Source: Salvia splendens (lineage: Eukaryota; Streptophyta; Magnoliopsida; Lamiales; Lamiaceae). Taken from it: DNA of 64,000 nt. The stretch spans positions 4,836,001 through 4,900,000 of the forward strand of contig NC_056046.1 in NCBI RefSeq assembly GCF_004379255.2, in the 5' to 3' direction. Within the stretch, counting starts at the first letter, position 1. Each line of letters starts with the position of its first letter. The notes beneath the pieces are model-generated. The model saw only the letters and a program-made list of their open reading frames with translations. It was not told where the DNA came from and did no database searches. The translations under genes and the position numbers were made by a program. Shown here one piece after another: positions 1-64,000 of this stretch.

Positions 1-60
1 TCCGGTCGGAAAACTATCCCACCTTCACTTTAATCAGTAAGTTTAGCGATTCTGATTACT
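1..60 (+). pseudogene. Relic of a malectin-domain receptor (left-hand cluster member)
   Basis: The first 35 bases match gene A around 641-675, the stretch coding for PGQKIIRLHFNP, with only a few substitutions. The next bases (AGTAAGTTTAGCGATTC) resemble the LLSNFSAS codons near 736. The sequence between those two blocks is missing and there is no open frame. I read this as the internally deleted tail of another malectin ectodomain copy cut by the window edge, so the cluster extends to the left. Confidence 0.55.
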
Positions 61-214
61 TTTGGTAAATAGTAAAGCAAGGCAGTGGTCTCGTTTTATG
101 ATAACATTTTATGTTGGCAAGCTGAAAATCATGATATATATTTTATGTTATTATGGGAATACTTGGTCTCTCTTAACCATATGCCTTTGGAAATTTTCAA
201 TACCTGCCACAATG

Positions 215-221
215 TATATAA
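215..221 (+). promoter_or_regulatory. Possible TATA box of gene A
   Basis: TATATAA lies about 100 bp upstream of the chosen ATG at 323, a plausible core-promoter spacing once a short 5' UTR is allowed for. No other element is recognised in the upstream sequence. Confidence 0.3.
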
Positions 222-322
222 CAGTTGACAGATGGGAATGAGAATGAGAGCTTTGATCAAGTGGGATCATTACTAGTTTCCTAATATCCATTATCACCGA
301 TGTCAACAACACAAATGAAGCC

Positions 323-3300
323 ATGAAAATGTCTCAAAATTCACTTGCTCCGCTGCTTCTCTTCTTGACCATCACGATCACAGTCGTAACTAGCAACCCG
401 ACTTACTTTACAGTCGACATCTCTGTCAGCTGCGGCTCAACCGACACTTCTGTATCACGCGGCGGAAGAGAATGGCTAGGAGAAACACAACCAATATTTT
501 CTTCTCTGCTGCAATTAAAGGGCTTGTCGATGACCTCCACAGTCATCCACGAGTTGACCTCTGCTGATCCAGTTCCACATGAGACAGCCCGAATCTCACG
601 TTCCCAGTTCTCCTACCTGTTTCAAGTCAGTCCCGGTCAGAAAATCATCCGCCTTCACTTTAATCCGGCTTCTTACAGAGGCTATGAAGGGCTTGTCGAC
701 TTGTTCACTGTTGAAGCCGGTCCCTTTACCTTGCTGAGTAACTTCAGCGCTTCACTCACTGCTGAGGCTCTTGGAGTGGATACTTTTGTGAAGGAGTTTT
801 GGTTGAACATACAAGAAAACCAACAACTCATCATAAGTTTCACTCCCAGAAGTAGTCAAACATTAGATACGTACGCCTTCATAAATGGCATCGAGATTCT
901 AGGTAGCAATGGGGCCTTTCCTAGTTCGAATCCCCTGCCTCCTTCTCAGGATTCACTATCCGAAACAATCCTAGTTTTCCTTTTATCTCTTGTTCAGAGA
1001 AATGCAACTGCAGCTATTGCAATAGCTGTAATATCCTTATTAAGTATCATTGTTCACACGTTGAGACAATATTGGGAGGAAGATAGCAGCACTAAGGACG
1101 AAAACAAGCCATCACCCAAAGCTGCACGAGTCTGTCGTCGTTTTTCTCTAGCTGAGATCCAACTGGCCACCAAATATTTCAGTGACGAGCGTTTGATTGG
1201 AAGGGGCGGGTTTGGAAATGTCTACAGAGGCGTCATTGATGAAGGCCAAATGACTGTTGCTATAAAGAAGTTAAACCCAAACTCCATGCAGGGGGCACAA
1301 GAGTTTCTGACTGAAATCGAAACACTTTCTGAGTTGCGCCATGTTAATCTAGTTTCACTGATAGGTTACTGCAACGACCACGGGGAGATGATTCTGGTTT
1401 ATGATTATATGTCTGGTGGAACCCTTGAGAATCGCATCTACAAGCCTTCAAGGAAAAGACGCCATGTTGCTTCTATCACTTGGGAACAACGCCTTAACAT
1501 CTGCATTGGGGCTGGCCGGGGGCTAGACTATCTCCACACGGGCCATGGAGTGATACATCGCGATGTGAAGCCTTCAAACATTCTTTTGGATGAAGACTTG
1601 ACAGCTAAGGTTTCTGATTTCGGTCTGGCCAAACCAGAGGACAGAAGCAAGTCAAAAACTCATGTCAGCACAAATGTTAAAGGCACGAGGGGATATTTAG
1701 ACCCACATTATTTCCACACTCGTAATCTAACAAGGAAAAGTGACACATACGCGTTTGGGGTGGTGTTGTTGGAAGTGTTGTGCGGGAGACCGTCGGTGGA
1801 TTTAAGGGTAACGGAGGACGAGCAGATTTTGAGCTTTTGGGTTCATGATAAGAAGAGTAAGGGAGAAGTTGATCAGATTGTTGATCTGAGTTTGAGGGAT
1901 GAGATTTCTGAAAACAGCCTCAAGACATTTGTGGAGGTTGCTGAAAGATGCTTAGAAGACGAACCAAATAATCGGCCAACAATGTCCCAAGTTGTGCAGC
2001 AGCTTGAACTTGCACTTGAGCAACAACAGGAAAACAAACAGATTTCGTTGTCCAATGAGATGGAAAGTTTTTACGAAGAAAATGGACCGTCAGCCAGCAC
2101 AGGGCTGTCATCTATGTCGACTGCGCAATGGAAAAATCTTACTAGCTCCCCAAAAGTGCAGGCTAGCTTCAAGATGGTTAATGCTATGCTATCAAGATTT
2201 TCGCTGCCGAAAATAGGAGGTCACTTATCCAAGGAAAATAAACTTTTATTATCAGGTAATGAAACTGAAATCACCTCACCACTTCTTTATTCTAGTTATT
2301 ATTTTCTGTTGCTTTAATTTAATTCCAACAAAACTAATGAAAGGTATAAAATGTGTGTGACCACAGAAATCGGAGAAGCAAATGTAGGATTGACCATGTT
2401 TGATTGGTATACACTTTCAGCTGCTACTAATCGTTTCTCCTCCTCGAATAAAATCGGAAAGGGTGGATTTGGTCGAGTTTACAAGGTGACTGTTTTTCTA
2501 GTTTACACCACTTATCTGTTCTTTGTATCTGATATAGGCCTTGCGATCTTTCGACTGATTAAACCATTCGTGTTGAATAGGGTGTGCTACCTACAGGACA
2601 AGTAGTTGCTGTGAAAAGGCGTTCGACATATACCCCACAATCAGTCCAAGAATTCAAATGTGAAGTCCTTTTGCTTCCCAATCTTCACCATCAAAACATT
2701 ATCAAACTACTTGGCTACTGCATTCATAGCAAAGAAAAGCTGCTTGTATACGAGTTCATGGAAAACAAAAGTCTAGATACATTTATCGGTTGGTTTCTTC
2801 ATAATCTATACACCATTTCATTTATCTCTCTGTCTCAACAAGATATTAGTAATACTATATATCAGTGCTATTGAGCTACAACTTTACATGATAAATTTCA
2901 ATTGTAGATGATGAGAAGAAGCGAAACTTTCCATGGCCAGTACGATTCAACATCCTAAAGGGGATAGCTCGAGGACTAGTTCATCTACATCAACATTCTG
3001 GAGTGCGAGTCATTCATGGAGATCCCAAATCAAGCAATATATTACTGGACCGTGAGATGGTTCCTAAAATTTCAGACTTCGGATTTTCCAGGACTTTGTT
3101 ACAGCATCAATACGAACTAGAGACAGGAATTGCTGAAGGCACCCCGTAAGCATCAGGACGCGTTTCGTCCCCTTCTCTTACATTAACAACTGTGTTAATC
3201 ACTTATGTGTTTTGCAGCTGTTATATATCTCCGGAGCGTTTGAAGCAAGGTAGGGTTTCGGTAAAATCAGATGTTTACAGCTTCGGAGTTGTGATACTGG

Positions 3301-3652
3301 AGATGGTGAGTGGGCGGAGAGCATGGGAATCTTACTCAGTGAATAAGATGAACCTTATTGATTATGTAAGTCTCCAACTTATGTTTAGTAAAAATCTTAA
3401 AATCTACACATATAATCATGTCTTACTAGTGCTATATATAGAGTGATTTGTGATGAGAGAAATGAATGTTATGTTTAGGCACGGAAGCTGCGGAGTGAAG
3501 GGAAAGTATTAGAGGTGGTGGATGCGACAGTTGGTGGGACGGATGAAGCGCTGAGGTGCATTAAAGTCGGGCTGCGCTGCACCTTAGAGCATCCAGACGA
3601 CCGGCCAGACATGCCTACCGTGCTTAAAACGCTGGAAGGAGAAGCTCTCTGA
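323..3652 (+). CDS. FERONIA-like receptor with two kinase domains (unit A, intact)
   Basis: Exons: 323-2255, 2367-2485, 2581-2788, 2908-3145, 3218-3365, 3479-3652; every junction is GT-AG and phases join to 939 residues. Residues 1-24 are a signal peptide. Residues about 29-195 are one malectin subdomain; the usual second subdomain is absent. TM is about 230-247. Kinase 1 (about 292-565) is CrRLK1L-type with IGRGGFG, VAIK (K315), HRD (D414) and DFG (D432). Kinase 2 (about 655-935) is CRK/DLSV-like in sequence and intron positions, with GKGGFGRVYK, VAVK (K696), HGD in place of HRD (D792 kept) and DFG (D810). Both domains keep the catalytic residues, so both could be active; kinase 2 would be a non-RD kinase. 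Expected location is the plasma membrane. Retaining the first intron (2256-2366) gives a stop at 2317 and a 664-residue single-kinase receptor. FERONIA relatives bind RALF peptides or cell-wall pectin; whether this one does is unknown. Confidence 0.8.
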
Positions 3653-3975
3653 CTGCACACTGGAGATATGAACAAGATTAGGAGAGTATAGACTTATGCT
3701 TTATGTGGTGATTAGGTCCATCAACACTTGTTTGTTGGATGTATGTTTCTAGTAATATCAATTTTATTTTTTAAATTTTGAGGTAAGCTGCAAAAGAATT
3801 AGACTCCAATTAAATGTCACCCTGCTCCAACCCATTATAATAAAATAAGATCACTGAGTTGTTTTACATACTATACATGAATAGATAAAACATGAAACTT
3901 TCCAGCAAAGTTACAGCCAGTTCACTTCACTATCATCAATCTAAAGGAACCTAAGGTGAAACTTTCTGCTGATTC
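3653..3975. other. Gap between convergent units A and B
   Basis: AT-rich sequence between the stop codons of two tail-to-tail genes. It should hold both 3' UTRs. No ORF, repeat or RNA gene is seen. Confidence 0.5.
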
Positions 3976-6900
3976 TTACAGATGCATAGCAGACTCCAAA
4001 GCGCGAACAACATTTCTCATAGCTGGCCGATCAACCCCTTGAAGATCCACGCATGCAATGGCTGTCTCAGCAAATATCTTCAAGCATTCAGGAGAAATAT
4101 CGCCATTGAGGCTAGAATCAACTATCTCTTCAAGTTTTCCTTTCCTGAAACATGATGCTGCCCAGGTCGCCAAGTTCCTCCGCTCTATTTCTAAGCTTAT
4201 ATCCATTGCTTTCCTACCACACAAAATTTCAAACAACACCACACCATACGAGTATACATCAGACTTTTCTGTCAACCGAGAAGTGTGGAAGTACTCAGGG
4301 TCCAGGTAACCTAAGGTGACTTGCGCCAATGTGTTAAAATGGGTGTCACGCTCAGCTGAGGGCCCTGCTCTTGACTGGGAAAAATCAGACAGTTTGGCAA
4401 TCCATCTTTCATCCAGTAGTATACTGGTGGACTTAATATTGCGGTGGATAATAGGGTATTCAAAACCAGTATGAAGATAGCTTAATCCCTTGGCAGCATC
4501 TATACAAATTTGAAGGCGTTGTTTCCATGTGAATGGGGAATTCCCCGAGTTGTGGAGATGGTCAAATAACGTGCAATGCGCCATGTAATCATAGACTAAG
4601 ATCGCCTCTCCATTTTCATGAATGCAGTAACCAAGTAGATTAATGATGTTGTGGTGATTGAATCTGGAAGTCAAAAAAATCTCATTTTTGAACTCATTGA
4701 GATCAAGCCATGATAAAGCAAACCTTTTAATGCCAACTGTCTGTCCTGTTGGTAATACAGCCTATATAAAATTAGAATTAGTATATTTGGGGATAAATTT
4801 CTTCACCATAGTGTAAGTGAAAATAAAGATGATATAACTCTAGATAAAGTCACCTTATACACAGAACATCGTACGCTATCTCCAATCTTCTGTGAATCGG
4901 AGAACTGATTGGTTGCAGTGGCAATGATGGTCAGATCAAACTTTGGCAATTTAATGTATGATGCACTAAGTTCTGCAATATTCCAGTATTTACTAAAGTC
5001 AGCAGATGCACAACCACAATGTGATATAAAAATGATTGAAATTGATCTTGTCAGAATGAATGCAAACCTGATATTAAGCCCATCAGCTCTTTTCTCTTAG
5101 ATGGTTTTATCTTGTTCCTGAAGGCACCCCAAGTCCAGAATCTCAACGGCTGGCGTGATTTTGGTTTCTTCCCATCTCCTTTAGCAGTTGGAGAGTAACA
5201 TGAGTTAGTCTGTTTGGTAGGAGAAGTAAATGTCTTTTCCTCAGTATCTTCAGAGGATAGACTGTCTTCAATAGATGGATAGACATCATTAGCAACGTTA
5301 TCAGCTCGTTGTTTACTCTCTTGCTGATCAAGTGCAAACTCAAGTTGTACCACAACTTGAGCCATGGTAGGCCTTTTCTCTGGCTCATCATGCAAACATC
5401 TATTAGCAATCTCAACGAATGCCTTCAGGCTGCTTACTGAGATTTCGTCTCTGAGGGAAGAATCAACAATCTGATCAACTTCTTCCCTATCAATCTTATC
5501 TCGAGCCCACCTGGTTAGAATCCGCTCATCCTCTATTGCAAATGAATCAATTGCTGGTCTCCCGCACAATGCCTCCAACAAAACCACACCAAAAGCATAT
5601 GTGTCGCTTTTCCTGGTAAGCTTTTGAGTGTTGAGGTAATATGGATCTAAGTACCCAAATGTTCCTTTAACCTTTGTGCTTACATGGCTCCGCAACCTGT
5701 CTTCAGGTTTAGCCAAGCCGAAATCTGAGACCTTGGCTACAAAATTTTCATCAAGAAGGATGTTCGAAGCCTTTATATCACGATGTATGACCCTATGACC
5801 AGTATGAAGATACTCAAGTCCTCGTGCTGCTCCAACACAGATATCCAACCGTTGCTTCCAGATGAGAGAAGAATGATTACTGTTGTACCTTCCAAGTTTG
5901 TAGAGGTGGTCAGCCAGTGTACCACAAATCATATACTCGTAAACAAGAATCATTTCCCTTAGCTCACTACAGTACCCAATCAGAGAGACAAGATTGATAT
6001 GTCGAAGCTCGGTGAGTGTTTCAATCTCTGTAAGAAACTCAAGTGCCCCCTGCCTGGAATTCGACTTTAGCCTCTTTACAGCAACTGTTGTTTGTCCCCT
6101 ATCAATGAAGCCTTTGTAGACATTACCGAATCCACCCCTTCCAATTAGAAGTCCAACGTCGAAATTTCTAGTGGCTAATTGGATATCAGCTAGTGAAAAG
6201 CGGCGACAAAGTCTCTCAGCCTTGGCTGATGGCTTGTGTTCATCCTCGATGCTCCTTGATTCCCAAATCTCCCGCAGTTCATGAAGAATGATACTCAATA
6301 GAGATATTGCAGCTATTGCAAGAGTTGCACTCGCATTTTGATAACCAAGAACAGAGATCAAAATTTGGAGAATACGAGACCGTGGCTCCTGAGGTGGAGG
6401 CATGGGGTTTGGACTAGCTAGACTGTTGTCAGGATTGCTCAGCTTAACTATTTCAAATCCTGCAAGAACTTCAAGTTCACCAAATGATTGGAGGGAAATC
6501 AAGATCTCACTTCTGCCATTTTGTTTCCGCCCTTTCATCTCCACCATGTAGTCCTTATACAAGACAATGTTATCTTGATCCCTTCCCCTCACAATTTCAG
6601 CTATCATTTCATTGATAAGGATTTTAAACATTGCACCACCAACGTCTGCGTTCTTGAAATGAAGCCGGATCAAGTACCTGAATCCCACCTCCACCGGCAC
6701 TTTCCATGTTTTATTTCTGGCCTTCTCTGCACTTCGTGTAGCCCATTTCGGAAAGACTCCATCAAAACCCTCAGCAGATTGAGCAGGATCCGGTTTGATA
6801 TGTAGCCGATGGACTATCTCAAGTGCAGTGTTGTCATCAACACAAACCATGGAATTCTCACCAACAACTCGGAGTCCAATTTCACCACCCTGAAAGTAGG

Positions 6901-6976
6901 AAAGAGATGCAGGCACGGATACAATCTCAATGCCATTAATGAAGGCATATGCATCCTTTATTGATTTTATAGTGCT
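3976..6976 (-). CDS. FERONIA-like receptor with kinase plus pseudokinase (unit B, main body)
   Basis: Exons on the minus strand: 6976-5068 (5' end cut by an insertion), 4972-4854 (119 nt) and 4761-3976. The first exon opens with the malectin motif AYAFINGIEIV, then malectin subdomain 2, a TM (about TLAIAAISLLSIIL) and a CrRLK1L kinase with intact VAVK, HRD and DFG. The 119-nt exon joins in the same phase as in unit A and carries a degenerate P-loop (IGDSVRCSVYK). Kinase 2 keeps the lysine (GIKRF) but has HRN for HRD and DFS for DFG, so it lacks the catalytic Asp and is predicted to be a pseudokinase. Past the GYC motif it resembles CrRLK1L kinases (LVYDYMAHCTLFDHL), not the CRK type of unit A, and it lacks the CRK introns. 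An in-frame TGA sits just upstream of the first exon. The true N-terminus lies at 8199-8714 beyond the insertion, so the gene may be dead or may need unusual splicing. Confidence 0.7.
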
Positions 6977-8198
6977 CTGCTCTCAACATATTTTTGTCTT
7001 TTCGTTACAAAATATTTCTGGAAAATATATTTTTCTTTGCTCTATACTCAATTGTCAATAAGGACAATTTGAGACTTGTCGGCAACTGCTGTTTTCAAGA
7101 TTAAAACATTAGTTTGAAGATTAAATGACTTCAGGGATTAGACTGACTTAAACATGGCCTATATAGTACCACCCCATATGATTGTAAATTAGTAACACTT
7201 TATTCTTGAATCAACTCAGTTAACTGAGGAAATTGAAGCAATTTGATTATAATCACAGGCCATTGCAGTAACCTCTTGCATCCCTGAAGCATGGCCTGCT
7301 CTCATTCTGGCTCCGTCTTCTTTACATCTCCATTGGGGTCTGTAAGTGATATCTTATATGCCTTTGCATAAAAATATTGTGTTTTCACACTAATCTTTTT
7401 GGTGTATTGCAGATAATTCAACAATGGCTTGCTTGATATTCCACCTTCAAATCTGGAGTCAAGTTGTTCTATAATGCAAATTGTGTGTGTGGGTATTTTT
7501 TCGTGGGAGCATTTCAACTACCTCTCCCAAATGAGTCTCCATATTGAAAATGAAAATACAGCTGCATACTTTAATAGTTGATTCAGATTGTTGTCATATC
7601 AATAGTTGCTTCATCTATACAATATGGGAATACCTTCAGATTGTTGTCTTGACTAGATTATTTTGGATGTTTGAAGTATGTCCTCATACATTAGGACTAA
7701 ATGCTGTAAGCGTGGACCATGTCAATTATGAAATAGTGTAATTTGTCCCACATCGAAAGTGGAACATAAACATTCAAGGATGTCTCTATAAAAGAGAGAC
7801 AACCAAGAATTATTTTATCCCACATCGAAAGTGGAACATAAACATTCAAGGATGTCTCTATAAAAGATAGACAACCAAGAATGATTTTGTCCCACATCGA
7901 AAGTGAAACATAAAACATTCAAGGATGTTTCTATAAAAGAGAAACAACCAAGAATGATTTCATAAATTCGAAAGCCCATTAAATATATATGGGTTAAGAA
8001 GAAATATATATGGGCTAAGACGCATGAGGGAGATGCGTCTCTCCCTAAGACGCATGACCCTCATGCGTCGTTAAAAAAAAACGAAAAAAAAAGAGAGACG
8101 CATGACCCTCATGCGTCTCTATGAAAGACGCAGAGACGCATAATCGTCATGCGTTGTTGATTTTCTCGAGAGAAAGTTATGATGAGTTGAATCAACAA
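6977..8198. mobile_element. 1.2-kb insertion splitting the unit B ectodomain
   Basis: On the minus strand, malectin coding sequence stops at 8199 (after FSPE) and resumes at 6976 (before KDAYAFINGIEI); relatives are continuous here. The insert is AT-rich, has no transposase or reverse-transcriptase ORF, and contains a three-copy 72-bp repeat followed by short palindromes. CCCACATCG followed by TATAAAAG recalls small plant LTR/TRIM elements, but no paired LTRs, inverted ends or clean target duplication were found. Its 8.2-kb edge carries rearranged duplications of the flanking codons. The class is therefore undetermined. Confidence 0.55.
7742..7962. repeat. 72-bp tandem repeat, three copies
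   Basis: CCCACATCGAAAGTG occurs at about 7747, 7819 and 7891, exactly 72 bp apart. Each copy continues with a conserved ATTCAAGGATG, then CTATAAAAGA and ACAACCAAGAAT. Each unit therefore carries a TATA-like box. Confidence 0.85.
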
Positions 8199-8245
8199 CT
8201 CAGGAGAGAAAGTTATGATGAGTTGTTGATTTTCTCGAGTGCTCA
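8015..8245. repeat. Short palindromes and rearranged host codons at the insertion edge
   Basis: GACGCATGA/TCATGCGTC palindromes recur around 8050-8130, including two GACGCATGACCCTCATGCGTC hairpin cores. At 8170-8240, GAGAAAGTTATGATGAGTTG occurs twice in direct orientation together with two copies of GTTGATTTTCTCGAG. The malectin codons ENQQLIITF therefore appear duplicated at the break. Confidence 0.7.
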
Positions 8246-8714
8246 AACAAAACTCCTTAGCAAAAGGAGCATCAGCAGTAAGTGAAGCACTGAAATTACT
8301 AAGCAAGGTAAAAGGTCCAACTTCAACAGTGAAAAAATCTCTCAACCCTTTGAAACCACTGTGTTGAGTGGGATTGAAGTGAAGGCGGATGATTTTCTGA
8401 CCTTTATTGAGCCGAAATGCATATGAGAATTGCGAAAGGGAGATTCTAGCCGTCTTGTACGGAACAGGATCAGCACAGCTCAAGCGATGGATGGGCTCTG
8501 ATGCGGCTGGTGATCCCCTTAGCTCTAGAAATGGGGAGGGTTTAGGGCGTAGGTCTCCAAGCCATTGGCGACCGTTGCGTGCTGCAGAAGCTCCGGTTGA
8601 TCCGCAGTTGATCGAAACATCATCTGTGAAGTCAGCTTGATTATTAGAACAATAGGAGAATGTGATGAAGAAGCAGAGGAATGGCAAAGCAACTGAAATA
8701 AGAGAGGAATCCAT
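8199..8714 (-). pseudogene. Detached N-terminal part of unit B (signal peptide and malectin 1)
   Basis: The ATG at 8714 starts a signal peptide (MDSSLISVALPFLCFFITF), followed by DVSINCGSTGAS and the first malectin subdomain through ENQQLIITFSPE. It is close to gene A residues 25-175. The next expected segment (AYAFINGIEI) is 1.2 kb away at 6976, past the insertion. The open frame runs about 30 codons into the insert and stops at 8109. I chose this Met, not the upstream one at 8843, because it directly precedes a good signal peptide. Confidence 0.7.
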
Positions 8715-9097
8715 GCTCTCGGAAAAACAACTGAATACAGTGATGAATGATGAGTTGGATACCTGAAAATTCATTAGAATGTCAAGGTTGGTGGGTCCTT
8801 TGTGTTCATATTTTCTCAAGTCGTGGTTGACCTCTGTCACCACAAAATTATGTCTTTACTCAGTCAATACATAAGCATGTTAGTGCTCTTACTTTGTTGA
8901 ATCAATCTTATTTCCAGAGTGCTTTGTTCCAATATATGTGTAAGAAATTTATAATTACACTTATTCACTACACATTTACATTAGTTCATCTCCGAAGGGA
9001 TTTATTTTTCCCTTTTTAAAACGAACATGGGACCTCACCTTGTTATACAACAGTTCAAGAAAGATTGTAATCTCTTGTACATCTGCAACTAGTTTCT

Positions 9098-9147
9098 ATC
9101 TTCAGTTTTAGTCGAGCCAAAATCGGACACTTTAGCTATGAAATTTT
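9098..9147 (-). pseudogene. Scrap of a receptor kinase (DFG region)
   Basis: On the minus strand this reads NFIAKVSDFGSTKTED, closely matching NFVAKVSDFGLAKPED of unit B kinase 1. No kinase sequence was recognised on either side. It is a short relic in the 8.7-9.7 kb gap, which otherwise shows nothing I recognise. Confidence 0.6.
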
Positions 9148-9750
9148 TCATTCAGCTAGATCAAACTCCATTTTGGACACAGTTCTCATATATGAGAGGC
9201 TTCAGATAGATACAGCTCATCTCTTACTGTAAGCCATGTATTTGACTTGCAGTGGCTCCACACTGCAATACATGGTGACCTTGACCAACAGATCAGAGTC
9301 TATACCAATACCAGCCATAGGCACAAGGAAGAATTTGTGTACCTCCTTGACTCAGCCATTCATCTCTCTTCTCCTGTTCTAGAAGAAGGCGTCATCGTTG
9401 GTCATGTCTGGAAGGAGCAGTGATCATAAGAAACTGTGTTTCACCACACCATTGAGTTAGTTTGTTATGTAAACTTTGTTTGACAGCTAATATAGATATT
9501 GCACCGCCGGTGGTTAAATATAGATGGAAACTTCTCAATGTTAAAGTTTATATATATGTATATGTCACTTTCAGAAAGAAATTAGAACATCCAGCAAAAC
9601 TATATACTCTTCCAGAAAGTGAATTGACAGCAATGCAGTCTTACCAGAGAAAAGGACAGTAATGAATTCAACATCCAGCAATAGTTTATATCGAAAAATC
9701 ATATGTACATGAAAATTCTTGGATCTCTACGACTATCGTAGGACCCATAT

Positions 9751-11005
9751 ATGAATTCAACATCCAGCAAAGCGTCCCTGATACTGAAACTGATCTTCCA
9801 GCTAACACAAGGGAGCCAACAATTGCCTCAACATATCTACAGAAAGCCACTCTGTCGAGAAAACAACAAACTAACAGCAATGTTGTTAGTGCTCATCATG
9901 TTCCATCAGAAAAGAAACTCGCGAGGAATGCATTAATGAATAAGCCACCACGGCCTTGGCTCTGGGGGGAACTTTGGAACAGAGTTAAACCATCCAAGAA
10001 AAGTGAGTTGTTTTCATCTGGAAAGCACCATAGTAAAACCAATATCCATATTCAAGTTTCTGCTGGAAAAGCAGAAATTTTTGAAGCAGACATACCACTG
10101 CCCAAGTTTAGTTGGGCTACAATTGCAGCTTCCACCAATCGTTTCTCATCTTCAAATATAGTCGGTCGTGGAGGATCTGGCAAAGTTTATAAGGTAAGTT
10201 GTTTCTTGAATGACCAATCGTTATAACAAGTTTCATTTTCAAAACCTCCCCCTAACTGAACCATGCATTTTTATAGGCTGTGCTACCTACAGGAAAAGTA
10301 GTTGCAGTTAAAAGGCAATCACCAGCATCCTCACAAGCTCTACAGGATTTTAAATCTGAGATTCTTTTGCTTTCAAGTCTTCAGCATCGGAACGTCATAA
10401 AATTACTAGGCCATTGCACTCATAGAGATGAAAAGTTGCTCGCATATACGAGTTCATGGAAAATAGAAGCCTAGAGACTTTTATAGGTTGGTTGGTGACT
10501 TTCACTAAAATCAGATGTCTATAGTTTTGGAATTATAGTCCTAGAGATTGTAAGCAGCAGGAGAGTCTGGAATATAGCTTATGGGGAGGCCATGAAATTC
10601 CTTCCTAGCTATGTAAGTACCAATGAAAAAAACATGCATATAGTTATGTAAATACAAAGTAATGATCAGTCTATGAACCACGGTCGTTTTCTAGGCGTGG
10701 AAGCTCTGGAGCGATGCGAATCCATTAAAACTAGTAGACAAATTACTTGGAGGTGCATTTCCAGTGGATGAAGCACTAAGATGCATTCAAGTTGGTCTGC
10801 TGTGCACACACAACGGGACCCAAACTGCAGACCCGAGATGCCTTGTGTTCTCAAGATTCAGGAAGGCGATGAGCCACAAGTGGAGCCGAAAGTAGAGGTA
10901 CAAAAGCCACCACTCCCTAGAGAAGATGTACCAACTGGTGGTGTACACAGTAATGAACCTGTCAGCAACGCAACGATGGAGCTCATTGAAACGCTGGAAA
11001 GATGA
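9751..11005 (+). pseudogene. Linker plus second-kinase relic (unit C)
   Basis: The frame opens with a polar linker, then RPWLWGELWNRVKPSKKSEL, the tail that precedes kinase 2 in units B and D. The 119-nt exon equivalent (10075-10193) reads PLPKFSWATIAASTNRFSSS and a P-loop VGRGGSGKVYK. In this copy the intron in front (10021-10074) starts GAAAG where GTAAG is expected. It is 54 nt and stop-free, so it reads through. A second exon (10277 onward: VLPTGKVVAVKR) has a 2-bp insertion near 10443. The exon with HRD and DFG is missing. C-lobe remnants follow (KSDVYSFGIIVLEIV near 10515; last exon from 10695) with another frameshift near 10815. No kinase activity is expected. Confidence 0.75.
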
Positions 11006-11520
11006 AACTGTCAGTTTTATTTTGACAGAACTTCATTTAGAGAAGAATAAAAAAAGAAACAGATAAAACTGCAGATCAGGTAACAGGAATTTGTGGTGCG
11101 TTTACACACTGCACTTGTATTGTACGCTTCAAATTTGTTGTTCGAGATTGAAGAGAACTTCAAGAAAGGGTTTACACATACGTATACAATCAGAATCATG
11201 ATCATTGAACAGGATGATATGTAATCAAGCAACCATCTATTACTTTTTACGTCTATCCATTCGCAGAATTATTATGTGAAACATATTATCTCATTACAAT
11301 CATGCAATCAAATCTAGGATTATCTGCATTGAATTACATAATCATAGCTTAAGGTAGGCATGTTCAAACACTTAAACCAGAAAAATGCACAATACTTCAT
11401 GTTAAACTTTTATTTCAAAGTAATTATAAGATCGCCAAGATCAAGAAAATAACCCAAAAAAATGTGCTATTTAAGGAAAGATTTTTAAGGCGGACGGCCA
11501 TCTATGGCGGAATAACAAGG
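11006..11520. other. Gap with no recognised feature
   Basis: AT-rich sequence between the unit C relic and the unit E fragment. I see no coding homology, RNA gene or terminal repeats. Confidence 0.4.
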
Positions 11521-11539
11521 GGGAGTAAAATTAGCAATG

Positions 11540-11965
11540 GATTATGGCGGGAAAAGGTGCATTTGCTCGCGTCTACAAGGTGACCATGTCAAGGCTGATT
11601 ATTTCCCATTTTTATTCCTTTCGATAATGCAATGAGTTTATCCTTCGCCAAACTAATTCTAATCTGAATCTTCGTATAGGTTGTGTTATCCACAGGAAGG
11701 ACAGCTGCAGTTAAGAGATATTCTTCATCACAAGACCAATTCACTTGGTTCAAAAATGAGATTCATTCAGTTTCCAGTCTCCATCAGCGGAGCATCATTA
11801 AACTACTTGACATTGCATTCACGACAAAACAAGGACGCATTTCAATTTCTAATGGATTGATAAATAGAGAACATAACATTTTTTTTCTTCAATGTAATGG
11901 AACATTTGCACATTGGTCAAGAGGCAAGTCTGAAAATGATTCACCGAGCCCAAGTGGTAGGCCAC
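11540..11965 (+). pseudogene. Second-kinase fragment (unit E), partial copy of unit D
   Basis: The end of a 119-nt-type exon (GTCTACAAG to 11579), its intron, and the next exon from 11680 (GRTAAVKRYSSS..FKNEIHSVSSLH) match unit D at 14087-14350, introns included. After about 11830 the copy jumps into sequence equal to the following intron of D (ATGTAATGGAACATTTGCACA), so an internal piece is lost. A 29-bp sequence with GAGCCCAAGTGGTAGGCC recurs at about 11944 and 12013 and marks the join to unit D. Confidence 0.7.
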
Positions 11966-12019
11966 AAAGTTTGAACATTTGCACATAGGAACATTTGAAA
12001 GGAAGAGATCATCGAGCCC

Positions 12020-14754
12020 AAGTGGTAGGCCACAAAGCTCTTGTGTCTATAGACAATACCACTGCACTTGAATTAACAGAGTTAACATGAAACAGTATCT
12101 AGTATCATTTTATGATGAATTTGATGATAAAGCAAAGGAATACGAGATCAACGGTCTTACCTGGAATACACCGGTGGATGTTGGCTTTAGGTACTTGGTC
12201 AGGATTCATTTCTGCAACCTAGGTCTCCATGGAGAGAGACTCAAAGTCCTTATTGGTCAAGTAGTTGTGGATGCTAACATTTTGATACAACTGGATGATG
12301 AATATGGTATCATAGAGTACATAGACTATGTAATGGCAGCTAAAGGCCGAAAAGAGGAGGGTAAACAAGAGCTCTTGATTTCCCTGCAGTATAATGATGA
12401 GTTTGTTGGTGCACATCAACTCATCAAGGGATTTGAGATATTCAAACTGAGCAATCCTGATAACAATCTTGCCAGTCCAAATGTCTTCCCTTCGAAAAGT
12501 GATTCTGCCCCTCGGATTATCAACAACTTAACGCCTATTCTGTCTCAAGGAAATGCAAATACAACTCTTGCAATAGCTATACTTGCTCTGGTGAATATAA
12601 TTGTCTATAAGCTGCGGGAAATCTATGAAGGAAGGAGCGTTACGGAGGATGAAAACATACGATCAGCAAAGGCTGAACGAGTCTGTCGATGTTTTTCTCT
12701 GGCTGAGATTCAATCAGCCACCAAAAACTTCAGTGAAAGGTTACTCATCGGAAGGGGAGGATTTGGTAAAGTTTACATTGGATCTATTGATAATGGGCGA
12801 GAGACTGTTGCCATAAAGAGGTTAAAATCTAACTCAACACAAGGGAAACATGAGTTTTTGACAGAGATTGAAACACTATGTGAGCTCCGACATATTAATC
12901 TTGTCTCTCTAATAGGCTACTGCAGTTATCACAGGGAAATGATTCTTGTTTACGAGTACATGCCCAGTGGCACACTGGCTGATCACCTCCATGATATGCC
13001 AGGGAAGGCAATGTTTCATGTTCTCTCACTTGGAAGAAACGCCTATATATCTGCATAGGAACCGCCCGAGGATTAGATTATCTCCACACAGGCAACAAAG
13101 TCATACATCGCGATGTTAAAGCTTCAAACATCCTCTTGGATGAAAATCTCATAGCCAAGGTCTCAGATTTTGGGTTAGCTAATCATGAAGATCGAATCAA
13201 GCTACAGAGCCATGTTAGCACAAGAGTTAAGGGTACACATGGGTACATGGACCCATATTATCAAAATACTGGCAAGTTGACAAGGAAAAGTGACGTATAT
13301 GCCTTTGGTGTAGTGTTGCTGGAAGTATTGTGCGAGAGAAAAGCACTAGGCCAAAGATTTGGAGAGGAAGATTTCTATCTCATCATATGGGCTCTAAACA
13401 AGATTAAAGAGGGAGAGGTTAATAAGATTGTAGCTTCGAGTTTGTTGGATGAAATCCTACCAGATAGTCTGAAGGTATTTGTTGAGGTTGCTGAAAGATG
13501 TTTGCACAACGAACCAAAGCAAAGGCCAACGATGGCTCAAATTGTGGTTCAACTTGAGTCTGCTCTTGAGCTTCAGGAGAGTGGAAAGACTGCTGAACCA
13601 AATCACGTAGCACTTGTTGATAATGATGTATGTCCAACAAATGAACATATGATGTTCTTTGCAAACACTGCGCTATCAGCAGAAGCCGCTGCAGATGTAC
13701 ATGTTGACAGTCCTCCTCCTATGGAACAAACTAATCGAAATCACTTTCTAGATGGAGAAGAAGATTGGAGAGAACCAAAATCGTATAAGGGACATTTTTG
13801 GGCATTGGATACACTGTGGAACAGATTAAAACCATCCAAGAGAAAAGAAATTAGCTTAGCATCAGGTATTAACTTGTTCCAAACACTTTCTATCATATGC
13901 TAATTCTTCAACCCATGATTAAATCACCAATCTGTATACTCCAAGCGTAAGATAGAAGTGTGCAATGATTTTGCAGAATTTGGTGAGGCAGACATAAGAG
14001 TGCCCAAGTATGAGTTTAGCAAGCTTGCGGCTGCTACCGATCTCTTCTCCTATTCCCATGAGATTGGAACAGGTGGATCAGCTCGAGTCTACAAGGTGAC
14101 TCTGTCAAGGCTGATGATTTCCCTTTTTTATTCCTTTAGATATGACACTGGGAAATGAGTTTATTCTTCTCCAAACTAATTCTTATTTGAATCTTCGTAT
14201 AGGCTGCATTACCCAGAGGAAGGACAGTCGCAGTAAAGAGATATTCTTCTACACGAGACCATGTCCAATGGTTCAAAAATGAGATTCTCTCAGTTTCCAG
14301 TCTCCATCACCAGAACATCATTATACCGCTTGGATATTGCATTCATGACAAAACATGTATGCTTTTGTATGAGTTCATGGAGAACGGAAGTTTAGACAGA
14401 TATATATTTGGTTGGTGATTTAGACTCTTTCCCTAGTTTTTTCAATGGATGGATAAATATAGAATCTAACATTTTTTTCTGTTTCTTGAATGTAATGGAA
14501 CATTTGCACATAGAAGAAGAACGACGTCGTAGGTTTCGGATGGTCAAATCGCTTCAAAGTCATTATTGGAATTGCTAAAGGAGTTATCTATCTTCATCAA
14601 GAGTCAAGTCCGAAAATGATTCACAGGAATCTTAACCCAACCAATATATTACTGGACAATGAGATGAATATCAGGCTTTGGCTTTGGCTTAGTCAAAATT
14701 ATTGAAGATGACCAAACACAAGAGTCCACCCGTGTTATTGCGACCACGTATTTT
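12020..14754 (+). pseudogene. FERONIA-like tandem kinase pseudogene (unit D)
   Basis: The first malectin subdomain is missing. A relic SIDNTTALELTEL ends in a stop near 12090. From 12087 a 323-codon frame covers malectin 2, a TM (TLAIAILALVNIIVY) and the N-lobe of kinase 1 (IGRGGFGKVY, VAIKRL). A 1-base loss near 13003 (GGG where GGGG would keep frame) breaks it. The downstream frame continues through HRD, DFG and the tail to the donor at 13865. The 119-nt exon is 13977-14095 and the next exon begins at 14205. Kinase 2 then decays: HRN for HRD, NP for the catalytic-loop Lys region, GFG for DFG, and at least two frameshifts near 14530 and 14680. The last two exons are absent. Confidence 0.75.
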
Positions 14755-15248
14755 TTTGATATATGCATCCTTTCCTTCTTTCCACACAAGAGTCCAAGCA
14801 TTTGTTCAGAGGTCTTAGTAGCTTCCAGTTGGCATGTTTATGTTAAATTTAGTACCCTTTGAAGAATTCAGTTACATTCTGCTTTTTTCACACTACGAAT
14901 GCACATGCATATCCTTATTTTAAATTCTTACTATATAAGATGATAGTCATTCTAAATTTAAATTTAAACTTAAACTTTTAGCTATCACTATTTAGTACGA
15001 AGACTACGTCAAAAATGGTGTGATGCAATGACGATAAATGGTGAATACTTAGGGAACACGTGTCAAAATTTGATAAGAGACAACTACAAGACATAACAAG
15101 CTCAATTATACTCCATATAACCCTCCAAACTGACTAGTCTTTGTAGGACCATTGACCTGCAAACTTACAAGTCTTTGCTCATGCAATGATAAGAGCTTTT
15201 ATGCCTCAAATTGAAACTAAACATTTTTTCTAATCAAACTCAACGACC
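14755..15248. other. Upstream region of the FERONIA-like gene
   Basis: AT-rich sequence that should contain the promoter and 5' UTR of the gene at 15249. An ATATAA near 15116 is a weak TATA candidate. No ORF or repeat of note. Confidence 0.35.
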
Positions 15249-17729
15249 ATGAAGTTCCATACTAGTATTAATTATCTCCTCCTTTTCCTCCTCCATATCA
15301 TCCCAGCAACTACAGTGCCTGCTTACACCCCAGCTGACCGTATACTCCTCAACTGCGGTGCCTCAGGAATCTTCAACGACACCAGCCACCGGAGTTGGGT
15401 GGGCGATACCGATTCTAAATTCATGCCAGAAAATGCGACCATATCTTTAGCCTCCTATATGGATCCTAGTGTTTCTCCAGTCCCTTATCACACCGCTCGT
15501 CTTTTCACTAACTCTTTCACCTACACATTTCCCATCAGCAAAGGACAGAAATTCCTTCGCCTCTACTTCTACCCCAACATTTACTCCCACCAAGACACTT
15601 CTACATCTCTCTTCTCTGTCTCCGCAAATTCCTTTAATCTACTAACCAATTTCAGCGCATTCCTTTACTCACAGAATTCTTCACAACCATCTTTCATGAA
15701 AGAATTCATCATCAATATCAAAGATCATAGTGTAAAACTAGCTTTAACTTTCTTACCAGAGCCATCCTCTACTGGTTTCGTGAACGGCATTGAAATCGTT
15801 TCAATCCCGGATGAACTCTACTTACGTAGAAATGAGGTCATTAAATACGTGGAGGAGAACAGTCAAATATTCAATCTGGATGGCAATACAGCTTTTGAGA
15901 GTCTTTACAGGCTAAACGTTGGTGGAGGCAGAGTTGATATTGAATACGACAGCGGCATGAACCGGGTGTGGTACCCAGATGATAACTACTTAGTCAGCAA
16001 AGCTGCCGGTAAGACTCTCCACGCTGACGACAACGTTGAAGTTACCTCACTTTCACACACTGCTCCAGATATAGTATACAAAAGTGCTAGAGTGACCGCG
16101 AATAACGCCATCATCTTGAATTGGGAGTTCCCTGTGGATTCAGGGTTTTACTATCTCATCAGGTTACACCTTTGTGAATTTATGCCGGGTGTAACCAAGT
16201 CAAAACAAAGGACTTTTTCGATATCCTTGAACAACATTGCTGCGGATATTGCAGCCGACGTTGTCTTATGGGCCGGCGGCCCTCTAATTCCCACCTTCAA
16301 GGACTACGTAATATGGGCACCTGATTATAGTGGGAAACAAAACTTGGTTCTGTCTGTGTTTCCTGTCAACGCACAAGATCCACATAATCGTATTGCTTTC
16401 TTGAATGGCCTTGAAATATTCAAACTCAATCATACCAACGGGAGCCTAGCATCCGCCAACCCTGAGCCGGCGGTGAACCATTTTCAGCTGATAATGAAGG
16501 AGAAGAAAAGTCGAGGATTGTATGTAGTTATTAGTGTTACGGTGACTGTGGTCGTCGGCGTGCTTGCTGTGGTTGGAGTATTGAGTTTTCTGATTTATCA
16601 AAGGCTGCATAAAGTGAAGAAGCAATCTTATGGCAGTGTCGCCCAGTCATCCTTCCTACCTCCTTCAACCACTTCAAGATCCACAACTGGTACTACTGCT
16701 GCCGATTCGCACCCTTGGAATTCCTGCAGATATTTCCCTCTCGCTGAGATCAAAGCTGCAACATCCAACCTAGATCGAAACTCCATCATCGGGAAAGGAG
16801 GATTCGGGTGCGTGTATATGGGGGTCATAGACGACGGCGCCACCACTGTGGCGATCAAACGGCTCAACCCGTCGTCCAATCAAGGGGCTCGCGAGTTCCT
16901 AACCGAAATCCACATGCTGTCGAAGCTAAGGCACCTCCACTTAGTATCACTTATCGGCTACTGTGACGAAGAAGGCGAGATGATCTTGGTGTACGATTAC
17001 ATGGCCCACGGCTCTTTACATGACCATCTCTACAGCTCCCACAAACCCCCTTTATCATGGAAACAGCGCCTCCAGATCTCCATGGGCGCTGCAAAAGGAT
17101 TGCACTATCTCCACACCGGGACTGAACACGCCATCATACATCGCGACGTCAAGTCCACTAACATCCTACTCGACCACAACTGGATCGCCAAGATATCCGA
17201 TTTTGGACTGTCCAAAATGGGAGAGTCGAACGATTCGTTCACGCATATCAGCACCAACATCAAGGGCACCTTCGGGTACTTGGATCCAAAATACCTATCG
17301 ACTCATCAGCTGACAAGAAAATCAGATGTGTATGCATTTGGAGTGGTTCTGTTCGAGCTTATTTCTGGAAGAGCAGCGGTGGATGTGAGGCTGGATGAGG
17401 AGCAGCATAGCCTGGCTGGATGGGCTCGATTTTGTGTACGAGAAGGACAAGTGGACGGGCTCATTGACAGAAACCTTGAGGGGCAGATTTCAGCAGGTTG
17501 TTTGGATGTGTTTGTAGGAATAGCAGGGAGGTGCATACACATTCAGCCACTGGAAAGGCCTAGCATGGCTGATGTGGTGATGGGCCTCGAATTAGCAGCA
17601 GCGTTACAGGAGACAACGGTGGTGGAAGATGATGATAATGATGCCGAAGGGATTCACAGCGATCAGAGCCAGGTGTTTGTTTCTATGGATGTGATATGTG
17701 GCACAAATTGTTCAGAATCAACCGGTTAG
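15249..17729 (+). CDS. FERONIA-like CrRLK1L receptor kinase (single kinase)
   Basis: Intronless 826-residue frame, as is usual for CrRLK1L genes. Signal peptide 1-23; complete two-part malectin-like ectodomain about 30-400 (ILLNCGASG at the start, FVNGIEIV near 177, FLNGLEIFKLN near 384); TM about 424-449; kinase about 510-785 with IGKGGFG, K537 (VAIK), D633 (HRD) and D651 (DFG), then a short acidic tail. All catalytic residues are present. FERONIA-clade proteins sit in the plasma membrane and act in RALF-peptide and cell-wall sensing in growth, reproduction and immunity; which member this is cannot be decided here. Unlike units A-D it has no 119-nt exon or second kinase, and it looks like the conserved parental type. 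Confidence 0.88.
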   Translation: MKFHTSINYLLLFLLHIIPATTVPAYTPADRILLNCGASGIFNDTSHRSWVGDTDSKFMPENATISLASYMDPSVSPVPYHTARLFTNSFTYTFPISKGQKFLRLYFYPNIYSHQDTSTSLFSVSANSFNLLTNFSAFLYSQNSSQPSFMKEFIINIKDHSVKLALTFLPEPSSTGFVNGIEIVSIPDELYLRRNEVIKYVEENSQIFNLDGNTAFESLYRLNVGGGRVDIEYDSGMNRVWYPDDNYLVSKAAGKTLHADDNVEVTSLSHTAPDIVYKSARVTANNAIILNWEFPVDSGFYYLIRLHLCEFMPGVTKSKQRTFSISLNNIAADIAADVVLWAGGPLIPTFKDYVIWAPDYSGKQNLVLSVFPVNAQDPHNRIAFLNGLEIFKLNHTNGSLASANPEPAVNHFQLIMKEKKSRGLYVVISVTVTVVVGVLAVVGVLSFLIYQRLHKVKKQSYGSVAQSSFLPPSTTSRSTTGTTAADSHPWNSCRYFPLAEIKAATSNLDRNSIIGKGGFGCVYMGVIDDGATTVAIKRLNPSSNQGAREFLTEIHMLSKLRHLHLVSLIGYCDEEGEMILVYDYMAHGSLHDHLYSSHKPPLSWKQRLQISMGAAKGLHYLHTGTEHAIIHRDVKSTNILLDHNWIAKISDFGLSKMGESNDSFTHISTNIKGTFGYLDPKYLSTHQLTRKSDVYAFGVVLFELISGRAAVDVRLDEEQHSLAGWARFCVREGQVDGLIDRNLEGQISAGCLDVFVGIAGRCIHIQPLERPSMADVVMGLELAAALQETTVVEDDDNDAEGIHSDQSQVFVSMDVICGTNCSESTG

Positions 17730-17910
17730 GGAGTTGAAATATTGTAGCAAATATATACTACGAATTATATCTCTGCACGATTAGGAGTCCTTTATTTGTC
17801 ACAAATTGTAAGAAATGTGAGTTGAAAATGTAATAAGTTAATGGAATATATGGCCTACTTACTAAGTTAATGAAATGTGAGTAACGGTAAAACCTGACTT
17901 GCATAATACA

Positions 17911-18148
17911 AGTGTATCATGTGACTCTAGCCCAGTGGATCAAGTCATGCACGAGGACTAGCCTTTCTGGTTGTATCGATCCCTTTCTAGTTGGGAGAAG
18001 AAACAACTGGAAGATGCCTACTGGATCGTGGAATCGACCGGCCATCAATGACAGATATAGTGGCATGGCAAGACTTGAGGATGCACTACAGCTCCAAGAA
18101 GCAACAGAAGCTATTAATGGAATCCAAGCCGAAGGAGCTGGCCAGTAA
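17911..18148 (+). pseudogene. C-terminal kinase relic of a CrRLK1L gene
   Basis: The 78-codon frame from 17912 has VTLAQWIKS, CIDPFLVG and LEDALQLQEATEAI, matching the end of CrRLK1L kinases (NLAEW, IDPxLxG, LEYALQLQEA). The alpha-H region between is mostly replaced by unrelated residues. It has no N-lobe or catalytic loop and lies just downstream of the intact receptor gene, so it is probably the remnant of a tandem duplicate. Confidence 0.6.
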
Positions 18149-18895
18149 CCCATATCGGGCATGTTAGCAAGCACGAGGATCAAGGATGGTACCGAGAAAA
18201 ATATAAAGTAGACAGATGGCACATATCCTTATCTCATGTAGTACTACCATACTACCATGTAATCTAAATTTATGTAATGGTTTTCAAATGTTTTCTTCTG
18301 GATTATTTTAAGATAAGAACAATACAACAGGGAAAGCAGAAGTCATCAGGAAAATGTCATATAAGCAACAGAGACACAAACATTGGCTCCTCGCCTTCAA
18401 ATTACTTTATCATCTTAATAAATAAACGGCATGTCTATCAGACTTTAAAATCTACTGTATCTCATTCGTCAAGCCGCAATGCTTTTGCTGGATTTTGGTT
18501 TCAAGGCTTTGAATCCAGATGCACGACCTAAACAAGTCCAATAGCCAGAACAAAGGTAATTAAGAATAGAATAAACTAATAAACCTAATCAGTACTTTTT
18601 CCTCTCACCTAATTCAAACAACAATACAACCAGCAAACTCTGGATTTCTCTGGGCATTCGCTTTGCTCTCCGCAGAAATAAGAAAACCGAGATTTCCATC
18701 ATCAAACACCACATAAAATCTTAGTTAACAACAGCCTAAGATAAAAGCTTAACTAAGAAGATAGACGCTGCGGTCTCATCTCCAGTTCCAGAGAAGCGCA
18801 AATTCATACACTGAAATTATAAAGTTGGAATCAAAGGTGCAATTAGCGAGGAGAAGCCGAATTCAGCTGAACTTACTGGAATCGCAATGCTCTAA
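18149..18895. other. Gap with no recognised feature
   Basis: AT-rich sequence between the kinase relic and the Harbinger element. No convincing gene on either strand. Confidence 0.4.
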
Positions 18896-18899
18896 GGCT

Positions 18900-19092
18900 A
18901 TCCACAATGGCGCCTAGCGCACCGCCTAGCCGAGCGCCAGCGCTAGGCGGTCGCTAGGCGAACCATTGCAGCTTCCGAAAACCGCCGAGCGGTTTTTCGG
19001 AATTAAAAATCGCCTAGCGCTAGGCGGTCGACGGGCGCTGGGCGATCCGCTCGGCGCCATTGCAGCGTCGGGATCGCCCAGCGCATCGCCCA
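18900..19092. repeat. GC-rich subterminal palindromes of the Harbinger element
   Basis: CGCCTAGCG, its complement CGCTAGGCG and CGCCCAGCG variants recur many times within 190 bp. Subterminal repeats of this kind are typical transposase-binding regions; binding is inferred. Confidence 0.6.
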
Positions 19093-19129
19093 GCGGTTTT
19101 TTTATTTTTTTTTTAAATTTTCGAGACAC

Positions 19130-19137
19130 TATATATA
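19130..19137 (+). promoter_or_regulatory. TATA box of the transposase gene
   Basis: TATATATA lies about 95 bp before the transposase ATG at 19226, with a pyrimidine-rich leader between. Confidence 0.5.
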
Positions 19138-19225
19138 CGCGATTTGCACTTCATTTTCATTCACACCACTTGTATTAACGAGTACTCTCTCTATCTTAAT
19201 TTCTATACAAGATCAACACCGAGAA

Positions 19226-20534
19226 ATGAGTAACGCGGGTGATGGCAGTGGAGGTAGTGGGGGGGACGCTGAGGAGTACGAACGTCGAATGACCGAAGCG
19301 TTTGAGGTATATACCAACCGCGGGATAGACCAATGGATGCAAAGAGCCTTGCAATCGGCGGTACCTCGACCTCGGCCAGTTGTCTATCGCCGACAAGCGA
19401 TTGATCGTGATCACGTAGCTGCACATCAGCGCCTATACGAAGACTACTTCGCAGAGGAGCCGCGGTTCAACGCCAACATTTTCAGACGACGTTTTAGGAT
19501 GAGCAGAGCCATGTTTATGCGTATTGTTAACGCCTTGGAGCAGCGATATCTGTATTTCCGCTTCAGGCACGATGCTGCTGGCAAACCCGGCCATACACCA
19601 ATTCAAAAGTGCACTGCGGCAATCCGGCAGTTGGCTTACGGAGTACATCCACATCGGTGAGAGGACTTCCCTGGAATGTTTGAAGTATTTCTGTCAAGCC
19701 GTGATTGAAGTATTCGGTGATCAGTATCTCCGAAAGCCTACCCACGAAGATTACCGGGATCTGCTGAGGATGCATGGGGAGCAGCATGGGTTCCCGGGAA
19801 TGTTAGGCAGCATAGATTGTATGCATTGGGAGTGGAGAAACTGTCCCGCTGCCTGGAAGGGGTTCTATACGACCGGCTACAAGGGAAAGAATCCCACGAT
19901 GATCCTCGAGGCCGTAGCTGATTACCGGCTGTGGATTTGGCATGCGTATTTTGGGATAGCCGGTTCGAACAACGACCTAAACGTCCTCAACTCGTCGCCC
20001 CTATTCAACGAGCAGTGCCAGGGCGTCGGTCCGGCCATCAGTTTTGTCGCCAAAGGCAACCGGCATGATATGGGCTACTACTTGGCGGATGGGATATACC
20101 CTAGGTGGCCCGTCTTTGTGAAGGCGATCCGATGCCCAAGAGATGAGAAGAAGGCCTACTTTGCGGCACAGCAGGAGTCCGCGCGCAAGGACGTGGAGCG
20201 CGCATTTGGTGTGCTCCAGGCTCGATGGGCGGCGGTTAGGGGTCCAACGCGTTTGTGGCACGTCGACTGCATTGCTGATATAATGTACGCATGTATTATC
20301 ATGCACAACATGATTGTCGAAGATGAAGGTGTACAACTGACGGATTGGGCCAACGACGATAATGAAGCCGGTCCAAGCCACGGCGTGGCCGTCCCCAACG
20401 CACGGAGTGGGGTACCTCACGATGAAGCCGGCCTCCTCCAAGCACATGCCGACATGCGGCAAACGGAAGCTCATATTCGACTCCAAAAGGATTTAATTGA
20501 AGAGTTATGGGCGCGGAGGACTGCTCGAAGTTAG
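19226..20534 (+). pseudogene. Harbinger (ALP1/HARBI1-like) transposase, frameshifted
   Basis: Two frames together make one transposase. 19226-19660 gives the N-terminal part (RRRFRMSRAMFMRIVNALE, a typical start for these proteins). From about 19641 a second frame (EYIHIGERTSLECL) runs to 20534. The sequence between LAYG and EYIHIGE is shortened, so a small deletion not divisible by three lost several residues and the frame. The DDE core is visible: the first Asp in GSIDCMHW, the second in SNNDLNV, the Glu in VERAFGVLQARW, with IMHNMIVEDE near the end. As it stands no full-length transposase can be made. Confidence 0.85.
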
Positions 20535-21129
20535 TTTTTTTTATTTATGTAATTTTGTAAAATGTACTTTTTTTAATGTAATTTTTATTATTAATGTACT
20601 TTTTTAAAATTTTAGTACTTTTTTAAATTTATTGTACTTTTTTAATTTATTGTACTTTTTTAAAATTAAAATAGTATTATTAATATTTCTCGTATATGTC
20701 TCGTAAATTAAATTCCGTATATTGTGTTATTAGTGATGTGGCTATTGATGTGGCTGGGCTATTTATGATATGGCTAGGCTATGGCTGGGCTATTTCTGAT
20801 GTGACAGGAGGATTTTTAGTATTGATGATGTGGCAGGAGGAGTTTGTGGCTGGGTTATTACTGGGCTATCACCACTATGGATAGTGCGGAATGCACCACA
20901 AAAAGCCAGGTGTATCTATATTGTATTCCATGCAATTAAAATGCAGGGCTGCTTAATTGTATAATGGGCATTTGATATCATATACTCCCCATTTCTATTT
21001 CAATTCGGTTACTCCTCCCTTCTGTCCCACACAAGTTATTCGTATTTCTTTTTTTAGACGTTATACTTAAATTAAGTTTTTTCTTTTTTCTTTTTTTTTG
21101 CAAAATAACGTTATTTCTCTCTATGAGGA

Positions 21130-21488
21130 ATATGCTACATACATTACCTTTGTGGGCATTACTCTCGTTTGACGCATGATTAGTGTTGATCATTTCGATT
21201 TATATACTATTTAGTTTGATTTTAATTCCTTAAAAAATGTTATTGAAAATTTTAATTTCACAAAATTCATAAAAATCAAAGCTCGATTTACTTGTCTTCT
21301 CTATAATTTTGAATAAATTAATTAAATAACCAATCGAGCTTTGATTTTTATGAATTTTGTGAAATTAAAAATTTTCAATAATATTTTTTTAATGTATTAG
21401 AATCAAACTAAATATATAAATCAAAACGAACATCAATGTTTGTCAAACGAGAGTGGTGCTCAAATAAGGAGTTCATTGTGTAGCATAT
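21130..21488. mobile_element. Fold-back MITE with about 160-bp inverted arms
   Basis: The left arm (about 21130-21292) and right arm (about 21330-21488) are near-perfect inverted copies: AAAATCAAAGCTCGATT on the left pairs with AATCGAGCTTTGATTTT on the right, extending to ATATGCTACA/TGTAGCATAT at the ends. Only about 40 bp separate the arms. No ORF. The target duplication is unclear, so the superfamily is not assigned. A half copy of the same arm lies near 30.1-30.27 kb. Confidence 0.75.
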
Positions 21489-21929
21489 CATTCATCTATT
21501 CTCTCTTATTTTATTGTTTCTCCACTCTATTTTGTTTTCTCGGTCATTTAACTCTTTAAACATTTATTTTCTTAATTTTTGTGTCTGAAACGTCTTACTT
21601 ATAACGGGACCGAGAGAATATCATTTTTGCCTTTGCGCCAAAATTATTAGTATTAGGAGTAGTAATTTCTTGTCAACCGATGAGTCGAAAGGTATTTCGG
21701 ATCCAAATACTCAAAGGTGCCCATGATGTTGAAGATCCGACAAGGTGCCCTTGTGGGAGTCGAAGAGATGGTCATTACACGAGTGCAAATACTTGGTACT
21801 ACTAGTTTGCAAGCAATGGAATTTGATGAATATAATCAAGTGTCAAACTCCACTATCCTCCTTCCCAAGTTACAAAATACTGTAGAAAACACGTAGTATA
21901 AAGGAAGACAAAGAAGAGGCTGGCCTCAC
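21489..21929. other. Gap with no recognised feature
   Basis: Sequence between the fold-back MITE and the hAT element; no gene seen. Confidence 0.35.
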
Positions 21930-22737
21930 TAGCGCAGGGTATTCGGTCGGTTCAGTTCTAACCGAACCGAATACCCGGTTAACCGAAATCAAAAGGAACC
22001 GAAATTGAAGCACCGAACCGAAACCGAATTTGCCTCGGTTCGGTTCCTAACCGAACTAGGTCGGTTCGGTCCCGGTTAACCGAACTGGAACCGAAATTCA
22101 AAAAAAGGTGATATTTGTCGACCAGAAACATAAAAACAAACAAAATTACTCCATAAAAAAGGAATTAGCATATGATACGTGCCCGCAGTTACTGGCGGAT
22201 AAGATCCGTTGGTAAATTGTGCTGATTGTAAACACCAGAGTCCAGAAATGCACCGACTACTTTTTCCCATTTCCGCTGGTAAATCAACATTAGCAACAAA
22301 AATAGTTAAGCTATACAATGAGTAAAAGGAAAAACCTTTCTGCTTAACTCTACGTTCATCAAAACTTCTTTGTGTCACCATTTTCCAGATGATTTTTTAT
22401 TTTTATTCTGCTGAGGTAGGACCAAAACAGCAAATCTAGTTAGATGCTTGTTGTAATAGTTTCTCCATTTCTTTTCTCAGTTTCTGGTTTGAAAGAATGA
22501 AATCTAAGTTATGATATTTTTTAATAATAAATAAAAGAATAATCATAATAGCTTTAAAGGAGTAATTCGGTTCAAATCGGTTAGAACCGACCCGAACCGA
22601 TAACCGAGTAGACGCCTTAATTTTGGAACCGAACTGAACCGATAACCGAATTTGTCGGTTATCGGTTAACCGAGAAGTGTGTTATTCGGTTCGGTCATCG
22701 GTTAACCGACTAACCGATGACCGAATTACCTGCCCTA
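21930..22737. mobile_element. Non-autonomous hAT element (808 bp)
   Basis: The 8-bp direct repeat GGCCTCAC occurs at 21922-21929 and 22738-22745, immediately flanking the element. The left end TAGCGCAGGGTATTCGGTC and the reverse complement of the right end (TAGGGCAGGTAATTCGGTC) are inverted repeats of the hAT type. Both subterminal regions are packed with CGGTTAACCG and CCGAACCGA motifs. There is no transposase ORF inside. Confidence 0.88.
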
Positions 22738-22999
22738 GGCCTCACCATCATTTAGCTCTTGATTTATAAAGTGTATCCTTAGTTACAAAACTGCCAAAAA
22801 CATGTGGTACATTTATAGGAGATGCTTCTTCCCATATTCCAACATGAAAGCTCTTGTTGCAAAGGCATGTTTCCCTTGTCGCACGGAAAAGGTATTAGTT
22901 CCTCGCTCAACGGGAACACAGTCTTTGACAATTTTAATCATCCAATATCGGCTTAACACAATCCCGAGGATAACACCAACACAATCAAGTTTGAATAAC

Positions 23000-25900
23000 T
23001 CACTGAGAGAGAATAAAAGCTGTGAGTGGTGGAATGAGAAATATGAGGACTATCACCAAAACGTAATTGAATTTCAGCTGCCTTGCATCTATGTTTCGAC
23101 TAGTGTCGACCTCAGAGGGGGGATCATCCTGCCCTGCATTGGCATCGGTTTTTGACGAATCATTTTGAGCATTGCCCTCCATCTAGAAACAAACATTAAT
23201 CACACGTTAACCCCAGAAAACATATGTTAAAAATCGTTCATAATAAACAATAATGTCTTGCAACGTACGTCTCCAAGACAGATTTTCAAAAGTGAAATTC
23301 AAAAAACGTAATTACAGGAGAGAGCTGTGTGATGGATGAAAGGATAAGCTTGAGACAAAAGCTAATAATCTGATGCACACCAAGCATCTTTTTGTAACTA
23401 AAACCGTACTTGATTGATACATAGTACTATAGTTTATTTTATTCTTTTACGTGCCTCCCAATTATATAAGAGAACTTAGAGAGTTAGAGTAGAACTCATG
23501 TATGAATGTATTCACATGATTTAAATTAAAAATATTCATACTGACGGCTTGGAGCAGCACGAATCAAATTAGAGGCTTACAATTAAACTATAGTATTAAG
23601 GATGGAGAAAATAACAGAAGCACCAACCTCATAACTGATGGCTGAAGAGCCTGTATTTTCATCATTAACTTCTTTTTCAGGACTTCCATTCTTGTTATTA
23701 TTCTTAGAGAGCTTAAATGAAGGGTCTTTTACCCGTTGTAAGAACCTCACTGCAACTTTCTTCTCCTTCATTAAGGATGATATCTTGGACATGAAACAGA
23801 GATACTCATTAGTGGAAAAGTGGAGATTCCTTAGCAAAAAATGAATATTCTAGAATTTCCAAGTACGGTATAGATCTAAGCATCACAGTCACTAAAATAC
23901 TCGCAACCTCCTTATTACACAAAATTTCTTTTATTTGTACTCATTTGAAAAGGTAACAAGCCTATAATTAGTGAGTAAAAGGAAAAGAGAAAAACAAGTC
24001 ATATACTTTTTTAGCATGAAAGCTGAAGTAGACTGATTAACAATTTTTTTGCGTGTTTACAAGTCAGCTCTGCTCTTTAGTCTTTACCTATCCCCATCCC
24101 TTTCATTCAATTCGTGATACTAGATTTAGAACTTCATCATGTCAGTATTATTATGACCCTCCATGCCACATATATCCATGACAAAACACATGATGCAAAT
24201 GCAGAATTCTACAGAAAAAATGGATCGACTTTGATCCCATAACCAACTTGCATTTTGGTACGATACTGAAAGAAGGTTTTTAGCCTGCATCCTCCTTAAT
24301 TCCAAATAATTACTATATTAGACTGCAGCATTATGAAATGTGCTGGCTCAGCCCCCATAATCTTTCAATGAAATATTTTTTTAATAATAATTAAGAAAAT
24401 AAGTGCAATACATTGAAGATCCTACTGAATAAAACTGTCGGAGAAACACATAAATTAACTATTGATAAATCTTCAAATATTAGAAAATAGAGATCAGCAC
24501 TGAAGCACTCAGTAAGGAAAACCACTTTAGAAGAGATGCAACAAAACAATTTGCTTTCTATATTTCCGAACAACACCATAGTCATAAGCCATACACATAT
24601 ACTAGCTAGAATAGGACATATCTCAAAAATCAATAGAAGCTTACAAGCATTGGGAACTAAAAGTTAAGGGGTAATGCAGAAGTTGTGCTCCTTAGGCAAA
24701 TACCCTGAGAACATTTCTTAGAATAGTTTAATGAGCTCCTTATCCAGAACCTCCAGGCACACCCCACAAACCAAATGTTTTAAATTAAAAGGAGTGGAAA
24801 TCCAATAAACAAATAATATGACCAACCACCATGACCAAAAGAGGCTTTGTTACCAACTTCACAAGTTTAAATTGTGCGAAGAAGTGTAGCTAACCTGCTT
24901 ATGAAGGCGCTCTCTTTCAAGTGCCAACTGCAATACCAAATCTGTAATCAATTTAGTACGCACCCTAATATCTTTTGCAGTTTCATGCTTAGCTTCATTG
25001 GCATGCTGCAAAGAGGTTTCTAAGTGTTCCACTCTACTTGTTAGAAAATTTATGTCATCAGTCAGTTCCGCATTGGATTCAGATAATAAAATACACTTGT
25101 CTTCAGCACTCTCAGTCTGACTTTCGGCCCTTAGAACCTTGGATTTTAGATCTTCAATTAAGTTTCCCATGTCCTTGATTATGCAATCTAACATGCTTTG
25201 CTTCTCTTGACTAGCTTCAGCAGATGCCACGGCATGATCTCGCTTAATCTCAGAATCCTTCAATTGTGTCTCCAATTGTTCCACCTTATTAGTTGCATGA
25301 GTAATGCTACTCTTCAAGTGGATGACATCTGTTGTAAGCTCCATGTTAGACATCCTAAGCTTTTTACACTCAGCTTCAGCAATCTCAGCTCTCTTTTCAG
25401 CTTCAGAAGCCTTTTCTGTCAATTCATTATTTTGCTCACTAAAATTTTCAAGTATAGATCTCAACGCCCCTTCTCGTTCAATCAACCGATTCATACTAAG
25501 CTGTGCCATCTGGATTCTCCCACTTAGTTCTTTTGAAACCCCAGAGAGTATTTCAGCACTATTTTCTGCCTCAAACAATCTTTCCCATGTATCATCAGCT
25601 TCAGAAACCTTTTCTGTCAATTCATTATTTTGCTCACTTAATTTTTCATGTTTAGATCTCAACTCCCCACCTCGTTCAGTCAACCTATTCATACTAAGAT
25701 GTGCCATCTGGATCCTCCCAAATAGTTCTTTAGAAACCCCGGAGAGTATTTCTGCACTATTTTCTGCCTCAAACAGTCTTTCCCATATATCTTCAGCTTC
25801 CTGTTCCATGCAAAATACTTCTTGCTGCAGCCGAAGTTTTAACTCTTCTTCAGTTTCTCTTGCCTCAGTTAGTTTCTTCTCAAGATTCAATTCCCGAGCT

Positions 25901-26763
25901 AAAGATTTCTCCAGCATTCTCAAGATACTCTTCTGCTGTTCTGCTGTCTGCGTTTTTATCTTTGCACTCAAATTTCGATCGTTGTTATTTTCCAAACAAC
26001 CAACATCTTCGTTATCTTTCCCTGTCAGTAGTTCAAGTTATTATTAGATAAAGAATCACATTCTCTATAAGATATAACTCTCAGAGGTCACATCATTGAA
26101 AGTGGATAACTTCTGATGGACAACATGGCCTCACAATCAAAAGTGACTACATCCCATGTTAAAGAGGTTAAAGTACAACAAAATGTAATTTAAAAACTTA
26201 CGTTTTTCATCACCAGAAGAAGCTAATAAGATCCTCTGGAAGTTGGCAGATTGCTCCTTGAAGCCAGAAACCTGCTCGAAAGACTGCTTCAAAGAATCCT
26301 CACAATCATGCAACTTATCTTTTATATCATAAAATGTATCACCAAGTTGCGTGAATGAAGAAACAACTTTCCGAGAGCTGACAATATCAGTATGAAGAGC
26401 TGATAGAAATTTCTCCAGTTCTGTAACTTCAGAGTCCAAAAACCCAGATAGGAGGTCAAATTGTAATGCTTTCAGCATCGGACCTTCCTGAGTATGATTT
26501 TCTACCAAAAACGCCTCAAAATCACTTCCTCTTGAAGCCACATGCATGACAAGTACATCTAAATTAATCAACTTCTCGGAGTAATGTGCTATATCTAACT
26601 CAACTTTTGTTAAATTTTCTGCTACACTTTCTACTTCGCGCATAGTGTCTCCACCAGATGATACAACTTCAAGTGAATCAACATTATTTGATTCAGACTC
26701 TAATTCACCATGATTGGAATTTTCAATTGAAGAGGATTTGTCTTCAATACTGTCTAAGTCCAT
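23000..26763 (-). CDS. WIT-like tail-anchored coiled-coil protein of the nuclear envelope
   Basis: Minus-strand exons 26763-26202, 26021-24895, 23783-23628 and 23182-23000 join in phase to 675 residues. The N-terminal part (residues about 35-187: VAENLTKVELDIAHYSEKL, LDVLVMHVASRGSDFEAF) resembles WPP-domain-interacting tail-anchored proteins WIT1/WIT2. The centre is a long heptad-rich coiled coil. The last exon ends in a single hydrophobic segment (FNYVLVIVLIFLIPPLTAFI) with three residues after it, a classic tail anchor. Length fits the family (about 630-700). In Arabidopsis, WITs sit in the outer nuclear envelope, pair with WIPs, anchor RanGAP1 and bind myosin XI-i. A 5' UTR intron is likely because an acceptor lies about 35 bp upstream of the ATG. 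Confidence 0.85.
25390..25785 (-). repeat. In-exon tandem duplication (66 codons x 2) in the WIT-like gene
   Basis: Units 25785-25588 and 25587-25390, each 198 bp, encode near-identical coiled-coil blocks starting WERLFEAENSAEIL and ending NELTEKVSEA or NELTEKASEA. The period is exactly in frame and extends the coiled coil by 66 residues. Confidence 0.85.
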
Positions 26764-28400
26764 TTCAAATCTTACAGTAAATTCTGTACTTGTATTCCTG
26801 AAAAAGAGAGAATACTTTGTGTTTTATCATATAGAGAACAACCAGAAGTTAACCTAACCCAGTAAAGAAGATGCATAATATCAGAAAAAGGAACGAAGTA
26901 CTATACACAATCCAAACTACTGGCAAGTATAAAGAGCGTTTGCATTATATGGTCGAGTGAAACAGGAAACATGAAAGATGAAGAAACAAAAAAAAAGTTC
27001 AGTACAAGTGTTCCTTAACAGTTTCAGTAAAGCTACCTATCTGTAAATTGTGCACTAAACAACATAACTTTTAGCCACCAATAAAAGTTTATCGCATTAG
27101 GACATAAGTGAAAAAGTTAACCAATGGAACTGATGGTTAGTGACACATGAATGCCAACACTTCCACACTGTGAAGGAGAAACTCTATTATAGATCACATT
27201 GGATCATAACAAAATTGACAGGTTCAATACGAGAATGATAGCGGTGTCTAAATCTAAATGCACACTATCATATTTTTTCATGTCCCTCTGCCTTTTAGTT
27301 CTATGCATTTTCCAAGCCCAAATTAACCCCAATGTTTTCACAGCTTCATTATTTTTTTCTATCTCAGTCTGTCAGTCAAGTGGAGATACAGATACTCTAA
27401 ATCAATAAACTCATTTTATTGGAATACCATCATCCTAAATGCACAATTTGCTTCTTCCACTTCCAAATTTTAAAAAGCAAATAAACTCAAGTATTTGTGA
27501 TCAGATTTTTGTATCCATGTAAACCCAATCCTACAAATTTAAAGCCACCTGCGGCGCCATTTATAATTAATTAGTGGCAATATAAGGTTTTAGAAATACA
27601 AGGTCTTGTTCTCTCTAGATGATCCTAAAATGTTCACTAGTCAGTGGCCATGATTGAAATTCCTAGAACAACAATGGAAGCACCAAATCCAAAAGACAAG
27701 CAATCATAGCATCAATGGTTTACTGATTGAATTGCTTAAACAAAAATATCCTATTATTCGATCGATATACTATCATTTGCTTTTACATGGCGCAGGCAGG
27801 CAATCATGATTCATGATGATTGGGGAAAATCAGCAGCTAAAATTTGCCTTCTAATTCATAATTCAATCCAGCAGCAGCTTTCATACAAGATAAACATAGT
27901 TCCGAAAATGAGAAAATCAGCAGCTCCAACAAACTACAGTATCATTGCTTACACACACAGTCACAGATGCAGCAGCACGAATCAATTCTCGAAAAATTAA
28001 ACGAAAATGCTCAAAAATAATTAATTCGTCAGCTGACAACAATATGGTGCTACAATCAATACACAGGATTGAGAGTAATTACAGAAGATGAATGATGGAA
28101 AGAAAAAGAAAACAAAAACAGCAATTATTAAGAACGAACAGTTCAGAAGTGCCGTGGCTTGGCTTGGTGAGTGTGGAATTAATTTAACTGGGACTTATTA
28201 TTTTCTAGAAAATATGATTCAAATTAACCAACTCAGAGTCTGTTAAGGCCGCACGTGTGGTCACGTGCAGATGATACAGGCTGTCTGCTGTTTATTGAAC
28301 CTTTTGGGCCCACGATTCATCAACAGCCTGGGCTTTTTCTTAAGCAGAATGTTTCCTAAGCCCAGTAAGAAACCCACTGCTTCAATCTCAATAGATTCTT
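26764..28400. other. 5' region of the WIT-like gene
   Basis: AT-rich; probably holds the 5' UTR intron, the first non-coding exon and the promoter. The first exon cannot be placed with confidence. CACGTG motifs near 28253-28268 could be G-boxes. No other gene seen. Confidence 0.4.
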
Positions 28401-28524
28401 TTGGGGTGAAGCTTAAACTTTGAAGATTAAAAAATAAATAACCTAAACTTTCATAAAAAGTTGTAAATATCACCGAACTTTAAAAAAATACGATATCTTC
28501 AAATTTCAATGAATTTATAATAGG

Positions 28525-28758
28525 CTTGAGCATACACTTCGAGGCTCGATATGACGTGGAAGACCTGAAGTTAACGTAAAAGACTTGGAAATTCTAAATT
28601 CCACTTAGAGAGAGTGTCCAACACGGTCTTAGAATTCTCTCATCCATTTAAAAGATTCATGCCTTTGTTGAGATGCTCCAATTGGAATTTGGAATTTCCA
28701 CGTCAACTTCAAGCCTTACACGTCATGATTCGAGTTCGAAAATGTAAGCTTGTGTCAT
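28525..28758. mobile_element. Inverted-repeat element (MITE-like)
   Basis: The left arm about 28528-28600 (ATGACGTGGAAGACCTGAAGTTAACGT, then GGAAATTCTAAATTCC) is mirrored by the right arm about 28683-28755, with a roughly 80-bp centre. The arms are degenerate and the outer ends and target duplication are not resolved. Confidence 0.5.
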
Positions 28759-29026
28759 TTTTACATTTTTTTTGAAAAAATTGAGGTCATATTTTTTACT
28801 TAAATTTAAGTCATTTTCACATATGTAAAATAATTGAGACGAAATCCTATCATAATATATAAACATTGTAAAAAAGTTCTCCACATTCCGATTGATCACT
28901 ATGTGTTGTCCAGCCATGAAATATCTCCTATTGCATACAGAATCTATTTTAAAGATTCCTAAATAACGCAATAGAATTATTTGTTTTACATAGGATATAG
29001 TACGTATTAAGATATCAACTTAGAAT

Positions 29027-29833
29027 CAACGGCGTATCCACGTGGGAACAAGGGTACAGTTGTACCTCCAAAACTTTCAGCTTAATACCATTATTGATGT
29101 AGCATTTCAAAAAATTGCAAGTGATCTGGTGGTAAAACTCTAGCATTTTCTGTTAATTGGCTGTGATCAAATCCTTCCACTGTTGTGCTATGGATTTATT
29201 TCTTTTTCTGTTCCATTTTCCCTTTATATTTTATACACTTCTTTCATTCCTCAATTTTTTCTTTCTTTATCTTATTTTTGATTTATATGAATGTATAGTT
29301 TGTATTTATCTCAATTTGTACTATGTGCTTTGTCCAAATAATTTATATTAATGAAATATTTGTCCATCATTTCTTCCTTTTTTTATTATCTAAATTTGTA
29401 TTCTAATGTTTTCGTCAAATAATTTATATGATTGGACAATTTGACGATTCTTTCTTCATATATTTTTTAGTTTTTGTTTAGATAAACACTATAGAATTAT
29501 CTCAATTGTTAGATCACATCGAATGAACATATTGTAACACGAATTGTTAGTTTAATTGTGATATAAAAACGTGTTATTTATATTAAAATGTGTGATTTTT
29601 TTAATATTATATAATCGTTATTTAGATAAAAAAAATATACAAGTATCTCATTTATTATATTCAACTTAAATAAATTTGTTGTATCACGAATTGTTTGTTT
29701 AATTGTACTATAAAATAAGTGTTATTTATTGAATAATATTTTAGGATGTAGTACTATTTTGACTTTTGAATGAGTTATATAATTATTTTTCAAATATTTC
29801 GTACCCCGAATCAAATATACTGATACGCCACTG
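29027..29833. mobile_element. Non-autonomous hAT element (807 bp)
   Basis: The 8-bp direct repeat CTTAGAAT lies at 29019-29026 and 29834-29841. The left end CAACGGCGTATC and the reverse complement of the right end (CAGTGGCGTATC) are inverted repeats of hAT type. The interior is AT-rich with no transposase frame. Similar copies of ATTAAGATATCAACTTAGAAT flank both sides, suggesting it landed in a short pre-existing duplication. Confidence 0.85.
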
Positions 29834-30084
29834 CTTAGAATGATATACATATTAAGATATCAACTTAGAATCTGAATTGTTTGCACACCATAAAAGTTAG
29901 TACAGATTAAAAGTTATTTCTCTTGCATGTTCGTCCTAGTTTAAATATACAAATTCAATCTATATGCGTACATCGCATCTTGAGTGTGATCCCATGTGAA
30001 TGTCACTATACTGCAAAGGAAACGGATTTTAAATTGAGTAATCTATATTGTTGTTTATAAAATGGGCATCTCGAATTTTAAATT

Positions 30085-30270
30085 GAGTAATCTCGTTAGA
30101 ATTGGGCTTTAATTTTTATGAATGTGCAAAATTAAAAATATCAATAACGATTTATAATATATTATAGCTAAACTAAGTGTATAAACTAAAATAAATAATA
30201 TTAAATATGCATTAAACGAGCATGATGCTCACAAATGATGTTTACATAAAGTATGTAGCATACTATTTTT
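30085..30270. mobile_element. Half copy of the 21.1-kb fold-back MITE
   Basis: GGGCTTTAATTTTTATGAAT, AAAATTAAAAATATCAATAA, CTAAACTAAGTGTATAAAC, AAACGAGCATGATGCTCA and GTATGTAGCATAC follow the same order as the right arm at 21335-21488. The opposite arm is missing. Just upstream, TTTTAAATTGAGTAATCT is directly repeated (about 30028 and 30075). Confidence 0.6.
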
Positions 30271-31543
30271 GTTAACTTGTTGACTACCGGATTTGAACGC
30301 GGGTTGGAGTTGGGCAACCGGGAGATGCAAGTGACGGAATCGTGTGAGCTGAAATGCGCGTTCACCTCAAGTTGGGAGTTTAAATGATAGACGTAGGATC
30401 TGTTCAAATATGATACATTAGATCTCGGCCGTCCCTTTGCAAACTAGCCGTTGACTAGTTTGTTTTTCGGTTTTGAATTTGTTTTCTCTTCGGTTTTCAG
30501 CTCAAGGGTTTTCATCCCCAAATGTATAGTTGTATGATTCAAGTCTTTCAATACAGTTTCCTTTTTGTCTACACGATTTGAGTTTTTGATTTTCACCTCG
30601 TTGCTCGATTGATTTCAAACGGTCTCGCCAACAATTTTTTTCTATATATACATATATGTGTGTTGAACAAAGATTATCATTATTAACATACTCTAGAAGA
30701 TTACCTTCAAATGTTTCCAGAATACTCTAATTCTAATTTTAAAAAATCTGAGAAGGATAAGAGCAAAATCCCATTGATGTTTTCAGAAGGTTCAGATTTT
30801 CGTATTCAGACTTCTGGACTATGTGATAAAAAAAATTGATTTATGAAAAAGATGGATAAAATTATGCTTTTGTCTGATTCAATCAAAATAAACAAGCAAT
30901 TATCAATTCATATTTTTATTGGTCAGAATATTGATAATTATTTGGTCGTTACCCTACCCATTATTTATAATCCCTAGATACCAAATTACTCAACGGTCAC
31001 TGTTTTTCACACTAAACTATAATTACTGAAAGACTATATTTCAAATAATTGACAAGTAAGTCGTTGCTGGCCATCAACCTTAGTTGGTGGATTTGCAACA
31101 TGATTTGTAAAATTATAGTGCATAACAAATTATTTTTTACGTACTATTTATTACTACTATTATTATGAAATACTACTACATGCTTGTGTTATGCTAAAAA
31201 AAATACTATTTGCAATATTTTATAATTATGATAATAGCTATTTAAATCTCGAAATATGATTAAATTTTGATCAGTTAGTATCATATTTTAAACAAAATAT
31301 TAGTAGTAGTATAAAATTTTAATTTTTTAAAATTACGTGAAAATCGATATATCAATGATCATCATAGCACCGGCCACCTTATATTGACATGAAACCCACC
31401 AATGTGTACTGGTATTCGTCAACTCGTAGTAGCCTTCACAATCATATTCAAATTCACATTACTTAAATAAATAGATTTCGTATCATCATGCTAATATTTT
31501 ATTGTTATTGAGACTTATACTTACGCGGCTGCCACTATTTTCC
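30271..31543. other. Gap; unidentified relic possible at 30285-30640
   Basis: 30285-30640 is less AT-rich than its surroundings and looks like part of a retroelement or old exon, but no frame or family is recognised. The rest is AT-rich with nothing recognisable. Confidence 0.3.
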
Positions 31544-31546
31544 TAA

Positions 31547-32380
31547 GAGTGTCCACTATAAGACGGACAACTCTAATAGCCTTGCCCATTTTTTAGCCTC
31601 AGCCCCAGTTTTTTTGTCCGCGGTAAAAAAAAGGTTTTCGCTATTATAGGCGGATACTTCCAATAGCCCCAAAAATTTTATAACCAATTTTTATTTTAAT
31701 TTTGTCCTTTAGTTTCAATCAATTATAATTAAAATCATCGAAATGTAAATAATTAGAAAACGAGGTAATTGAGACCGAATATTCGTTGTATTGGAAACGG
31801 TAAAAGTATACAACGAAAAAAAAATTATATGGCAGTAAAACTTTTACATCATTCTTAACTCTTACATCAACACTCATTGGCTCCCATGCCACCAAAACAC
31901 TAGCGCGGTAAAAAAACACACCACACACCCAAACACGCACTAAAATCAAGAAATTAGTACAGGAAATGGACACTGACAGACCCCATTTCCTCACCTCCTC
32001 CCACCGCCCCTCTTCCTCTTCCTCTATGAAGCTCTCCAAATCCCTCCTCAGCCCCGCCCGCCCCGCCCGCGACGGCTCCCCGCCCTCTCCTCCTCCCTCA
32101 GCCGCCGCCTCCGCCCCAACGGCAGCCTCAAATCCGGCCAAGCCTCCCCCTTCTTCCCCACCCCCTTCGAAAATAATAATAAAAAAATTATCTGGCTGGC
32201 CGGCGCACTATAGGCCGGCGCGGCGATCGGGCACCGGCGCGTCCTCGCACAAAAAAACGCTGAAGGACCTTCTGCCCCGGAAATGCCGTCCGCCTCAGGG
32301 CGGACGTCCTCGTCACTATAGATAGGCGGGGCGGCGGCGGGAAGGGGGCGGCCGGCGCGCCGCCCCTATTGTGGACACTC
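31547..32380. mobile_element. Harbinger-like non-autonomous element (834 bp) with foreign GC-rich cargo
   Basis: The left end GAGTGTCCACTATA and the reverse complement of the right end (GAGTGTCCACAATA) are inverted repeats, flanked on both sides by TAA (31544-31546, 32381-32383), the target duplication expected for PIF/Harbinger. No transposase. The interior 31.96-32.19 kb resembles a coding exon and is much more GC-rich than the surroundings. The right subterminal part has GGCCGGCGCG motifs. Confidence 0.8.
31966..32190 (+). pseudogene. Captured host gene fragment inside the Harbinger-like element
   Basis: Starting at an ATG, the frame gives MDTDRPHFLT, SSSSMKLSKSLLSPARPARD. After a 1-base phase change it gives LSSSLSRRLRPNGSLKSGQ and ASPFFPTPFENNN. 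The composition (Ser/Arg-rich, start of a plausible plant protein) and the abrupt loss of coding character before 32200 suggest a first exon with leader copied from a host gene and since decayed. I do not recognise the parent gene. Confidence 0.45.
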
Positions 32381-32383
32381 TAA

Positions 32384-34590
32384 TAGACTGAAACTGATGT
32401 AGTTGATTAGCACCAAGTCCTAATCACGTAAATAATAAAATAGAATTAAGCTTTCTTTAAGTATCCACAAATCATTTTAGAGGCCAAGAAGACGCGTCGT
32501 GATTCCGAATATTTAATCACCCAATCAAAATTACTGCGTGATTCCAAATAATCACCCAATCAACAAAATTCGATAATATGTGTATCCAGGTGTCACAGTG
32601 AGAGTCACAAATTATTTTAAAGGTATTGTATAGTGATGTTCAATTTGATTATGATTAACTATTTTGGCTAACTCCGTTTCCCATGTCCACATATTAAAAT
32701 AAATTATCATATTTTGAAACTGTGAATATGTAGGAGTATATGATATCATAAGTATTGGCCTTTTACCCATGAAATCATCGAGGAGTTTGCTTTGATTCGG
32801 TTTTAGATACGACTTCTATTCTTGAAATTTTATTTAGTGGTTTTCATTTTTCATCTGTAACAAAAATAAATAACGTCAGAAATTTATGATGAAAAAAATG
32901 TCATGCGACTCCTTTTTAACAATATATTGTGAGATAGGTGAAAATAAATATGCTGAAATTAAAAAGAATTTGAGAAGGGATGTTATAATATTTAAGAAAT
33001 AGATTGAAGGGCATTTGCCCCTCCTAGCTAGAGGAGTCGAAATGGTTACAAGTGATCACTCGACCTGATACCTATTATCTGCTACTATTGAGGTTAGGCC
33101 CGAGGTTTGATACTAGAAATTCAGGTATTAGTGTACCAGATTAAGATCTACTATCCAATATCATTTGACATGTGATTTAAATTTATTAGTTTCCACCCTT
33201 CATTTACTATTAACAAATCAGAAATCCCGATTCACACTTCCCCTCACACGGCTTGGTGTCCTTCGCAAATTTCCACCCTCAACCAGATGACAATGCTTCC
33301 AACAGGCCTTGTCCCTTCGCACCGACAGTCCTCGACTCTTTACCAACCCTAGCCCTGATGCCCCCTTCCTTCTCTTTGTGACTTTATGCTCCAACCACAT
33401 GTCTTTGTTATCATAAAAATGTGAACTCAGTTGGAGGTTTTGATTAAAAAATCGTTGTTTATATGTAGATTGTTGTTATTCTCAACTTTTCATTCTACCA
33501 TTCTAGTTCAATAATTGTTGATGTTGCTCAATTACTAGCAATTAGTTACTTTGAAAAATTTACCTGTATTAAATTGAGTTGAGGTTGGTGTATAAAAAAG
33601 TATTGGCGGTACCTATTTCAACATAGCTACTCCAAATATTATGCTAGATCAGCTGCAAAGGTCACATCATTTATCTAATCACCCAATATAACCTTAAATA
33701 AGATAGTGAGGTCATTAAATCGTGTAAAAAAACGACATCGAGCAAAGTTAGTGAATTTTTAGGTTAAGTTACCCCAAACTCTACATGAAATATTGAATCT
33801 ATTTAGTTAGTCACTTAGTTGGTTATTCTATGTTAATATAGATTCATGATCCCAAAATTTTATATAAAATTCATACTCCCTCTCCCTCTATCTCATTCTA
33901 AAATTGGCATTTCCTTTTCGACAAAAAATTTTATATAGTGTTGTTTCGTGAGTTAAGTAGAGAGATGATAAAATAAAAGTCAGAAAAAGTAGTAAGAGTG
34001 ATACTTCCATTTTAGGAAATACCATGTTTTTAAATGGAACATCCAAAAATGAAATATGTCACTTGTAATATGTCGAATAAGTGCTAATGCCAAAATGTGT
34101 TGATATTGAAATACTCCTACAATTCATTTATAAAACTTTATAGAACTCACACAATTAATGGAAATATTGGCAAATTAGGATCGAACGATGTCATATTGGC
34201 ATGTGTTTCAAAATCATTTAAATTCTAATCCATAATCCAAATTTATTTTACTTGCGTATTTATAAATTCATTCATATTTTGATCTAAATAAGCTTTGCTA
34301 GACTTACCAGCAATTAAACAAAAAAAAATGAAACTTCACATAATAGGACAAACAAAAATAAATCAAATTGTTAACGTGTCCCTGTCCAAGTAGGGAGTTC
34401 ACGTACCATTATTGCTCAAGACAAGCTTGATTAGGAGTAAATAAATTAATTTATGATTAATCATTTCATTTGTAACAGCTTATTATTGGACAAAATGAAT
34501 ACTCTCTGAATATAGAACAGAAATAAAAACAAACATTCCACAAAAAAATGTTCACGTGTCTTCATCTTCTTCATTTGGATTTTGTATAAA
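32384..34590. other. Gap with no recognised gene
   Basis: AT-rich. TACTCCCTCTCCCTC near 33876 resembles the end of a Stowaway-type MITE, but its partner end was not found. A short duplicated block (ATCACCCAATCAA) lies at about 32510-32565. Confidence 0.35.
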
Positions 34591-35373
34591 GCATCGAAAA
34601 ATCGATCAGAAAACACACCATTCGCGTCCTCTCAAGTTTTTGGAGGTCACCTTTTTGTCTCTCTGAAACGAAGGGGACCCCCAAAGCGAAATCATCCATT
34701 GAAAGCGACACCTGTGGTCGTCGTTTCACCGCTGTAAATCATCGTTTGATTTACTGCTCGCAGAAAAATCTAAGGTTTGATTTTTCTCTTTCTTCGATAA
34801 TTTTATGTTCAATAGTGAATCCTCATCATTAATATTATATACATTCGTCAGAAACGTTGCGTGAAGGAATCTTCTTCTCTCTCTTTATATTCTGTGCGTG
34901 TGTTGATTGCCCCTCTGTATCAAAGCAGTCATTTGGCGAGATATCGAGTTTTCCTTATTGTTCATTTGTTATTTGTGATTTGAGATCGTTCGATTGTTTG
35001 TTTTTCTATTTGTTCGGTTCATAGATTTTGATAAGAATATACGAAAATTGATGTACACAATCGTATAGGGTTTCTTTTAATTTTGCGTCGTCAAGTTGAG
35101 GGATTCATTTTGTCAAAATTATTGATAAAAGTCAATTTCTTTGAAGGAATCGTTATTGAGGTAAGCGAGTTCATTAGCTCATCCTTCAATTGCTCTGATT
35201 TATCGTAGATAATTTGATTTTCATTTTGTGAAAGTTATCAGATTTATCCTGATTGGAGAAAATTGATCTGAATCTTATTCATTTGTGCAGATTTTTTGTA
35301 AGGACTCAAGAGTTTTGTCTATTATTTCATTCTAAAACTCTCCTTTAGATAATTTGAAAATAAAAGTTTGAAA

Positions 35374-38300
35374 ATGACGATTGGAGGTGTTAAGCCTATT
35401 AAAGAGAAGAAGCCAAGGAAGAGCAAGCAACCACTTGTTGATGAGAAATCCCCGTTGCTGCCCACCAAGCATGGGGAAGATAGTTTTGATGAGTTCAATG
35501 GTGCTTCCTTCAGCGGGGCCGTGTTCAATCTGTCCACCACAATCGTAGGTGCAGGAATCATGGCTTTGCCTGCCACCATGAAGGTGTTGGGACTTATCCC
35601 AGGGGTTGCTGCAATCATCTTTATGGCATTCTTGACGAATGCTTCGATCGAGTTCTTGCTCAGGTTTAGTCGGACGGCAAAGTCAGTTTCTTATGGTGGT
35701 CTTATGGAGGATGCTTTTGGAAATTGGGGCAGAATCTTGATTCAACTCTGTGTATTGGTTAATAACATCGGCGTGCTTATAGTGTACATGATTATCATAG
35801 GTAACATCTTGATTGAATTTGAGTTGTGCTTGTGCCTGATGTGCATCTTCCGGATCTCAATTGATCGGACTCTTATTCATTGTAGGCGATGTGCTTTCTG
35901 GAACCACATCTGATGGAGTCCACCATGCTGGTGTTCTGGAGGGTTGGTTTGGAGTACAGTGGTGGACTGGACGATTTTTCGTTCTCGTTGCAACCACGCT
36001 TGCTGTATTTGCGCCACTGGCTAGCTTAAAGAGAATTGGTAAGCTCCCTTTTGTTCAGTCTATCTATTAATTGGAAGATAATACTCTCTGCAATCTTCAA
36101 TTACTTGATGAAATTAGACTGCATTGGAGTTGATGAATACTTTTGAAGATCAGGTGCAGTGTTCTTTAGATCTGTCAATATATTTAATGATTGGATTACA
36201 TTGTCAGTGAACACCGCTGCAGTGCATACAAAAGTGAGAATACTAATAATGATGATGATGATGATCATAACAATAATACTAATATTCAACTGCTCATAAA
36301 TTTTGGAATATCAATCAATGTAGGTCTTTTCCGTTAATATGCAACATAGAACCTCATAATAGCATAAAAGGAAACTTGCTAAGTTGTTTTTTTTTCCATT
36401 ATGAATCTTTTATCTGCATGTTTTGTTTGTAGGTTGTATCTCTTTCTGCATATTGCTGGGCTAAATTATTCTTATATCTGTGTTTGCAGATTCATTGAGA
36501 TACACATCTGCTTTATCAGTTGCTCTTGCTGTTGTATTCCTTGTTATTACTGTGGGGATAACACTCTACAAGTTGATAGATGGAACTATCCAAATGCCTA
36601 GATTGTTCCCAGAAGTTGCAAATATGACGTCGTTCCTCAATCTTTTTACTGTAGTTCCTGTACTTGTCACTGCATACATCTGCCACTACAATGGTAAGTA
36701 ATGAATGTGCACTGACTAGCTTACATTCTGATGCCTTTCCATTTTGGATGTTCATTGGCCATTTGAGGGTTACGAATTTTATATATTTGAAATGGTCATT
36801 GTGGCACTAGGTTTTGCCTAACATTATTCTTCCTCGACATGATTACTTTGATATTAGATATAGTCCTATCTTCTACACAGTAATAGATTGTTCATTAAGT
36901 CTTTCGGATGAAAAATCTCTGGTATCATGCAAGTTTGAATATGCTTCTTCAATACACTGCTGGAGGAGAGAATTGTGCATGTTCTAGGAGTTGCTTATAC
37001 TGTGCAATAGCAATATCCATGTAACTGAGATGTTTCATCGTTGGATTTCTAAGCCTCATATTAATTCCGAATCACATAAGCTATTTGCTTCCTTGACCAT
37101 GATTCATTTTCTTTTCTTTGAGTTATTACTATTTTAAATGGAGTAACCTAATTTGACGACAAGCTATGTTTGCAGTTCATTCAATAGACAATGAACTTGA
37201 CGATAACACAAAGATAAAGGCAGTCGTCAGCAGTTCCCTTGCTCTCTGCTCAAGTGTGTATGTGATGACTAGCATCTTTGGGTTCCTCTTATTCGGTGAT
37301 GAAACTCTCGATGATGTATTGGCCAACTTCTCCACTGACCTCGGGATTCCATTTGGATCCGTACTTAATGATTCTGTGCGCGTTAGCTATGCAGCCCACT
37401 TGATGCTTGTCTTCCCTATTGTATTTTATCCATTGCGGTTAAACTTAGATGGTCTCATTTTTCCAGTGGCAAGTCCTTTGACTACAGATAATACGAGGTT
37501 TGCCTCACTCAGTATTGGGCTCATTGCTGTTATCTTTGTGGCTGCAAATTACATACCAAGCATTTGGGATGCTTTCCAATTCACTGGAGCAACTGCAGCT
37601 GTTCTAATCGGTTTCATCCTTCCTGCTTCCATTACTCTCCGGTAAGTCAATAATTTCATGCATTTCGGTGTATTAAACTATATTACTCTGTCAATGTACG
37701 CCTAAATATAAAGCATAATTGTGGCATTAGAGTTAATCGGGAATCAATGTTAAGAAAATAAGTTAACTAATGAACCAGGCCCGCCAATATATTTCATTGG
37801 TATCTAATGTGTGTTTGGTCCTATCTTAACTTTTCACCTCTTATTTAATCTTTGTATTTCTTCACTATACAATATGAGATCTCTGATGAAGTGGGCTTGT
37901 GTCCTAGTTAAACCCTTTAGAGTCTTAACTTTGAAGCTTTGCTACTTATCCTTGGCATATTTTAGTACGAAAGCACAAACCAGAACTAGTAATCTGATAG
38001 GCGCCAATCCTTACCAAAAGTATCTCCAACTGAACTTGCCTCCTTGTGATGGGCGTAATTTGTTTCCTTGTGATGTTTGTTACGACTTCTCACGTGACAC
38101 TCCTTTTGGAATCGGAAGGATCTTAAAAAAACCTATGTACTAATGCCCTGTTTGTTAATGTATCTTCTCCTTAAGATAACACGCTTGAAATTTAGTCATT
38201 ACTTGGGCTAATATCATAACAACATTGTCGAACTGCAATATTTCTCCTAGAACAACATTCTGTCTGTAATCTCTTTATTGTTTACTTATACTACTAAGCT

Positions 38301-38550
38301 CTCTTTGCATGTATTTCCTCTCCTGAAAAGTCTGATCTTCAGCTCTGTGATATATGGTGGTGTTGTAATTCAGCATGCTAATCATCCATGAAATGTGGTT
38401 TGTTTGTGCAGAGATCGGTACGGCATATCCACAAAGAGGGACAGGATCCTAGCCATTGTCATGATAGTCCTTGCCGTCTTCTCCAATGTGATAGCGATAT
38501 ACAGTGACGCCTATGCATTGTTGAAGAATGGCTCAGCTACTCGAGAATGA
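35374..38550 (+). CDS. AVT6-type vacuolar amino-acid transporter
   Basis: Exons 35374-35800, 35886-36038, 36490-36693, 37176-37641 and 38412-38550 (all GT-AG) give 462 residues. The first ATG with a full product is 35374 (MTIGGVKPIKEKK). The AAAP family signature is clear: FSGAVFNLSTTIVGAGIMAL in the first TM, then about ten more TM segments, and a family-typical loop FPEVANMTSFLNLFTVVPVL. The best match from memory is the AVT6 subfamily, which exports amino acids such as Asp and Glu from the vacuole in Arabidopsis; substrate here is inferred. A leader intron is likely: a probable 5' UTR exon lies near 34.6-34.77 kb and an acceptor (TTTGTGCAG) at about 35290. The intron 2 region carries a GAT microsatellite near 36252. 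Confidence 0.85.
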
Positions 38551-39635
38551 AGCATCCACTGATCGTTTGGCCCGACTTGGTAGAGAGGTAATCCGAATGA
38601 GACTCGTCTTATTCGCAGGATACAGTATCGTAGAACTGTGCTCGGCCAAATTCGATTGTGCCACCGATCTGCTCAACTTAGATGTTGAGTGGCGTTTCTA
38701 AATGTACAGAGTTGTTTGTGCAACCCAGCATCTTCTATTCCTATGCCATTTGTTGTATTTCAGTGTGTTATAGTAGTAATTTTGTTTGCGAGCTAATAAT
38801 GTGTATAAACAATAAACTATAAAATTGTGTATGAATATGCCTCTGTTTTTGGTTATGCAGTTGAGTGCAGTCTCCTTTCCTATGCAACACACTATTTTCA
38901 ATTATATTGGAATTGAGACATATTGGCTTTTCTCAAATTATCTTTCTTTAGATTAATTAATTTGTAGTGCATGTTTTTTGCATTTTGATTACCTAGTTGG
39001 CTAGTTCCATAAGATATAATTGAAATAGTAGAATTTTCCAACTTGGTGAAAATCTGAATTGTATTACTCCATATTTGATTTATTAATTCAAAGTTAGTAC
39101 GATTTAATATATTATTAATTCTTTTTCTTGTCGCCGCCTCCCAACATATTAAGCTTGCCATCGATCTAGTAAAATATTTATTTTTGGGTCTAGAGAAAAA
39201 TATTTTACCATCATTAAACACAAAAAGTAATTTTAACAAATTTTAATGAAAATCAGTAGAGTAAAAATGTTTTGTAAATAATTGAAATGTGAATTATAAA
39301 AAATTAGACTCATTCCATAAAAAAGACAAACTTTCTATAAATAAACTAATTTTGATGAATGACTTTAAACGGAAAAAATAAAACAAATTTTCATGAACAA
39401 AGTTATAGTACTATATTGTACCTCTTCACAAAATTAGAAATATTTTAGTAGTCCATTTCATTTTCAAAATTTTAAATTCGTGAGGAAAGCTTCTGTGGAC
39501 TCTGAGGGTTAAGTTTATTCCTAGAAAAAATTTGGCGAATTGCTTGCAATTCACAGAACCAAACGCCGTCGTTTACTGCTGCACCACCGCCACCAATCCA
39601 CCTATCTCCGCCGCACGCACAGAAGAACACACACC
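38551..39635. other. Gap between the transporter and the FHA gene
   Basis: 3' UTR of the transporter, AT-rich spacer, then the promoter and short leader of the FHA gene. No extra gene seen. Confidence 0.4.
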
Positions 39636-42600
39636 ATGGCTACAAGCATGGGCCCTCCGCCACCTAAAAACACCACCGCTGACGAAGCCGCCGCCGAGCC
39701 TTCAACATCCAAGCCAACGGCGATGCCGCCGCCTCCGCCTCCGCCTAGACTATTGAATCCTTCCAAACCTGAACCCGCCGCTGAGCTATCCCAAGGCCGC
39801 CAAGAAGAAGCCGAATTAAACACTAACAGCATTATATCCCCAGGAAATTCGGATCAAGCTTCTAATTCCAGCGAGAATCCGAGTAATGGCGAAACCAAAC
39901 AGGAGCAGCCGAATAGTAATTCGGCTGTGCCGTACAAAATTCCTCCGTGGAGTGCCCCCCCTGGCCATGAGTTCTTCCTTGAAGTCCTCAAAGATGGGGC
40001 AATCATCGATCGATATGATGTGTTAGTAGTTCTCCCCTTTTCTGTATATTTTATATCCCTTTAGTTTTAGTTTATGTGCACATTGAGATTTTCATTAGGA
40101 GTTCGTCTGAGTTACGCCTCTGCTGTGTCTAATTTCAGAAACGAGAAAGGGGCTTACATGTTTGGCCGCGTAGATATTTGTGATTTTGTGCTCGAGCATC
40201 CTACTATTTCTCGGTTTCATGCTGGTATAGTTTCTTTGCCTGTCCTTTCTACAGTTATTACACTTTATTGTCTTTTTTATTGTTTTTTGGGTACTGTATA
40301 TGGCTCCAATAAGCCTTTTGAAGCTTCAGATGATTTCTTCTGGGTGAAATATATAGCTAATTCACTTGTTTACTCATGAGATTCTTAGTACTTATGTCCT
40401 CGTGGAAAACTGTTAATTTCTGTGGGAGAGAGATCCCTATGAGAAATGGAACATATATCTTTGGAAAATATTTGACTGTTTCAGCTTTGCATTGTTTTGT
40501 TGTAGTAAATGGAAGATATATCTAATGGATGTTTGATCGATGTTGGATCCTTCTACAAAGAAGGAACATTGGAAATGTTAATGAAACTAAACATAGTGAA
40601 TGTTTTATGCTTTCGAGTGTTGTCTTCATGAACTTGAGCTGTCCATAGTTAAGTATTATCTATACATTGTAGCTCTGTTTTTTCCTGATTACTTTCTGTC
40701 CAGCTGTGTTTTTGTTATGTTCCATTGGTTTTTGGTAATAAATATGTAATGAAACAGCCAAGTATTTAGTTTCCATTAAGTACATCTTTTGCATAGGGTA
40801 TATGAGTATATCTTATATTTGGAAGTTGATAAAGTCTGGAAATTCCTAATTCCTAAAGATGTACTCCTCTTTGCTAATTTTCTATTATTAATTCCTTGCT
40901 TGGTTCCAGTTCTTCAGTTCAAGAGCGACAGAGGCGCATACCTCTATGACCTTGGCAGTACACATGGGACATTTATAAACAAGAACCAGGTACAATTTCC
41001 TTTACCGAACTTTTGCCCATGCATTACATCTGCTGATCTGCAATAACTTTGGTTTGCTGTTCGTTGAGTTTGTATCGTATTGCTTTTACCTGTCATTCAT
41101 GAATTTTTTTTGGATATCATATATTCATATCCCTTGGTAATATACTGGAGGCCCCGGTCGCTATTTATTTAAGTCGAAACATTGAGATTATGTTTGAACC
41201 ATAAATTTGAACAATATCTCCATCAAGTGATTACTTGATCTTCGTACCATATGCTCCTTGAATGAGGATATGAATGTTTGTGCCTCTTTGTGTACTTTTG
41301 CTGTATGGTAGACTTCCGGTATATTATGATATTCTTTTCTAATTAAACTGTTGGGCGAACATCAGGTAAAGAAGAGGATCTATGTGGATTTGCATGTCGG
41401 TGATGTCCTCCGGTTTGGCCAGTAAGTAGTATCATTAATAATTTTCCCATGTATTGGATATTTGCATATTTTGATATTTTTTTTACTGTGGCATAACTTG
41501 TGACCTCATTTTTGTGCCTGTTTTTTTGTTTTGTTTTTGTGCAGCTCATCTAGACTCTACATATTTCAAGGACCATCTGAATTGATGCCTCCGGTAAGTT
41601 TCTTTAATTTAGAAATCATACTATTAACAGCATCACTTGTATAAAAGCTATTTAATTTGGAAGGCAGCTGATATATTGTTTTGGTAGGAAGCTGATTTAA
41701 AGAGGCTAAGGAAAGCAAAGATGCAACAAGAAACAAAAGACATGGAAGCATCACTTTTACGTGCAAAAATAGAGGCTTCTCGTGCTGATGGGATTTCCTG
41801 GGGCATGGGCGAAGATGCTGAAGAGGAATTGGAGGTTTGTTGCTGATATTGTTCAAGTGTCATATGATTTTTTTCCAAGATTTCGTACTGCTTGATAGAA
41901 TATGAGTGAAACTTTAGTATGTTATTCCTCTACATTCATGGTCTGCCATGTTTTGTTGATAATATGTTTTGTCCAGTCTTGCCAAATGGGTAAATTACTG
42001 GGAAGCGGGTTACTGTTCCTGCTCTCTATTGGTCATTGTGGTTGGAAAGGAGTAGGTGAATTCTTGAGGATAAGAAGAGAATAGACATGTTTAATTTAAA
42101 GTAGCTTGGTGGGTCTAATAATGATTTTAAGGATTTATGTTTGCTGTGTTTCAGACGTAGCTAGATGTTGAAATTATATTTTTACCTAAGGATGTTAACA
42201 CTATTGGGGGTGGGGGTACTTGTGCTTTATACAAATCTCATTTCTTATACTAAAAAGTGGGGTAAAACTCAAGGAACACTAATCCTATGTTTTTCATATC
42301 GGGTGTTCAGTGTTGAAATTGATTTCTGTTTAAGAGCTTTTAATTCCCTATCTATTTCTTAGTGTTGAAATTGATTTCTGAATTCTTGCTGGTTTTGTCA
42401 TGGCCCATAACATTTGAATTAAATTCACACTGTAGTAGTACTTTAGAATGGCGAGGAATTGGCTTAGCTTAGTTTATTTATTTATTTTACGCTCTAGTGT
42501 TCTACAAACCAAATACTAGAGACTAGAGTACCTTTAATGTTGTTATTTAATTATTTTCCTGCCAAATTGTGGCATGTTGTCCTCGTCTTATAGCATATGT

Positions 42601-45600
42601 CCTGTCCTTTGTTTCTCTAGCTTCACACAAATTGCATGATTTGTCTTTGTTCACTAATAATATGATTTCTTGTTCTCCACAATTTTCTGTTTCATTACTC
42701 TTGCATGCTTTGTCAAATATCAAAATTTTGTAGCTTCTTTTTATCTGTCTTTTTTCATTTAAAAACATTTCTGTATGTTTAGGATGAAGCTGAAGAAATA
42801 ACTTGGCAAACTTACAAGGAGCAGCTTACTGAGAAGCAGGAAAAAACTCGAGATAAAGTTATTAAGAGACTTGAAAAGGTTTGTTACGTGTTTATTGCTT
42901 TCATGATCAATGTTACTTATAAAGCGGCCATGATCCTGCCATGTCATCTTTTTGTGATTGCTTAATCATCCTGTGTATTATGTCTCTTGCATCTATTTGC
43001 ATCCAAATACATTACTATTATGATCTTGACATGTAAAATTGGAAGGTGAATTCATGTGATATATGATTGTAACATGCATATTTTGGTTTTATTGATCTGT
43101 AATATAAGAGGGAATATCATATGTTTGTTTCCCTCTAACATAGTTTCTTGCTTGCATTTGCAACTCTCATCCATTCATGCTTCTTTATGCACTTTTCATA
43201 GACATCGAAGTCCTGATTGATCTTGGGACTGTACCACGAAGATTTGGCATCTGACTAAATGTCATTAATGAAGTAGCATATTTAATGGGTGGTGATTGGT
43301 GGGGAATATTTTAGTTTTGTGAATGAGTCTCGTTTTATTTTCCTTGCCATCAAAATCCATTTTAGACACCACCATCATCAAGAAGCAATGTTCTATCTTA
43401 GCTTTAGCTTATACAATGTTATCAAATAGCGGATATGGCGGCGCCATGGCGCTATGGCATGGCGTTCAGTGGTGGAAACGCCATAGCACCATGTCGCTGC
43501 CATAGCACCGCCATATCCGACATTTGACAACATTGCGTGTGTATTGTATTTAGGAATGGGGCATTATGCAAGAAACATGGAGGTTAGAGTTGTATTTTAT
43601 ACTTTATTAATTGTTTAAAGTGTTTTAGATGTTATATTTTAATTATTTTCTAATTTCTGAATTATATATAAATATATAAGTATTATTTTATTTATTTAAT
43701 TATTGACCGCCATATCCGTCATATCCCTGTGGCGGTTTTTAGGCGAACCGCCATACGAGATTGATAACATTGAGCTTATATCCATTATATAGATTTGCAT
43801 ATATTTGGTAAAATAAGTCACATTCGATTCTGAACCATATTGCAATTCAGAAGTGAAATTCAAAATCCCCTAGATATGAAAAGTTCCAAAATAATCTTTC
43901 ACAACAAATTAATAGAAATGACTACCCAATCAACTTTGTTTTATCTAGAAACCATCCATGTTGAATGGACAGTTTCATTGCAGCTTATCTGAAAATGGAA
44001 TGCTAATTATGGGAAGAAAGATTCGAAGAGCTCTTTTACTTCATAGGATAAGATTCTAGTCTGAAAGATGTAGTGGGTTAGTTGCACTTGGAAGTGCTGA
44101 ACTTCTAACTTAGACCATCCTTTTGTTGCAATGTAGCATATCTATCACAGCCATTTAATGCTCTGGCCCATAGGGACTTGGTTTCAGGTCTACGACGAAA
44201 GATTAATATGGCTGAGGAATAGTTTGCTTTATTAACCGATTCCGCCACTTTTGTAGATAGCTCACATGAAGAAAGAGATCGATGCTATTCGAGCAAAGGA
44301 CATTGCTCAAGGTGGCTTGACACAAGGACAACAAACTCAGATTGCTAGAAATGAGCAAAGGACGTCACAGGTATGAGTTAGGGTTTTTATTTGGTACTTA
44401 TGTTGAAAGTCTGGTGCTTCTCTTTCATATACTCCCCATTTATGTATTTTCTGTATTTATCTTAGCTGAGTATCGTATTTATTTTTTTGTTTTCTCCAAT
44501 CACCTTTTACATAAGGATAGCATCTTCCAATGCGGGTTCACTGCCAACCTGTTATCAGAATATATGTACTATGAATTAGTGTTCGGAATTTGGAATCAGA
44601 TTCTGTAATTCTAATACCCAAAGCTTTATATAGATAATGGAGGAGCTTGAGAACTTGGAAGAGACTTTGAATGAAAGTATTCGGGAAAGTATAGGTGCAA
44701 AAGCTGGAAAGCTGCCTCGTGGTAAGCACAAAGGGCCCATGGGAGATGATGAAGAAGATTATATGAGGTATTACTGTAAAAAAGCTGGTTCACTTTCTGT
44801 TTAACAAGAAGCTTATGAATGCTAAATTTCCATTTATGGTGTGTTCTGGCTCTCAGTTCCAAGTAAGGTCACTGTAATGAATTCCATTGGAACAGTCAAC
44901 TGCGTTTTCTTTTTCTAACTGCTGCATGTACTGTATGTTATGTGATTACTGTATGTTATGTAACATCTTTTCTTGTCGGAATGGTGCATTTACTGTCTTC
45001 TTGATCAACAGTGACGATGATGATTTCTATGATCGGACGGAGAAGTCTTCAAAACCCAAGAATGGTGCAAGTCAATCAGTGGAAACTGCTGATTCTCTTC
45101 TTGATAAGAAAGATGCTCTGGTTAAACAGATAGAAGATAAGGAAAAATTACTTGCGGACGAGGATAAATCGGCAGCGGTGAATGAGATTGCTGAAGCTGG
45201 AGATGCACTTGATGCATACATGTCTGCAGTGTCATCTCAGCTGGGTAAGCTAGTTGTCTTATTGTGTTATTTAGTCATTTTCATAAGCCAACTACTGTCC
45301 CCTTTTATATAAAATGGGTGCTCTTTTGGTTGCAATGCTTGATGTCATGCATTCTAATGTGGTTAAAGATACTCATCTTGCATCATGAACTGGTTATCAG
45401 TCACCATGCTGATGCCATTTCCTTTCATGTGTTTCCAAAACTTGCCAAAGCGCTTACAGCTTTGTGCTTGTGCAGAGAGATAATAAACTCAAACGTTATG
45501 GAGCTAACATGAATGCTGCATCAATTCCCTTTAAGAAAATTAGGGAAGTAATGTTTCCCTTGAGTTTCATTTGAGTTGCTTTTCACACATTCTGAACAGT

Positions 45601-46884
45601 ATAAGGCTGGAAGTTTAACTTATTGATTGAAAAATTGACCAGTCCTTCTAAATGGTTGATTTTCATTTGTTTAGTTAAAGCAGTTGAATCTTCTCATGCC
45701 CATTGTCATCTCCTCTGCCTTCGACTTTCCTCGTAACTATGTGTTTGTTTCATCTCTCAGCTTGCCCCTTCCTCTCTGCCGCCCTTCCAATAATGGCCCC
45801 TGCTGCTTTGTTCCATTAATTGGTTTAAAAGTGGTTCCTGGTATCTATCAGGAACCACTTTTGTTCCTGGCTAAAATAATCTATCAGTTTCTGACCGTGT
45901 TTTGTTTTGTTTCCTTGTTTGGTGACAGTTTTGGATAAAAAAGGAAAGATCCAAAAGGAGCTGTCTACTCTCCAATCGGAGTTGAATAGGATTGTTTACT
46001 TGCTGAGAATAGCAGATCCATCCGGAGAAGCAGTTAGGAAAAGACAATCCAAAGACCTGAAGCCTAAGATAACCATAGAGAAGCCTGTTTCACATGCAGG
46101 CAATAAATCTGCACCAGAGAAGAATAAAAAGATCGACCCTTCGCCAGTAAAGAGTAAAACTAGTGTACCAGAGGCTTCATTAGTTAAAACAATGGAAGAA
46201 AAAGCTACAGTTGAGGCAAAATCAGAACCTGACAGTACGAAGGATGAACCAGAATTAACAAACAATGAGAGTACTTCTACTGCGTATACTGTTGCTAAGC
46301 CTCAATGGCTTGGGGCTGTAGATAATGTCAAAAAGCAAGAACCTGTGCTGAAGCCAACAGAAACGCAGGAGAGCGATGAGTTTGTAGACTACAAAGACAG
46401 AACATCTATTTTGAACAAACCAGATTCGGCGGGTGGGATAGAAGATGCAGCACCTGGTCTAATCATAAGGAAGCGTAAGCAAGTTGGTCCGTCCAAGGCC
46501 AGTGATGCCGTAGATTCTGAAACAACTGCTGCTTCCCATTTCAAGGCAGAAGATGCTGTGGCCTTGCTGCTCAAACATTCTAAGGGATACCATACAGCAG
46601 AGGATGAAGATGGAGCTGCGACTGAAGACGTACCTGAAAATGAAGAGAAAGAAAAGGGTGGGAAAAAGAAGAAGAGAGTTCTAGGTCCAGAGAAGCCATC
46701 GTTTCTCGATGAACCAGATTACAATTCCTGGGTGCCACCCAAAGGTAATTAGTTTACAACTTATCAAGGTACAGCATAATGAAATCTGATATGTGACTTT
46801 CTGTGCTCACTTTTCGTCCCACTGTCATTCTCAGGTCAATCTGGCGATGGACGGACCTCCCTGAATGATCGTTTTGGTTACTAA
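39636..46884 (+). CDS. Kanadaptin-like FHA-domain protein
   Basis: Twelve coding exons: 39636-40021, 40139-40224, 40910-40989, 41366-41421, 41545-41593, 41688-41834, 42783-42878, 44257-44370, 44634-44767, 45012-45244, 45929-46744, 46835-46884; 748 residues. The N-terminus is Pro/Ala-rich and disordered. An FHA domain spans exons 1-5 (GAYMFGRVDICDFVLEHPTI, SRFHA, DLGSTHGTFINK, LRFG). A charged coiled coil follows (GISWGMGEDAEEELEDEAEE), then an acidic/Lys-rich tail ending SGDGRTSLNDRFGY. This order and the closing GDGRT..LND..GY motif are those of kanadaptin (SLC4A1AP homologues), nuclear proteins linked to RNA processing; a plant function is not established. FHA domains bind phosphothreonine. 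The intron between exons 7 and 8 holds a hAT MITE. Confidence 0.85.
43415..43772. mobile_element. hAT-type MITE, copy 1 (358 bp) in the kanadaptin-like gene intron
   Basis: Ends CAATGTTATCAA / TTGATAACATTG are inverted repeats. The 8-bp direct repeat AGCTTATA flanks it at 43407-43414 and 43773-43780. GCGGATATGGCGGCGCCAT at the left and repeated CGCCATA blocks fold back. Internal sequence (ATGGGGCATTATGCAAGAAA) is nearly identical to copy 2 at 52.6 kb. Confidence 0.9.
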
Positions 46885-48457
46885 GGCAGCTGCTTATTGG
46901 GGTTGGCTTTGATTATACTTGAACGTTTCTCATTCTAATCAAATCTTCTAACGAGCTACTGAATGTACCGATTATACGTGAAGCATAGTTGAAATTTTGA
47001 ACATCACTAATGTGTATATTGATTGCGAAATATGAATAGTTTTTACATTTATTTTGCGTTTATGCCAAAATATGATTGCTAAGGTTACTTTGCATGATTT
47101 ATGATTGTGATTGGTCAGGTGGAAGGAATGGTGCGTTTTACGCCAAATCGTGGTGGTAAAAACTTAAACTTGATTCAAATTTAATTGTCCTGAACACTAA
47201 TCAAAACAACAAGTTTCTCCTAAAATTGTAAAGAATTGAGTATATTTTCACAAGGCTTTTCCAAAGCACAGCCCCTTCCATCATTGCTCTAAATACAGTA
47301 AAATATGGAGTAGAATTTAGTCATTATTATTACACCATTATGCGTAACTTAGTTGGTAAGATGTACTCCCTCCGTCCCCTAAAAATAGAAACATTTATAA
47401 CGTCATGAATTTTAATGCAAAATTGTTAAAGCAAAAAAGAGTAGTTGCGTGTGAGTAACTTATAAGTTTGTAATTCTAAAAAATTTGATCTGATTTTTTC
47501 CTCAGATTTTTCAAGGTCGTTAAAAAACCATAATAGTGAAACCAAAAACAATTCACTTCAAAATAGTTCCAGTTTACAGTTTACACCATGACATAATGCA
47601 CTATCTCCTTGCCACGATAATTGACATAACTGAAGCCGCAAAAAAATCATTGGAAAGTCGAAGTCATAACATGATATACCAAGCAATTTACAACAAGACA
47701 GCAGCTCCTAAGCAAAGTTATCATCTATATATCCGTTTCCCATTTCAAAACCTTGATCCAAATGAACCAGCCAAGTATTGCTCTCTGTCGCTCTAAGTAT
47801 CTGGTAATAAGACAGAACAGTTCCAAAATTACTAAATTAAGTGGCTATGCTTGTAACCATATCATTGGTGCTAGAAGGTCAGAATTGGCAAATTATGAAA
47901 CTTCCTCTATAGTCGGAACTACAAGAGACTGGTAAACCATACAGTGTTGGACATCTTTGTCCTTCAACATATACCCAATTCAACCAGTATCTATTGACAA
48001 AAAACGATGCGACGACCTTTTGCAATCATCAGCTTCTTTGTCATGGAGGGAAAGAGTTTTCAATATGAATTAAGCTCGTGATAAACAAATGGATATGTAT
48101 GATGGCAATGAAAATACATTATCTGCAACTTGAAGATGTTCAAAACATGAAACTGATAACCAATGAAAATGCTAAGATTACTCGCTGCCTGGAAAATCTA
48201 AATACTAACCTAAAGCAAAGATTAAAAAAAAGGTCTGAGCTATTTCAACTGACCTCCCCTCCATCCTCAGACCTTTGTCCTCACAGGCTTGAAACAGTCG
48301 ATATTGCACAAAACAGCTGATCTCATCATCTCTCCGAAGCTGCCATAATTAAAGTCTGACGGTCAAGGAAAAGTTTTGGTAAATTTGCAAAATACGTAAT
48401 CTTAAGAATTAAAGGAATGATAAAAACACACATATAGAGTGAAGGAATTTCAGATAT
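46885..48457. other. Gap between convergent genes
   Basis: 3' regions of the kanadaptin-like gene (+) and the hydrolase gene (-), plus spacer. TACTCCCTCCGTCCC at about 47364 is a Stowaway-MITE-like end, without a found partner. Short frames at 47.5-48.3 kb show no recognisable protein. Confidence 0.4.
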
Positions 48458-51400
48458 CTAAGTTGAGGCCAACCGATCTATGCTGTTCCTAGCTTTCTCT
48501 GGCTGCTCAGCATTATTACTGGGCTTCTCTGTTAACTCCGTACTCTTTCTTGATCTTTCTCTCTTGTCAACACTGGCTCTGGATTTCTCCTTTCGGTCTA
48601 TACTTTCCCTAGGCTTTTCTCTATGATCTGTGCTTGATCTGGACTTTTCTCTATGATCTGTGCTTTGTCTGGGGCGGGAATCTATACCTTTTTGTGAGTC
48701 CATCTGATCCACAGATTCTACAGATCCACTTCTCAGATGCGCTGATTTCTCGACAGCTAATATGAATTTCTTCAAATGCTTTATATATTCTGGGTAAAGC
48801 TCCAGGTCACAGTGATTGCCCCCTTTAACCCATAATGGCTCGTACTTCTCTTTGCACAGCTCCCAGAGCTGCTTACCATGAGAGCAATCTACCACATCAT
48901 CTTCAGTGCCCTGTTAAATACCAGATAGAGATGCATGTGTTAAGAAAGAGTAGATTGATCTCCCAAGTACCATAAAAAAACGTACGCAAGCATGACCTTA
49001 GCTATATATAGCAAAAATAGTGTAGGTCATTCCTTGATAACTTTTTTAAAGGATGTTGGCTTATGGAGCATGGAAATGTCTTCATAAAACATTTACAGTA
49101 TTATATGCATTTTAGAGACTACTTAACTGGTATGGGGTGGATCAGGTGGTACTTTTCGAGTCTCTACAAATTGTCATACTGACAAACTACCACTGACTTA
49201 ATAAAAAATACTACTATCATGAATCTAACAGTACATATACTACTAAATCCAACTATTATGCTAGAAAATTTAACCTATCTGAGCATATAATCTCTAATTT
49301 TTTTCTGTTACAGTATTTCTAGGTAGGGATGATGCACAAAAGTGTCAAAAACCATTCACATGATCTCAAGTTCAGTGACATGTATTACCAAAAATAGATT
49401 TAAGAGAAAATGGAAAAGTGGAAACAACTGTTGATATTTAACAATGGGCAGTACACTATATCCAAAAAATATGATTTAAAAGCTTCAGTTGAGAATTCAT
49501 TCAGTATGTTCTATTCAGAGTTTAATTTCTATCCTTGTTCTGTTTGATCTTTTTTGTTCTTACTGTTCGCTTACAGTCATCCTCTGCCTTTACTCTTAAC
49601 ACATTCACAAAGCAGATAGAAATGATGTTCTAAAACCAGCCCACTCATTAAGTACAAACCCCGCAACATCCAAAAGGCAAAATCGATTATTAAAAATAGG
49701 AAAGGCATCACATGACCACCAACAGTACGGAAAATCAAGCCAAGCCGGATCAGTTATGCTTTCAAATTGCGGAGAAATCGGTTAAACCGCTTTGATTCAG
49801 TCTTAACTTCCAAAAGGCCAAATATATATCTCTCTTAATCAGTTCAGCAGTCAAAAGTTCTCACTCCCTATCCTCTGCTTTCACTGTTTACACCTCCTTC
49901 AGCAAAAATATTAATGCATTCTCGTCTCCCTTCTCTAACTCTCTAGATTCTCCACTCGAGATTAGATCTTGCCAGTATCCTGAGCCTTTGGATTGGCAGC
50001 ATCACAATATGCATTAGATACATATCGTAAAATTTCACCTATTCTGCTGATCATGTCGTCAAATGTAAGAGGTTCAGAGTGCATGTCCTTTCTGTGCAGC
50101 CTTACATTTTGCCATTTTCTACATATCTTCACATGGCTTTTGTATCTCGTTTGTTCTCCTATCCCCATTTTTTTATTTGAGCATCTTGTTCTTCGAATCA
50201 TGAATATGGGGTTCTTTGCAATAGAAAGATAGAGACTGAATCATGGTACATGATCCACAACTATTTTGTTGTTTGAGATGTCCAAATGAAAACAAGAAAC
50301 TGAGCCAACTGAACCATAATTTTGGGTCTAGAAGAAATGTGGCCTCCATTTATTCAGTTTTGATTGGGTTCACAATTTATGTAATTGCATACTATTTAAT
50401 TTGGTCTATTATGTGACTAACAGATGCTCACTCTTAAAAAATAGCCTGTCTTCCAAAATAATGTCAGCGGTGTGTTGGAGTTTTAAAGGTAAATGGAACT
50501 AACATGTTTACCAACAAACCTAATGTAAAATGCTAGAGTTTACAACTAGTCTTATAGATTTATATAGCAAGCAAACAAGAAAAAGAAGATAAACACAATA
50601 CTTACATGAATAACCAGAACTGGGCACTGGACCAATGGGATTTTGTCAATATTCTGTAGAAAAGAACAAGATATTACAATGATATGCAACAAAAGTGCAA
50701 AACATGAAACACTTATAGGAAATAATTACCTTATAAATGTCAAACCAGTATGTGCGTTTAACAGGATACATAACTCTAAGTCCTGACAGGATTGGGCTGT
50801 GAAGAACCACAGCCCTTAACCTGGACAAACGTGATGAAAGATCCAAAGTAGGACCACTCCCTACCGACTGTCCATACAATATTACATCTTCCTCTTTTAC
50901 CCCATAAGTTTCTTTCAGGCACTCATATGCAGCTTCAATGTCTGCATAAGTATTCTGCTCACTTGGCTAAGAAAAGAATGACACACAAAGTTAGCCTTTT
51001 TTCTATTAAAAACTCTTCAAAACTAGAGTGATGTCCCACTTCCCATACCTTTCCTGTGGATTGTCCATATCCGGAATAGTCATACCTGCAGGCAGGAAAA
51101 AATGATATTCAGTAAGCATCCACACTTCATATTCACTGTTTAGCCGGACTGAAACAAATATGTTGTTTATGACATAAAGTTCAAATAGGTTCCAAAAATA
51201 TGAGATCAACTGATATAAGAAAAACTTAATCTGAATTAGATACTCCACATACAATGTATTAGTAAAAGGTAAATCAAGTAGATGAATATATAGTACACAT
51301 GAAATTTAACTAGATTGATATAATTATGACAGAGTTACAATTAACAAATATCCGTATCTAATCCAAAGCTCAATCCAATTCTTATTCCAATCCTATTCTG

Positions 51401-51963
51401 TTGCAGGATGTCAGTGTCCTAATCTTCAATAATTCACCTATAATTCCTTATCCTTTTGCAGCTGATGCAGGGAAATTGTGATTGATCGCTGTCCTTGCCC
51501 AATGAGGAGTGAATAATGCCATCAAGCCACACCGATCGTGGCTAATTTACCACTCATGAAATAATTTCATGATCCACAGTTCCATTCATAACTAATCTCA
51601 CCAGTGAAACATCCAAAACCTAAATATGAACAAAAATGTAATCACAAATCTCTATGAAAAATACCCCATCAAGTTGACACGGAGGTGGAAGCTGAGTTCA
51701 CTGAAGAGATCATACATCTGCCCTAGATCAGCAGCGTTCCCGTGCGAGTACAGCAGCGTCAGCTTCGCCGAGGGATTCTTCACGTACACCGCCACGATCT
51801 CCGTCCCCCTCTTCGTCTTCACTTTCAAAACATCGACGTTCTCGTGGTTCGCCACCTCCGTCATCTTAAGCTTCCCCGTCTCCTCCGCCACCACCCGGTA
51901 CGACGGCGGATTCGGAGGAAAAAACGCAAACTTCGCCGCCATCGACGACGTCATCCCCCCCAT
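48458..51963 (-). CDS. ABHD17-like alpha/beta-hydrolase with a repetitive charged tail
   Basis: Minus-strand exons 51963-51665, 51085-51049, 50966-50730, 50653-50606 and 48910-48458 give 357 residues. The start [20 protein letters not shown] is the standard start of plant members; Gly2 and Ser6 fit an N-myristoylation signal. Catalytic elements: oxyanion loop SHGNAAD, nucleophile S146 in GQSVG, Asp in EDDVVD (211-215) and H240 in GGNHCDLE. Animal ABHD17 proteins remove palmitate from membrane proteins; the plant substrate is unknown. After about residue 265 the tail is seven approximately 11-residue repeats such as [10 protein letters not shown]. The fourth intron is 1.7 kb and shows nothing recognised. 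Confidence 0.88.
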
Positions 51964-52195
51964 CGCGCACACACAATAATTTACACCCTATAAATTAATC
52001 AGCAAAAAAAAACTCGCGCAATCGAAAATTGAACCTCTGCCTCCTGATTCCAATCAACAGAGATTGTTTTCATGAAAAAATTACAACGAATCGGGTGATT
52101 GAACCGAATCTAGGTTCAATTATTGACGTTTTGGAGAATGTATAAATCGATAGATACAGAGGGAAAGCTATATGTAAAGGTGCGTGTTTGTGTTT

Positions 52196-52214
52196 GTGTG
52201 TGTGTGTGTGTGTG
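52196..52214. repeat. TG microsatellite upstream of the hydrolase gene
   Basis: An uninterrupted (TG)n run of about nine units, preceded by imperfect GTTTGTG units. It lies about 235 bp upstream of the ABHD17-like start codon. Confidence 0.9.
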
Positions 52215-52621
52215 ATTTTGAAAGGGGGAACGGAAGGAGGGATTTCCGCCGTTATAGTGGATGGTGACACGTGTGAAATCCCCAATGATGATCGCATCGG
52301 AGGGTGTACAGTGATCCCCCTTCTTAAAATCGTTGATTATGCGACAGCGATTTAAGGGGAGGTCTGCCGACACGTGGCGGAGGAGGATTGGATGAGTGTA
52401 GGTATGCAGTGGTTGACTAATGAGAGAAGTGGGGTTTGTTCAAAATTAATAAAATGAGAAAAGGGAGAAGAACTAAACTAAAAGTGTTTTTTTCATTTGT
52501 TTTTCAAAATAATTGAAAAGGTGATTTTCTATAAACATGAAAAAGTTGATTTCTTTTTGTGCGGTGGGGGTTATCCCACATGTGCTTACCATCATTGAGC
52601 AATTTGTGTTCATTTCAAAAC

Positions 52622-52990
52622 CAATGTTATCAAATAGCGGATATGGCGGCGCCATGGCGCTCAGTGGTGGAAACGCCATAGCACCATGTCGCTATCATAG
52701 CACCGCCATATCTGACATTTGACAACATTGCATGTGTATTGTATTTAGGAATGGGGCATTATGCAAGAAACATGGAGGTTATAGTTGTATTTTATACTTT
52801 ATTAATTGTTTAAAGTGTTTTAAATGTTATATTTTAATTATTTTCTAATTTCTGAATTATATATAAATATATAAGTATTATTTTATTTATTTAATTATTG
52901 ACCGCCATATCTGCCATACTAATACGACATATCCCTGTGGCGGGTTTTAGGTGAACCACCTTAAGCCGCCATACGAGATTGATAACATTG
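52622..52990. mobile_element. hAT-type MITE, copy 2 (369 bp)
   Basis: Same ends as copy 1 (CAATGTTATCAA / TTGATAACATTG), with its own 8-bp target duplication TTCAAAAC at 52614-52621 and 52991-52998. It differs from copy 1 by small indels in the palindromic CGCCATA regions. High identity between copies implies recent activity. Confidence 0.9.
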
Positions 52991-53380
52991 TTCAAAACTT
53001 TTTATGTGGTAGCTTTGGCAAAAATCCAAATTTTACTTATGATTTCATATGGATCCTTAACAATGATGGAATTTTCTTGTAGATCATTTTAGTTTCATAG
53101 GATCATATTCCCTTGACAATTAGATCAAATATTTGAAAGGGGTGACATTTATAAGAATATAGACTAAATATAAATGAGCATTTTACTTAAATGAAAGACA
53201 TCGAAATGTTTAACTTGCATATACTATAAATATACGTTTTCATTTCATTTTATACATTCAACTGCAATTTAAACGTTGCACAAGTTTTGAATGAAATTTT
53301 TTTGTCAGTCTATATTGTCTTCTTATATTGTTAACTTCATTGCAGAATGTTCACAATTCAACTTGAACAACCGAAAAGCT

Positions 53381-53657
53381 AGAAATTTATCACATTTATG
53401 TCTAACCCAATTGCACAAACACTAGATGTCAGTTGATAAATTGATAATGAGAGATGACAACTTAGATAACGGGTATGTTAATTCTTCAACCAGTTGTGAT
53501 TATAAATGTAGAATGAAAATCTAAGAAATTTATCACATTGATGTCTAACCCAATTCCACAAACACTAAATGTCAATTGAGAAAATTGATAATGAGAGATG
53601 ACAACCTAGATTAATTCTTCAATCAATTATGATTCTAAATGTAGAATGAAAGTCTAA
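53381..53657. repeat. Tandem duplication of about 140 bp
   Basis: Copies start at about 53381 and 53524. They share AGAAATTTATCACAT, ATGTCTAACCCAATT, AATTGATAATGAGAGATGAC and ATGTAGAATGAAA in order, with about a dozen differences and a small indel. Confidence 0.8.
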
Positions 53658-56322
53658 ATCTCAACTTCAAATTCATACAAAAATATAAGTGTTAAAAATT
53701 TATAGTAGTATCATAATAAGATTACGACATTACTAAAATTTGTTAATAATTGTGGTTTAAAATTTGAAATTCAAAATGCAATTTTCTCTATTTCGTTTTA
53801 TTAAAGGGATAAGGATGTGTTAATAGAGTGCAAAATTCAAAGTTACATTTGAAAATTCAAACGGTCCAAAAGCCCAGTGGTGGACTGGCTGCGTTATGAA
53901 TGTTCTTTATCACAGTGATAAATGATAGACCACCATATAAATAATGATTGAGCAATAACTTTTTTAGGAAATTAGGACTTATTTAGAGAGAACTTTCTTC
54001 CAAAATAATAATCACATCGACATTTTTTAATATAAAAGTCAAGCTGCAATAATTGTGATTCTATTATACCTTAAATACTTCATATATGTGGAGAAGTTGG
54101 TGAGCTCATCATTGATTGCTTAAGGGAATGAGTTGTGTGAGAGAGAAATATAATACTCCTACTAATATAAAGTAAAAAAAATAATTATCTGAATTATACG
54201 TATTTCATTTCTCACAAGTTCCCGCTAATTGAGACGATGTGTTTCAGTAATGTTTACACTTGTTAAATCCTAAAATGTATTTTCTATATTATTCTAATAA
54301 ACCGTAGTATTGTACTACTATTAAAGATCTAAATCAAAGATATCTTAGATTATTAACTTTTTCCATAAATCCGAAATTGCAAAAAATTGAATGTAGAAAT
54401 AATGTAGTTATATAATGTAGAAAATGTGAATAACAATATCTTTTTATCTGGGATTTGTCTATTGGTGATAAGCATTAAAAGTTTGATATGGAATACAAAT
54501 TTTTTGAAAATGTATGAATTAAAAATCTAATTTTAAAATAATAAAAAGTTTGAATATGATTTTGCTACGCGATTGAGAATCGTTATGACTCATGGGCATA
54601 AAAATCACTAAGTATATATTAGTAGTAGTAAGTTCATGGCCACCCTATAATTGCATCATAAGAGTACTGAATTTTGCAGCAAGATCTATCCCTCCGTTGC
54701 CAACTGCGCTACGCCTCCACGTTGGCAATTAAGAATCCATTGAATATATAGTACTAGTATCTGACATAGACTAATTTTCTACTTCTATATGTCTTAAATT
54801 ACAATTACGTTTTCCTTTAATAGGAACAATTATTGCTTATTTAAAAGAAACAACTTTCTAACAAATGTAAGGTCGATATATCTGCATCAACACTACTCCT
54901 TATTAAGAATTTATCACTTAAAGAGGGAGTTTTCAATTTTATTTCAGTGGTTAATTTGTATAGTGAATCAAATAACATCTAGTGTGAAACCATTAACTGC
55001 ATTCAATTACTACAATTTACAACAATTAACCACGTTTTTATCAATTAAATAATTCTTATAGGAGTATATATTAACATAGTTTGTTTATTTAGAATGATAT
55101 TACATGAAAATAGAAGTTTTTTGCGCGTACAAAATGAACAAAATACTACTATGAAAGAAATTAATTAAAAGAAAGAACAAATAGAGTAAAATGACATTGG
55201 TAATACTACTATTTCACAATTATATAGTTCAGAAATATATTTTGAATATTATATACTACTCCTTTCGTTCCAAAGTAGTTGAGAAAGCGTTTCATTTTTA
55301 CACTTATTAAATAATTAAAATAAAAAGAGTAACAAAGTAAAAGAATGAACCATTTTAATGTCAAAAGTTTTATATTCAATCAAGTCCCACTAACACAAAT
55401 AATTTTAAGAAATGAAACTCGAAACTGTGCATTGCTCAAATAAAACTAATCCAAACGCCAAATTTGAAGTATATGTGAAGTCACTTTTACTTTTGCATAA
55501 ATGTGAACAACCATTAATTATAATATGCTTATAACTAGCATAAATTATGTGATCTCATAGACAAAGTTTAGGGCATATATTAATGGAGTGAGTGAGAGAA
55601 TAAAATGTGGAGTAACAAATTAGTAACTTCACATACTTTTACGAGGGATCATGACTAGATTCAAGGTGTCCACCTTAGAATAAAAAATGTACATGTAACT
55701 ATTTGTTCACGGTGACGATAACTATTGAGGTAATTTCCTTATAAAATAGTACTATATATATTTTAGATAAACAGTATAAAACTATATGAGTACGTACAAA
55801 GTTAAATTATACTACTATACAACTAATATAGAACCAAAACTTGGATCCTAACGAGGCTGCAACTAATCTATACTATGACAATTTTATGGATAATCTTCTT
55901 TCCTTTGGGTAATTTTCTTTCCTTTCTTGATAACTCCCTTTTTTATGAATGAAAATTTTCATTAAAACCTAATCCAATTCAAAGTGAATAATGTTAGTCT
56001 ATGATCCACTTGATCAAAATTCGTCTCCACTTTGCCCATAGATTTGAATTAAAATTTGCTTTGAGCAAAAAGCTTTAATTAATTAGAAAAGAAAAAGTTA
56101 TTGCACATTCTTAATTAGTCGGAGTATTTTTGTTTTAATTATGCATAAAAATTCTTTTTTTAAGAAGAAGATCGACTGGGTGCTATAGCATAGGGACTTT
56201 AATTAATTTATTAATCAGGGGTTTAAGCAAAGGGTATAAGGACCAAAATCATGTCTAGCAACTCTTTTATTAATCAATTTCCTTTTAAGACGATTTTCCA
56301 TCAATTAAAATTTATGGTGACA

Positions 56323-56480
56323 TGTCAAAATCTCTATGTGGCCTAAAACGATATCGTTTTATTACGTCGAAATTTCTATATAATTCAAAATGACATCATT
56401 TATGTCAAAATATCTATGTGGCCTAAAACGATATCATTTTGATAAGTCGAAATTTCTAAGTAACTCAGAATGATATCATT
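56323..56480. repeat. Tandem duplication of about 80 bp
   Basis: ATGTGGCCTAAAACGATATC followed by GTCGAAATTTCTA and a closing GATATCATT or GACATCATT occurs at about 56335 and 56415 in direct orientation. Confidence 0.75.
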
Positions 56481-57909
56481 AGATTTAAATCAACAATTTA
56501 TTATTGTTCGAGTCAAATAAAACATTAGCTTTGGTACTCGTAGCATTACTTTCTGTCCACGTGTCTCTCCCTCTTTTCTTGAGCTTCTTCACATGATCAA
56601 CTCGCACTCCAATTCACATTAGACAAAATCCTACTAATCACAAATATTATTCTATACTATGATATGTATAATGATGACTTTAGATTTGACAAATACGAAC
56701 TAAAATACCTTCTTTGACCTTTGTGGTGGTCTTAATTTGGTTCAAATTTCAAGAAATTTCTACCTTAATGAAGCAAATAAATCATAATTGAAGAAAGATT
56801 TATCAGTGACTAACTCATTAAGGATGACTAATTGAACACTGATGAAATCAAGATGGAATTTAAAATAAAAGATTAGTAACCGACTAAGGATGATTAAACA
56901 CTGATATCAAGATGACCAATGCTCCTCGTGGCCTAATGAGGTGCTAACACCAAAACTACTATCTTAAATAATTCCTTAAAAGGGAAGAAATTGAGTAATT
57001 CTATGCAAAAATAACTAGTAGCCCACGTTCTTGATGCTCAGATTAATTTTCGTTGGGAAAATCTCTTTGTTAATCTCAAAAGGAGTGTGTTTACTTTCCA
57101 CACACCTCACATTTTAACCTCCAAATTTGGTGCTTTTCTTTTCCAAGTAGTATATTAGACTCCATTGGTGAAGTGAGCTGAGGTTGTGATCAATGATTAT
57201 GAGCTAAGTGAAATATTCATAACTAAATCATGCATAAATATACTAAACAAGTTGTTTAAAAACTAGCAAGATTCCTTTCCAAATTTTGAATGAAATCATG
57301 CTAAACTTTATAATTAATACATCAAGTATTAGGTATCCAAAGATATGATTTTCCACTCTAATCTCTCTCTCAGAGATCATTCAACACTGGCAAACGAATC
57401 TCTGACTACTGATAATTGTTTACTTAGAAAAAGAAATTAAAAACAACCCTGATGTTTTAATTTCACCTTTTTGCTCATGAACTTTCTAGTATAATAAGGG
57501 TAAAACAGCTCATAATAACTGTCCACTTTTGACCTTGTATTTCATGTGTGACTTCCAAGAAAGTTTATTTTGAAAACACATATTATGATATGTGAACTTC
57601 CAAGAAAGTTTAGTTTAGTGAAATATTATTATTGCATGGAATTTAAATCACACACCTCTTGTGATATGTATATAGTACTTATTAAAATGGTGCAAGATCA
57701 GCAGTATCTTTGGGCAATGCAGCTACACCACTATTCAAACTTTGCATCTCTTTTCATATGGTTTATTCAGTACATTTCTGATTATAAAATGTGATTATTT
57801 TATCTGTTGAGTTTTCCTAAGTCCTGTTTGTAGCCAGAACCAAGCTTAAAATATTCGAATGCAAGCAGCTAGTTGTCGGAATCCTTACCTTTGACTCCGG
57901 TTTGAACTC

Positions 57910-57916
57910 TATAAAA
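57910..57916 (+). promoter_or_regulatory. TATA box of the RGF/GLV peptide gene
   Basis: TATAAAA lies 108 bp upstream of the ATG at 58018, a good core-promoter position. Confidence 0.6.
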
Positions 57917-58017
57917 CCACACATTGCACTTTCTGGGCTTCTCTGTTCACTACTTGTTGCAATCTAAAATCTAAAATTGAAGTCATTTTTTAACAAACTC
58001 TGGAGAAAACAAAGTAG

Positions 58018-58489
58018 ATGGCGCATCGATGTTTTCCAGGATTACTATTGAGTGTTGTGATCATTTTGGTTGCTCTTGGGTCTGCAGAGTGTGATCAAGG
58101 TAGTTGTAATTCTTGTTATATGAATGTTCATGTTCAAGATCCATTTTTTTTTGGGCTAAAAATTGAATCTTTTTACAGGCAATCTTGGAACAGAATCACA
58201 GAAAGATGTGTTTCTTCTTCAGAGTGTGAGTCTCTTTCTATATGTATGGACACTTTGTTTCATATTACTTGATCATGGTAATAATCATTCAGTGTCAATG
58301 AAACAGGATGTTAAGATTCTTTTGGGGAGAAAAATGTTGCAGCATGCTCAAGAATCCAACTCCAAGAAGACAGATGAAACGAAGGCGTTGATTGAGGCAG
58401 CGGACGAGGTAGCAAACCTAATGCGCAGGGACTACAGAGGGATGGCGCGGCGAAAGCCACCAATCAACAACCATGTGCCTAAGGACTGA
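58018..58489 (+). CDS. RGF/GLV/CLEL signalling-peptide precursor
   Basis: Exons 58018-58099, 58179-58225 and 58307-58489 (GT-AG) join to 103 residues. Residues 1-24 are a signal peptide (GLLLSVVIILVALGSA). The middle is variable and hydrophilic, with GRKML near residue 50. Near the C-terminus is DYRGMARRKPPINN: the DY tyrosine-sulfation motif, 14 residues, and a PP-x-NN end match the mature ROOT MERISTEM GROWTH FACTOR / GOLVEN family. It is followed by HVPKD, which would have to be trimmed. Family members are sulfated by TPST, secreted and sensed by RGI receptor kinases to control root meristem and tropic growth. Skipping the introns gives no sensible product, so the three-exon model is preferred. 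Confidence 0.8.
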
Positions 58490-60046
58490 GGGATGATGCA
58501 GTTTCTGTTACAATAGATTAATTCCTATTGGCTTCACAATTTTGCTCCACTGAGTGAGGCCACTCCACATATATATAGTTTATGTAGTCCTAAACAAAAG
58601 TTAGTCATTCAGATAGTTCTCTTTTTTATTTGTCTGATCACAAAAAAGCACATGATAAGTGTAGGAGTTAGTTTGTGTTTCTTTAGCATCATCATCATCA
58701 TCATCAATAGAGACTTGTTAGTATTGTACATTATACAATACACTTGTTTAGTTGGGTTTTATTTTGTTTTGTTTGTGTCAAACTTTGAGAGAAATTAGTG
58801 GTTGTAGAGACATCAAACAAGTATTGTTATCAGGTTGTTTGCAAGCAATTTCTATCTACACAATGAGGGGATGGGAGTGATCAATTGCTAACTCACAACG
58901 AGGGGATGGGAGTGATCAATTGCTAACTCACTCTCTAGTTGTTAACTACAACTAATTTAAGACCATAGGATTTTAGAAATCTAGTGGTCTAAAATTTGCC
59001 ACGTGTAATTTTTGTTTTTATTAATTAAATAGAAAAAGATAAAAAAAACTATTAAATTAGGGTTTTGGATAAAAATGTCAATATAGTATTTTGAAAATAT
59101 CAACATAATGCTTTGAGAATTTCAACACATTGCTTTAAGATTGACATTGTACATGTATTATATTGACATATTTTATATACTATGTTGACATTTGTTACTG
59201 TACGAAAAAAATAAAAATTTTCATTTTTTTTTTCACATTTTGACATTGGAACCTATGCAAGTGGGATCTCGTTAGAGTCCTTATGAAATTATCTGTAATT
59301 TGATATATGATGTGCGAAAAAATAATTTAAATCGGGAAAGTTATATGCGTAAGTTATGTGATATTTTCCAAAAATTAGTTACAACTAATTTGTTGTAAAT
59401 TAACCTTAATATCTTGACGTTTTTTTGTTGATCGTATTGACATTTCGGAGCTGATGATCTATGCCTTGATTTGAATATCTAAGGACTATTATTTAATTAT
59501 AATTAGCAATTAAGTATTGAGTTAGCAATGTACTCATAATTATTACTATTTGAATTAAAAATAAAATCCCATTTGTAATTATTACTACTTGAATTCAAAA
59601 TAAAATCCCATTTGTGTATTTCATGTTTCTTCACAACTGTAATTAATTTTAACCAGCCATTCTTTCAATGAAAAACAAAGAACTCCTGCAGAGAAATAGG
59701 TGGAGTTAATTAAGACGAGTCTATTATAAGGTCATTTGCCATCAAAATTGATACATGAGTTTGTATTACACTACACTACTATTACAAAAAATATTCTAAT
59801 CTCAGTTAGTCCCTGCTTCTTCTTGCACCATCTCACGAACGTCCATCAAACTGCCTCCAACGACCGATCTCTCTGCACCAACTCGGACACGAACACAAAC
59901 ACGAAATGGCCTTTGAGCCATGTCAACAAGCAGGCATTCTCAGTCCTCACACGCTGGTCCCGGAAAATCCTATCCTGTAGCCTCAATCGGGTGGTATCCA
60001 TACCATACGAAAGCATCTGTACAAACGATCAACCAGATCATCTCCA
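58490..60046. other. Gap between the peptide gene and the O-fucosyltransferase gene
   Basis: 3' UTR of the peptide gene, then AT-rich spacer. An ATC microsatellite lies near 58688. 59050-59400 contains repeated TTGACAT-rich AT sequence that may be an old transposon, but no ends were found. Confidence 0.35.
58862..58931. repeat. 35-bp tandem duplication
   Basis: GAGGGGATGGGAGTGATCAA plus TTGCTAACTCAC occurs twice back to back (58862-58896 and 58897-58931), with one base difference. Confidence 0.9.
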
Positions 60047-63000
60047 TCACCTTTCCCCACCTTCAAGCTCTTCTTGATCATCCATTTGTGTTTCTTCTTT
60101 GTTGCTCATCTCTACTCCACTGCCCTCGTTGCTGTCACCGACTTGGCGGAAGAGAACTGCAGCATCTGGCGAGTCCGGGTCATCTTCGTAAACATCATCC
60201 CCCTCATCACTTTCCTTGTCCCTTGGATTTGAAGTGGCATTCCTGTCCATCCAGGACGGGCACTTCGCTATAGAAGCTAACACTTTGCGCAGGGGTGGTT
60301 GGCTTAGAGGGGTCGAGGTATTAGCCGGAACTGCACCAGGTTGGGAGCCCCCCGAGCAAGAGCACTCTGCGACAGGGAAAGACAGAAAAGACAATGGTTT
60401 CGATCTAGTGAGTTCCTCTGTTAGTCCATCAACTATGTTCCTTCTCAGATGCCTGCGTACAGACGCTATCCACGTCCCGTTGACTTGATAAAGGTGGTCA
60501 CGTATCTCATCTAAGACTTTCGCCATTACTTTCCTATAAGAGCAGAAAAGGCACATTAATGATAGGAGACGAGACACCATCCCTCACCACCAAACCACCC
60601 AATGCAAGAAGATGACATTGCGAACTTGAAATGACCGTGTGAAAAGATAAACCTCCCAATACATGGCAACGTATTTTTACACAAATTGATTATTGAGCAA
60701 ACAAGAATACAGCATCACTAGTATTGAAAAACTACCCTAATATAGGAGGTAGAAGTTAAGAATATGGGACTAATACCTGTCTATTCGAAAAGTTTTCAAG
60801 AAGGCAGCCTGATAAAGCCTGTGTCCCATTACCAAGCTAGCAAAATTTGGGTTTCCTCGACCATCACGATCAAATCCTGGCACGAAAGCATCTGCTTCTA
60901 CACATATAGTGTAGTCAATTGCTTCCCACAGCAATTTGTGTGCATTGATTCTCAACTCCATAACTGTACTCTCTGGTTCGTTGTCGCTCTCAGCTACCCA
61001 ACCCCACCAGCCTTCGATGTTGTAAGGATATTTGAATCTTGCTGGGGGTGGTGGGAGTGGACGGGGGCGAGGACCAGTATTTTTCCAAGCATCGGGTTTC
61101 TTTTCCACTTTAAGTGGAGGTGCAGTCTTAGGTTTGTCGACAAGGTTGGCTTCACGGCCATACATTTTGTCCAACTCCCATACCATGCTTAAGGAAGTTC
61201 GATCTACAACATTCTCGAACATAGCATGAAGGGGAATCAACTTCTTCTGCCCACCAAAGACCTCTCCACCAGAAACGTAAATAATAGTGTCCCACGAATA
61301 GCCATAAGCACGAAGAAGAATACCAATCTATAGGAAAAAAATAAGGAACCATATCAATTGTCAACCATCATATCACACACGGAGTGCTTAAAACGACGAG
61401 CACTTGGATCAGGATATTAATCATTAATAGCTCAACAAGAATAAGTCAACATACTTCCTCAGGCATAAGTGGACATAAACCGCGAAGTCGTTGCTCAGCT
61501 GAATCCACGGTGAGGTTCCCTTTGACGATTCCACGTTTAATCATCCAAGCTCGTTTATGTTGAATGAGCTCAGTGTGCACATCCTAGAAATATTGGTTGA
61601 CACAACACTAATTTATAAGCAAACCTTTGCAGATGAAATTATTATCACCAACTTTTGGTAAACCTATCAGACATTCAGAAGTTCTCCCAAAAGATACCTG
61701 AAAGAGTTCAGCACAACCATGATAAGCTAATGCATCTCTTGTCATTCCAGGATCATAGGCTACAAACGGGCGGCCTGAAGATTTTAATCTATATAGGATC
61801 CTTGAGGCAAGTTCTTGGACCTCCTCCCTGAACTTCAGAGCATGGAAAGCAACTCGACACCTTAGCCTTTGATATTCTTCTAACTGTGGAGGAAGTAAGG
61901 CCTAGGAGACAAAAAAATCAACCACAACGACATAAGAAGATATTCAATTAACGTTGAGAAAAAAAAATTAATTATTCAATCAAACTACTTCTACAAATTA
62001 TATTTGGAAATGCATAATGCAGATTACTCATTGACCCAATGGCCAAAAAAGTTCTGAGCTCCCTGCCTTCTTTCTGGTATTGCTTTGATCATAGTGGCAT
62101 CATGATGACAATTGTACAGTATAAACCACCAAGAGACTAGGGTACCTGCAAGCATCCACCATCTGGGACAACAAGCTCGACAACCGCGTGCTTTTTCAGC
62201 ACTGGTAGAACATTATGAAGATAGAAATATGGAGACGCGGAGGCTGGTATTTTGAAAGAAGGAATTTCTTTCTTCCTTCTTGCTCCTTTAAGATCCTTAG
62301 GCAGTGTTTTCACAACTCTGATATCTCCAACCAAAGCTGTCATGAATTGATCCTCACTATACAGGTAGGCAAAACTCTTGAACTCTGTGCTGAATAACAT
62401 AAGAGAAATTATAGAGAGATAAAGAGATAAGTTCAGAAAGCATTCAAGAAAAAATAACACAACAATGACAGCATCCTTTGGTTGTATTGTAAAAGCATGT
62501 AACCGTGTCAGGAAAGGAACCGACCTGATCCCTTTGCTACTCGTTGTGGATTGAATCTCGGGAATGACTAGGGTGGCATTAAGAAGCCGAGCTACCACAA
62601 CAACATCACATATCTGCAAACACATAAAATGATGAACCTCTAAACAAGATTTTTAAAAACAATAAACCAAACTACTGTATGCATAATTACAAGAGTTCAT
62701 ACTCACCGAGTTCCTTATTTCGTGAAAACCCCCTCGTATCCTTACAAAAATAAATCTGTCCGTCCGTGGAGGAGGAGCTGCAGTGTATTGAGAACAGAGT
62801 TAAACAGCAAAGAATGTATTCCTTCTATTCCCAAATATTGAAAACAAAGGACATTTCCTAGTAAGTAGTACTCCTACTAATTTCAAATGCTAAACCAAGT
62901 TCTTGAAATAATCAAGATAAGATATACAATCAACACCCAAATGTCACAAACATAATTGAACTCTAAGTTTTGATTTAAACCCTTGATCTGGAGAAAGGAA

Positions 63001-63916
63001 GCAATGTTGTGTGTGTGTGTGTGTGTGTGAATAGTATACTCCATTTTGAGCATTGAATAAGCACACACAGAAGCAGATCTAACCTACATAGTTTGCTCTA
63101 GGATTTGCATAGGGATTTAAAGATTCAAGATGCTTCACAGGGGCCCAAAGTCTTCTGTACAATCCAGGCTGCACAAATCATGAGATTCAAATCAGCCAAG
63201 AATGAAAACCAAACATGATTCTTGAATTAGATTTAAAAAACAAAACATGTACAGTATACTACAGCTAAGGATTTCCCAAAAAAGATAGTAGTAACACAGA
63301 GTCAAACAAGACATTCTTGAAAAAACAAACATTATGATTCTGAAACACAAGAAAATAGGAAAACTGGCATTGGAAATCGAAAACCACATTTTATAAGCTA
63401 GCAAAAAGAACAATAATTAAAAATTTAACCCCAAAAGATTGACCCCACTAGTCTCACCACATAAACAAAATTATTACACAATTGTAGCTTGCATCAAACA
63501 CTACTCCCACAAAAAATCACTACTTTCCATGATCCACACAGCTGAATTCTGCGTTTCCGAAAAGCAAAAAAGGTGCAATCAACCCAGATTCAAACCAAAA
63601 ACGACGCCTCAAACAGAAACAAAACGAAATTGGATGAAAATTAGCATAAAAGATGAGATCTTTATGACATTACAGGTGGGGGAGAATTAGCATTCTCGAA
63701 AATGGGCCTCCAAGAGAAGATTGTGATTGAAGATTTATACTCGGAAACAGTAGCCTCGACGCTGTATCTGGCGAGGAGAAAGTGGGTGAAGAGAGAGAAA
63801 GCGGAGAGGACAAGACCAAACAGTCCGACCCACTTCAGCTTGGACTTGAAAAGCAGCGGCTTCGCCTCCCCGCCGGCGCCGGCGCCACCGAGTTTGGTGG
63901 GGTAGACCCACTTCAT
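60047..63916 (-). CDS. O-fucosyltransferase family protein (Golgi type II, PAGR-like)
   Basis: Minus-strand exons 63916-63674, 63168-63084, 62777-62707, 62613-62525, 62389-62146, 61901-61698, 61583-61455, 61327-60777 and 60533-60047 give 700 residues. A single N-terminal TM (about 29-48, WVGLFGLVLSAFSLFTHFLL) fits a type II Golgi anchor. The plant GT-A O-FucT/DUF246 pattern follows: ICDVVVVARLLNATLVIPEI, SFAYLYSEDQFM, RCRVAFHALKF, FVAYDPGMTRDALAYHGC, YVSGGEVFGGQ. The C-terminus is a long acidic tail (DEGDDVYEDDPDSPD) beyond the catalytic domain. The nearest remembered relatives are PAGR-like proteins implicated in pectic arabinogalactan synthesis; donor and acceptor are not known from sequence. 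The first exon boundary (PPP then GTAATG) and all others obey GT-AG. Confidence 0.85.
63008..63029. repeat. TG microsatellite in an O-fucosyltransferase intron
   Basis: Eleven uninterrupted TG units between exons 3 and 2 of the minus-strand gene. A candidate polymorphic marker. Confidence 0.9.
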
Positions 63917-64000
63917 AGTGTGGAGCTATTTCACGCGCAGGAGCAATGAGTGGGCGTGGGTGCAAGAGAGAGGGAAAATGAGTAAAAAAGAATAGTGAGA

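Follow-up and report, generated by a model that had tools for sequence, protein, structure and literature searches.

Plant tandem kinase proteins (TKPs), among them WTK1/Yr15, Rpg1, Sr62 and RWT4, carry two kinase domains per chain, mostly of RLK-Pelle origin and often as a kinase with a pseudokinase, and their origin through fusion of different kinases is known. In the portions of the literature consulted, published tandem-kinase resistance proteins are mainly from cereals and nearly all are without a membrane segment; the 92 TKPs surveyed in one study are described, in the sections available, as having neither a transmembrane (TM) segment nor further conserved domains (PMC6170490). WTK7-TM (Pm36) is membrane-associated: its 667 residues comprise kinase I, kinase II, both of the LRR_8B subfamily, and a C-terminal TM segment, all three of which are needed for mildew resistance, and the excerpts consulted name no ectodomain (PMC11006675). 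Tandem kinases clustered near OrDeb2 in sunflower and lettuce are of CrRLK1L type, with each half homologous to Arabidopsis CrRLK1L-type kinases, and are presented in the available part of that report without TM segment or ectodomain (PMC8866362). CrRLK1L receptors such as FERONIA have a TM segment, a single kinase and two malectin-like halves (ML-A and ML-B); in FERONIA, RALF23 and LLG2 sit next to the ML-B half, according to the part of the source consulted (PMC12034098).

The window analysed here, 64,000 nucleotides of Salvia splendens DNA (NC_056046.1, positions 4,836,001 to 4,900,000), contains a gene, gene 1, whose model encodes a single predicted membrane-type protein with ML-A, a TM segment, an intact CrRLK1L kinase (K1), a predicted-disordered linker and a DLSV kinase (K2). 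Two kinases in one chain are common to the gene 1 model and the TKPs, whereas the signal peptide, malectin-like ectodomain and TM segment set it apart from the 92 surveyed proteins. Like WTK7-TM, gene 1 would be a membrane-associated tandem kinase, but its kinases belong to two families. It shares CrRLK1L kinase type, two kinase domains and clustering with the sunflower and lettuce genes, and signal peptide, ML-A, TM segment and K1 family with FERONIA and its kin, from which it differs in lacking ML-B and in having a second kinase. Its parts are as follows.

323..2255, + strand: exon 1, encoding signal peptide, ML-A, TM segment, K1 and linker
about 323-397, + strand: exon 1, signal peptide (hydrophobic start, called by eye)
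about 398-922, + strand: exon 1, ML-A, matching FERONIA MalA
1007-1063, + strand: exon 1, TM segment (hydropathy)
1133-2020, + strand: exon 1, K1, CrRLK1L type, FERONIA-like (322 bits)
2021-2255, + strand: exon 1, K1-K2 linker
2367..2485, + strand: exon 2, start of K2 with glycine-rich loop; phase-1 join LLS-E with exon 1
2581..2788, + strand: exon 3, K2 N-lobe with VAVK lysine and alpha-C glutamate
2908..3145, + strand: exon 4, K2 catalytic loop HGDPKSSN (non-RD) and DFG
3218..3365, + strand: exon 5, end of the K2 activation segment (SPE) and C-lobe
3479..3652, + strand: exon 6, end of the K2 C-lobe and stop

As the preliminary description proposed, the six exons (323-3652, + strand) join in phase to one product of 939 codons without internal stop, and all five introns (111, 95, 119, 72 and 113 nt) run GT..AG. 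Pfam recognizes two kinase stretches (PF00069, 320 bits), and both domains are complete within the one reading frame. The best PDB match of K1 is the FERONIA kinase, which places it in the CrRLK1L type. Retention of the lysine, catalytic Asp and DFG Asp in both kinases, also claimed earlier, is confirmed, with the addition that K2 reads HGD instead of HRD and is a non-RD kinase. Gene 1 thus departs from the first-defined tandem kinase-pseudokinase proteins in two respects, having ML-A and a TM-like segment and keeping Lys/Asp/Asp in both kinases.

The ectodomain matches the first half, MalA, of the FERONIA ectodomain in the PDB (residues 30-201, E 1.3e-30). The ML-B profile built for this analysis finds no match in gene 1, and ML-B is missing in the gene-1 clade. 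Pfam Malectin_like scores 14.7 bits, below its cut-off of 24.5 bits, which leaves the PDB match and the relatives as the basis for reading this part as malectin-like. Hydropathy marks one TM-like segment at residues 229-247; together with the MalA match and the hydrophobic start, it upholds the signal peptide, malectin subdomain and TM segment first read from the letters. With the ML-B half absent, the gene 1 product is unlikely to sense RALF-LLG in the manner of FERONIA, and such sensing was rejected as the default reading.

Both score and tree place K2 nearest the DLSV kinases, measured against 21 reference domains from five families only. Against the best SD1-type reference, K2 of the S. 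hispanica protein reaches 266 bits, versus 217 bits against the best CRK reference, and in the tree the CRK references, a small set of three of which two are themselves degenerate in catalytic residues, lie outside the clade formed by 50 Lamiales-type K2s. Of the former label 'CRK/DLSV-type', the DLSV part therefore stands, and assignment to the CRK (DUF26) kinases is rejected on both score and tree placement. An origin as a recent copy of K1 is likewise rejected (35% identity). The idea of a receptor-anchored tandem kinase built from two RLK families is supported; that of a FERONIA-type sensor coupled straight to an output kinase of CRK type is not supported in that form, given the missing ML-B, the DLSV character of K2 and the frequent catalytic losses and family changes of K2 among relatives.

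The architecture has close counterparts within Salvia. S. hispanica P0001 is 95% identical to the gene 1 product, and proteins of S. splendens and S. miltiorrhiza are 77% identical; across P0001, P0002 and P0003, identity to gene 1 is 97, 70 and 77% in K2 and 98, 92 and 89% in K1, with HGDPK conserved in K2. Because these counterparts in three Salvia species share its domain order, the architecture is not a chance arrangement, and an isolated oddity or assembly artefact is rejected. In the predicted structure of P0001 both kinases are folded with mostly good confidence, the linker (572-635) has pLDDT below 50, and a pTM of 0.42 means that the model does not give the relative placement of K1 and K2. 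P0001 is named 'putative receptor-like protein kinase At5g39000' in the database; this and the other Salvia and Lamiales entries with the architecture carry only automatic-looking names, and the literature searched yielded no study devoted to them. Within the gene-1 clade, K2 keeps every tested catalytic residue except the RD arginine; the activation-segment end is missing from P0003, and in P0039 the Lys and Glu positions are gapped.

The search for relatives with malectin, kinase and kinase that had been suggested as a check returns ML, TM, CrRLK1L kinase and a second kinase in 94 of 219 relatives, from at least 36 named species, among the best matches listed. These are the best 120 of 7,793, of 7,942 and of 6,457 matches and form no census; the third search added just P0219 to the 219 classified proteins. 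Two kinases occur in 130 of the 219, of which 36 were dropped because they lacked an ML match, a TM-like segment or a short linker. Most relatives are predicted gene models, their species names were copied manually from the listings, and the species were then assigned to plant orders. A motif in the K1-K2 linker was present in 24 of the 94 and was not counted as evidence. On these predicted proteins, the DLSV fusion is found across the Lamiales.

K1 is steady across the 94 relatives listed and K2 is not. Lys/Asp/Asp are kept in 91 K1s, lost in one and gapped in two; the corresponding K2 counts are 34, 48 and 12 (one MAFFT alignment, with gapped rows neither kept nor lost). K2s are of DLSV, CrRLK1L, RPK2 or hybrid type. 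On the careful K1 tree the type changes at least 13 times (least possible, three), the hybrid needing one change; the quick tree requires 14, two of them for the hybrid. Trees include 78 of the 94, with 14 omitted for a class margin below 30 bits and two more for a short K2. Clustering of the RPK2 label on the K1 tree barely exceeds that of shuffled labels (56 of 500 shuffles as low). RPK2-type K2s reach 92% identity with real RPK2 kinases, yet the DFG Asp is present in one of six, versus five of five RPK2 references. In the K2 tree, a quick tree only, 50 of 52 DLSV-type K2s, all except two from Cinchona, form one clade (SH-aLRT 99) separate from 17 other DLSV kinases. Two of those 17, P0171 (Lonicera) and P0191 (Tagetes), likewise come second in a protein, after a kinase of CrRLK1L type, and their placement among the other DLSV kinases suggests that separate DLSV fusions may exist.

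Gene 1 lies in a cluster with the following members.

3976..8714, - strand: gene 2, convergent paralogue, with ML-A exon at 8714-about 8200
about 8198-6950, - strand: insertion in gene 2
to 5068, - strand: gene 2 ML-B, TM segment, K1 and linker
4972-4854 and 4761-3976, - strand: gene 2 K2 exons
9753..10990 (approximate ends), + strand: truncated copy with K1-K2 linker, K2 N-lobe and a deletion to the K2 end; no catalytic loop
11550..11832, + strand: small K2 N-lobe fragment
12072..14680 (approximate ends), + strand: gene 3, pseudogene with partial ML-B, TM segment, K1, linker, intron and K2
15249..17729, + strand: gene 4, single-kinase CrRLK1L of 826 aa with whole ectodomain

The K2 of gene 2 joins a DLSV N-lobe to a FERONIA-like CrRLK1L C-lobe and has lost residues of the Lys/Asp/Asp set (catalytic Asp to Asn, DFG to DFS); the ectodomain of its S. 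hispanica counterpart, P0016, is unbroken. Gene 3 has a K1 frameshift near 13020, and its K2 (HRN) breaks off. No second kinase was found downstream of gene 4, and a tRNA scan of this DNA returned none.

Since K2 often loses catalytic residues and changes family across relatives while K1 stays intact, a bait, regulator or passenger fits it better than a general output kinase. In gene 1's Salvia clade the catalytic residues are nonetheless retained. The reading we tentatively prefer, just short of holding it probable, is a tandem-kinase receptor of the membrane in which K1 is stable and active and an exchangeable K2 serves as sensor or bait. K1 would carry the signal and be anchored in the membrane through an ectodomain without the RALF/LLG-facing ML-B, and K2, resembling the kinase portion of a different surface receptor, would be held beside it on a flexible tether. 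A pathogen effector disturbing K2, or a partner binding it, would then change K1 activity; K2 may still phosphorylate in the gene-1 Salvia clade, while elsewhere catalytic residues are often missing from it or it belongs to another family. The kinase-plus-pseudokinase plan of the first-defined TKPs, as given in the part of the source consulted, was counted towards the sensor or bait reading (PMC6170490). Bait is not forced, because the Salvia-clade K2 lacks only the RD arginine among the tested residues. That the product is an immune receptor or decoy, as proposed earlier, is possible and a reasonable guess.

Three other accounts were weighed. An active relay, in which K1 phosphorylates and activates K2 as the output kinase, the role given to K2 in the preliminary description, draws on the near-identity of K2 to that of S. 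hispanica, on the retention of glycine loop, Lys, alpha-C Glu, Asp, Asn and DFG in the gene-1 clade, and on the association of non-RD kinases with immune receptors in the sections consulted (PMC6170490); the far weaker catalytic conservation of K2 than of K1 among the matches listed (Lys/Asp/Asp losses in 48 versus one of 94) makes it unlikely. The same frequent decay would suit a neutral passenger, with local recombination in the kinase cluster adding kinase tails that decay with little effect. The broken copies (frameshifted gene 3 and two fragments), the presence in Penstemon smallii, Phlomoides and Buddleja of RPK2 genes whose locus tags lie near those of tandem-kinase genes, on a contig of equal length, and a K2 N-lobe pN/pS of 0.66 (upper bound 0.99) between genes 2 and 3 point this way, and a barely needed K2 tail would likewise produce swapping and decay. 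Single-clade DLSV K2s kept in frame from Olea to Salvia, the catalytic residues of the gene-1 clade and K2 N-lobe pN/pS of 0.36-0.51 between gene 1 and three paralogues (upper bootstrap bounds 0.54-0.72) argue against it, leaving it decidedly unlikely.

That K1 and K2 belong to separate genes or transcripts which prediction alone has joined is very improbable. An AATAAA lies at 2237, ahead of intron 1, and the frame continued into intron 1 meets a stop after about 20 codons, so a K1-only product by intron retention is possible. Against separation, K2 comes with neither ectodomain nor signal peptide, genes 1, 2 and 3 all have the phase-1 LS-E join, with the same residues there in P0001, P0008 and P0182, and the 3,822-base contig of P0182 is intron-free at all five positions, as joined cDNA would be.

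The findings describe an asterid tandem-kinase family built on a receptor scaffold, with one kinase constant and the other replaced. A broader and rather doubtful proposal is that these are clade-wide surface receptors resembling integrated-decoy NLRs, their conserved active CrRLK1L kinase paired with an exchangeable captured C-terminal kinase (DLSV, RPK2, CrRLK1L or lobe-swapped hybrids), partly perhaps from genomic neighbours such as RPK2, that evolves as effector bait. The repeated K2 exchanges are natural replicates for testing tandem-kinase function. If K2 is an active relay, the protein would be a receptor with a built-in second-stage kinase; if K2 is bait, the integrated-decoy principle known from NLRs would also operate in surface receptors.

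The exons of gene 1, the tandem-kinase receptor gene, join as the preliminary description had claimed: all six yield one product of 939 codons with zero internal stops, and the five GT..AG introns measure 111, 95, 119, 72 and 113 nt. Pfam places two kinase stretches in this product. Among solved structures, the first kinase (K1) is best matched by FERONIA (322 bits) and the second (K2) by SYMRK (197 bits) and BAK1 (190 bits); the 60 structure chains shown for K2 include none named as a CRK or an S-locus kinase. The ectodomain resembles FERONIA's MalA half (residues 30-201, E 1.3e-30), and there is one TM-like segment at residues 229-247. Gene 1 sits in a cluster with three paralogues and two fragments, at these window positions:

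323-2255, 2367-2485, 2581-2788, 2908-3145, 3218-3365 and 3479-3652: the six exons of gene 1
8714-3976, opposite strand (-), tail to tail with gene 1: gene 2, of the same plan as gene 1
3976-4972, (-): K2 of gene 2, a lobe-swap hybrid
about 9753-10990: fragment
about 11550-11832: fragment
about 12072-14680: gene 3, a pseudogene built like gene 1, its K1 frameshifted
15249-17729: gene 4, an ordinary CrRLK1L with one kinase

Gene 2 has the phase-1 TATCAG|GT junction of gene 1 where the linker meets K2. About 1.2 kb of inserted sequence (about 6950-8198) breaks its ectodomain; this insertion contains three direct repeats of 72 nt as well as short GACGCATG palindromes, and P0016, the S. hispanica counterpart, lacks it. 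Gene 3 keeps the S|E join of gene 1 and has an HRN motif in its K2. Beyond the cluster, a plant transposase (PF04827, 308 bits) lies at 19503-20534, perhaps from 19007; the open frame 19007-19660 overlaps it and may be its start in a different frame. Parts of genes for an amino-acid transporter (PF01490, 35353-37645) and an O-fucosyltransferase (PF10250, 60770-62652) are ordinary neighbours.

Among the matches listed, proteins of this architecture occur in several asterid orders. The 219 proteins examined are the best matches listed of searches begun from gene 1 and its relatives and are not a census; in 130 of them a second full kinase comes after one of CrRLK1L type. The search for malectin + kinase + kinase proteins proposed in the preliminary description finds company for gene 1: among the matches listed, 94 of the 130 have a malectin-like match ahead of the kinase pair, a TM-like segment and a linker of fewer than 260 residues. 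These 94 relatives, apparently automatic gene models for the most part, come from at least 36 species among the matches listed, mainly Lamiales, with others in Gentianales, Solanales, Asterales, Ericales and Cornales. Their K2s type as DLSV in 55, CrRLK1L in 33 and RPK2 in six; at a margin of at least 30 bits the figures among the matches listed are 53, 21 and six of 80. Six predicted malectin receptors from Sesamum, Castilleja, Penstemon and Bertholletia have three kinase domains each (P0121, P0122, P0123, P0124, P0126 and P0213). A predicted Erythranthe nasuta protein, P0062, has two kinases of the kinase-1 type plus other, apparently NLR-like Pfam domains (winged helix, LRR), and is either a fusion of kinase and NLR or a mistake of annotation.

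The closest relative, P0001 of S. hispanica (941 aa), is 95% identical to gene 1 across all 939 residues, and P0002 (S. splendens) and P0003 (S. miltiorrhiza) are each 77% identical. By region, identity to P0001, P0002 and P0003 is 98, 92 and 89% in K1, 97, 70 and 77% in K2, 94, 80 and 77% in the malectin-like half ML-A, and 94, 49 and 43% in the linker; the K2 catalytic loop HGDPK is identical in all three. A profile of the other malectin-like half, ML-B, made from eight relatives, matches 89 of the 94 among the matches listed, its eight source proteins included. No match to it is found in gene 1 or in P0001, P0002 and P0003, and among the matches listed the only other relatives without one are P0039 and an apparently truncated Castilleja model. 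On this profile evidence, ML-B was lost in the Salvia lineage formed by the gene 1 group. An AlphaFold2 model of P0001, made from 32 aligned proteins, gives both kinases a fold of mostly good confidence, leaves the linker (residues 572-635) at pLDDT below 50 and models residues 1-86 poorly; its pTM of only 0.42 is too low to place the domains relative to each other. P0003, named 'isoform X2', is without 21 residues around the end of the K2 activation segment; it may be a splice product in which K2 is switched off. In a further relative, P0182, a 1,216-codon frame takes up 3,651 bases of a 3,822-base contig and runs unbroken across all five gene 1 intron positions, so that it looks like cDNA; its source type (lgn) is presumably assembled sequencing reads. 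The P0182 linker is longer than that of gene 1, and, read by eye, a segment of about 38 residues seems to be tandemly repeated in it.

Among the matches listed, the Lys/Asp/Asp triad of K1 is kept in 91 of the 94 relatives, lost in one and gapped in two; for K2, 34 keep it, 48 have lost one or more of its residues and 12 are gapped there. Of the 21 reference kinases that serve as a control, 19 have the triad in identical columns; the other two belong to the three CRK rows. On a careful K1 tree of 81 rows, K2 type changes at least 13 times (minimum possible 3, shuffled mean 26), with losses included and the hybrid counted as a separate type. The well-supported branches alone force at least seven changes for DLSV, at least eight for CrRLK1L and at least four for RPK2. 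By these counts, K2 is the changeable part of the receptor.

A K2 tree gathers 50 of 52 DLSV-type K2s, gene 1 among them and Olea outermost, in one clade (SH-aLRT 99), with 17 further DLSV kinases standing apart. The remaining two K2s, both from Cinchona, lie elsewhere in the tree, but an arrangement with all 52 in one clade is compatible with the data (p-AU 0.795). In Lamiales, the DLSV fusion appears to be old and for the most part inherited, followed by replacements. Two of the 17 references, P0171 (Lonicera) and P0191 (Tagetes), group with ordinary DLSV kinases. In both proteins a kinase of CrRLK1L type precedes the DLSV kinase, so repeated origins of DLSV fusions within asterids are possible.

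In the K2 of gene 2, the N-lobe scores best to DLSV kinases (margin 10 bits) and carries the VYK intron, and the intronless C-lobe scores best to CrRLK1L kinases (margin 109 bits). Identities taken segment by segment fit this split, and FERONIA is matched at about 290 bits. The catalytic Asp and the DFG glycine are both gone. The same hybrid occurs in P0016, P0015 (S. miltiorrhiza) and an incomplete S. splendens protein, P0041; P0005 of Perilla has the pattern with a weak N-lobe margin (5.4 bits). The careful K1 tree unites P0005, P0015, P0016 and gene 2 (bootstrap 99, SH-aLRT 79), and on a quick K1 tree the hybrid type needs two changes. As the hybrid is common to relatives that group together on the careful tree, it looks inherited rather than like an assembly error of the window.

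P0004 (Paulownia) has a K2 with 92% identity to RPK2 kinases; the other RPK2-type K2s among the matches listed are P0009, P0013, P0061, P0087 and P0219. Only one of the six keeps the DFG Asp, versus five of five RPK2 references. Capture from a neighbouring gene is a possibility for these kinases, with proximity judged by locus tags and contig sizes. RPK2 and tandem-kinase tags lie close together in Penstemon smallii (014736 and 014747-014758), Phlomoides (029113 and 029128-029145) and Buddleja (Bualt04G0135900 and 0133700-0134700), and the two are on equal-sized contigs in S. miltiorrhiza, Sesamum indicum, Actinidia eriantha, Lactuca and Bertholletia. Against capture, the RPK2 and tandem-kinase entries listed for Paulownia, the plant whose fusion prompted this comparison, and for S. 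splendens, Cinchona and Cuscuta are on contigs of unequal size. In the window, no RPK2 gene was found, only kinase-domain cross-matches.

With synonymous sites near saturation and several partners being decayed copies, so that constraint on the gene 1 K2 is shown only roughly, pN/pS is 0.27-0.35 for K1 among the window paralogues, 0.36-0.51 for the gene 1 K2 N-lobe against three other copies (upper bootstrap bounds 0.54-0.72) and 0.66 for the N-lobes of genes 2 and 3 (upper bound 0.99). The gene 1 K2 would thus be under constraint, roughly judged and weaker than on K1.

A 2025 survey by Reveguk et al. reportedly covers some 2,700 tandem kinases from 104 species, close to half of them with a TM; the malectin-receptor group may therefore already stand in its tables. 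Full-text searches of open-licence papers on tandem kinases with malectin, CrRLK1L or FERONIA turned up no study of the group, as judged by title and the opening of the abstract. A FERONIA study places the LLG2-RALF23 pair beside MALB, reports two MALB mutations that prevent rescue of the RALF23 response, and describes pectin fragments bound by MALA and by MALB (PMC12034098). According to two further papers, some tandem kinases need a helper NLR (PMC12830362), and WTK7-TM requires both kinases and its TM (PMC11006675). The sequences show the architecture, its conservation, the loss of ML-B and the turnover of K2. In the working proposed for these receptors, K1 would signal, ML-A may still contact the wall, and K2, less probably a relay in Salvia or a passenger, would serve as a tethered sensor or bait.
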